Below, in pieces: positions 1 through 64,000 of a stretch of 64,000 nucleotides of DNA; position 1 is the first letter of the stretch, and each line of letters opens with the position of its first letter. The stretch spans positions 34,579,144 to 34,643,143 of the forward strand of contig NC_052392.1 in NCBI RefSeq assembly GCF_009389715.1, written 5' to 3'. The translations under genes and the position numbers were made by a program. This stretch comes from Phoenix dactylifera (Eukaryota > Streptophyta > Magnoliopsida > Arecales > Arecaceae). Below the pieces are notes generated by a model. It saw only the letters and a list, made by a program, of their open reading frames with translations. It was not told the DNA's origin and did not search any database.

Positions 1-56
1 GAGAAAAAAAAAAAAACATAAGCGAAATATCACGTGCATGATAATTTAGCACATAC

Positions 57-967
57 CAGATGCTTCAATTTGAATAGTTAGAGGTTCCTCTAGTACTGCT
101 GTCTTCATTTCATTGAATAACTTCAAAATAGAGCAATAGGAAGTTGAGTGATTTAAACAACATAATAAGGAACTAAACTGAAATCTAACTCTGGTTCTCC
201 TACCTTGCGAAACAGATCGCTCTTCCGGGATAAAAGCTTAGAGTTGACATTGATGACTTCGTCCCCAGAACCATCTCCAGTAGTAGAAAAATCTACACCC
301 CTTGACCGTCTAGAAATATAAGTACCTTCAATCCAAAAAGAAAGAAATATAAGTACCACATGGAGCCCAATCCCTACAGTAACAGAGAGCGCAAGCTGTA
401 TTGTATTTAGGGGTGACAAAAGTGGAGTGTAGATCTGCCCTCTCTCTCTCTCTCTCTCTGTGAAACTGAAAGAAAGAAGGTGCATATTGCATCTACTGTC
501 CATTGTTTTGGGCTCTTTTTGAAGCAGTCATTTAAAATTTGCCAGATTGTGATAAAAAGCAGAAGCATGTTAAAAATCTAGATACTTAAGTACATTAGAT
601 ATGCTATCTTTTCCATGTATATGTAAACAGTAGATGTGCTTATGAAGCAAAGTTGCATTGTTGACGAACGAATATTTCTTATTCATCGAATTGTTAAAAA
701 GGATTAACAAAAAAGGATACTGTTCAAGGAATGGTAGACACTCTGAAAACTTTCACCATTTCTGACGTTGTCCGATCCTTCTGCTTCGGGTTTCGGAGAC
801 TCTTCTGTGGCGATGCGTTCCTCACCGTGTGGTCGCTTTGAAACTATCTGTACCCTTAGGGCATGGTCTGGGAGATAGAGAAGATCTCTTTCCTTGATGA
901 ATGAATTGAATCCTTTGAGAGCGTTGCCTTTTCCATCTGCTTCGGTCTTCTCCTCGGGTGACGCCAT
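57..967 (-). CDS. BTB/POZ-BACK protein (POB1/LRB-like), copy 1, 5' part only
   Basis: This is the 5' part of a gene that leaves the window on the left. I infer exon 1 at 757-967 (ATG at 965-967), exon 2 at 204-373 and exon 3 at 57-120. All have GT/AG borders, with phase 1 then phase 0 junctions. Exon 1 encodes a leader starting MASPEEKTEADGKG and ending PKPEAEGSDNVRNG. Exons 2 and 3 encode the start of a BTB fold (VINVNSKLLSRKSDLFRK, then LFNEMKTAVLEEPLTIQIEAS). The same exons occur with the same phases in the gene at 13460-17825, so the two are tandem paralogues. Proteins of this family are usually substrate adaptors of CUL3 ubiquitin ligases, acting in the nucleus; that role is from the family, not from this sequence. 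The rest of the BTB and BACK domains would lie outside the window. Confidence 0.8.
312..357. repeat. 31-bp duplication inside exon 2 of BTB copy 1
   Basis: A 15-bp word, agaaatataagtacc, occurs at 312-326 and again at 343-357 (period 31). The paralogous exon at 14941-15080 has only one equivalent. With a nearby 1-bp loss, exon 2 is 170 nt instead of 140 nt, a net gain of 30 nt, so the BTB frame is kept while about ten extra hydrophobic residues (including VVLIFLSFW) are read just before the BTB fold. Confidence 0.75.
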
Positions 968-2100
968 ATGGAAAACGAATAGAGGGAGGTTTCCTGTCAA
1001 AAGAGAAAGATGAGATTTGGTAGGGCTTCGGCAGGAGGTTAGCGTGAGAGAGATCTCAAAAGTAGGAGTTTTATTTACCAAAAACAGGATTTTCCCCGAC
1101 CATGGAACCTTTGGCCCGGGATATAAGCAATAAGATAAATCATGTTTAAAATTTGATTTAGTTGTCATATAAATCTAGAATTAGTTGCCCACAAAAACTC
1201 TTTTTGGTTTTTCCGATCTTATTCGATAACGTAGTTTAACTTCAACTATATCGCTATATCTCTTAGCCTAATTCTGAAGTAGCTCAAGGAGTAGCTCAAA
1301 AAAGGTGAAACCAGATTCCGGAAAAGGGGAGATATGGGAAATAACGGTTTCAAGTTTAATTTAAAAAGGAAAAAAATCTTTAAAACTCCCCAAATATGTA
1401 CTATCCCACATAAGCTAAAAATCCATAATGGTGCAATGAGTCTATTGCAACTTGCAAGAGCTAAATTACTATCCTCCTACAATGCTGCCTATAAAATTTA
1501 AATATTTTTTCATGCTTTGACTATTTGGTGATCTTCCTTATTGAACATATTTTGTATTCTAGACATGCACTTCTTTTTAAAGGGCCGATCCAAGTCAAGA
1601 ATTTACTATTATCTTAATCTTGAACCATCTGACCTTAAATTTCATGACTAAAGGTCTCCTGGGATTGAAAGGATAAATCAATTATCATTAAAAAGGTGGA
1701 AGATGTAGTTGATAAAACACATAATATTTTCACAAGTCTCTTTGTGATCTCTAGACCTATCCCAATGCTTAAGAAAGGAAATACGCAAGATGACACCTAA
1801 CACCTTCCCTTTTTTCTTTTTGTTTGATCAGGAAAAATGATGAGATAAATAGCGGAGTTTTTTTTCAGCTAATGAGCCTGTGGCTCGGTGCTCTCCTAAT
1901 TAAAGCTCTGCAAGCTCGAAAGAACCCTCACCGGCAGCTAATTTTACCCTAGCTACTAAGAAAAATAAATTAAGGGAGAACGACCCGATAAAGATTTGCA
2001 TCGAGTACTACATCCCTCAAAGCTTCACCCTAGAGTTGCCTGAGACTTCTGGCTGGTGACATTACATAGGAATGATGAGCTCGTCCTTTATGAAGAAACA
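968..2100. other. Upstream region of BTB copy 1; no gene seen
   Basis: This stretch contains the presumed promoter side of the minus-strand BTB copy 1 and then AT-rich sequence with no convincing reading frame. Nothing specific is recognised before the gypsy homology starts near 2.1 kb. Confidence 0.5.
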
Positions 2101-2109
2101 CTAAAGAAA

Positions 2110-3560
2110 GGATAAAGACTTTCTATTTCGATCCTTTTTGCCAAGCTCTTATCTTTGCTCTACCATTTGGAAGTAGAGATTTTGCTATCTATAGTGATGC
2201 CTCCTTAGAGAGGCTAGGATGTGTTTTGATGCAGCATGGAAAGTTGGTAGCATATACCACCAGATAGCTAAAGTTATATAAGCAAAACTACCCTACCCAT
2301 GATTCGGAGTTAACTGTAGTAGTGTTTGCCCTAAAGATTTATAGATATTATTTGTATAGTGTTCTATGTGAAATTTTTCTCAAGTACATCTTTACACAAA
2401 AAGAACTAAATTTGAAGCATAAGAGGTGGTTAGACTTGATAAAGGATTATAACTTGACCATCAATTACCTCCAAGGCAAGCAAATATAGTGGTAGATGCC
2501 TTGAGCAAAAAATTGTCAGGTGGTATAGCAGCTTTGATTATCTTATAGAAGTATATTCTACAAGACTTAAAAATACTAGAAATCGAGGTATGATTGTACA
2601 ATTTAGAATCTCCTGCTTGCTACTCTAATGATGCAACCTACCTTGATTCAAAGAATCGAAGAATCCCAAGGAGATGATATAGAGCTATAGAGGATAGAAA
2701 AAGGGTACAATCTGGTATGGCATCTGAATTGGGAATTTATAAAAATAGGTCTTTAAGATTTGGCAATACCCAAATAATGCAAACTGAAGAAATAAATTTT
2801 GTCTGAGGCTAACAACGCTACCTATAAGTACATCCAACAAATACTAAAATGTTCAAGGATTTAAGAGAAAATTTATGATGAAATGGCATAAAAGGGCAAA
2901 TACCTCAGGTAAAAGCGGTGCACCAATTGCCATCAGGACCATAGCAACCTCTCTTTATGCTAATTTGGAATTTGGAACATATAGCGATGGATCTCATTCC
3001 AGGTAAGCAAGGACTCTTAAAAAAATGATGCTATCTGGGTGATTATAGACCAACTGACAAAGTCAGCATATTTCTTGCCCATCAAAGTCGGTTTCTTTAT
3101 GGAAAGGCTAGTCGAATTGTATATTAACAAAATTATAAGGCTTTATGGTGCTCCAATCTTTTTTATGTTTGATAGGGATACATGATGTCTCTCATTGTTG
3201 GATGAGAATGCATCAAGCTAGGAAGGGTAAATTAGAATTCATTATAACCTTTCGCCCTCAGACAAATGGACAGTCAGAAATGACGATTCAAACCTTTCAA
3301 AGATACATTGAGGTCATGTGCATTGGATTTGGAGGGATCCTAACATGAGCACTTATCTTTTGTGAATATTCTGTATAACAACAACTATCAAGCTATCATC
3401 TAAATGGCTCCCTTTGACACTCTATGTGGAAGAAGATGTTGGACTTATATATGTTGGGATCATATTGGCAAAAGAAAGATACTGAGACTAGAAATTGTTT
3501 AGCATATGGTGGGCAAGCTTCAGCCCATCAAAAATTTTAACTCAAAGTTGATAGAAGAGT
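2110..3560 (+). pseudogene. Decayed Ty3/gypsy pol (RNase H and integrase)
   Basis: The plus strand reads as a Ty3/gypsy polyprotein with many stops and shifts. From about 2160 the RNase H region is clear: FAIYSDASLERLGCVLMQHG, then YPTHDSELTVVVFALKIYRYYL and KELNLKHKRWLDLIKDYNLT (about 2160-2500). Integrase follows in pieces, including ITFRPQTNGQSEMTIQTFQ near 3240-3300 and a degenerate APFDTLCGRRC-type motif near 3410-3440. No intact gag, protease or reverse transcriptase is seen and no LTR pair can be assigned. It is a dead fragment. Confidence 0.8.
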
Positions 3561-3599
3561 TATGTTGATAACATAGTTATACTATCAAATGCATTCATA

Positions 3600-5300
3600 A
3601 ACCATTCTTCTACCATGTAGCCATAATATAATTCAAAACATCGCTCACAGATATTCATCCTATGATCACTTTATACCTATGATAGGGTCATATTTCATAA
3701 TCGATAAAGATTCTTCTTTCATATGCTAATTTTATACCCATTGGCAGGGCTGTGTTTCATATGGATGTTAGCTCTGAGTGTCGATTTTTTCAATTCTGGG
3801 GATCATACATAACTCTCTAAGAGCCTTTGAGGTATTCATATCCTTTTCTTAAAACATACATATAAATAGACAAAAAACACTAAATGACACGAACAGATTC
3901 ATATTTCATAATAAAACTATTTTTTAAAAAATATTCATGCAACTATTTTCATAAATAAGAATGATTTTTATTACCTATGTTGATCCATAATTTTAAGTAA
4001 AACATGATATCTTCACAAGCAAATCTTATGCAAAGAAGACATAATAATTTAAAAAGTAAATAAGGAGTGTAAGATCTACTTACCTTTTTGTCTTAGACTT
4101 TCAAACTTTGTTAAGCGTCTTTGCTAGACCTATTTAAAATATTAACAGCAAAATTAAATTTTATTTGATGACTTTAATGAAATTATAAATAATATGAGAA
4201 GACTTGATCGGGTGTATGGTGGTTGCGAGTGGGTTAGGTCTAGACGATTCGTTCAATGAATCGGACTCAATCAGAGCTAAGGTCAATCAACAAGGTTCAT
4301 CAATAAGAGTTTTAGGGACATTCAATAAAACTGGGGTGATCGGTCCGAGAAGCAGCCAGGGCACTAGGGCTGTTCACAGTCTCTATGCAGAGGTCAGCTC
4401 AGGGTCCAGTGGATGGGCAATTGGGACCCTCTTAGGGTTCATAGGTCTTTTAGAGAGAAAAAGAGGGAGATTAGAGAGAAGAGAAGAGAGAGAAAATAAG
4501 AGAGAGAAAGAGGAAGGAATGAGTTCTCTCTCTCCTCCTCCTCCTCCTCTTCTTCTTTCTTCTTCTTCTTTCTGGGCAAAATAGATGAGGAAGGAGGCGG
4601 CCGGTGATTGACCATGGTGGTGGGGCGGTGGCGGCAGCCGACAGCGGTGGCGGCTGTAGAGAGCGTCCGTCAATGACCAATGGGAACAGCCGTGCTCGGC
4701 CAAGATGGAGAAAGAAAGAAAGAGGGGCAGCGCCCCTAGCTGCTTCGGTGGCAGCCAACTCATCCAAAGGGGGCGACGATGGGGGCGTGGAACTCATCGG
4801 CGAGGGTTGGAGGCGGTGGATTTTGGCTGAGGAGATGGGTTCTGGCGGATTTTGAGAGAAGAGAGATGATGGTTCTCGCAATAGGGTACTCGGAATAAGA
4901 GGGAGATTCGGGAGGTGGCTCTCGGTCAAGGTGGCTCGCCGACCACCAGAGAAGGAGGAGGAAGCTAGGGACGTGAGTGGTGAGGGATCAATCGAAGGGA
5001 AGGAATTTATATAGAAGCCACAGGAGAGAGAGATAAACTTGGACAAATGGTGGCACCGACCGGCCATTCATTAGTTGCAATAACCCCTAATGATTGTTAG
5101 CCGTGTTAGCACCAGCTCCATAGAGTTTGTGCCAGTCGTGCCTCCCCTGCTATGCCTCTATGGTGGCCATTCCAACTGATCGAGTAGGGAATCACGATCC
5201 TCTATTTCAATCTATTTTTTTAAGTTTCAATCAAAGCCGGTTGGACCTACTGACTTTGGTCTAGATTAGGCCCGGTTGGCCTAATTCTTACATTTTTCCC
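3600..5300 (-). mobile_element. Gypsy-type LTR/leader fragment (non-coding)
   Basis: The stretch at 3600-4060 resembles 33600-33980, and 4063-5200 resembles 40786-41900 (both contain a shared start aaggagtgtaagat followed by the same series of short blocks). The 33-kb copy sits next to a primer-binding-site-like word, so these are probably parts of one long LTR family, here in minus orientation. Inside are purine/pyrimidine-rich runs near 4450-4570 and a GC-rich part at 4600-5050 that opens meaningless frames. No coding function is supported. Confidence 0.5.
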
Positions 5301-5425
5301 TCCTAAAAAAAAATCATCCTTGAAATTTGACATACCTTAATTCTCAAACAAGTATTTGGTCTTCATATCATCTTCTCCCAAGTAGCCTCTCTCTCTGAGT
5401 GATTGCTCCATTGAATCTTTATGCA

Positions 5426-6809
5426 TAAGGCTGCAAATGGGTCGGGTTGACCAGTAATCCAACCCAACCCGACCTGCTTAGATTCGACCCGACCCGACCC
5501 ATTTTGGAGGACTCGTAGGGCTGGTCAAGTCCTAAAATTATACCCATTTTATTTTTTGAGTCGGGTTTGGGTTTACTGAATTCAAATCCAACCCGACTCG
5601 ACCCGACCCATTTAAAATTTGGATAATTTTAGGTTTTCAATCCTATGACCCGACCTGATCTGAACTGAATTTGTAAAATTATTTGGGCCTATGGGCTGCT
5701 GGTACAAACCGCTTAAAATTTGCTGGCCGTTAGATTGATATCAAATGGCTGATACTGCAACCAATTTAGATAGAAGACTAGAGCAATCTCCCAAATCCAA
5801 ATCCTCCACTAGCCCACCATTCCCTATTCGTTCCCAAAATACTCCTTCCTCTCCTTATATCTCTCTCCCCCAATTCTTCCCCAATCTCCGCACATAGAGG
5901 AACCCTAATCGTAACACTAGCATGGATCTGGTGTCAAGATGTGTCTAAGATCGTGCTCTCATGGTGACGTATCTTCTCCCAGATTGTCCTCGCCCTCGCC
6001 CTCATCCTCCCCTCTCCATCCTTAGCCTCGCTCACACCTACGTCTCCCACCTCCTCTTCTCCAAGATCGACCGCAACAAGAATACCCTCGACGATGCCCC
6101 CTGGCTCCCCCTCCAAATTCAGCATCCTCTCTTGCCTCTCATCCGAATGGTCCACCTTCCTCCTCTTCAAGGCTACCTACCTCTTTGCCCTCCTCATCCT
6201 TTCCATCCTTTCCAACTCCGCTGTCGTCTACTTCGTCGCCTCCATCTACACAGCCAAGGAGCTCTCCCTCCCCAAGGTCCTCTTCGTCGTCCCCAAGGTC
6301 TAGTTCCGCCTCATGGTCACCTTCATCTGGGCCTTCCTCCTCCTTGCCTACAACATCGCCTCCCTTTTCGTCATCATCCTCGTCATCCTCCTCCTTGGTC
6401 CCATTGCCCTCGACACTGCTGCTGCTATCGACGATGCTCGCCGGTCCCTCGACAGCCGCCCCGTCTACCTAGCCGACTCCACTGCCACCATCCACGGATT
6501 TGCTCGGTTTGGCAAGCTCCAAAAAGCCCTCACTTGTTTGGCAAAAATAATACCTAGGATCCAAACCTGTGGCCGACCTAGAGCCGATCCGAACCCGACT
6601 CGAACCTAAATTTTTGGGTCAAGTCCGAATTATATAAGAACCTGACCTGACCCAAATGACCCATTGGATCAAAAATTATAGATGTGGATCCGACCCAACC
6701 TAGCCCGATCTTTTATTGGGTCATGTCTGAGTCCAAAATTAAAACCCGAGCAAGAAACTGAGTTGGGTCAGGATCACTCATGATCCGACGCAACCCATTT
6801 GCATCCCTA
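5426..6809. mobile_element. hAT-like non-autonomous element with captured gene
   Basis: The ends form imperfect terminal inverted repeats: TAAGGCTGCAAATGGGT on the left, and on the right the reverse complement of TAGGGATGCAAATGGGT. They are flanked by an 8-bp target-site duplication with one mismatch, TTTATGCA (5418-5425) and TTTATACA (6810-6817). Subterminal zones at 5440-5690 and 6580-6790 are rich in GGGTC/GACCC words, a pattern I associate with plant hAT-type elements. The 1384-bp element carries no transposase. Its centre holds a gene fragment, so it resembles a gene-capturing (Pack-type) hAT. Confidence 0.65.
5922..6540 (+). pseudogene. Captured fragment of a plant multi-pass membrane protein gene
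   Basis: An intronless, GC-rich coding remnant. Successive frames give LSILSLAHTYVSHLLFSKI, then SEWSTFLLFKATYLFALLIL, SNSAVVYFVASIYTAKELSL and, after an in-frame TAG at about 6301, FRLMVTFIWAFLLLAYNIA and VILLLGPIAL. This order of hydrophobic segments resembles a family of uncharacterised plant membrane proteins (At1g31130/At4g19950-like, from memory). A one-base loss near 5990-6015 and the TAG break the frame. Similarity fades after about 6420, where sequence of unknown origin reads DTAAAIDDARRSLDSRPV. The 160 bp upstream look like a 5' UTR. It lies wholly inside the hAT-like element. Confidence 0.6.
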
Positions 6810-6817
6810 TTTATACA

Positions 6818-7156
6818 TGTTGTAAGCATATCATGAACACATGCACGTAAATCATCACATACATGTATTCATACATAGCGGAATAATAAATAAATAAATA
6901 TTTTTTACTAACCACCGGCCATCATTGATAGATCCACAGGCTATTTATAGTGCTAGGTTAGAGACTCGGATCCTTATCTTTAAGGTTTATCTCTAATTAG
7001 TTCTATCCATCACAAAAACTACCAGATAAGATAAACTCTGAATAACCTCTAATCAGATTGGATTAAGTCACTATTTAAACGAGGTTTATCTTGATGTGGG
7101 ATAAGCTTGATCAAGTGGGCACATCAAGTCTCCTAAAATTTGGAGACATGCTAACA
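6818..7156 (-). repeat. 3' LTR of minus-strand copia (copy A)
   Basis: Read on the minus strand it starts TGTTAGCATG and ends TTACAACA. It follows a purine-rich tract (aagtgggaaaa, minus strand, about 7157-7167) typical of the polypurine primer site. It resembles 12602-12978 over both flanks, each copy having lost different internal pieces. Its outer end abuts the hAT target-site duplication. Confidence 0.65.
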
Positions 7157-10100
7157 TTTTCCCACTTGGCCCACGTAGCATAAAGGTGACAAAACTGTAT
7201 TATGGCCATTAAATTTATCCAATCTTGTATCCTTTATCAAGAAATACCATTACATGAATCATAGCGGTTATATCTTATTATGAAGACATTTTCTTCCATG
7301 TATTACAATGTAAGGTATTTATTGATGTGTACTTTATAAGATACATCCATATCTTACTGAATGACTAAATAATAGTCCCTTAGGGTCCATTTTTTATGTA
7401 TCAAAAGATACCATACATGACAAAGATAAACTTTATGTGCATAACCATAGTCATGTATCAAAGCTGTAAGCATTATTCACATTTATCAAATGAGCTAATA
7501 AGTCCCATATGATCCACATGATTAGTGTAAACTTTAGCCGGCAATGCTTTAGTCATGGGATCAGCAATCATCAGCTCAATACTGATCTTCAGATCTTACT
7601 TCATCTCTCACAACCAAATACTTTATATCTATGTGCTTATTACGGCTGCCATTTTTGTTATTCTTAGAGAAGAAAACTGTAGCCAAATTATCACAATAGA
7701 TCTTTATTGGTCTTGATATAAAATCAACGATCGTTAATCCTGCTAGCCTGTGAAGTTGCTTCATAACATGCAACAAATTCTGCTTCTATGGTTGATGAAG
7801 TAGTTATAGACTTTCTTGTATCCGAACATCCAGCAAAAACTAAATTTGGATATCCGACAACCTCCAAGAAATCCGTATGTCTATAAGTAAGCTTGAAGTT
7901 CTTGGTTCCTTATAAATACCGCAGCACTTTCTTGGCAGTTTTCCAATGTTCCTGCCCTGGATTGCTTTGGTATTTTCTCAACATTCCTACTGTAAATGCA
8001 ATGTCTAGACGAGTACATACTCGAGCATACATCAAGCTACCAAATACAGAAGCATAAGGTATGCTTTTAGTATGCTCCAGTTCCAAACTATTTTGTGGTG
8101 ATTGTGTTAAACTGAATTTGTCTCCTTTGACAATGGGTGCTATTGAAGGTGAACAAAACTTTATATTAAATCTTTCTTAAAACTCTTTCAATGTAGGCCC
8201 TTTGAGATAATCTCAATATCCTTCGGGATCTATCTCTATGAATCTCTATGCCAATGAGATATAAGGCTTCACCCAAATCATCATCTCAAAGTGTTTGGAA
8301 AGAAAATCTTTAGTTTCACGTAGCAAACTTAAATCACTGGTTGCAATTAAAATATCATCCACATATAGGACTAGAAAGATATATTTACTCGCACTGACAT
8401 TAAGGTATATATACTGATTAACAATGTTCTCCGTAAAACCATATGAAGTAACAATATTGTGAAACTTGATATACCATTGTCGGAAGGCCTGTTTAAGTCC
8501 ATATATAGATTTCCTTAACTTGCAAGCCAGATGACTATCCTTACATGAAAATTTTTCAGGCTGATCCATGTATACCATTTCCTCAAGATCACCATTCAAG
8601 AAAGTCATTTTCACATCCATCTGATGTAGCTCTAAGTCAAGATGAGCTACTAATGCCATGACTATCCTAAAAGAGTCCTTCTTAAAAACTGGAGAGAAGG
8701 TCTTATGGAAATCAATTGCTTCCTTTTGAGTAAAATCTTTGGCCACAAGTCTAGCCTTATATCGCTCAACACTACCAGAGGAGTCCTGTTTGGTCTTAAA
8801 GACCTATTTACAGCCAATGACTTTTACTCTTTGTGGTAACTCGATGAGATCCCAGACTTAATTTTTAGCCATTAATTCCATCTCTTCCTTCATGGCATCA
8901 TGTTATAGAGAGGAATGATCCCCTGTCATGGCTTCTAAAAATGAATTAGGATTAACTTGAGGTCCAATATCAAAATCGGATTCTTGAAGGTATACAAGGT
9001 AGTCGGTAGATATTGCTAGTCTCCTTATTATTGAGGATCGTCTTGATTCAATAAGAGGTTCTATATGAGTTTATTCCTCAAGGCGTGGTTGCTCCTAAAT
9101 TAGTTGTTCTTCAATTATATTTTGAACTGGATTTTGAAAAATAACCATATTCCCAATTGATTCTCCACTTGGTTCACCAATTGGTTCATATATTTCCTCA
9201 AACGATATGGTTCGAGAAAAAATCACTCCCACTAAACTCATGATCCTCAAGAAATTTAGCATTTCTAGCTTCAACGATTTTAGGTGTGTATGCGGGACAA
9301 TTGAACTTGAATTCCTTGGAGTTTACAGCATACCTAATAAAGAAACCGCTAACTGTCATGGAGTCTAATTTCTTCATGTGTGGATTATAAATCCTCACCT
9401 CAACTGGACAACCCTATATGTGTAAATGTCCTAAACTTGGTTTCCATTCTTTCCACAACTCAAAAGGAGTTTTAGGAACAAGCTTAGATGGAACTTTATT
9501 TAGTACATATACAACGGTTTTTAAAGCTTCACTCCATAGCTTGATAGGAATATTCGAATGACTAAGCATGCTCCTTACCATGTCCATCAGCATATATTCC
9601 TTCTTTCTGTCACACTATTTTGTTGTGGTGTTTCCGGCATTGAATATTGAGCAAAGGGTGTCACACTATAGAGATATATATATCGAGTATGGTCATCAAT
9701 GAATGAGATAAAATATCTCTGACCATTCAGACAGGGTGGGGTAAATGGTCCACAAAGATCTGTGTGTATTATCTGTAGAGTCTCAGAACTCTTTTTGGCT
9801 CCTTTAGTGGTCTTGTTGGTTTTCTTTTCCTTTATGCCATCCACACAAGCACCAAAGTTGGTAAAATCAAGAATATCTAGTACCCCTTCATTTACTAACC
9901 TCTTTATTCTTGCCATTCAGATATGTCCCAATCGCCTATGCCATAATAACGAGGAGTTCTCTTTAATAATATTTCTCTTTATGCCAATTTTTAGGGAGAG
10001 AAAAATCCTACATGATATTGGCAATGTGAATTTTGGTACCAGAATCAATTCACCATATATTATAGAAACATTAACAAAATTAGACTCGTAACACACAAGA

Positions 10101-10930
10101 GATAGTAGATTACCTTTTCTTCTCGAGCCACTTCTATATTTGGTACAATCCTTCTTCATGTGTCCCGTTTTCTTGCAAAAGAAGCATGCAACCTTATTGC
10201 CTTCACGCTTGGAAGACACTTTAACATTCTTCCTTTTAAGGACACCTTTTTCTTTATGAGCCTTTCCTTTACCTTGAGATGCCAAATTAGCAACTTCAAG
10301 AGTCTCATGTTTTAATCTTTCTTCCTCTTGAAGACACATGGTTAGGAGTTCATTAATTGACCATTTTTCCTTATGTGTGTTATAGAAAATTTTAAAAGGA
10401 CCATATTCCTTAGAAAGAGAGTTCAAAATGAAATGTACCAAAAATGACTTTGAAATCTCTATCTCTAAACTCTGAGTCAAGCAACAATGTCATGCATCTT
10501 CATAATGTATTGACGCACACTTTTAGAACCGTTATGCCTCATGACTGAAAGCCTTTTCATTAGGGTGCTAGCCAATGCCTTATCAGAACTGATAAACTGC
10601 TTTTCTATGGCCTTTATGAAATTCTTTGCCTTATGGCAGTCAAGGATCGAACCCCAAATGCCCTTACTGATATAAGACTTAATGAGCATCAAACTTTAGC
10701 GATTAGATCGCTCCCACTGCTCACAAGAAGCCTCATCAGTTGGCGAACTTGATTCCGTGGGGACGCGTGGTTCATCTACATGAAGCGCCAAATCAAGGTC
10801 CAAACACCCCAAAGTCAACAAAATTTTATCTTTCTAGTTAGAATAATTATCACCACTCAATAATGGAACTCTAGATGATTCAGTACTCAAAAATGTAGTA
10901 GGAATAACTGTAATAACCAAGAACATATTA
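7157..10930 (-). pseudogene. Degenerate Ty1/copia gag-pol (copy A)
   Basis: Minus-strand reading from right to left gives a copia order. Gag lies at 10930-9917, with a CCHC knuckle CFFCKKTGHMKKDC near 10140-10190 and the pre-integrase motif LLWHRRLGHI. Integrase fragments follow (IHTDLCGPF near 9740-9780, [14 protein letters not shown] near 9590-9640). Reverse transcriptase lies at 8746-8246 (HQMDVKMTFLNGDLEEMVYM, SIYGLKQAFRQWYIKFHN, FLVLYVDDILIAT) and RNase H to about 7490 (IKIYCDNLATVFFSKN, then ADPMTKALPAKVYTNHVDHM). Many stops and frameshifts break it, so it cannot encode one polyprotein. Confidence 0.88.
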
Positions 10931-12600
10931 TGCTATGAAACATTTTCAAAATTAAAGTAAATTCAAACCTTCCTGTGGGCAAAGGTTGCATTGAATTCAC
11001 TTTAAACTTTATTAATAAGACTAGTAAATATCACGCTAAAAATAAAAAATTTTCACTATCTGTGGATATAGAAAATTCTCATTTTAGTGATGAATTTACT
11101 ATCTTATTCCAATTAAGTCAATAAAATAATTATTTTTCTGTGGGCATAATAATTATTTTATTAACCTGATTGTAATGTTAGATACCGTTTAATCATTTAA
11201 TTTGTCTCACGATACTGAATGTGATCCAAATTACACATCATAATAATTTAGGATGTTGCGGCTACTCCCAAATTATCATGACGCTTTCTTTAAAAAACGG
11301 TATCAAAATAAAGCTTTAATTGGATATATACCTTATATGAATTATTATAATTTATCTTAATTATCCAAATAATAACTTTACATGATTTACCTCTTTATGA
11401 TAAAACTAATGCATTAAGTATGATAATTAATGAATTTTAGATGTTTAGTTGAAAAATTCAGAGAATAATAGCCAGATCAGCTCTAGATCGGTGGTAGAGC
11501 ACTAGGCTCACTTAAGTACCAGCCTTTCTTAGGCGTATATGCCTTTTTGATAAGCTTTTCTTAGACACTGTTATTCAATAGATAATTTTACTAGATATCA
11601 AAGAATTCAAGGCCTTTGGGCAATAAGATTCATCATAAATATCATACTAATAACATTATTTTATCCCATCATTAACCTTGTATAATGACTTTTTTTTGGG
11701 TGTGGTCATTATGTATGATACAAGTGTTTAATTTTATGAGATGGTGATAAAAGACCTTTTATTGACTAAATTAAAACATGTAAAAATTTATGGGATGCTT
11801 TGGCTCGTCACCACAAATGTGCAAAAATTTAATCATCTTTGTCTTATGTATGTATCACTCTTGACCATGAAAAATGAACAATTTAAATAATCATGATTCA
11901 TCATAAGAAAGCATCTAAATTGATTATTTATGCAATACAATTCATTACAGGGAGCAATATATAATTATTAGTGTACTATTCTATAATGAAACTTGAGTAC
12001 GAGGACCAAATAGAGGATCTGTATGTAATAAAACTTACTTCTGGGGATCATATGTAAGTTTCTGAAGACCCTTTTGTGAAATAACGTATGTCAGGGTCTA
12101 TTAAACATATTCAAGGACCTTTATGTAATACAGATTTCCTCTGGGAATTAAGTATAAATTTAGGAAGCCGCTTTTTTTAATTAACATAGTGCAGGGGGTT
12201 AACTGTAAAACTTCCCATTTTTTTAGCCAAACGCCCGAACCCGAAACCTCTTCTCCTTCATCTTCTTCCCCAACCGATCCAAAGAGGGAGAAGAAGAGGG
12301 AGCCAAACCGGCGGCGGCGGCCGCCTCCTCCCTCCTCCTCCCATGCGGCCGGAGAGGCCTCCCACGAGCGGCCGCCGGTGTGAGCGCATAGCGCCGCGCC
12401 GCTCCCTCCGACGGTGAAGAAGACACGGTGGGAAGAAGACCCCCTTCATCTCCTTTTTTTTTTTTTATGGTGGCGCGGCCCGTCGGAGATTCATGGCCGC
12501 GCCCGGCCAGTGGTCTTTCCGGCCACCGGGAGAGGAGGCCACGACACCTCGGCGGCGGCCGTGGCTTTCTCTCCCCTTTCCCCTTCCGCCGTCGGCCAGG
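10931..12600 (-). mobile_element. Non-coding leader/flank of copia copy A
   Basis: AT-rich sequence lies between the gag start and the right LTR, with recurring words such as cctgtgggca and ctgtggata near 10970-11150. At 12190-12600 it becomes GC-rich and opens Pro/Arg frames that look like no protein. I take it as element leader and later insertions. No gene is seen. Confidence 0.4.
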
Positions 12601-12601
12601 G

Positions 12602-12978
12602 CAAGCATATCGTGAACACATGCACGTAAATCATCACATACATGTATTCATACACAGTAGAATAATAAATAAATAAATAATTTTTACTAACCTCCGGCTA
12701 TCGTTGATCACCCACCCACACGAGAGAGAAGAAGAAGATATCTGCGAGAGAAAGAGAGGAGATCCTGAGCTTCCAACTTATGCAGGACTTGAGTGCCTTA
12801 GGTGATGGATCCCTAGGCTATTATTTATAGTGCTAGATTAGGGACGATAAGATAAACTCTGAATAACCTCTAATTAGGTTGGATAAAGTCACAATTTAAA
12901 TGAAATTTATCTTAATATGGGATAAGCTTGATCAGGTGGGCCACATCAAATCTCCTAAAATTAGGAGACATGGTAACA
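12602..12978 (-). repeat. 5' LTR of minus-strand copia (copy A), truncated
   Basis: It matches the LTR at 6818-7156: both share aagcatatc[a/g]tgaacac at one end and, on the minus strand, TGTTA[C/G]CATGTCTCC at the other. The inner end is cut at about 12602, where GC-rich sequence starts, so no primer-binding site is seen. The flanking five bases do not match those of the other LTR, in keeping with an old, rearranged insertion. Confidence 0.55.
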
Positions 12979-13459
12979 GTAATAACATGTCGTCTTAGAA
13001 CTTGCTCTTTCACGTCAACGATTCAGATGGCGATCCACGGTTCCAGTACGGTAGCTTTAAATTTCAAAGCCACAATTCTTGGGTTCATGAGTATTAGCAA
13101 CACCCAATGCATTTTTTTATGGCATGGTTCTCGATAGTTTAGTGTCAAAGTTGATGGATATTTTGACACTTAAGAACATTAATGCCAAATGTACCTCATC
13201 GCTATTTACAAGAACTTGATATCACTAATTTCATCTTTTTTTGTTTGCATCAGGTAATCAAATTATGCATTTGCAATGCCCAGAAGATGCATTTGCACAG
13301 CTGAGAACAGAATGGACTCCAAATAGAACAAGTCCAGTTAAAATTTAACCCTATCTCTTAAATGTGCAATTCCTTGTCTGATTTGATTTCACTACAAGCA
13401 TTTAATCTGTCTTGAGACCTTTCCTGCATGGCCTGCTTAATTCAACAAATTCAAAGTAG
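12979..13459. other. 3' side of BTB copy 2; no gene seen
   Basis: About 480 bp between the copia LTR and the stop codon of the BTB gene. The right part probably contains its 3' UTR on the minus strand. No other feature is recognised. Confidence 0.5.
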
Positions 13460-16400
13460 TCAACCATCATGTCTTGGGCGTGGGAAGCCATCCATTGCTG
13501 GAATTGGGCAGTCATATGACTCATCTTGCTGATGGCAAGTTATCTCTATGCATAGGTGAAGAATGCCTCCAAGCAAGAAAGGGCAGTTGCCACTAAGAAG
13601 TTGTTCCCATATCCCTGGGAGAAGATCATCGCAGCCGAAAGTTATCTGATTAGCAACAACAAGCGAGCCTCTATCCCTCTCCTGAAACTCCTCTCTATCA
13701 TCTACTTTCGACATCGCCAGAAACCTAATAACATAGACAATCACATCCGAGCAGTCCCCCTTGGCAGTGACATTCAACCCAAAATAGTGTCTCTCTCTAG
13801 TCCATTTGCAGGAAGACACTAGACTGAAGACTTGGTGACCAAACATGAAGTCCTCGGACTCTCTTCTACCCACTGGGTACATCTCTAACAGTTCATTTTC
13901 TGTAAGACTAAAATAGACAACACAACGGTCAAATGCTGGTGACTGGAGCCTGCTAACCATTACGGGTGTGCGCTCGTAACACCGCTCAAAAAATTGGCTG
14001 TTAGAAAACCCTCCGACGGCAAGTCTGCGGCAGTATGGCCCCCTGACCTTGAAAGCCAGGGCTTGGTTAACAGCCTTGAGTATGGATTCTTGGTCAAAAA
14101 TGTCGCACTGTAGGGCCTCTTCCAGTTTTTGCCATGTCAGGTAAGGGAAGCGAATGAGGCGTTCAAGGTGCAATTCCTTAGCAGAGCAGCGGTCCTCCGT
14201 ATTTGGATAATGATTCTGGGCCCAAGCTCGTATAAAATCATAAACAACATCTTCTGATTCCACCTTGAGGGTGTCCACGCAGAAGAGTGCCTCAATTTTA
14301 TCAAAGGATAGTTGAAGAAGTTCATCCTTGTGGCTAGTCATTGAAATAAATGGTTTTATGAGCTCCTTCTAAGGTAAATTTTGTTGACGATCATTTACAA
14401 ACGTTAAAAGAAATGTGGAAAAGACTAGCTGATAGTAGTAAGAAGCTACCTCATTATGTCACTGCATATCTTAGATTTCTGCTCCTTTTCTACCTTAATT
14501 AGCAATTCTCTTAGATAAAGTTCATGCACTCTAGCAGAAAGCTCGCAGCAAGAAAGTGCCCATTCAATCTTCATCTCCAGCAGTCTGATGCAGACCTCAG
14601 CACATGAAAATGCCTGGAACTCATCTGAGATCATCAGCAAATTCACAATCTCTGTATAGGAGGATGGCGACATAGTGGAAAAATATATGAACTCCAGAAG
14701 TCCACTGAAGGCTTCTTCTTCTGTTACATCAAATCAAATTCAAAATATCACAACGATGATGGAGCCAACTAAGTAACGTACAAAGAAAGATTCTTTAACA
14801 CATACCAGATGCTTCAATTTGAATAGTTAGAGATTGTGCTTCTGGTTCGCTCTTCATTTCATTGAAAAGCTTCACATAGAATGGATGAGTGAAGTAGACA
14901 AGGCAATACAGTACTAAGCTGAACTTGATTCAATTCTTACCTTGAAAAACATATTGCTTTTCTTGGATAAGATTTTGGAATTTACATTGATTACTTCTTC
15001 TGCAGAATCATCTCCATCAGTAGAAAAATGCACACCCTTTGATTTCCTAGAGATGTAATTAACATGTGGAGCCTGATTGCCTACAGAAACATACAATGAA
15101 TATTAATGTATTTATGTGTGATAAAAATTAGTGCACCTGTCTTTTCTCTGTTTCTCTTAGTAAAAATAAAAAAGCTACTAATGTGGAACTTGTGACTACT
15201 TCATTTGTTTTTGCACTATAATTCATATATAATATAGCAGAGACCGTAGTTTAGTTCATAACAGGATGCACTGTTGATTCCAAGTAGGAAATCGGTCGTT
15301 TTAAAGTAGTCAAACTATGATATAAAGCATAAGCAAGTTAGTTGGAATGCTAAACTATTGTATAGCCATCAGAGTACATTTGAAGATGAGTTTTAGATAC
15401 TCAAATATATTAGATATGTTTAATAGCCAAAGATGCTGAAAAACAAACTTCCATCTTATGCAATTTTAAATTTTCATTCATACTATTTTTTTGCTAAAGA
15501 AGAAAAGACATCTAATAGAAGGCTATTAGGAAATAAATTCGATAATACAATTTATATGGGCACTAAAACTCAATCCACTTTAGCAATAAAATACATGGCA
15601 ACCAAGTCAAATGTGCTCGCAACATCACAAAGCTACATGCAATATAAAGTGAGCTCTACGAGAATAGATCCATTTAGAAGAGAAACTAATAGGGTTTTCT
15701 ATCTTCAATAGACTTACAAGTAGAACTGCGATGCATAAACGAAATGTAGTCATGCAAATATGCACCAATCTAAGTAGAATGAATGCAGCATGGATAATCA
15801 GGAAGAAATGAAAGATTGGAATGATGTATGATGGCCCATATGTTTCCCAAGTTCTTCTATCTTTTTCTGAGGGAATACATTCTTCTCTCACTTCCATTAC
15901 CTTCTTGTTTCATAGCATTCCAGATATTTCACAAGGTTTACTCATTTAGTCTCTCTTCCAATATTGTGATGATTATCACAAAAATTATTCAACGATCATA
16001 TCCATTCCCTTCAATTATTTCTTTCTTGGTATCTGCACATATACTAGATCCATTACCTTACTGATATAATTCTTTTAAAGCAAAAGAAAGCAACTACTAA
16101 ATCACTCGAAGAAATAAACACTCAGGAAGCTGACAGCATTATATCAAATGCCTCAAGATTATCCACAACCAACTGAGGAAACCAATCTAGTTAATCTATC
16201 CCAAAACAGGCAAAAGAAAGGCGTAATTGAAATAATTGAACAAGAAAAAGATCCACAGAATGGCCAGACTTAAATATTAATGGACTTAAGCTTGGAAAAT
16301 AAATCACAAAACAAAAGCAAGTTTTCTTGAAAGCTTGTCACTTGTTCCTTTTTATCTGCATGTCTACCACAATCACTTCCTAACTCATACAAATTGTTTC

Positions 16401-17825
16401 CAATTAAGGAAATGAAAAGAAATGCATCAATCGAATCACCCAAAAAAGAATAGTAATTGAGATATAAGTACTCATCTAAAGAAGAACAGTATGTCTGCTT
16501 GGGAACAGATAAAAACTATATAGCCCACCATAAAGATCATATTAAAGGCACATTAGAATCGTTGAAAGATTACTGAAATCAGTGAAATGAAATTGTCAAA
16601 TCCTCATTGATGTTGGGAGCAGAAGAAATAATCCAGCTTGCAAAGTAGTTCAGATATAAACTCTCACTGTTCTTGATGACACTTGATTCCTCTGCTTCAT
16701 GCTTCAGAGTATCTCTGTCTGGGATGCCTTCTGTCTTATCAGGTTGCAGAAAATTTGTATCACTATTCTTGATGATACTCAATCTCTCTGCTTCTGACTT
16801 CAGAGAATTTTCTGCGGCATTGCCTTCTCCACCATCTGCTTTCAGAAAAATGAAAAAAAAGAAGGCAAAACCTCATTGGGTTCATGAACAAAAGAAGAAA
16901 ACTATGCAAGAAATGGTAGGAAAATCAAACCATCAACGTTCTCCACAAGACCCGATCCTTCTTCTTCCAGCTTCTGAGTATCTTCTGCCAGGATGCCTTC
17001 ACTGTCATCACGTTGCAGAGAATTGACATCACCATTCTTAAAGATGCTCGATCCCTCTGCTTCTGTATTCAAAGAACATTCTGCAGCAACGTCTTCTCCA
17101 CCATCAGCTTGCAGAGAAATGAAAAAAAAATAAATCAATAAATTGCCAAAATCTCAACGAATTGAAAAGGTTACAGCCCAAGAAATAGGATGAACACCGA
17201 ACCCTCACTCACTGTTCCTGAAAACACTCGATCCCTCTGCTTCAAGCTTCACAGCAGCTTCGGCAGCAATATCTTGCCCACCGTCAGCTTTTGCAGAAAA
17301 ATGATAAAATTTTCAATATATTGTCCTCAAAGAATAGCTGAGTATAAAACGATTTGGGAATAGATTGAAGAATAAAGCTCAAAAAATTGTAGAAAGACCA
17401 AATCCTCACCGTTCTTGACAATGCTCGTTTCCTCTTCTTCAGGCTTCGGTGCATCATCTCTGGCCACCCCTTCCCCACCATCAGCTTTCCAAAAAATGAT
17501 AACAAATCAACGAATTGCCGAATCCTCATTGAATTCATGAATAGAAGAAAGAATGCAGCTCAAGAAATGTTAGAAAGATCAAAACCCCACCACTCTTGGT
17601 GATAATTGATCCCTCTGCTTCAGGCTCTAAAGGAACATCTGCCGCAATTCTTTCGCCGAGATCAGGTAGTGGTTTCGAAACTATCCTTACAACGAGGTCG
17701 TTGTCTGGAGGATGGAGAAAGTGGCGTTTGGTGAGGAACGAATTGAAGCGTTTTAGAGCCTTTCTTGGATCTCTTTGGTTCATTTTCCAGGACAACTCCT
17801 GCTCGGATGACCCCATGGATTCCAA
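13460..17825 (-). CDS. BTB/POZ-BACK protein (POB1/LRB-like), copy 2, with amplified N-terminal exons
   Basis: Nine exons with GT/AG borders and consistent phases: 17591-17825, 17410-17484, 17213-17287, 16931-17107, 16668-16838, 14941-15080, 14806-14869, 14450-14720 and 13460-14333. They sum to 2082 nt, 693 residues. The start is either ATG at 17823-17825 or the one three codons on, which aligns better with copy 1. Residues about 53-244 are a tandem acidic repeat. The BTB domain follows (about 250-345: VINVNSKILSKKSNMFFK, EEAFSGLLEFIYFSTMSP), then BACK (SFDKIEALFCVDTLKVESED, YDFIRAWAQNHYP) and the LRB-type C-terminus (SGNCPFLLGGILHLCIEITC). Family members are nuclear CUL3 adaptors, which I infer here. 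From memory Arabidopsis POB1 is about 560 residues, so this protein is longer, chiefly from the repeats. The domains look intact; expression is unknown. Confidence 0.85.
15081..16667 (-). other. Large intron of BTB copy 2
   Basis: A 1587-bp AT-rich intron between the last repeat exon and the first BTB exon. In copy 1 the first exon joins the corresponding BTB exon across only 383 bp. No gene or element was recognised in it. Confidence 0.6.
16668..17484 (-). repeat. Tandemly amplified phase-1 exon/intron unit in BTB copy 2
   Basis: Four neighbouring exons of 75, 75, 177 and 171 nt, each a multiple of three and each bounded by phase-1 introns, encode related peptides. Their starts are ADGGEGVARDD, ADGGQDIAAEA, ADGGEDVAAEC and ADGGEGNAAEN, and their ends resemble EAEGSSIFKN. 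The two longer exons each hold a second, more diverged unit ending KLEEEGSGLVEN or KHEAEESSVIKN. The short introns (92-122 bp) also share words such as caagaaat and agaaaga, so exon and intron seem to have been copied together. The tail of exon 1 (PLEPEAEGSIITKS) resembles the same unit. Confidence 0.85.
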
Positions 17826-18880
17826 GAATGGAGAAAGAAAGATAGGATGTGGAGATCTCAGTAACTAATCCTAATTCTGAAGCAGAGATGGGAAAAGAAA
17901 GAAAGGAAGAAGCCCGCCAACATGAGGAAAATAACGGCTTTTTAAAGGAGCTCCCGGATATATCCCCCCAAAGGAAGAACCACTCATTTGCAAAGAACTT
18001 TTAAGAGAAGCACTTCTTCACATAATCACATGGCAATTTTCCCTCCCCTCTTTGGAGAGTACGTTAAAACCCTCGTTCATTTATTTGATTGAGGGCATGA
18101 AATGCATTTGGCACAAGATATCAAGGATCAGAACCATGCTATCCACTACAGCGGCTTTAAAATCCGTGTTACAACATTTTAAATAAGATAGAGGAGAAAA
18201 TATCTACATAAAATATATGGTGATTGGGTATATTATCCATGCGTACGTGTAAAGGCCCAGTTTAAAGCGGGCTTGGGCCAGCTGCTTGGGCTGCTCAGCA
18301 AGCCCTTCCTCCCTAGTTTCGACAAGGAAAGGGGTGTTTGAGGGCACCTAGAACTCCATCAAGCCTAAGAAATTTCATCTACATAAGGCTCTTTTTCTTC
18401 TCTATTGAATCCCATCTCAAATCTCTCGACAGAAGCCGCCCATTCCAAGCTCTTCCTCTGAGTTCTTATTTTGTTTTTCGCCGAAAAGGGGTCGCCGAAT
18501 CTTCACCAGATTGAGGTAAGGAGTCGAACTTTTTCTTCCTCATGGTTTCTTGGCTTGATGGCCGAGGTCGCCAATTGTTTTGGACCGATGAGCAGCTAGA
18601 AAGGCATGAAACAGGGTTGTCCCTACTTCCTTGTCTTTTTCTTGGATTGTTGACCACTGCCGGCCACGGCTCATGCTTGGGACTAATGCCATCGCCGTCG
18701 GGTGGAGGAACTGCTGCGGGCCATTGTCCCTCAGCTCTGCCATAGCGGGTTGAGAAGAAGAGGGAGAGAGATGTCTCCACTATTTTAAGTAGAAGAGAAG
18801 GCTCTCTCTCTCCTCTTTTCTCTCGCTCTCTAATGTTTCTCTCTTTATCACTCTTTTTTCTCTCTAGATATTTTAGGACT
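17826..18880. other. Upstream region of BTB copy 2; unassigned repeat-like sequence
   Basis: The first 400 bp are the presumed promoter side of the BTB gene. From about 18240 the sequence changes to GC-richer text with pyrimidine-rich runs (18800-18870) and short frames with no recognisable protein. It resembles LTR/leader sequence elsewhere in the window, but I cannot assign it. Confidence 0.4.
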
Positions 18881-19194
18881 AGTAAAGAGTCCAGATATCT
18901 AGGTAAACCCAGATTGACCAGGTGGATCCTACGAGGGGTCTCGAGCTAGCATTGTACATCCAGAGGTCCGAGTAAACAATGCTAAAAATTAATACAGTTT
19001 CATAATTTCATGCCATTAATTGTAGTTGTTGTGGTCACTCGAATGATTAGGGCTTAACTTGTAGTGGGACAACCATCTAGGCAAGAAGGTGTTGAGTAGA
19101 CGACTTTGTCCTCAAATTGCCAGTTACCTTATCTAAGATCTCATATGGACCCACATACCTAAAGTTAAGCTAAACATTCATATAGCAATTATTA
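18881..19194 (-). pseudogene. Older gypsy, integrase C-terminal fragment
   Basis: The minus strand gives NFRYVGPYEILDKV at about 19120-19170, typical of the C-terminal part of Ty3/gypsy integrase. The fragment is cut at 19195 by the younger gypsy insertion. The matching part of this older element resumes at 23702. Confidence 0.5.
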
Positions 19195-19199
19195 GCATG

Positions 19200-19564
19200 T
19201 TGGTGCGGACACCAGTGCCAGGTCAGCCGGTCGCTAAGGATCCAGCCAGCTCAGCGGGTCCCAGCCGATTCAGCCAGCCTGATTTTATTTTAGATTGATT
19301 TATTTTAGTTAGATTTATTTTATGTTGATTGGATTTATTTGCATATTGTCATTTTAGGGCCTTTTCGGGATTGTTTATTTGTAGGGATCTATTTGTTATT
19401 TTGTGACCCCATTTATATGGGTTCACCCTCATGTTTAGGTTTTTGATGAATGATGAAAGAAAATTAGCCTTCCTATCTTCTTCTTCCTCTTTCTTTCCCC
19501 TCCTCCTCTTCTCCCCCCCTCCTCTTCTTTTCCTTCCCTCTCCTTCCTGCAGTTGTCCTGCATC
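19200..19564 (+). repeat. 5' LTR of the deleted gypsy
   Basis: It starts TTGGTGCGGACACC and ends GTCCTGCATC, and is nearly the same as 23333-23696. The termini are not the usual TG...CA. If the first T belongs to the target duplication, the start would be TGG. Confidence 0.85.
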
Positions 19565-19569
19565 AGCTT

Positions 19570-19581
19570 TGGTATCAGAGC
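19570..19581 (+). promoter_or_regulatory. Primer-binding site (initiator tRNA-Met type)
   Basis: TGGTATCAGAGC, the usual plant LTR-retrotransposon primer site complementary to the 3' end of initiator tRNA-Met, placed just inside the left LTR. Confidence 0.9.
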
Positions 19582-19639
19582 ACCTGGTTTTGCCTCTGTT
19601 GCCAAAACCCTTTTCTTTTCTGGGCTGCCGTGGGTCAGG

Positions 19640-21190
19640 CTACGAACGAGAGGAAAAAAAAAAAAAAGAAAAAAGAATCCATGTTCCCGTGGCCATCATC
19701 CTCCCAAGGGAAAAGCCCCTAAGACGATTCCCCCACCCCACCCGCGCACGTCCGACACCTCCAACGCCCGTCGCAACCGCTACCGAGAGCACCAACCGCG
19801 CGCCCTGCGACCCGACGAAGAGGATCTCCCTGAGCCACCGGCCAACCGTGGCCGTACCCAAGCACGGAAGAGAGGAGGACGCGCTCAGCTCCGCCCGCGT
19901 CCCCGTCGCCAGCTGCCACGCTCCCATTGCATCTCGGCGTCGCCGTCCGTGGCCAGATCACTCATCGACGCTCCATCGTATCCCACTTCCACACGCTCCC
20001 GTGCGTCCCCGGTCGCCGATCTCATCCGGATCCAAGGAAAGGGGCACTGCCACTCCCGAGCGCCCATCGTCCCGATCGTCGTCGCTAACCTTCCCCTCTT
20101 TGCGATTCTCGACTCCTCGCAGCGATCGCCCGCCTGTGCCCCCATCTCCTTCAACCGCCACCGCACCCCATGCACCGGTTGCTGCGGAAGCAGGTAACCA
20201 CCTGCAACCTCCTCCCCTCAAAGCCCCACGATGGAGCCGAACCCGTAGTGGTTCCGGAGCGGGTGCGCCCGCTAACCCGAACCCAATCGGGGTTAAAAAA
20301 AAAAAGAAAAAAGAAAAAAAAAAAAAAAGAAAGAAAAAAAAAGAAGAAGAAAGAAAAAGAAGAAGAAAAAAAAAAAAAAAAGAAGAGTACCTTTCATCTT
20401 CCTCCTCTGATCGTCCGCAACTCCACCGCCGCCTCCGCCTCTCCTCCCCCGTTTCATACGCCGCTTCCGCCTCCACCGCAGCGCTGCCTCCGACGTCGCC
20501 GCTTCCCCTCCGCCCGCACGCAGCGCCGCCCTCTTCCTCTGCCGCCCGCACGCAGCGCCGCCCCCGTGCTGCGACCGCCTCCGCCTCCACCGCAGTGCCA
20601 CCCCCGTGCTGCGACCGCCTCCGCCTCCACCGCAGTGCCGCCCCCGTGCTGCAACCGCCTCCGCCTCCACCGCAGCGCCGCCCCCTTCCTACGCCACCCA
20701 CACGCAGCGCCTCCCCCGTGTCACGATTCCCTTAACCCTTCCCTCCTCTTTCTTCCACTGATCGCACCCCCCCTTCCCCTCTGTGGGATCAAGGGTAACC
20801 CCATCTCTCCTCCCCTTTCTTCTTCCTTCACGGCCGAACCCACCTCACCTCCCACCCCACCTTCATTTTCTCTCTCGAGCCGATTCTCTCATCGGGCCCG
20901 CGCCCGCACCCCCCAAAGAATCCACCGGGCCCGACTCTCAGGCCCTAAACACCGGGCCCAATCCGATTTCCTCCTCACAGGGCCCAAGCCCGTCGGCCTG
21001 CAACGCCACTGCAGAGCCCATTTCGACCTGCCGGTGTTGCTGGAGATCAACCCCAAACTGGAGCCGTTTGACAAGCCTACTTACTGTGCAGCATTTCTGG
21101 TCGTCACCCCAACCCAGGTCAGGTTTCTTCCCTTACTACAAATTTTATTTGTTTGTCTAAATTTAGAATTAATTAACTCTTATGTGCTCT
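19640..21190 (+). other. GC-rich leader of the deleted gypsy
   Basis: Long open frames exist on both strands but are rich in Pro, Arg, Ser and Ala and share no recognisable domain. An A-rich run at 20297-20382 splits the GC-rich part. The right end (about 21000-21120) reads smoothly (HFDLPVLLEINPKLEPFDK) and then meets a possible GT splice donor near 21119. I read this as untranslated leader, possibly with transduced host sequence, not as a gene. Confidence 0.45.
20568..20690 (+). repeat. 40-bp tandem repeat, three copies
   Basis: A 40-bp unit beginning gtgctgc[ga]accgcctccg is repeated three times with few differences, inside the GC-rich leader of the gypsy element. Confidence 0.75.
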
Positions 21191-21539
21191 ATTGATATTG
21201 CTTCCTAAAAATTCAACACATCCACTCCAAACAACACCAAAACCCTAGTAGTGGCCTGTCTTTGTTATTAATTGTAGGGCTAGCCTAATCTTTGGAAGTT
21301 CTTTGAGGCTCTGTGCAACCCTGCAACACACTGAAAACTAGTACTATTTGACTGCAACTACTTATCTGAATTTGTTACGTAATTCAAAAGCCAATTTCAA
21401 TTGCTTGAGTTAGCTTCTGATTATATTGAGCATCTTACTTTGCAATTTTGAATTCATTTCATGCATTAGGTCTACTTAGGAACCTTTATAGTTGGTCGGA
21501 TCATACATTTTGTCATTCATTTTATGCATCTACATAGTG

Positions 21540-23160
21540 GTCGTGTCGCATCTCACCCTGAGTCCCAATTAGGCATGGATTCCAAATCGAAGCTCTATTA
21601 AAAGCTATCCAAGACGCTAACGTTCAAATCCAAAACAACAATGCCCAAATTCATGACCTAACCACAATGTCCACCCAGGTTAATACCCGACTTGATTCAA
21701 TCGAGGTTTCACTTCAGAGGGTTATTGGAATTTAAGAAAACTAGTACCTCCCATTTACCAGGTCTTGAAGGGGATGACACCCTAGAACAACTCCTAGAAC
21801 AATAAGACTCTGTTCGGCAGGGACAATTTTGATAATAGGTCTGTTCCGGGGTCACCATTATGCCTACCCTCGCCCTAGAGGACCAGTCCCTTCCTAATAT
21901 TGATAGAGGTTACCGACATAACGTAGAACCCAGAGATCTTCGTGACCCTGATGGAGGCGTAATGAGAGGCATTAGGGTGGAAGCCCCCACTTTTGACGGT
22001 CGTCTTGACCCGAAAGTCTTCTCGATTGGTTACACGAAATGACCACTTCTTTGAGTGGTACAATCTGTCTGAGAACAAAAAGTTCGATTCGCTAGAATGA
22101 AACTCCTTGGTCGAGCTAAGCTGTTTTGGCAAAACACTGAACAACTATTAGCTAGGGAGACATCAACATGAAATAACTGATTGGGTAGAGATGAAAGAGA
22201 GACTTAAAGAAAATACCTGCCTCTGAACTACCAAGACGATCTCCTTAACCGATGGAACACTAAGTCCACATTTGTAAAGCGCCCTGACACACGGAGCACT
22301 CCCACGGGTCTTAATTCCTTAGGGTCCAAACCTTCTGTCGGGTCCACTACTCATAGGCCCCCTCCTACTGCCCGTGTCCCAGGCCGAAACACTAATAGCA
22401 AGGGAATCCTTGGTGAGCCTCCCAAACCCCATTCCAAAATTCAGTGTTACAAATGTCAAGATTTTGGTCACGTTACCTCCCAATGTGCTAACAAATTTTT
22501 CGTTATTGGCTCAGCAAGAGCAGGGAGGTGACATAGATGACTTAGAGGAGCAAATCTATGAACCAAACCTCGATGACATTCAGGACATTGAGGAAGAGTG
22601 TGATGACAAACCTGAAACCCTAGGATGCACCCACACTACACCTAGCTCGCTTGCACAGTCAGATGGCGAGTCTGACCAGTCTACCATGAGTGTAGTTGGA
22701 TATGCCCTCGCACAACCCATCGAAACTGATGTTAGGATTTCTGAGCTTGCATATGCACTTACACAACACATTCATAAGTTGTATCAGGAAATCTATAAGG
22801 GCATTCATGCATGTACTGCTCAATATAAGATGCAAGCTGATTTTCATGCTAAAGAATTTCAAACTTGGGATTACGTAATGATCTGTTTTAAGAATTGCAG
22901 TCTCTTAGTATTGGACCATTCAGGGTGTTGCACAAGGATGGCACTGACGCCTATGCCATTGACTTTCCATTTGATTTTGGTCATAGCCTTACTCTTAATA
23001 TTAAAGATTTGGTTGCAATCCCTGATGACTCTTTTGCTGCACACTCTCCTGCGCCCGATGTTTATCCTATTATTGATTCCATGCCATCTTCGTTTCTTTT
23101 TATTCCTCCATCGAGCACAAAAAGAGTATTGATTCTATTTTAGCCGAGCAAATAGTTTTG
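21540..23160 (+). pseudogene. Gypsy gag joined to integrase C-terminus, pol deleted
   Basis: Across several frames the plus strand gives gag (TFDGRLDPKVF near 21990-22020, HFFEWYNLSENKK near 22050-22080, HQHEITDWVEMKERLKE near 22160-22210) and a CCHC knuckle CYKCQDFGHVTSQC near 22440-22490. An acidic linker follows (DDLEEQIYEPNLDDIQDIEE). After about 22740 the text jumps to integrase C-terminal sequence (HKLYQEIYKGIHACTAQYKM, then GPFRVLHKDGTDAYAIDFPF). Protease, reverse transcriptase and RNase H are absent, so a deletion of most of pol lies near 22700-22750. Confidence 0.75.
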
Positions 23161-23332
23161 ACAGTGATGGAGGCATCCAGCGTTCTCTGGTTCGTTGGCG
23201 TGGACGACCAAAGTCCGGTTATACTTGGATCCAGCACGAGGAGAGACCACTGATTACCCCACTTGTTGGAGTACTACCGGGGCTTTACCGAGCCACTTGC
23301 GTCGAGGTCGACTTCTTTCCACCCGAGGAGAG

Positions 23333-23696
23333 TTGGTGCGGACACCAGTGCCAGGGTCAACCGGTCGCTAAGGATTCAGCCAGCTCAGCGGGTCCCAGCC
23401 GATTCAGCCAGCCTGATTTTATTTTAGATTGATTTATTTTAGTTAGATTTATTTTATGTTGATGGATTTATTTGCATATTGTCATTTTAGGGCCTTTTCG
23501 GGATTGTTTTATTTGTAGGGATCTATTTGTTATTTTGTGACCCCATTTATATGGGTTCACCCTCATGTTTAGGTTTTGATGAATGATGAAAGAAAATTAG
23601 CCTTCCTATCTTCTTCTCCTCTTTCTTTCCCCTCCTCCTCTTCTCCCCCCTCCTCTTCTTTTTCCTTCCCTCTCCTTCCTGCAGTTGTCCTGCATC
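23333..23696 (+). repeat. 3' LTR of the deleted gypsy
   Basis: It matches 19200-19564 along its length with few differences. It is preceded by a purine-rich tract (gaggagag) and followed at once by the GCATG target duplication. Confidence 0.85.
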
Positions 23697-23701
23697 GCAT
23701 G

Positions 23702-35734: not shown

Positions 35735-37330
35735 GGCAAGCTATATTAGGTTTAGGTTGAATCAAACATATTTTTATTGATTCGAACTAAATGCAGATGA
35801 CCGACATGTGGGCCGAGTTGGGTCGAGTCATATTAGAAATTGCAAAATATAAACCCGACCTGGTTTTCTAAATGGATTTGATTTTTTTTTTTCCGACCTA
35901 AAACCAATTCATAGTTTGTCGAAAACAGAATGGATGAGGTTTAATTGAGTTAGAATCGAGCCGGATCATAAGTCACCCCAATTCATTTGCAGTGTATTGG
36001 ACACATCCAATGGCATCGCTCTACATGCCTGGTCTCTAAGAATTCCTTGCAACAATGATCAAATTAAAAAATGGGGCACATGGTAAAAATTGAAACATCC
36101 ATGGGTACAAGGGAGGATCTAGCTTAATCGGTAATTTATTTAAAATTATTAACTAAAAAGTGATCCCTAGATCAAAGACGATAAAATATAGATTAATATC
36201 TATGTAACTTTGAGATAAATTATATGTCAAGTTAATTTAAGTACAATCTTCCAAGAAGCTCATGTAATTAGTGGATAGGAACATCTTCCCAAATTTGTTT
36301 CTCATAGTTTCCTAGCTCGTATGAGACAAGTCTCATGGATTAAGACGTCCTCAGGCCATCCCAATGTTCTTTGTCCATTCTCCCTTTGAAGACATCTAGT
36401 AAAATCGAGACATCTCACCATCTTTTGTCTTTCATCGTGGGCAATATTCTTCTTTTTATTTGTTTCACTACTTGCTAGCTATAGTATGCTTTTGCTCAGT
36501 CGATACTTTGTTTTTTTCCTTGAAACAATGCTTACTTGATATATGTTTTTATGTTTTGGATGACAATTAGCAGAAAATATCAACTTTCATTTCATAGAGA
36601 CGATGACACGAAGGTTACAAGAAATCGAAAATGTTACACTTTAAAAAGCTAGGGCATTCTTTTAGCACTTTCTTAAAGACATTCTTTATCCAAAGTACCC
36701 AATAGGATCCAGCTTATGGGATTTAAAAAGGATAAATTGTTTGATTAGTGAAGTTGGAAAGCTCATAGACAAGGCCAACGATGAACATTAACGTAACATT
36801 AACATATCCGACAGCAACTAACGCATCAAGGATTGAAATAAACATATTCACTTACAAGGTTGGCGACGAACATTAACATAATATTAACATGTAGAGATGC
36901 TGATTGGGCACGTCCCCCCAAAAAACAACCATGTCACTGATAGAAAAAGGGATCAAGAAAAGATAATCCGTGATAGAAAAGTCCACAGGGGTCTCTTTCT
37001 TCTGCACCACTTTGATGCTCTCCAGTGTCCAATTATTGGTTACTAGATAGGGCTCTTTATCTAGTATGTCTCCTTCTCAAATAGGATTGTCGGGTCAAGT
37101 CTCACGTGAAGTCCAAGCTCTTACCTGATTTATTGGTTCTTTTGTTTGAGGCTCGAGACTATAATTTCTAGTTCACTCTTAGCCATTCAGACATACATAC
37201 ATACATACATACATGCATGCATTATGTGTATATATGGTACTATTTAATATTCGATTATTTTGTGTAAAATTTCTCTCATTAAGTGAATATCAGAATTGAA
37301 TGAATAGGGTCTTAATAGGGAATACCCCTT
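35735..37330. repeat. Segmental duplication block A, copy 1
   Basis: It is similar over most of its length to 53735-55690, in the same orientation. Shared anchors include ggggcaagcta at the start, cattgcaggtt-like AT text and the stretch near 36965/55175 (tccagtgtccaattattggt). The second copy lies directly 3' of subtilase gene 2, so this copy may mark where another subtilase once ended. (CATA)n runs occur near 37195-37216. Confidence 0.8.
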
Positions 37331-37395
37331 TATTCGATTAAAATTTCTCTCATTATATATGTGACCACCTCCCCCCCCCCCCTCCCCGACTTCTT

Positions 37396-38160
37396 GGTAG
37401 CAATGTGGCGCCCAACTGGTTGGTGAATATCTCCGTTCTTGACTTGTAGGAAGTTATCTCCACCAAAAGGGCTCATATCAAGCAACCTGCCTTGTAGCAA
37501 TGTGACACCCAACAATTGGGTGAATACCTCCGTTCTTGATTTGTAGGAAGTTATCTCCACCAAAAGGGCTCATATTAAGTAGCCTGACTTGTAGCAATGT
37601 GACACTCAACAACTAGGTGAATACCTCCATTCTTGATTTGTAGCAAGTTATCTCCACCAAAAGGGCTTATATTAAGTAGCCTGGCTTGTAGCAATGTGAC
37701 ACCCAACAACTTGGTGAATACCTCCGTTCTTGACTTGTAGCAAGTTTTCTCCACCAAAAGGGCTCATATCAAGTAGCCTGACTTGTAGCAATGTGACACT
37801 CAACAACTAGGTGAATACCTCCATTCTTGATTTGTAGCAAGTTATCTCCACCAAAAGGGCTTATATCAAGTAGCCTGGCTTGTAGCAATGTGACACCCAA
37901 CAACTTGGTGAATACCTCCGTTCTTGACTTGTAGCAAGTTTTCTCCACCAAAAAGGCTCATATCAAGTAGCCTGACTTGTAGCAATGTGACGCTCAACAA
38001 CTAGGTGAATACCTCCATTCTTGATTTGTAGCAAGTTATCTCCACCAAAAGGGCTCATATCAAGTAGCCTGGCTTGTAGCAATGTGACACCCAACAACTT
38101 GGTGAATACCTCCGTTCTTGACTTGTAGCAAGTTTTCTCCACCAAAAGGGCTCATATCAA
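37396..38160 (+). repeat. 97-bp minisatellite array upstream of subtilase gene 1, about 8 copies
   Basis: The unit, about 97 bp, contains cttgtagcaatgtgacac, gtgaatacctccattcttga and caccaaaagggctcatatc. Starts fall near 37396, 37492, 37588, 37685, 37782, 37879, 37976 and 38073. From the third copy two subtypes alternate (ctcaacaactagg versus cccaacaacttgg), giving a 194-bp higher-order period. A C run lies just before it (37373-37386). Short open frames on the minus strand follow the period and are not genes. Confidence 0.92.
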
Positions 38161-38170
38161 GTGGCCCCCC

Positions 38171-38171
<1 letters not shown>

Positions 38172-38212
<41 letters not shown>
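38172..38212 (+). repeat. (CT)n microsatellite in the gene 1 promoter
   Basis: A CT run of about 40 bp between the minisatellite array and the TATA-like motif. The same site is occupied by a copia insertion in gene 2. Confidence 0.85.
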
Positions 38213-38220
38213 TTATATAC
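38213..38220 (+). promoter_or_regulatory. Likely TATA box of subtilase gene 1
   Basis: TTATATAC, 57 bp before the ATG, followed by gcatagcac, a block shared with genes 2 and 3. Confidence 0.6.
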
Positions 38221-38269
38221 GCATAGCACAGAGGCTTCCCTCTAATCTAAGCGACGCCGCCACAACACC

Positions 38270-40546
38270 ATGGCACTTTTGTCATCCTTCCACTATGTGT
38301 GGATGGCAGTAGCCATACTTACCTCACATATGATACCAACATCAGCTGAAGTTGCCACCTATATTGTCCACATGGACTTATCAGCCATGCCCAGAGCCTT
38401 CTCAGGCCACCACAGCTGGTATACCTCTGTCGTCGCCGCCGCCACCGCCACCTCTGACTCGATCTCTCCAACCTCCAACCTCATCTATGTCTATGACAAT
38501 GCTATTCATGGATTCAGCGCTCGACTCTCGCCATTGCAGCTCCAACAACTCAAGAGATCACATGGCTACTTGTCGTGCTACCGTGAAATGCCGGTGACGG
38601 TTGACACCACCCACACCCCCGAATTCCTCCACCTTAGTTCAGGTTCCGGTTTGTGGCCGGCCTCCAACTATGGCGAGGACGTCATAATTGGGGTGGTCGA
38701 CACCGGGATATGGCCCGAGAGCAAGAGCTTTAGTGACGACGGCATGACCGACGTGCCTGCCAGATGGAAGGGCGTCTGCGAGCAAGGCACTGCTTTCAGC
38801 TCCTCGGCGTGCAACCGAAAGCTCATCGGAGCCCGAAGCTTCAACAAGGGCTTGCTTGCAGCACACCCAAACCTCACCATTGTGGTCAATTCCCCGCGTG
38901 ACACCGAAGGTCATGGCACGCACACCTCCTCCACCGCTGCCGGGAATTACGTCCCCGACGCGTCCTTCTTCGGGTACGCACCAGGCACGGCCCGGGGGAT
39001 GGCGCCCCGTGCGCGGCTAGCCATGTACAAGGCTCTTTGGGATGAAGGAAACGCCATGTCCGACATCATCGCCGCAATCGACCAAGCTATATCTGATGGC
39101 GTGGACGTCATCTCCCTATCTTTGGGCTTCGACTTCCTCCCACTCTACAAGGAACCCATTGCCATGGCCTCCTTCGCCGCCATGGAGAAGGGGATATTCG
39201 TCACGACCTCCGCAGGCAACAGGGGCCCAGACTTGCGGGTCCTGCACAACGGGACCCCCTGGGTCACTACCATCGCCGCCGGCACCGTCGATCGGGGCTT
39301 CGCCAGCATCGTCGATCTCGGAGATGGTGGCTCCATCACTGGGCAATCACTGTACCCTGGAAGACCACCTTCCACCAGGCATGCATTTCCCTTGGTGTTC
39401 ATGGGGTCTTGTGGCAACAAGACCCTGCTGAAGAATGCGCGTCACAAGATGGTAGTATGTGATGCCAAGGATCTCAGCTTTGCCACCTTCCAAGTAGAGT
39501 CTGCCAAAGTGGATGCTGCCCTCTTCATACATGCTAAAGTGGACTTATACGTCCAATTCTCATTCCCTGGGGCTATCATCAGCCCTCAAGATGGTAAGAC
39601 CATCTTGGAGTACATAAATAAAAGCTCGAACCCGAGAGCCATGTTGAGATTTCGGGAGACCATCTTGGGCACAAAGCCTGCCCCCATGGCGGCTGACTAC
39701 ACCTCCAGAGGGCCCTCGGCGAGCTGCCCAACTGTGCTGAAGCCAGACATTTTGGCTCCTGGCAGCTTCATCCTTGCATCTTGGGCGCAGAATTCATCGG
39801 TAGGGTTCGACAGGTCCCGTGAATTGTATAGCCCATTCAACATCATATCAGGAACATCCATGGCCTGCCCTCATGCAGCAGGCATAGCTGCAATGATCAA
39901 GGGTGCAAGGCCGGACTGGAGCCCTGCGGCAATTCGATCTGCGCTGGTGACCACCGCAAACAATTTGGACAACACGATGATGCCAATTAGAGACATGGGG
40001 TATGCCGATCGGCCGGCGGCGACTCCGCTGGCTATCGGGTCCGGTCTCATTGAGCCCAACAGGGTACTCGATCCTGGTCTTGTCTATGATGCCAGCACCG
40101 AGGACTATGTGAGACTCTTATGTGCCATGAAATATACCAGCAAGCAGATAAAGATGATCACCAAGACCTATTCTTTCGATTGCTCGCATGCATCTTTAGA
40201 TCTCAATTATCCATCGTTCATTGCATTCTTCGATCCTAACAAGACTGCTGCTAGCGATAAGGTTGTCCAAGAGTTCCGAAGGACGGTGACGAACATGGGA
40301 GATGCGGTGGCGAGTTACAACGCCAAGGTGGTGGCTATGAAGGGGTTTGCAATCAGGGTCGTGCCGGAGAAGTTGGTTTTTCACGAGAAGTACGAGAAGA
40401 AAAGTTTCGCTCTCATTCTGGTAGGCCAGATGGGGAAGAAAGCAGATGAGGTGCTTCATGGTTCATTAAGCTGGATGGATGATAAAGGGAAGTATGTGGT
40501 AAGGAGCCCTATAGTGGCAACTACCATCAACTCAACTCGGTTGTAG
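38270..40546 (+). CDS. Subtilisin-like protease, SBT1.9/SBT3 type (gene 1)
   Basis: A single-exon 758-residue secreted serine protease of family S8 (plant subtilases act in the apoplast and cut peptides or wall proteins). A signal peptide (about 1-26, ending MIPTSA) precedes an inhibitor-I9 propeptide ([20 protein letters not shown] to about 118). The catalytic domain has Asp144 ([12 protein letters not shown]), His215 ([10 protein letters not shown]), oxyanion Asn317 (TSAGNRGP) and Ser530 ([12 protein letters not shown]). A PA-type insertion lies at about 355-470. The Fn3-like tail starts near [12 protein letters not shown] (645). Its text, including the ...TYIVHMD start and RSPIV end, fits the tomato SBT3 class as I remember it. 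The start is supported by the signal peptide and a cATGg context. It looks functional. Confidence 0.95.
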
Positions 40547-40790
40547 ATTGTAAGGAGTGTTAATCTTCTATTATGCTAAAATAACCAAAATAAATGGCCA
40601 TTTCAAGGAGTGGTTTAAATTGCTATGATTCTCTGCTTATGGTTGCATAAATTTGGAGCCAGAAAATCCTCATTTGAGAATGAGTTGCTTGTCGTGAATC
40701 ATGACCGGCCTCCTTGCAGACCCTCAATCGTATGATTCATTGACATCACCTACCTTTTTGATAGAGACTTTGTTTGGTTGACTAGTAAGG
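40547..40790 (+). repeat. 3' flank block C of subtilase gene 1
   Basis: It is similar to 58000-58190 (after the remnant) and 61250-61445 (after gene 3), and more weakly to 63580-63800. It ends abruptly at about 40790, where LTR-type sequence begins. Confidence 0.75.
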
Positions 40791-43700
40791 AGTGTAAGAT
40801 TTACTTACTTCTTTCGTCTTAGACCGTTAAACTTCACTAGGCAATTCAGTTAAGCCTATAAGAATATTAAAGGCAAAATTAATTTTTGTTTGACGATTTT
40901 AGTCGAATTAAAATAATAATAAACAAGAATAAGCGTTTGACGATTTTAGGTAGGTCAGACCCGAGCGATTCGATCAATAAATCATAGAGCATGGACTCAA
41001 TCAGGGCCAAGGTCGCTTAATATAATTCATCATCAGTGACTTCCGTAGACACTTGATAAGGCCAGATGATCAGACGAGTAAGCGACCCGGACACTAAGAC
41101 AATTCAAGGCCTCTTTTTAGGGGTCAACTCGGGTTCGTAGATAAGCTCAACAGAACCCGATTAGGAATTTCTTACATCTTCTAGAGAGAGAGAGTAGAGA
41201 AAAACAAAGAGAAGAAAGTAGAGAGAGGAGGGAGGAGAGAGAAAGAGAAGAGAGAAAACTCTCTTCTTTCTTCTCAAAATAGGGGAGAGCCCACTCTCCC
41301 CCTCTTCTCGAAACAGGTGTGACGGCCACCAAGCGACCCAGCCTCGACGACGACGGCTCGCCCAGTGACGTCGATGGCGACTAAGGTCGGCCAAACGGAA
41401 GGAAACGATAACTAAGGTCGGTCGAACAGAAGAAAAGAGGAAAGAAAGAAGGGCTCGTCCCTTCTCTTCCTCCCTTCTCTTTCAACCACAGTAGGCGATC
41501 AATCGCTTGTCGTGCAGTCAAGAGACAACCAAGGGCGACAATGGGTAATGGTGGCCAGCAGCGGTCGACAAAAACAAAGAGAAAAGAAGAAAAAAATAGC
41601 GAATGCCCTATTTCAAGCCATTCTGATAGCTCACTCAGTCCGGCGAAGCATTCGACGGTTCTTCTCGGCAACTATCTAAGAAAGAAACTCGGAATTGAAA
41701 CTCAAAATCGGCAGCTTGATCTAAGTCTTCATCGATGGAGTCAGGAGGAGGAAGGAGGAATAAATAGGCGTAATCCTTGAGTTCTACTCGAACTCGGATT
41801 GCCTGGGTATCCGCGATTTTCGCAAGAAATGGAGGAGGAAGAAGACTCCGATTGGAAGTCTTCTCCTTCATCCATCGCGAGCAACAGGGTTCGCTTCAAT
41901 TAGGTCTGACCTCTTGTATGTGTCAAATGATTATTCCCAGCCCAGACCCAAATTGTGGAACTGGGCGAGTTCAGCCGAGCTCGGCCCAGGCCTGGTTGAA
42001 GAGCTGACTGGACCTGGCCTGTGGGCACCTAGGGCACCACAGGCTCAGCCGTGGTTGCCCTAAGGCACCAGACGTGGCCGCAGGGTCGCCAGGCCCTGGC
42101 CAAGCCCCGCCTCACATCCGACAAGGAGGTGGTGGCGCCACCAGAGAAGAAGAAAAAGGAAAAGAAAAAAGGAGAAATGAAAGAAAATAAAGGAAGAAAA
42201 AGAAAAGGGGGAGGGTCATACCTGGATCACTCGTGCCTCCTTCTCGGTCCCGGTGGTGCTCCTCCTCCGCCGTGGTTGGGTCGAGGTAAGGGAGGTCCCG
42301 GGAGACTAAACCCCTCCTTGGACGTCACTTCGGAGGGGGTTTAGCCCCTCCCTCCCTCACTGCTTCCACCTTGAGGAAGTTCACCCCTCGGCCGCACTCA
42401 CAGGAATGGTTGCAGGCCGAGGGAGAGTCGGTCTCGTCTGGGGGGCTCGAGGGCGACGGTCCCACCTCGGGGACCCTGTTCAACTCCTCCGTCATCACCT
42501 CGGAGGAGGTCCAGGGCTCCTGACCCTGCTCCTTCTGCTGCTCCGAGGTGGGAGACATCTCTCGGCGGAAGCCGAGAGGCTCACCCCCCGGTGGCACAAC
42601 GAGAGGAAAGCAAGGGAGGTCGGGGTGGGAGCAAAGGAAAGGAAGGAGGAGAGGAGAAGGCCATAGGTTTTGGTTGGAAGGAGAGAAAGAGGGAAGAAAA
42701 GGTTAGGGTTTCGATGGAGACGAAGGAAGAAAGGGAAGGGAGATGAAGAGGCGAGAAGCCTCTGGAAATAATGGGACTCTTAACGGGTCCGGCCTGACAG
42801 GTCGGCTTCAAGTTCAGGTTCGAAACCCGTTAGGTATAATAAACTATAAATCGGTTTAGCCAAATTTGACTAAATCCGAGCCCAATCAGATTGGGTTAAG
42901 ACTGGATGAGCCTAAACTATAAATTAAGTCAAATCTGAATCTAATTAAGCCCGAATTGTAGTGGGTCTGAACCTAATTAAGCTAATTTAGTCTTAGCAGA
43001 CCCGATTGAATATGATCAGGCCCAATTCAACTAATTTGAGATCAAATTGGCCCTGGGCTGACCTTGCCTCAAGCTTAAACGAGCCACCTTGACCCTGAAC
43101 TAAAAATTAAACCCAAGTAAACTTGGGGCTGAGCCTAATGACCTAATCAGAAGACCCAATTTGACCAGAAAGGGCTAGACCCAATCATGAACCAGGCCCA
43201 ATCCCCCAATTAAAAATTTAATTGGCCTATGTGGACCCAATCTAGTTTTGAACTAAGCATAAATGCTCCAAAATTGGGTAAATTGGACTTGGGCTAGATC
43301 CTTGGATGTAACAAGAAATAATGTGATCCCTATGATATTATTTTAGGTGATTGAGGATTTGTTACCTGGATTTAAGGAATTGGAAAGCAAATTAAAGGTA
43401 AATAACTTGCCTTAATCTTATTAATTCATGGATCATGTATATATCATGTTTTATAAAGATTTTAAAGTGTTATTCATGCATTGTGAATTATGTATGAGAT
43501 GAATTATGATGTTATAAGTGCAGTATTTGTGGTATAAACCTAAGATCAGATGTTGATTGCCGTCAATGTGTTTTCACTCTATCTATGCCTACTATTTGTA
43601 AAAAGTACTATTTATGAGCTCTTAGATGCTATGGATGGCTCCCGTTAGTGGGTAAGAGTAACTGAGCGTATGGCCTCGGCCAGTAAAAAAAATAACTGAG

Positions 43701-44264
43701 CATACGATTTCTATCGTGGGAGTTAAGTACGGTTGTAGCTATAAATCTGAGAGTGTAGATTTTAAACCACGGCATGCCGGCATACAGTTTCACGATGCAT
43801 TTTTCATGAAAAGATATGTTGGTACATACACTGATTTACTGGCTCAATGTGAATGTTTTAGTATGAAAAACTGTTATATGATATACTTGTTAGCTTCTCA
43901 AACATTGTTTAAAAATGCTTAGTATTATATTTGATCCAATAAGATTATGCATGATTACTTACTAACTACCCATTTATTTATATTTTTCTTTCAGACTACC
44001 GCCAATGATAGCACCTGGAGACACCTTTTTGGCATCAGGTTTTCTTCTTTTTTGGGGGGTAAACATACTGTTGTGTACTTAAAATGCTTATAGAGGCTCC
44101 GTACTTTGAACTATCCTGTAAGTTACACTGGAGATGTTATATGAATAAAAGTTGACCAGCTTGACTATCTTGTTATTCGTACATGAGGCTTCATGCTATT
44201 GTGGGCGGTAGTCGGCAATAGCACGGCCGTATCACGGATCCGAATCCGGGTTTTGACAAAAAAC
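40791..44264. mobile_element. Gypsy-type LTR/leader sequences, apparently two in opposite orientation
   Basis: 40786-41900 resembles 4063-5200 in the same orientation. The right part (about 42200-44264) carries related LTR text in the opposite orientation and ends gggttttgaca, next to duplication block B. Purine-rich leader sequence lies near 42600-42740. The frames are Arg/Pro/Ser-rich shadows and no protein domain was found. This insertion separates gene 1 from block B. Confidence 0.45.
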
Positions 44265-45480
44265 ATAATGGATCGACAATAATAAACCTTAATGCAATCA
44301 AATGCAACTTAAGTTGAAGTGAATCAGGATTGGATTCAAACTTTTGATTCCATTTATATAAGCACTGGAATAAGTCATGAATCACAGACCTCATGCAACC
44401 TGACCTGCTGTTAGCCTTGGCTGCATTAAGGGTTTGTCACTTGCGGAGATATTTACAAATTACAAATAGGTTAACCATACTCTCTGGATAACCTGGCCCG
44501 GGTTTTGGAGTTCTAAGCTTCTGCCTTGTGCCCTGGCTATGCGTGCGGTTAAGGCTGCCTGTGGGCCATGCAGCGGGCTCCCACGTACCTTTTTGGACCA
44601 TGTCCATGACGTTACACGCGCGTTGTATAAGCACCTTAGTTTTAATGGTGATTGGCCAAACACCTTAGTTTTAATAGTTCCTATGGTTTTGATCCCACAC
44701 AGTCAAAGTCTAAGTTACAGTGAATTTGATGTCTTATGCTTCGTTGTTAAGCAGTTTCTGTGAGTTAATTATGCTGCCGGCTGCAGGAGGATGGACAGAG
44801 AGACAGTCTTGACAACGAAAGGCAGTACTTTTAAAACCATCTTGTGTCACTTCAATCCATTAATTATTTTTATCGAACAACACTAATAATTCTATGAGCT
44901 TAACATTCTTGTTCAATAACTATATATGATTGTTATAGCGTAGTGATCCCTAGTTTAAATGAATGAGAGAGAGAGAGAGATTAATGCAAAAGAGTATAAC
45001 AACTGAGAGAGAATGCCCTATGGAATGGACTGAGCCAGTTAGTATCTGAAATATTTGTTTTCTTAATTCGCCAAACACATGCATCATACCCTAAATATTA
45101 ATTTTTAGTAATGCGAATGAATTAATAGCCTCCCTGTTCTATATAGATAGATCTGACTCAGAAAAATCAAATGAAGCTTTGCGAACGCTTCTTAAGTGTC
45201 AGCATACTGTTGATGTGGTATAAATGGAGCAATAATATGCCACACACTACTAATCTAACACCAATTGTATAATATTTTTATGTGAGCTACATGTAGTAGT
45301 TACCTAATTATTGTCCTTATATTATTCCTCCAGATCACTTTTGTTTCTTAAGCATACAAATTTTGCAATGCCTTCATCATACCTAGCCACACAGACATGG
45401 ATCTCTCATTTGATGGATCATGTGTTTTAAAAGAAACTATATGGTAAATCCATCAACGAAATAATCATATGTATATTTCA
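44265..45480. repeat. Segmental duplication block B, copy 1
   Basis: It is similar to 56465-57590 in the same orientation, with shared anchors such as aatggatcga[c/t]aataata, gaatcaggattggattc and ctacatgtagtagttacct. In both places it leads into minisatellite sequence and a subtilase promoter. No gene is seen. Confidence 0.8.
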
Positions 45481-46075
45481 TGCCCCCGTTCTTGACTTGT
45501 AGTAATGTGACTCAAAGCACCCAACCCCCCACCCCTCTTCTTGACTTCTTGTCTTGTAGCAATGCGAAGACCCCCCCCCCGGTGTCTTCTTGACCGGTAG
45601 CAATCAACTGCTTGGTGAATACCTCCTTTCTTGACTTGTAGCAGGTTGATCTCCACCAAAAGGGCTTATATCAAGTAGCCTGACTTGTACTAATGTTACA
45701 CCCAACAATTGGGTGAATACATCCGTTCTTGACTTGTAGCAAGTTATTTCCACCAAAAGGAGTCATATCAAGTAGTTTGACTTGTAGCAATGTGACACCC
45801 AACAACTTGGTGAATACCTAGCTCCATTCTCGACTTGTAGCAAATTCTCTCCACCAAAAGGGCTCATATCAAGTAGCCTGACTTGTAGCAATGTTACACC
45901 CAACAATTGGGTGAATACATCTATTCTTGACTTGTAGCAAGTTATCTCCACCAAAAGGGCTCATATCAAGTAGCTTGACTTGTAGCAATGCGACTCTCCA
46001 TAACCTGGTGAATACCTTCATTCTTGACCTGTAGCAAGTTCTCTCCACCAAAAGGGCTCATATCAAGTAGCCTTC
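45480..46075 (+). repeat. 97-bp minisatellite array upstream of subtilase gene 2, about 5 copies plus remnants
   Basis: It is the same unit as at 37396-38160 (cttgtagcaatg, gtgaatac, caccaaaagggctcatatc). The first 120 bp are degenerate and hold a C run. Five clearer copies fill about 45597-46075. Confidence 0.9.
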
Positions 46076-46117
46076 CCACGCCCCCCCACCTCTCCTCCGG
46101 GTCATGCCTCCTCTCTC

Positions 46118-46317
46118 CTATTATACTAATATTGTACAGCCCACACTTTCTTATTTGTTGTCCTAAATATGGCAAATGTATATGCATAGTAATAGCTAAT
46201 TGTAACGTTTTCCAAACTGGCTCTTGGCAGAGCTGCTTGTATCCTTTATAATGGGACGATCCCCGGTGAATAAGATTGATTCCTTTCCCTCATATATTCA
46301 CTTCATATCTATTCTCA
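46118..46317 (+). repeat. 5' LTR of copia copy C (truncated)
   Basis: It matches the 3' LTR from attatactaatattg to the end TATTCTCA, and is followed at once by TGGCATCAGAGC. The first part of the LTR is missing or diverged. Confidence 0.8.
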
Positions 46318-46329
46318 TGGCATCAGAGC
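46318..46329 (+). promoter_or_regulatory. Primer-binding site of copia copy C
   Basis: TGGCATCAGAGC, one base off the usual initiator tRNA-Met type site, directly after the 5' LTR. Confidence 0.8.
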
Positions 46330-46509
46330 ATGGTTCTAATCTCTCTCATCAAATCAGCCTGTTCATATTCGGCATCATAATTTGGTAATTTGTGGCTGTC
46401 TTGAGCATGGTTTTCTCTTTTTGTGGTCTCTCCTTTTGTCGATTTGTGTTCGGCGTTACTTTCGTTTGCGGTGAATTTCTTCCTCTCAGCTTTTTTCTTC
46501 TCTTTTCCA

Positions 46510-49500
46510 ATGGAGAATCATCGTTATACTGTTAAGCTAGATGGTGAAATTTACTTCTTATGGTCTTCCTATTTTCAAAACTTCTTGGAAGGACAAGAAC
46601 TATGGGGCTATGTTGATGGAAGTGTCCAAAAACCAAAAGATGGATCTATTTCAAAATGGGTGATGAATAATGCTAGAATAAAGACATGGATTATGGAATT
46701 TGTAGAAAGTTCTATTACTGTAAACTTGAGTCCTTTAGTTACTGCAAAAGATATGTGGGAGTATCTTAAACTAATTTTTCAGCAAAGTAATGAGGCTCGA
46801 TTATATCAACTTGATCAAGAGTTGAGTTCTGTGACTCAAGGTTCTAAAAGTGTGTAGGAATTCTATTCTGCAATGATGCTGATCTGGAATGAGATGGATA
46901 TGATTGATGCTGACATTCCTAAAGCTGTTGTCGAAACTGTTCGCAGATTACGGCGTCGTTCTCATTCTCATCAGTTTTTAATGAAAATGAGATCAGAGTT
47001 CAAGCATGTCAGGGTATCCATACTCAATCGTGGAAGAAGTGTGACCTTGACAAAATGGTTATTGAATTACTTGCAGAAGAGACTCGTTTGAAATCTCTTT
47101 CCTCTATTTTGCTTAAAGATGCATCTCTTGATGCCACACTTGTTGCTAGTACATATAGAGGAAAGGAGCATGACATAAGCAAGGTTGAATGCTACTCTTG
47201 TCATAAATTAGGGCACTTAGCGAGTCATTGCAAGAAGAGGGTTACAAATATCAACACTAATCTCTTCTGTAGGTATTGCAAAGAGAGAAGACATTTGATT
47301 AAACAATGCAAGAAGTGGCCTCCACGCAGAGAACCATCCAAAGCATATGCTGCCTTTCCAACTTCAAGTGATGATCCATATGCTCAAACTACTTCATCCG
47401 AGGTCTCATCTAAACCTTCCAATCAGATTTTCTCTAACAAGTCATATAAGCTCTTGATGCTTCTGGTTTTGGTAAGCTTAATACTAAAACTTCTTGGATC
47501 TTAGACTCTGGTGTTACACACCACATGACTGAAAATTTAGATCTATTTAAGAAAATAGTGCCAAATGATAAAGATGAGAGAATCCTTGTTGCCAATGGAC
47601 AATCCCTTGATGTCAAAAAAATTGGTTCATTATCAATTCCTCTTTCTGACTCATCTTCTTTATTTCTTTCCCATGTATTATATGTGCCCAAGCTATCTGC
47701 TTATTTGATTTCAATTAGTCAACTTGTGAAACAAAATTACCTCGTCTCATTTTCTTCCATTGGTTGTGTAATACAGGACCTACGGACCACAAAGGTGATT
47801 GGGAGAGGCCGTAAAAATGGGGAACTCTTTGTGTTGGACTTCAAAACATCATCAACTTCTCCTAGATGCTTTCTTGCTCCTTCTAGTTTTGAAATAAATT
47901 CTGCAAACAAACTTTAGAGGCTTTGGCATTATCATCTTGGCCATCCTCATGCTTTAAGTTTGAATTCCTTATTTTCATCTGGTGTTTTACCTGATACACT
48001 TACTCACAAATCTGAAATTAATAAAACTTGTGATGATTGTGCCCTTGCAAAAGTTCATACCCTACCTTTTACTAGAAGTATGAACCAAGTTGCTTCTGCA
48101 TTTGATCTTATTCATTCCGATGTATGGGGACCTACTCGTGTTAGCTCATTATCTGGAAAATACTATTATGTGTTATTTGTTGACGATTAGTCGAGATTTT
48201 CATGGGTATATTTTCTGCAGCAAAAATCTGAAGTTATGTAGGTTTTCAAGTATTTTCACGCTATGGTACATACACAATTTAATAAGAGTCAAAATTCTAC
48301 GCTCCAACTCAGGGGGCGAGTACATGTCAAAAGATTTTGTTGAATATCTAGCTACCGAAAGAATTATTCATCAGAGAAGTTGTCCTCATCAACCCCAACA
48401 AAATGGAGTTGCAGAGCAAAAGCACTGGCACATCGTGGAAACTGCACGTGCATTGCATCTCCATGCTTCTCTACCGAGCATATTTTGGGCGGAAAGTATT
48501 TCAACTGCTGTTTACTTGATCTATCGATTACCTACTACAGTGTTGGGTAATATTTCTCCATTAGAAAAATTATTTGGGCATTCTCCAAATTACAAACTAC
48601 TCAAAATTTTTGGGTGCACCTGTTATGTGCTGCTTCCTACCTCTGAATATTCGAAACTGGATGCCAAATCAATTAAGTGCATATTTCTTGGATATTCAGA
48701 AACACAAAAGGGATATCGTTGCTTTGATTGGGTGAACAAGAAAATGAGAATTTTCAGAAATGTAGTCTTCTTCGAAAGTACCCCATACTTTTCCTAGTTT
48801 TCTACCTCTACTTCATCTTATTCTTTAATTGCTCCCGTGTCATCATTTTCTAACACCATGCAGAATTTTGAAACATCTGAAAGAAGCAATGCAGTTCGCC
48901 TTGATATGCCTCCTCCAACACCAACTCGCGATGCAGGTGCTACTTTTCCAATTGATCCTCCACCACAAATACATTCTCTGTCACTACCTTTACCACTTCG
49001 ACATTCACGTCGGAATGTTAAACCACCAGATCGTCTTTCACTATTTTCTGTTCTAAATCCAATTTCCATTCCCGGATCCTACAAGCATGCATCAGAAAGT
49101 ATGGAGTGGAATCAAGCTATGAAGCAAGAGCTAGAAGCATTAGAAGCCAATCACACATGGGACATGGTTCGTGCTCCTCCAAACCACCCTATTAGAGGTA
49201 GCAAGTGGGTCTATTCAATCAAGCTGAGATCTGATGACTCTTTTGATCGTTACAAAGCACAACTTGTCGCCCAAGGTTTCAATCAAGAACATGAAATTGA
49301 CTACGATGAGGTCTTTGCTCCAGTTACTAAAATGATCACCATTCGTACTTTAATTGCTATTGGAGCAACCTCTAATTGAGACATCTATCAAATGGATGTC
49401 AAAAATGCATTTCTTAATGGTGAGCTCTCCGAAACTGTTTATATGCGACCCCCTCTAGGATATCCAATTTCTTCACCACATCCAGTTTGCAAGTTGAAGA

Positions 49501-51045
49501 AGGCATTGTACGGCTTAAAACAAGCACCATGGGCATGGTTTTCTAAATTAAGGGCTCGTTTGGTTCGCGGGAAGTATTTTCCCTCCTAGGAATATGATTC
49601 CTGGGAATCAGATTCCTAGGAAGAGAATACCTAGGAAAGTACTTTTGGCATGTTTGGTTAACCATGGGAAAGTGACAAATTTCCAAAGTGTTTATGTTTG
49701 GTTGACCATCCACTTTCCTAGGAAAGTTATGTATAATTCCTATTATGCCCTTAATAAAAATTATGTCTTTAATGCCTCTTTAATGCTTCTTTAATGCTGA
49801 AGGGTCCTTTTGGGAAAAAAATAAAAAAGGAGTGATTCTCACCTCATAAGAAAGTAACTTTCCCATGTTTGTCATGGGAAAGACTTTCCCATGAAATGTG
49901 GGAATCATATTCCCATGGGAATACAACTTTCCCATCTCTCTCCTTTGAAAACTCCAACCAAACAAGAGGCATTTCATTACTTTCCCGTTGACCACACTTT
50001 CCCCCCTCCTTTTCCTGCGAACCAAACGAGCCCTAAAAGTTGTTCTTCATAGTGCTGGATATAAGCAAAGTCTACAATGATTATTTTTTATTCTATTCCA
50101 AAACCACTCATAGAAGGGTTTTCATTTTGGTCTATGTTGATGATATATTGATAACCGGAGATAATCATCAAACTATAAAGAATTTAAAAGACGTTCTTCA
50201 CCAGTCTTTTCAAATGAAAGATCTTGGGTTAGCTACCTATTTTCTTGGATTAGAAATTTCTCGATGTCCCCATGGGTATTTTCTTAACCAAGGCAAATAC
50301 ACAAGAGATCTTTTTAATCTAGTTGGGCTTATAGATGAAAAAACTGCAGATACTCCTCTTGAGCTAAATGTCAAATATGGGAGGACTGATGGAGATGCCA
50401 TTGCTGATCCTACACTCTATAGGAAGGTAGTTGGTAGTCTCCTGTATCTTACAGTGACACGTCTTGATATTGCTCATGCCGTACATATTATAAGTCAATT
50501 TGTTTCAGATCCTCGCCAATTGCACTTAACAACGGTACATCGAATTATTCGGTATCTTTGTTCTACTCCAACCTTGGGTTTATCCTATTTGAAATCCTCC
50601 TCTTTTGAGCTGCGAGCATTCTCGGATGCAGATTATGTCGGTTGCAAAGATATGAGACGATCAACTACTAGCTATTGTACATTTTTTGGTCGCTTATTAC
50701 TTTCTTGGAAATCAAAAAAGCAAGCCACGGTTTCGAAGTCCTCCACAGAATCAGAGTATCGAGCAATGTCTTCTACGTGTAGTGAAATCGTCTGGCTCCG
50801 ATGACTCCTTGGTGATTTTGGAGTTGCTTCTACTTCTCCCACTCTGTTATTTTGCGACAATGAAAGTGCCGTAAAAATTGCCAACAAGCCCGTTTTTCAT
50901 GAAAGGACAAAACATATAGAGGTGGATTGTTATTTTGTTCGTGAAAAATTTGAATAGGGCATTGTTTCACTACCACATATTTCTTCAAAGGAACAAATTG
51001 CTGATATCTTTACAAAGACGTGACCAAAGAATCGTCATAACTACT
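46510..51045 (+). pseudogene. Ty1/copia gag-pol (copy C), interrupted
   Basis: Starts at ATG 46510 (MENHRYTVKLDGEIYFLWSS). Gag has a TAG after GSKSV (about 46857) and two knuckles, CYSCHKLGHLASHC and CRYCKERRHLIKQC. A protease site (SWILDSGVTHHMT) and pre-integrase (HYHLGHPHALSL) follow. Integrase has HSDVWGP, GGEYMSKDF and NGVAEQKHW. Reverse transcriptase starts SMEWNQAMKQELEALEANH and is split by a 482-bp MITE after APWAWFSKL, resuming with FILVYVDDILITGD. RNase H includes SKSSTESEYRAMSSTCSEIVWL and FCDNESAVKI. Several stops and shifts plus the MITE make it inactive. Confidence 0.92.
49552..50033. mobile_element. Tourist-like MITE (PIF/Harbinger type)
   Basis: A 482-bp element with long terminal inverted repeats (GGGCTCGTTTGGTTCGC at the left and its complement at the right), flanked by the 3-bp target duplication TAA (49549-49551 and 50034-50036). 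The interior is rich in tttccca/tgggaaa inverted words. It has no coding capacity. It sits inside the copia reverse transcriptase, so it inserted later. Confidence 0.85.
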
Positions 51046-51089
51046 TGCTTAGCAAATTGATGATAAGCCACCATCAGCTTGAGGGGGAG

Positions 51090-51334
51090 TGTAAAAAGAA
51101 TATCCTTAATATACATTCTCTAATTGTTTTCCCATTATACTAATATTGTACAGCCCACACTTCCTTATATGTTGTCCTAAACATTGCAAGTGTATATGCA
51201 TATATAGTAATATCTAATTGTATTTCCAAACTGGCTCTTGGCGCTTGTATCCTTTATAATGAGACGATCCCGGTGAATAAGATCGAAGAAGATAGATTCC
51301 TTTCCCTCATATATTCACTTCATATCTATTCTCA
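51090..51334 (+). repeat. 3' LTR of copia copy C
   Basis: It runs from TGTAAAAAG to TATTCTCA after the tract gagggggag. It is followed by CT-rich sequence and the block cttccttacatacgcatag of the gene 2 promoter. Confidence 0.85.
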
Positions 51335-51361
51335 TCTCTCTCGCTCTCTCTCTCGTTCTTC

Positions 51362-51370
51362 CTTACATAC
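51362..51370 (+). promoter_or_regulatory. Altered TATA-like motif of subtilase gene 2
   Basis: Where genes 1 and 3 have cttatatac, gene 2 has cttacatac, 62 bp before the ATG. The rest of the block (gcatagcac, gaggcttccctctaatctaa) is kept. Confidence 0.5.
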
Positions 51371-51424
51371 GCATAGCACCGAGGCTTCCCTCTAATCTAA
51401 GCGACGCCACTACACGTTAACACC

Positions 51425-53707
51425 ATGGCACTTCGGTTATCCTTCCACTATGTGTGGATGGCAGTAGCCATACTTACCTCACACATGATACCAACATCAG
51501 CTGAAGTTGCCACCTATATTATCCACATGGACTTATCAGCCATGCCCAGAGCCTTCTCAGGCCACCGCAGCTGGTATACCTCCGTCGTCTCTGCCGCCGC
51601 CACCGCCCCCTCCGACTCGATCTCTGCAACCTCCAACCTCATCTACGTCTATGACAATGCTATTCATGGATTCAGCGCTCGACTCTCGCCATTGCAGCTC
51701 CAACAGCTCAAGAGATCACATGGCTACTTGTCGTGCTACCGAGACATGCCGGTGACGGTCGACACCACCCACACCCCCGAATTTCTCCACCTTAGTTCAG
51801 GTTCCGGTCTATGGCCGGCCTCCAACTATGGCGAGGACGTCATAATTGGGATGGTCGACTCCGGGATATGGCCTGAGAGCGAGAGCTTCAGCGACGACAG
51901 CATGACCGACGTGCCCGCCAGATGGAAGGGCGTCTGCGAGCAAGGTACTGCTTTCAGCTCCTCTACGTGCAACCGGAAGCTCATCGGAGCCCGGAGCTTC
52001 AACAAGGGCTTGCTCGCTGCAAACCCAAACCTCACCATTGCGGTCAATTCCCCACGTGACACCGACGGTCACGGCACGCACACCTCCTCCACCGCCGTTG
52101 GGAATTACGTCCCCGGCGCGTCCTTCTTTGGGTACGCACCCGGCACGGCCCAGGGGATGGCGCCCCGTGCGCGGCTGGCCATGTATAAGGCTATTTGGGA
52201 CGAAGGAGCCGTCACGTCCGACATCATCGCCGCAATCGACCAAGCTATATCTGATGGCGTGGATGTCATCTCCCTATCTCTGGGCCTCGGCTTCTTCCCC
52301 CTCTACAAGGATCCCATTGCCATGGCCTCCTTCGCCGCCATGGAGAAGGGGATATTCGTCGCGACCTCGGCGGGCAACTATGGCCCAGGCTTGCGGGTCC
52401 TGCACAACGGGACCCCCTGGGTCACCACCATCGGTGCTGCCACCGTCGACCGGGACTTTGCCAGCATCGTCGATCTCGGAGATGGCAGCTCCATCAACGG
52501 GCAATCAATGTACCCTGGAAGGCCACCTTCCACTAGGCATCATGCATTGCCCTTGGTGTTCATGGGGTCTTGTGGCAACAGGACCTTGCTGAAGAATGCG
52601 CGTCACAAGATGGTAGTATGTGATGCCAAGGATCTTGAATTCGCCACCTCTCAAGTTGAGTCTACTAAAGTGGATGCTGCCCTCTTCATATCTGCTAAAG
52701 TGGACTTATATGTCAAATTCTCGTTTCCTGGGGCTATCATTAGCCCTCAAGATGGTAAGACCATCTTGGAGTACATAAATAAAAGCTCGGACCCGAGAGC
52801 CATGTTGAGATTTCGGGAGACCATCTTGGGCACAAAGCCTGCCCCCATGGCGGCTGACTACACCTCCAGAGGGCCCTCGGCGAGCTGCCCAACTGTGCTG
52901 AAGCCAGACATTTTGGCTCCTGGCAGCTTCATCCTAGCAGCTTGGGCACAGAATTCATCGGTAGGGTTCGACGGGTCTCATAAATTGTATAGCCCATTCA
53001 ACATCATATCAGGAACATCCATGGCCTGCCCTCATGCAGCAGGCATAGCTGCAATGATCAAGGGTGCAAGGCCGGACTGGAGCCCTGCGGCAATTCGATC
53101 TGCACTGATGACCACCGCAAACAATTTGGACAACACCATGATGCCAATTAGAGACATGGGGTATTGCGATCGGCCAGCAGCAACTCCGCTGGCTATCGGG
53201 TCCGGTCACATTGAGCCCAACAGGGCACTCGATCCTGGTCTTGTCTATGATGCCAGCACCGATGACTATGTGAGACTCTTATGTGCCATGAAATATACCA
53301 GCAAGCAGATAAAGACGATCACCAAGACCTATTCTTTCGATTGCTCTCATGCATCTTTAGATCTCAATTATCCATCGTTCATTGCATTCTTCAATCCTAA
53401 CAAGACTGCTGCTAGTGATGAGGTTGTCCAAGAGTTCCGAAGGACGGTAACGAATGTGGGAGATGCGGTGGTGACTTACAACGCCAAGGTGGTGGCTATG
53501 AAGGGGTTTGCAATTAGGATCGTGCCGGAGAAGTTAGTTTTTTACGAGAAGTACGAGAAGAAAAGTTTCGCTCTCATTCTGGTGGGCCAGATGGGGAAGA
53601 AAGACGATGAGGTGCTTCACGGTTCATTAAGTTGGGTGGATGATAAAGGGAAGTATGTGGTGAGGAGTCCTATAGTGGCAACTACCATCAACTCAACTCG
53701 ATTGTAG
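51425..53707 (+). CDS. Subtilisin-like protease, SBT1.9/SBT3 type (gene 2)
   Basis: A single-exon 760-residue paralogue of the subtilases at 38270 and 58806. A signal peptide ([20 protein letters not shown]...) and I9 propeptide lead into a complete catalytic set: Asp145 ([12 protein letters not shown]), His216 ([10 protein letters not shown]), Asn318 (TSAGNYGP) and Ser532 ([12 protein letters not shown]). The PA-like region carries SAKVDLYVKF as in gene 1, but RHHALPL as in gene 3, a mosaic pattern. The Fn3-like tail is intact ([19 protein letters not shown]). The protein looks functional, but its promoter is changed: a copia element sits about 90 bp upstream of the ATG and the TATA-like motif differs. 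Its 3' flank is block A, unlike genes 1 and 3. Confidence 0.95.
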   Translation: MALRLSFHYVWMAVAILTSHMIPTSAEVATYIIHMDLSAMPRAFSGHRSWYTSVVSAAATAPSDSISATSNLIYVYDNAIHGFSARLSPLQLQQLKRSHGYLSCYRDMPVTVDTTHTPEFLHLSSGSGLWPASNYGEDVIIGMVDSGIWPESESFSDDSMTDVPARWKGVCEQGTAFSSSTCNRKLIGARSFNKGLLAANPNLTIAVNSPRDTDGHGTHTSSTAVGNYVPGASFFGYAPGTAQGMAPRARLAMYKAIWDEGAVTSDIIAAIDQAISDGVDVISLSLGLGFFPLYKDPIAMASFAAMEKGIFVATSAGNYGPGLRVLHNGTPWVTTIGAATVDRDFASIVDLGDGSSINGQSMYPGRPPSTRHHALPLVFMGSCGNRTLLKNARHKMVVCDAKDLEFATSQVESTKVDAALFISAKVDLYVKFSFPGAIISPQDGKTILEYINKSSDPRAMLRFRETILGTKPAPMAADYTSRGPSASCPTVLKPDILAPGSFILAAWAQNSSVGFDGSHKLYSPFNIISGTSMACPHAAGIAAMIKGARPDWSPAAIRSALMTTANNLDNTMMPIRDMGYCDRPAATPLAIGSGHIEPNRALDPGLVYDASTDDYVRLLCAMKYTSKQIKTITKTYSFDCSHASLDLNYPSFIAFFNPNKTAASDEVVQEFRRTVTNVGDAVVTYNAKVVAMKGFAIRIVPEKLVFYEKYEKKSFALILVGQMGKKDDEVLHGSLSWVDDKGKYVVRSPIVATTINSTRL

Positions 53708-53734
53708 ATTGTAGATTGTAAGGAGGAGGGGCAA

Positions 53735-55690
53735 GCTAATTAGGTTTAGGTCAAATCAAACATATTTTTATTGACCCGCACTAAATGTAGATGACCTACA
53801 TATGGGGCGAATTGGGTCGAGTCATATTAGAAATTGCAAAATGTAAACCCGACATGGTTTTCTAAATGGATTTAATTTTTTTTCGACCCTAAACCAACTA
53901 ATGGTCTGTCGAAAACAGAATGGGAGAGATTTGATTGAGTTAGAATCAAGCCGGATCATGAGTCACCCCCAATTCATTTGCAGTGTCCTGGACACATCCA
54001 ATGGCATCGCTCTAGATGTCTGGTCTCTAAGAATTCCTTGCAACAATGATCAAATTAAAAAATGGGGCGCATGGTAAAAATTGAAACGTCCATGGGTACA
54101 AGGGAGGATCTAGCTTAATCAGTAATTTATTTGAAATTATTAACTAAAAAGTGATCCCTAGATCAAAAACGATAAGATATAGATTAATATCTATGTAACT
54201 TTGAGATAAATTATATGTCAAGTTAATTTCAATACAATCTTCTAAGAAGCTAATGTAATTAGTAGATAGGAATATCTTCCCAAATTTGTTTCGCATAGTT
54301 TCATAGCTTGTATGAGACAAGTCTCATGGACTAAGACATCTTTAGGCCATCCCAATCTTTTTTGTCCATTCTCCCTTTGAAGACATCTAGTAAAATTGAG
54401 ACATCTCATCATTTCTTTTCTTTCATCGTGGGCAATATTCTTCTTTACATTTGTTCCAGTACTTGCTAGCTATAGTATGCTTTTGCTCAGCAGATACTTT
54501 GTTTTTTTCTTGAAACAATGCTTACTTGATACATGTTTTTTTGTTTTGGATGACAATTAGAGGAAAATATCAACTTTCATTTCATAGAGACGATGACATG
54601 AAGCTTATAAGAAATTGAAAACGTTACACATTAAAAAGCTAGGACATTCTTTTAACACTTTCTTAAAGGCATTCTTTATCCAAAGTATCCAATAGGATTC
54701 AGCTAGCTTATGGGATTTAAAAATGATAAACTGTTTGATTAGTGAAGTTGGAAAGGTCACATACAAGGCCGGCGATGAACATTAACGTAACATCAACATA
54801 TTCGACAGCGACTAGCATATCAAGGTTTGGAATCAACATATTCACATACAAGGCCGGTAATGAACATTAACGTAACATCAACATATTCGACAACAACTAG
54901 CATATTTAGGTTTGAAATAAACATATTCACATACAAGGTCGCCGATGAACATCAACATAACATTAACATATCCGACAGCAACTAGCACATCAAGGTTTAA
55001 GATAAACATATTCACATACAAGGCTGGCGATGAATATTAACATATTTGATAGCAACTAGTATATGAAGGCTTGAAATTAAGCTTATAAATTAAAACTTCA
55101 TATAGAGAGGCTGATTGGGAACCCCACCAAAAGAACAACCATGCCACTGATAGAAAATGGGACCAACAAAAGATAATCCCTGTTGGAAAAGTCCACTAGG
55201 GTTTCTTTCTTTTGCACCACTTTGATGCTCTCCAGTGTCCAATTATTGGTTACTAGATAGCGTTCTTTATCTAGATATGTCTCCCCTTCTCAAAGTAGGA
55301 TTGTTGAGTCAAGTCTTGCGAAGCCCAAGCTCTTAACTGATTTATTGGTTCTGTTGTTTGAGGCTCGAGACTATAATTTCTAGTTCACTCTTAGCTAACC
55401 AGACAAACAGACATACATACATTATGTATACATATGGTGCTATATAATATTCGATAATTTTATATAAAATTTCTCTCATTAAGTGAATATCAGAAATGAA
55501 TGAATAGGGTCTTAATTATAGGGAGACCATAATTTCTAGTTCACTCTTAGCTAACCAGACATGCATACATACATACATACATACATTTTATGTGTATCTA
55601 TAGTATTATATAATATTTGATAATTCTATAAAAAATTTCTCTCAATAAGTGAATATCAGAGAGAGAAATGAATGAATAGGGTCTTGAGAG
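53735..55690. repeat. Segmental duplication block A, copy 2
   Basis: It is the partner of 35735-37330 and starts 25 bp after the gene 2 stop codon. This copy is longer because a stretch around acatacaaggccggcgatgaacattaac is repeated several times with changes at 54755-55080, and the end (about 55390-55670) is partly duplicated with (CATA)n runs. Confidence 0.8.
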
Positions 55691-56464
55691 GGAGGAAAAG
55701 AAGAAAAACATAAGAATGCTAGAAAACAAACATATAAATGGAATAAAACTATTTTAGAAATTTATTAAGATTAGGAAATTATGGGCCTAACTTGTAAAAT
55801 TGATTTGGTTTGATTGTAAGGTTATCAAAAAAATTCCAAGATTGCTTGCATCAGGGCTCTAGCTGGTGGGAATTACCAAAAGTCACATCTTATATGGTGG
55901 AGGTGGGCGTATCTTGTAACAAGACGAGACGAGCGGAGGTGGTCCCTCTGAAGGAAGATTGCTTGAATCACGGCTCTAGTTGTTGCCTAGCGCTCGGTCA
56001 AAACTAAGGATTCTATTTTATTGCATATGTCATTGCTTCATGGAGGTAGAGTAGAAGAGGTGCTTTCAGATCATATGGGCATCAAAGCAGCATACCCTAC
56101 TTATTGATAATGCCATTGCTTTGTGACAGGGAGAGTTGGTCACAGACCATAAAGGCCAAGGGCAAGTGGACTGAATTGATCAGTATCTCTTTGAACCGAT
56201 CGAATGCGACCTAGCTGAACCCGAATGGGAATCACTCGGACTAACTTTGTATTGAAATTTCGACCTCTACTGCATTGCAGATCGGATACATAAATGCAGT
56301 AAATATGTCAAAGAATCCCATTCAATTGGAAGAGGGATGCAACCACTCGGCTATCGCAGTGTTTGTGACCCTCGAATATGGATCATCGAATATGGATACA
56401 ATTAAGTGGCATGGTACATGTCTTTTAAGACTTATGTTGGGGTTGTTTTCGACTTGATTAGACT
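55691..56464. other. Intergenic; no gene seen
   Basis: Only short frames. The words aagattgcttgaatca/aagattgcttgcatca occur twice near 55840 and 55960. Nothing is recognised. Confidence 0.5.
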
Positions 56465-57590
56465 TGAAAAACACAATGGATCGATAATAATAAGCCTTAA
56501 TACGATCGAATGCAACTTAAGTTAAATTGAATCAGGATTGGATTCGAACTTTTGATTCCATTTATGTAAGCACTGGAATAAGTCATGAGTCACAAACCTC
56601 ATGAAACCTGACCTGCTGTTAGCCTTGGCTGCATCAAGGGTTTGTCACTTAAGGAGATACTTACGAATTGCAAATAGGTTAACTATAAGCTCTGGATAAC
56701 CTGGCCCAGTTTTCAGAGTTCTAAGGTTCTGCCTTGTGCCTTGGCTATGCGTGTAGCTAAGGTGCAAACCAGGCTGGCTGTGAGTCATGCAGCGGGCTCC
56801 CACCTTTTTGTACGTATCCAAACTTTTTAGCGGTCCCAACTTGGACTATGTCCATGACGTTCCAACCGTGTTGTGTGAGTTGTTGCATGTCCAAAAAATA
56901 GGACAATCTAATGGTGATTGGCCAACCACCTTAGTTTTAATAGATCCTATGCACTCAAAGTCTAAGTTACAGTGAATTGATGTCTTATGGTCCGTTGTAT
57001 TATGCTGCCAGCTGCAGTAGGATGAACAGAGAGACAGAGTCTGGACCACGAAAAACAGTAGTTTTAAAACCATCTTGTGTAACTTCAATCAATTAATTAT
57101 TTTAATTGAACAACACTAATAATTCTATGAGATTAGCATTCTTGATTAATAACTATATATGATTGTTATAGCCTAGTGATCTGTATTTTAAATGAATGAG
57201 ATCCATAGATAGAGATAGAAATTAATGCAAAAGAGTATAACCACCGACAGAGAATGCCCCATGGAATGGACTGAGCGAGTTAGTATCTGAAATATTTGTT
57301 TTCTTAATTCACCAAACACATGCATCATGTGCTAAGTAATAATTTCTAGTATTGTGATTGAATTTAGAATTGAATTTAGAATCAAATGAAACTTTGAATT
57401 TAGAATTGAATTTAGAATCAAATGAAACTTTGTCATTGCTTCTTAAGTGTCGGCATATGGTTGATATGGTATAAATGGAGCAATATATAAAATGCTACAC
57501 ACCACATGTATAACATTTTTATGTGAACTACATGTAGTAGTTACCTGATTACCGTCTTTATATTATTCCTCCAGATCACTTTTGGTTCTT
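56465..57590. repeat. Segmental duplication block B, copy 2
   Basis: It is the partner of 44265-45480 in the same orientation, ending in tccagatcacttttggttct and one degenerate minisatellite unit. The word gaatttagaat[c/t] is repeated near 57360-57415. Confidence 0.8.
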
Positions 57591-58235
57591 GACTTGCAGC
57601 AATGTGACCCAAGGGACCCAGCAGCTGGGTGAATAGTATTATTCCTCCCCACTCCCCGCGTTTCACGAGAAGTATGAGAAGAAAAGGTTCGCTCTCATTA
57701 TGGTGGGCCAGATGGGGAAGAAAGCGGATAAGGTGCTTCATGGTTCATTAAGCTGGGTGGATGATAAAGGGAAGTATGCGGTGAGAAGTCCTATAGTGGC
57801 AACTACCATCAACTCAACCCGGTTGTAGATTGTAAAGATGAGTGCCAATTACAATGTCTCCTCTTCTTGTCTTTGCCTTCCTATGGAAAATGTTGCAAGT
57901 TATTTACTAACCAAAAGTTTAATTTGCAAGAATAAAGAAAATTCCCCAGCAGGAACATATGCATTAATTAATTTGTTTATAATCTTGCATTATTCCAAAT
58001 AACCACAATAAATGGCCATTTCAAGAAGTGGCCTGTTATAAATTTGGAGCCAGAAAATCCTCATTTGAGAATGAGTTGCTTGTCGCGAATCATGACCGAC
58101 CTCCTTGTGGACCCTTAATCTCTATGATTCATTGACGTTGCCTAGCTACCTTCTTGATAGAGACTTTGTTTGGTTGAGTGTCATCTTGAGATCCATTTTA
58201 TTACAATGTATTGAGCATGGCCATTTAAGCACGAT
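57591..58235 (+). repeat. Promoter/3'-end fusion left by deletion of a subtilase copy
   Basis: 57497-57660 matches the gene 3 promoter side (58497-58657) and 57661-58235 matches the gene 3 end plus 3' flank (60921-61500). The copy between is missing. Confidence 0.85.
57661..57828 (+). pseudogene. Subtilase remnant (last 55 codons)
   Basis: It encodes only the end of the Fn3-like domain, [19 protein letters not shown] to INSTRL and TAG, nearly the same as the end of gene 3. It is fused to promoter-type sequence at 57660/57661. With no start, propeptide or catalytic part it cannot make a protease. Confidence 0.9.
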
Positions 58236-58497
58236 ACTGTCCTTCTTTTCCTTCTCTGGCCTTCTCCTTCATATTCTTCTTCTTCTCCTCTTTCTTCTTC
58301 TTCTTCTCCTCCTCCTTCTTCTTCTACAACTTCTCCTGCTTCTTCTTATTCTTCTTCTTCTCCTCCTCCTCCTCCTCCTTCTTCTTCTCCTCCTCATCCT
58401 CCTTCTTCTTCTTCTCCTGCTCCTTCTTCTTCTGCTTCAACTTCTTTTCCTTCTCCTTCTTCCTCTCCCTCTCGTTCTCTTCTTCTTCTGCTGCTAC
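58236..58497. repeat. (TTC/CTC)n microsatellite, about 260 bp
   Basis: Pyrimidine-only trinucleotide repeat on the plus strand (ttcttctcc types). It opens a poly-Leu frame on one strand and a Lys/Glu frame on the other, neither a gene. It lies between the remnant and the gene 3 promoter copy. Confidence 0.93.
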
Positions 58498-58585
58498 ACA
58501 CCACACGTATAACATTTTTGCGTGAACTACATGTAGTAGTTACCTGATTACCGTTTTTATATTATTCCTCCAGATCACTTTTGGT

Positions 58586-58725
58586 TCTTGACTTGCAGCA
58601 ATGTGACCCAAGCTAGGGACCCAACAGCTCGGTGAATAGTATTCCCCACTCCCCGCGTTCGACTTCTTGGCTTGTAGCAATGTGACCCAAAGCACCCAAC
58701 TACTTGGTGAATAGTATTCCCTTGT
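58586..58725 (+). repeat. Degenerate minisatellite units upstream of subtilase gene 3
   Basis: About one and a half units related to the 97-bp repeat (cttgacttgcagcaatgtgac, cttgtagcaatgtgac, cttggtgaatag), but without the caccaaaaggg half. Confidence 0.7.
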
Positions 58726-58748
58726 TTGCTTTTTTTTTTTGCTCTTCC

Positions 58749-58756
58749 TTATATAC
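58749..58756 (+). promoter_or_regulatory. Likely TATA box of subtilase gene 3
   Basis: TTATATAC, 57 bp before the ATG, the same spacing as in gene 1, followed by acatagcac. Confidence 0.6.
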
Positions 58757-58805
58757 ACATAGCACAGACGCTTCCCTTTAATCTATGTGACGCCACAACA
58801 CCACC

Positions 58806-61088
58806 ATGGCACTTCTGTCGTCCTTCCACTATGTGTGGATGGCAATAGCCATACTTACCTCACAGATGATACCAATATCAGCTGAAGTTGCCACCTATAT
58901 TGTTCACATGGACTTATCAGCCATGCCGAGAGCCTTCTCAGGCCACCGCAGCTGGTATACCTCCGTCGTCTCTGCCGCCGCCACCTCCGACTCGATCTCT
59001 GCAGCCTCCAACCTCATCTACATCTATGACAATGCTATTCATGGATTCAGCGCTCGACTCTCGCCATTGCAGCTCCAACAGCTCAAGAGATCACATGGCT
59101 TCTTGTCGTGCTACCGCGACATGCCGGTGACGGTCGACACCACCCACACCCCCGAATTCCTCCACCTTAGTTCAGCTTCTGGTCTGTGGCCGGCCTCCAA
59201 CTATGGCGAGGACGTCATAATTGGGGTGGTCGACTCCGGGATATGGCCCGAGAGCGAGAGCTTCAGCGACTACGGCATGACCGACGTGCCTGCCAGATGG
59301 AAGGGTGTCTGCGAGCAAGGTACTACTTTCAGCTCCTCGGCATGCAACCGGAAGCTCATCGGAGCTCGAAGCTTCAACAAGGGCTTGCTCGCTGCAAACC
59401 CAAACCTCACCATTGCGGTCAATTCCCCGCGCGACACCGACGGTCACGGCACGCACACCTCCTCCACCGCCGCCGGAAATTATGTCCCCGACGCGTCCTT
59501 CTTCGGGTACGCACCCGGCACGGCCCGGGGGATGGCGCCCCGTGCGCGGTTGGCCATGTACAAGGCTCTTTGGGACGAAGGAGTCGCTACGTCCGACATC
59601 ATTGCCGCAATCGACCAAGCTATATCTGATGGCGTGGATGTCATCTCCCTATCTCTGGGCCTTGACTTCATCCCCCTCTACAAGGATCCCATTGCCATAG
59701 CCTCCTTCGCCGCCATGGAGAAGGGGATATTTGTCGCGACCTCGGCGGGCAACAGGGGCCCAGACTTGCGGGTCCTGCACAACGGGACCCCCTGGGTCAC
59801 CACCATCGGCGCCGCCACCGTCGATCGGGACTTCGCCGGCATCGTCGATCTCGGAGATGGCAGCTCCATCATCGGGCAATCACTGTACCCTGGAAGGCCA
59901 CCTTCCACCAGGCATCATGCATTGCCCTTGGTGTTCATGGGGTCTTGTGGCAACGAAACCTTGCTGAAGAATGCGCGTCACAAGATGGTAGTATGTGATG
60001 CCAAGGATCTCGACCTTGCCACCTTCCAAGTTGAGTCTGCTAAAGTGGATGCTGCCCTCTTCATATCTGCATCCTTGTTGAAGGACTATTACGTGCAATT
60101 CTCATTCCCCGGGGCTATCATCAGGCCTCAAGATGGCAAGACCATCTTGAAGTACATAAATAAAAGCGCAGACCCGAGAGCCATGTTGAGATTCCGGAAG
60201 ACCATCCTGGGCATAAAGCCTGCCCCCATGGCGGCTTTCTACACCTCCAGAGGGCCCTCGGCGAGCTGCCCAACCGTGCTGAAGCCAGACATTGTGGCTC
60301 CTGGCTCCCTCATCCTAGCATCTTGGGCGCAGAATTCATCGGTAGGGTTCGTCAGGTCTCATGAATTGTATAGCCCATTCAACATCATATCAGGAACATC
60401 CATGGCCTGCCCTCATGCAGCTGGCATAGCTGCAATGATCAAGGGTGTAAGGTCGGAATGGAGCCCTGCGGCGATTCGATCTGCACTGGTGACCACCGCA
60501 AACAATTTGGGCAACACCATGATGCCAATTAGAGACATGGGATATGCCGATCGGCCGGTGGCGACTCCGCTGGCTATCGGGTCCGGTCAGATTGAGCCCA
60601 ACAGGGCACTCGATCCTGGTCTTATCTATGATGCAAGCACCGACGACTACGTGAGACTCTTATGTGCCATGAAGTATACCAGCAAGCAGATAAAGATGAT
60701 CACCAAGACCTATTCATTCGATTGCTCGAATGCATCTTTAGATCTCAATTATCCATCGTTCATTGCATTCTTCAATCCTAACAAGACTGCTCCCAGTTAT
60801 AAAGTTGTCCAAGAGTTCCAAAGGACGGTGACAAATGTGGGAGATGCGGTGGTGACTTACAACGCCAAGGTGGTTGCTATGAAGGGGATTGCAATCAGTG
60901 TCATGCCCGAGAAGTTAGTTTTTCACGAGAAGTATGAGAAGAAAAGCTTCGCTCTCATTATGGTGGGCCAGATGGGGAAGAAAGCGGATGAGGTGCTTCG
61001 TGGTTCATTAAGCTGGGTGGATGATAAAGGGAAGTATGTGGTGAGAAGTCCTATAGTGGCAACTACCATCAACTCAACCCGGTTGTAG
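58806..61088 (+). CDS. Subtilisin-like protease, SBT1.9/SBT3 type (gene 3)
   Basis: A single-exon 760-residue secreted protease, the third intact member. Signal peptide ([20 protein letters not shown]...), I9 propeptide ([20 protein letters not shown]) and catalytic domain with Asp143 ([12 protein letters not shown]), His214 ([10 protein letters not shown]), Asn316 (TSAGNRGP) and Ser532 ([12 protein letters not shown]). It differs from genes 1 and 2 in the PA-side loop [12 protein letters not shown] (two residues longer) and in several charged sites ([28 protein letters not shown]). The Fn3-like tail is complete ([20 protein letters not shown]). Its 3' flank is shared with gene 1 and with the remnant at 57661. 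Substrates are unknown. Confidence 0.95.
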
Positions 61089-61500
61089 TTTGTAAAGATG
61101 AGTGCCAATTACAATGTCTCCTCTTCTTGTCTTTGCCTTCCTATGGAAATTGTTGCAAGTGATTTACTAACCAAAAGTTTAAGTTGCAAGAATAAAGAAA
61201 TTAAATTCCCCAGCAGAAACATATGCATTAATTAATTTGTTTATAATCTTGCATTATTCCAAAATAACCACAATAAATGGTCATTTCAAGAAGTGTTCTG
61301 CTATAAATTTGGAGCCTGAAAATCCTCATTTGAGAATGAGTTGCTTGTCGCGAATCATGACCGACCTCCTTGTGGACCCTTAATCTCTATGATTCATCGA
61401 CGTTGCCTAGCTACCTTCTTGATAGAGACTTTGTTTGGTCGAGTGTCATCTTGCGATCCATTTTATTACAATGTATTGAGCATGGCCATTTAAGCACGAC
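61089..61500 (+). repeat. 3' flank block C of subtilase gene 3
   Basis: It matches 57829-58235 almost throughout and the gene 1 flank at 40580-40790 in part. The shared text includes ttgagaatgagttgcttgtc and gattcat[c/t]gacgttgcc. Confidence 0.85.
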
Positions 61501-63039
61501 ACTGTGCATAGGCTCATCGGTGGATAGAAGGAATCCCAATCAGTTTAGGTGGCCAATAGCATATAATTCACCAGTCATAAGACTCATAAAATTGCTAAAA
61601 TCTTCATGAGGCTTTGATGTGGATGTGCAAGTGGATTGAGCTGGCATCGAGCATGACTTAGCTATGCGCAACAAGTCTGGATGGGCCTTAAGTTGTATAT
61701 ATCTTTCACGCATAAAAAAAGATTCGCCTTCTTTCCCACGAATCCAATGTGAAAGCACTCCAAACTAACTCTATCATTCATCAATCTGCATAGATCTCAA
61801 AGCAAGCAGTGGATACTCCGGCGGTGGATTCTGTAGGGAAGACTTTGCAAGGGTGTTACTTCCTTTTTTTTTCAATAGATGGACAAGCTTTTCTGATCAC
61901 ACGTTACCACAAAAAAAAGCTTTTCTGATCACATGCATGCATTGGCTTTTCGTCCCGTAGTGGGATCGGCATTATTTCATTCAGGATAGGGAGAGGCACG
62001 TTCCCAGTATTAACTTTTTTTTAAAATTTTTTTATAGGATGGACGAAAATAATTAAAAATAAAATATTTTGAAGCAGAAGCAGGACATGGCGCATCAGCC
62101 CATAAAATTTTGTCCGAGCAACATAAAAAACAATCAAATTTGGCGTCTCATTAGCTTCTCTATAGATTTGCCTGGCCATTAGGGACATATACTTTCCGGC
62201 AATCTTGCCAACTATTGACTGGGTGAAAGAGAGTTAAGGTGGCTATCTAGTAAGTTGTCTAAGCTTTTGGAGGATAGAAACAATTTTACTTCCTCATGAG
62301 ATGACATATTTTTATAAAGACGCTAACAAAACTATGGATTAGATGGCGATTTATATGGCCAGTCACATGGAGACTATATTATGGACTGTTTCGACAGATT
62401 TTTTTTCTCTAAATTTTTGCATATTTTATTTTTATATTCCCACGATTGTATTTATACTAGGTTGATTTAATAGATCCAACCTTACCAAAAAAAAAAAAAA
62501 AGAGAGCTAGGTTCTTGTGTGGTGTTGTACGTAGGTGCACGTATATGTGTAGATAAGTGCATGCTGTGTGCACAGGTGCAAGCCGTGAGTTCATGATCTA
62601 AGTTTGTTTTCGAATTTAGTTTTTTTTTTTCTTTTAAATCCCACTATATTTCTTGCCGCTGTTGAAATCCTTGCCATTTTTTTTGTCACAACAATTAATT
62701 TATCTCAAGAAGAAAAAACTAAAACTAGGAATTATGTTTGTTTTAGAGTAGAATATAAGTCCAGGCCTAGTTTGTTATGATCTTGTTTTCATGGATCAAT
62801 CCATCAAACTGTTTAGAATGATCTGTGCCTGACTCATTGATACCTTTACTTTCACCTGCAAAGCAAGCCTAAACCGCATCCGAAAGGACAGGATATAGGG
62901 ATCCATTCCACTGACATGGAAAAAAAAGAGGTTACTATTTCTTAGAGTGAATGAGAGATCCAAACCTCTAAATTCCTAGCAGATCAAGGACAAATTAATT
63001 CATACCTTGCTTCCAAGTTATGCTGATTAAGTTAATGTG
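61501..63039. other. Intergenic; no gene seen
   Basis: A short minus-strand frame at 61540-61758 (YIQLKAHPDLLRIAK) is not recognised. The rest is AT-rich with A and T runs. The word aagcttttctgatcaca occurs twice near 61890 and 61920. Confidence 0.5.
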
Positions 63040-63430
63040 GACAGCCTTTTGGTGTCATCAGACTAGGTGAGATTCTTATGTACCACCTGGCAAATAAAGA
63101 CAGTCTCTAGGTGCCTACTCTTTCAATTGCTTGAATGCATCTTTAGATCTCAGTTATCCATCGTCTATTGCCTTTTCCAATGCGAACAAGATGTCTAAAA
63201 GTCCTCAGGTTGCTGAAGAGTTCCAGAGGATGGCGATCAATGTCGGAGATTCCGCAGCGATGTGCTAAGGCTGTGAGGGGTTTTTTTATCAGTGTCATGC
63301 TGGAAAAGTTGGTTTCCAGGACAAAGTATGAGAATAAAAGCTTCGCACTCATTCTAGTGGATGATAAGGGGAAGTATGTGGTGAGAAGTCCTATAATGGC
63401 AGCCACCATCAGTTCAAGGGGGAGCCTTAT
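63040..63430 (+). pseudogene. Diverged subtilase 3' fragment
   Basis: Broken frames on the plus strand recall the end of the cluster genes: NASLDLSYPSS near 63130-63165, EEFQRMAINVGDSAAM near 63214-63260, then a stop, then FFISVMLEKLVSRTKYENKS and [19 protein letters not shown] piece of the SBT C-terminus (about 11 codons, [11 protein letters not shown] type) is missing after ILV. It is more diverged than the other copies, so probably an older loss. A block C-like 3' flank follows at about 63580-63800. Confidence 0.85.
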
Positions 63431-64000
63431 CAGAGGCATCCTACTTTCTCATCTTTGCCTTCTCATATGTCGCATATTATTTTTACCAAAAATTTACTGC
63501 ATTAAAAGAACTAATTTATGCGAATCTATTTCTTTAAAACTTTGTATCAAGTAAACTAATTGGCCAACATGAGTAAATATCCATAGCATATGGTAATTTT
63601 AAGCAGTGGCCCACTATATATACTTATCTGCTCGTGGTTGCATAATCTGGAGTTGGAAAAGCCTCATTGGAAAATGGTTTACCATGTTATGAATCACGAA
63701 CGACCTCCTTAATTATGGTCCCTTTGATCTCTTTGATTCATTGAAATGGTTCACCACTTGGAAAGGAACATTTGTTTGGTGGATTGATGTCATCTGGTCA
63801 GAGATTTTATTACAAATTCTTGTACATTCTTATGCCCATTAGTTACCCTAAGAGCATCTGAATGCAAAAACTTGCTAAAATTGTCCTGAAATTTGAGGTA
63901 GGCAAGTGAGCAGATCTTGTTTTAACCTTAGCATTCCTAAGCCTGAATTTTGGACTTGAAAACTATTGAATCCAATGTGATGCCCAAACTCCAGTTGAAT
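63431..64000. other. 3' flank of the diverged subtilase; no further gene
   Basis: It contains a weak copy of block C (gcagtggcccac, gttgcataatctgga, tttgattcattga). No other feature is seen to the window edge. Confidence 0.5.

Follow-up and report, generated by a model that had tools for sequence, protein, structure and literature searches.

A lengthened acidic N-terminal tail in a date palm BTB-BACK gene and its probable origin by tandem duplication across an exon-intron boundary

The gene designated G1 of the date palm, Phoenix dactylifera, encodes a predicted BTB-BACK protein and carries, between its first exon and its BTB exon, a series of short exons that resemble each other. The locus raises the question from which sequence these exons and their introns were copied, and by which steps this happened without a shift of the reading frame. 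A symmetric exon lying inside intron 1 and copied together with its intron was originally predicted from the sequence of the window (the whole stretch of 64,000 bp that was analysed, C1:34579144-34643143). That account was right in outline as to the process, but the source appears to be different, and both the shrinkage of an intron and an ancestral unit in exon 1 had been missed. We consider it probable that the tail of G1 grew by tandem duplication of a piece of approximately 180 bp straddling the boundary of exon 1 and intron 1. The sequence comparisons that argue for this concern the similarity of units and introns, the presence of only one unit in each of five relatives, the edges of the copied module and the match between linkers and intron ends.

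The G1 gene and its repeat exons

In a splice-consistent model, G1 is predicted to consist of nine coding exons on the minus strand (window 13460-17816), encoding 687 aa without an internal stop. The predicted features are as follows.

17591..17816, minus strand: exon 1 (E1), 226 nt, phase-1 end; the last 75 nt (17591-17665) are the putative ancestral unit
17485..17590, minus strand: intron 1 (i1), 106 nt; resembles i2-i5 and the intron-1 starts of the paralogues P2, P3, P4 and RB
17410..17484, minus strand: repeat exon E2, 75 nt, one unit
17288..17409, minus strand: intron 2 (i2), 122 nt
17213..17287, minus strand: repeat exon E3, 75 nt, one unit
17108..17212, minus strand: intron 3 (i3), 105 nt
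16931..17107, minus strand: repeat exon E4, 177 nt; unit E4a (17033-17107), linker (17012-17032), unit E4b (16937-17011) and 6 nt added by a putative donor shift
17012..17032, minus strand: E4 linker, 21 nt, read as the first 6 and last 15 nt of a shrunken intron
16839..16930, minus strand: intron 4 (i4), 92 nt, weak donor GTTTGA
16668..16838, minus strand: repeat exon E5, 171 nt; unit E5a (16764-16838), linker (16743-16763), unit E5b (16668-16742)
16743..16763, minus strand: E5 linker, 21 nt, with breakpoints identical to those of the E4 linker
16565..16667, minus strand: start of intron 5 (i5); the first ~100 nt are read as the last intron copy, followed by the presumed remainder of the old intron 1
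13460..15080, minus strand: E6-E9, encoding BTB and BACK, with E6 at 14941-15080, E7 at 14806-14869, E8 at 14494-14720 and E9 at 13460-14368 including the in-frame stop (13460-13462)

Each of the exons E2 to E5 is preceded by AG and followed by GT, and all are phase 1. G1 contains seven units of 25 codons, located in the tail of exon 1, in E2, in E3, and twice each in E4 and E5. This is in agreement with the predicted two units in each longer exon and a total of about six plus a related exon-1 tail; in addition, each long exon contains a linker of 21 nt. An ungapped repeat finder returned a 70-nt unit in seven copies, of which the tail of exon 1 is the seventh. The array is absent from the list of Tandem Repeats Finder; its copies are diverged. 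All 21 unit pairs outscored all 300 shuffles, which ruled out chance similarity and bore out the claim that the phase-1 exons of 75, 75, 177 and 171 nt are related. The units are 57-79% identical in pairwise ungapped comparison, and this divergence, together with the agreement of three assembled copies of the gene (see below), ruled out an assembly artefact. The spacing between successive unit starts is 181, 197, 180, 96, 173 and 96 nt. Since two of these values are ~84 nt below the rest, the 96-nt spacings can be read as ~180 minus ~84.

The array adds 166 residues (498 nt) to the protein; the ~190 residues that had been predicted as new are obtained only when the exon-1 unit is counted as well (191). 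Among the 166 added residues D and E make up 26% and K and R 9%, with a net charge of -28, and the share of I, L, M, F, V, W and Y is 18%, versus 36% in residues 242-687. Judged by this composition, the N-terminal tail of G1 is probably disordered. In view of its acidity and few hydrophobic residues, our best guess is that the array would be a multivalent tail, tolerated or mildly useful, and no folded "domain".

Pfam recognised a BTB domain in G1 at residues 270-357 (PF00651, E 4.5e-7, 30.5 bits versus a cut-off of 20.5), followed by a BACK domain at residues 391-471 (PF07707, E 1.1e-6, 29.1 bits versus a cut-off of 20.9). Neither Kelch nor any further Pfam family was found in G1 at E values up to 1, and the N-terminal third gave no match at E values up to 1. 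A search of the PDB sequences with the part following the array gave three weak matches, two to KLHL11 and one to KLHL3 (E 0.0003-0.0014). The product is most likely an adaptor of a CUL3-type ubiquitin ligase, where CUL3 binding is deduced from the family. According to the available part of one source, POB1 belongs to the BTB-BACK proteins and lacks Kelch repeats (PMC5249250), and the accessible text of another links LRB1/2 to CUL3 ligase complexes (PMC13075204). As far as these excerpts go, G1 resembles the POB1/LRB proteins in having BTB followed by BACK and no Kelch repeats (PMC5249250, PMC13075204). G1 is classed here as BTB-BACK only. The N-terminal repeat array of G1 sets it apart, since the same excerpts make no mention of one for POB1/LRB proteins; the original remark that none was known there is not contradicted by them (PMC5249250, PMC13075204). 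No account of G1 was found among the matches listed for date palm BTB/POB1 literature.

The single unit of the relatives and the probable extent of the copied piece

Both the array and the last exon were used as queries against the genome (773 Mb, 2391 contigs). The paralogues P2 (window 57-967), P3 and P4 are located in tandem with G1, P5 is on C1133, with apparently a second copy on C299, and a distant relative, RB, is found 1.8 Mb away on C1. Three more distant relatives, on C8, C9 and C42, 34-40% identical in the last exon, stand outside the exon-1 comparison, which covers P2, P3, P4, P5 and RB. In all five of these paralogues exon 1 ends in one unit just before a phase-1 donor, so that each of them is a relative with an unduplicated unit. 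In the window the P2 unit is positioned as follows.

757..831, minus strand: single unit of P2 at the end of exon 1, followed by a homologous intron-1 start

P2 does lack the extra exons, as had been noted; the end of its first exon, however, is itself a unit, with an identity of 0.52-0.67 to the seven G1 units. The unit of P5 is shorter and that of RB is recognisable mainly in its second half. Two observations on the structure of these paralogues may be added. The last-exon start of P4 (L012-L014, C1:34540000-34569999) is ~7 kb from the rest, and P4 was probably broken by an insertion. The region of the P2 BTB exon (window ~300-373) contains a short local duplication with two possible intron-1 acceptors, as judged by eye.

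The introns of the array are also related, as was predicted. Five of the ten pairs among i1-i5 exceeded all 300 shuffles (i1 with i2, i3, i4 and i5, and i2 with i3), while the best pair containing a control was equalled by 14 of 300; introns 6 and 7, as well as later segments of the introns compared, served as controls. For the other pairs the number of shuffles reaching the score, out of 300, was 2 (i4-i5), 9 (i3-i4), 12 (i3-i5), 21 (i2-i4) and 87 (i2-i5). Intron 5 measures 1587 bp and resembles i1 over its first ~100 bp only, with 69 of 106 aligned positions identical and the similarity ending near the i1 acceptor. Such a limited likeness would be expected if the last copy continues into what was left of the old intron 1. 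A search of intron 5 of G1 for relics of further units gave nothing clear (best score 25, reached by 106 of 200 shuffles). The A + T content of i1-i4 is 65-71% and that of the repeat exons 45-58%. All seven units have remained 75 nt long, and a pairwise alignment of any two of i1-i4 contains 4-8 gap openings.

The intron-1 starts of P2, P3, P4 and RB each matched i1 better than all of 1000 shuffles. For the P2 start, the shuffles reaching the score, out of 300, were 0 with i1 and with i4, 34 with i2, 33 with i3 and 217 with i5. The best match of the P5 start to a G1 intron was reached by 22 of 1000 shuffles, and controls taken 400 bp into introns of P3, P4 and P5 reached values as low as 27 of 1000. 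The start of intron 1 thus appears homologous to the G1 introns in four of the five paralogues, P5 not clearly so. On a scale where real unit pairs score 34-88, no clear further unit was found in intron 1 of P2 (best score 22, 110 of 200 shuffles), P3 (25, 108 of 200), P4 (23, 177 of 200), P5 (28, 39 of 200) or RB (32, 16 of 100).

Because the relatives carry a unit at the end of exon 1 and none that is clear inside intron 1, the copied piece is best read as the 3'-terminal 75 nt of exon 1 together with ~105 bp from the beginning of intron 1. The copies of this segment in G1 are in tandem and include splice sites, as in an internal tandem duplication. A further exon-1 fragment, close to P2, was found at ~C1:34531989-34532072 (L020), with its exon-1 body kept. 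No unit was detected directly after this body (score 22, 62 of 200 shuffles), one weak unit-like score of 36 (6 of 200 shuffles) occurred within the next 1.6 kb, and no BTB exon was found near the fragment, which was therefore taken as a broken copy.

Splice sites, linkers and coding constraint

The donors of intron 1 (GTGGGG) and intron 4 (GTTTGA) look weak. At the end of the last unit of E4 the sequence TTGATG is found where other units have their GT donor, and the exon continues for 6 nt to GTTTGA; the 177 nt of E4, compared with the 171 nt of E5, would be due to this downstream move of the donor. Introns 1, 2 and 4 end in AAAG and intron 3 in CAAG, the latter before CTGATG. In exon 1 of P3 and P4 the unit start CTGATG is preceded by CAAC.

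In both E4 and E5 the paired units are separated by 21 nt. Five intron composites, one of them shifted by two bases, were compared with these linkers. When the first 6 nt of intron 3 are joined to its last 15 nt, the composite agrees with the E4 linker at 17 of 21 positions, a value reached by none of 100000 shuffles; for the E5 linker the best composite agrees at 15 of 21 (9 of 100000). Among the 127981 21-mers of the window (both strands, linkers included), 6 reach 17 matches and 20 reach 15. E4 and E5 therefore look like pairs of units fused by the shrinkage of an intron to an in-frame linker, and the common breakpoints of the two linkers suggest that this shrinkage occurred once, followed by duplication of the double exon.

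The coding frame of the repeat exons is free of stops over its 166 codons, whereas the two alternative frames contain 5 and 17; none of 20000 base shuffles of these exons was stop-free. Each of the four short introns leads to a stop if retained, whereas skipping of a repeat exon keeps the frame. In a simple simulation along the tree, the pN/pS of the G1 units was 0.60 versus 0.83 for neutral evolution (40 of 2000 simulations as low), and that of all ten units was 0.61 (22 of 2000 as low). The three youngest unit pairs could not be distinguished from neutral (860 of 2000). Overall, the peptide would thus be under modest constraint, with none in the youngest pairs.

Two more assembled copies of G1 were found, L008 (C1:32975500-32985000) and L009 (C493:200500-210000), with 99.9% and 99.6% identity to G1 over 4.9 kb, respectively; one copy is inverted and located 1.6 Mb away on the same contig. 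Over the stretch 16600-17830 the two differ from G1 at 4 and 8 positions. All seven gap positions are intronic and two substitutions are exonic (one in E1, one in E5), so the repeat exons are intact in three assembled copies. E9 is frame-broken in both other copies, by one frame change in L008 and several in L009. Haplotypes left unmerged in the assembly, or a segmental duplication of recent date, may account for these copies.

Proposed history and comparable genes

In the proposed history, each copy of the boundary piece would have inherited the 5' splice site. Since the only splice site in the source was the 5' one, recruitment of acceptors was required, presumably where the pyrimidine-rich stretch of the intron meets the next copied exon end; this step is read from few bases and is the least secure. 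The copies would have become phase-1 exons, each adding 25 residues with the frame unshifted. Loss of ~84 bp from one intron would then have left the 21-nt in-frame linker within a 171-nt double exon, and duplication of the latter would have given E4 and E5. The resulting product would be an adaptor with an acidic, probably disordered N-terminal tail that is 166 residues longer.

A single amplification in G1 is the simplest and most parsimonious history. In the protein tree P2-P4 form a clade (97%) with G1 beside it and P5 and RB outside; the node that separates G1 from P5 is weak (47%). The units of P2, P3 and P4 are split from the seven G1 units in the unit tree (89%) and, with introns added, in the module tree (87%). 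Nodes within G1 are weak in the unit tree (32-72%), and three topologies for the order of duplication within G1 were equally likely in the AU test. The pS inside the array is 0.49; comparison of G1 with P2 in other exons gives 0.40 and 0.46. Going by distance only, the array is thus no younger than the split of these genes, and synonymous divergence did not settle the polarity.

The exon within intron 1 that had been proposed as the template would explain why the repeat exons are symmetric and travel with similar introns. However, intron 1 of P2-P5 and RB contains no clear unit-like exon (16 of 100 shuffles in RB), and the exon-1 tails are themselves units in all five paralogues read; we consider this template very unlikely. 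The frame-keeping amplification of exon plus intron, on the other hand, was upheld, in G1 only, the five paralogues having a single unit. Contraction of the paralogues to one unit from an ancestral array is given a similarly low probability. It would suit the divergence within the array, which is as high as that between paralogues, and the unit tree, which is unrooted, but with single-unit paralogues on both sides of G1 (at the weak node) at least two losses are needed, and clear relics are absent from intron 1 of the paralogues.

E2-E5 could also be mostly skipped or mis-spliced, the array being a slowly decaying intronic repeat without a role in the protein. The 166 codons without stop or frameshift, the two other copies, in which every gap of the compared stretch is intronic, and the pN/pS below neutral overall make this unlikely, even though the weak-looking donors of introns 1 and 4, exon lengths in multiples of three that let skipping keep the frame, the stops reached in retained introns and the unconstrained youngest unit pairs are what it would lead one to expect. 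The linkers, finally, could be exon-1 sequence copied from upstream of the unit instead of intron remnants, as their final CAAC matches exon 1 of P3 and P4 just before the unit. The upstream 21-mers of G1, P2, P3 and P4 match the linkers at 5-10 of 21 positions, however; the best values for the two linkers, 10 and 9, were equalled in 6663 and 20379 of 100000 shuffles, respectively. Such an origin is improbable and was rejected, the match to the intron ends (17 and 15 of 21) being far better.

Duplication of a boundary piece, which we thus prefer, has counterparts in other plant genes. In the potato RdRp gene an intron was gained by tandem duplication across an intron-exon boundary, as described in the accessible portion of PMC4974935. 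There, as proposed for G1, a boundary-crossing tandem copy made an intron of which one splice site was inherited and the other recruited. The potato gene inherited the acceptor and recruited the donor, whereas G1 would have inherited the donor and recruited the acceptor, a mirror image; G1 also differs in having several copies and a lengthened protein (PMC4974935, same portion). For Arabidopsis TOUCH3 this text reports an internal duplication that multiplied a pre-existing intron (Knowles and McLysaght 2006, cited in PMC4974935); it also cites Gao and Lynch for internal duplications. TOUCH3, a plant gene as well, resembles G1 in the joint tandem copying of exonic sequence and intron, but in TOUCH3 the whole intron with exon on both sides was copied and in G1 one side of a boundary (PMC4974935). 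The symmetric repeat exons in tandem are also reminiscent of tandem exon duplication (Kondrashov and Koonin 2001, cited in the part of PMC2674458 that was available), unlike which the source in G1 would not have been a complete exon.

G1 is a variant of a known mode of exon and intron gain, and an unusually legible one. According to the same text on the potato gene, it is rare that the sequence from which a gained intron arose can be identified (PMC4974935). Here one gene family holds the putative source, the copies, the unduplicated relatives and an apparent intermediate of intron death, which makes recruitment of acceptors and fusion of exons directly testable. If translated, the tail can lengthen in steps of 25 residues. 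A more far-reaching reading, which we regard as rather doubtful, is that introns were born in G1 from half an exon-intron boundary by means of recruited acceptors, that one of them died by shrinking to 21 in-frame bases, later copied within a double exon, and that the copies of the acidic motif provide the ubiquitin-ligase adaptor with several docking sites, whose number could vary through unequal crossing-over while the frame stayed intact.

Elsewhere in the window, similar ORFs are arranged in tandem on both strands (31153-32301, 38270-40546, 51425-53707 and 58806-61088). Three of them encode 758-760 aa, and the group looks like subtilisin-like serine proteases. Coding stretches resembling copia-type retrotransposons were noticed by eye at 8000-10900, 28021-30315 and 46423-50804.
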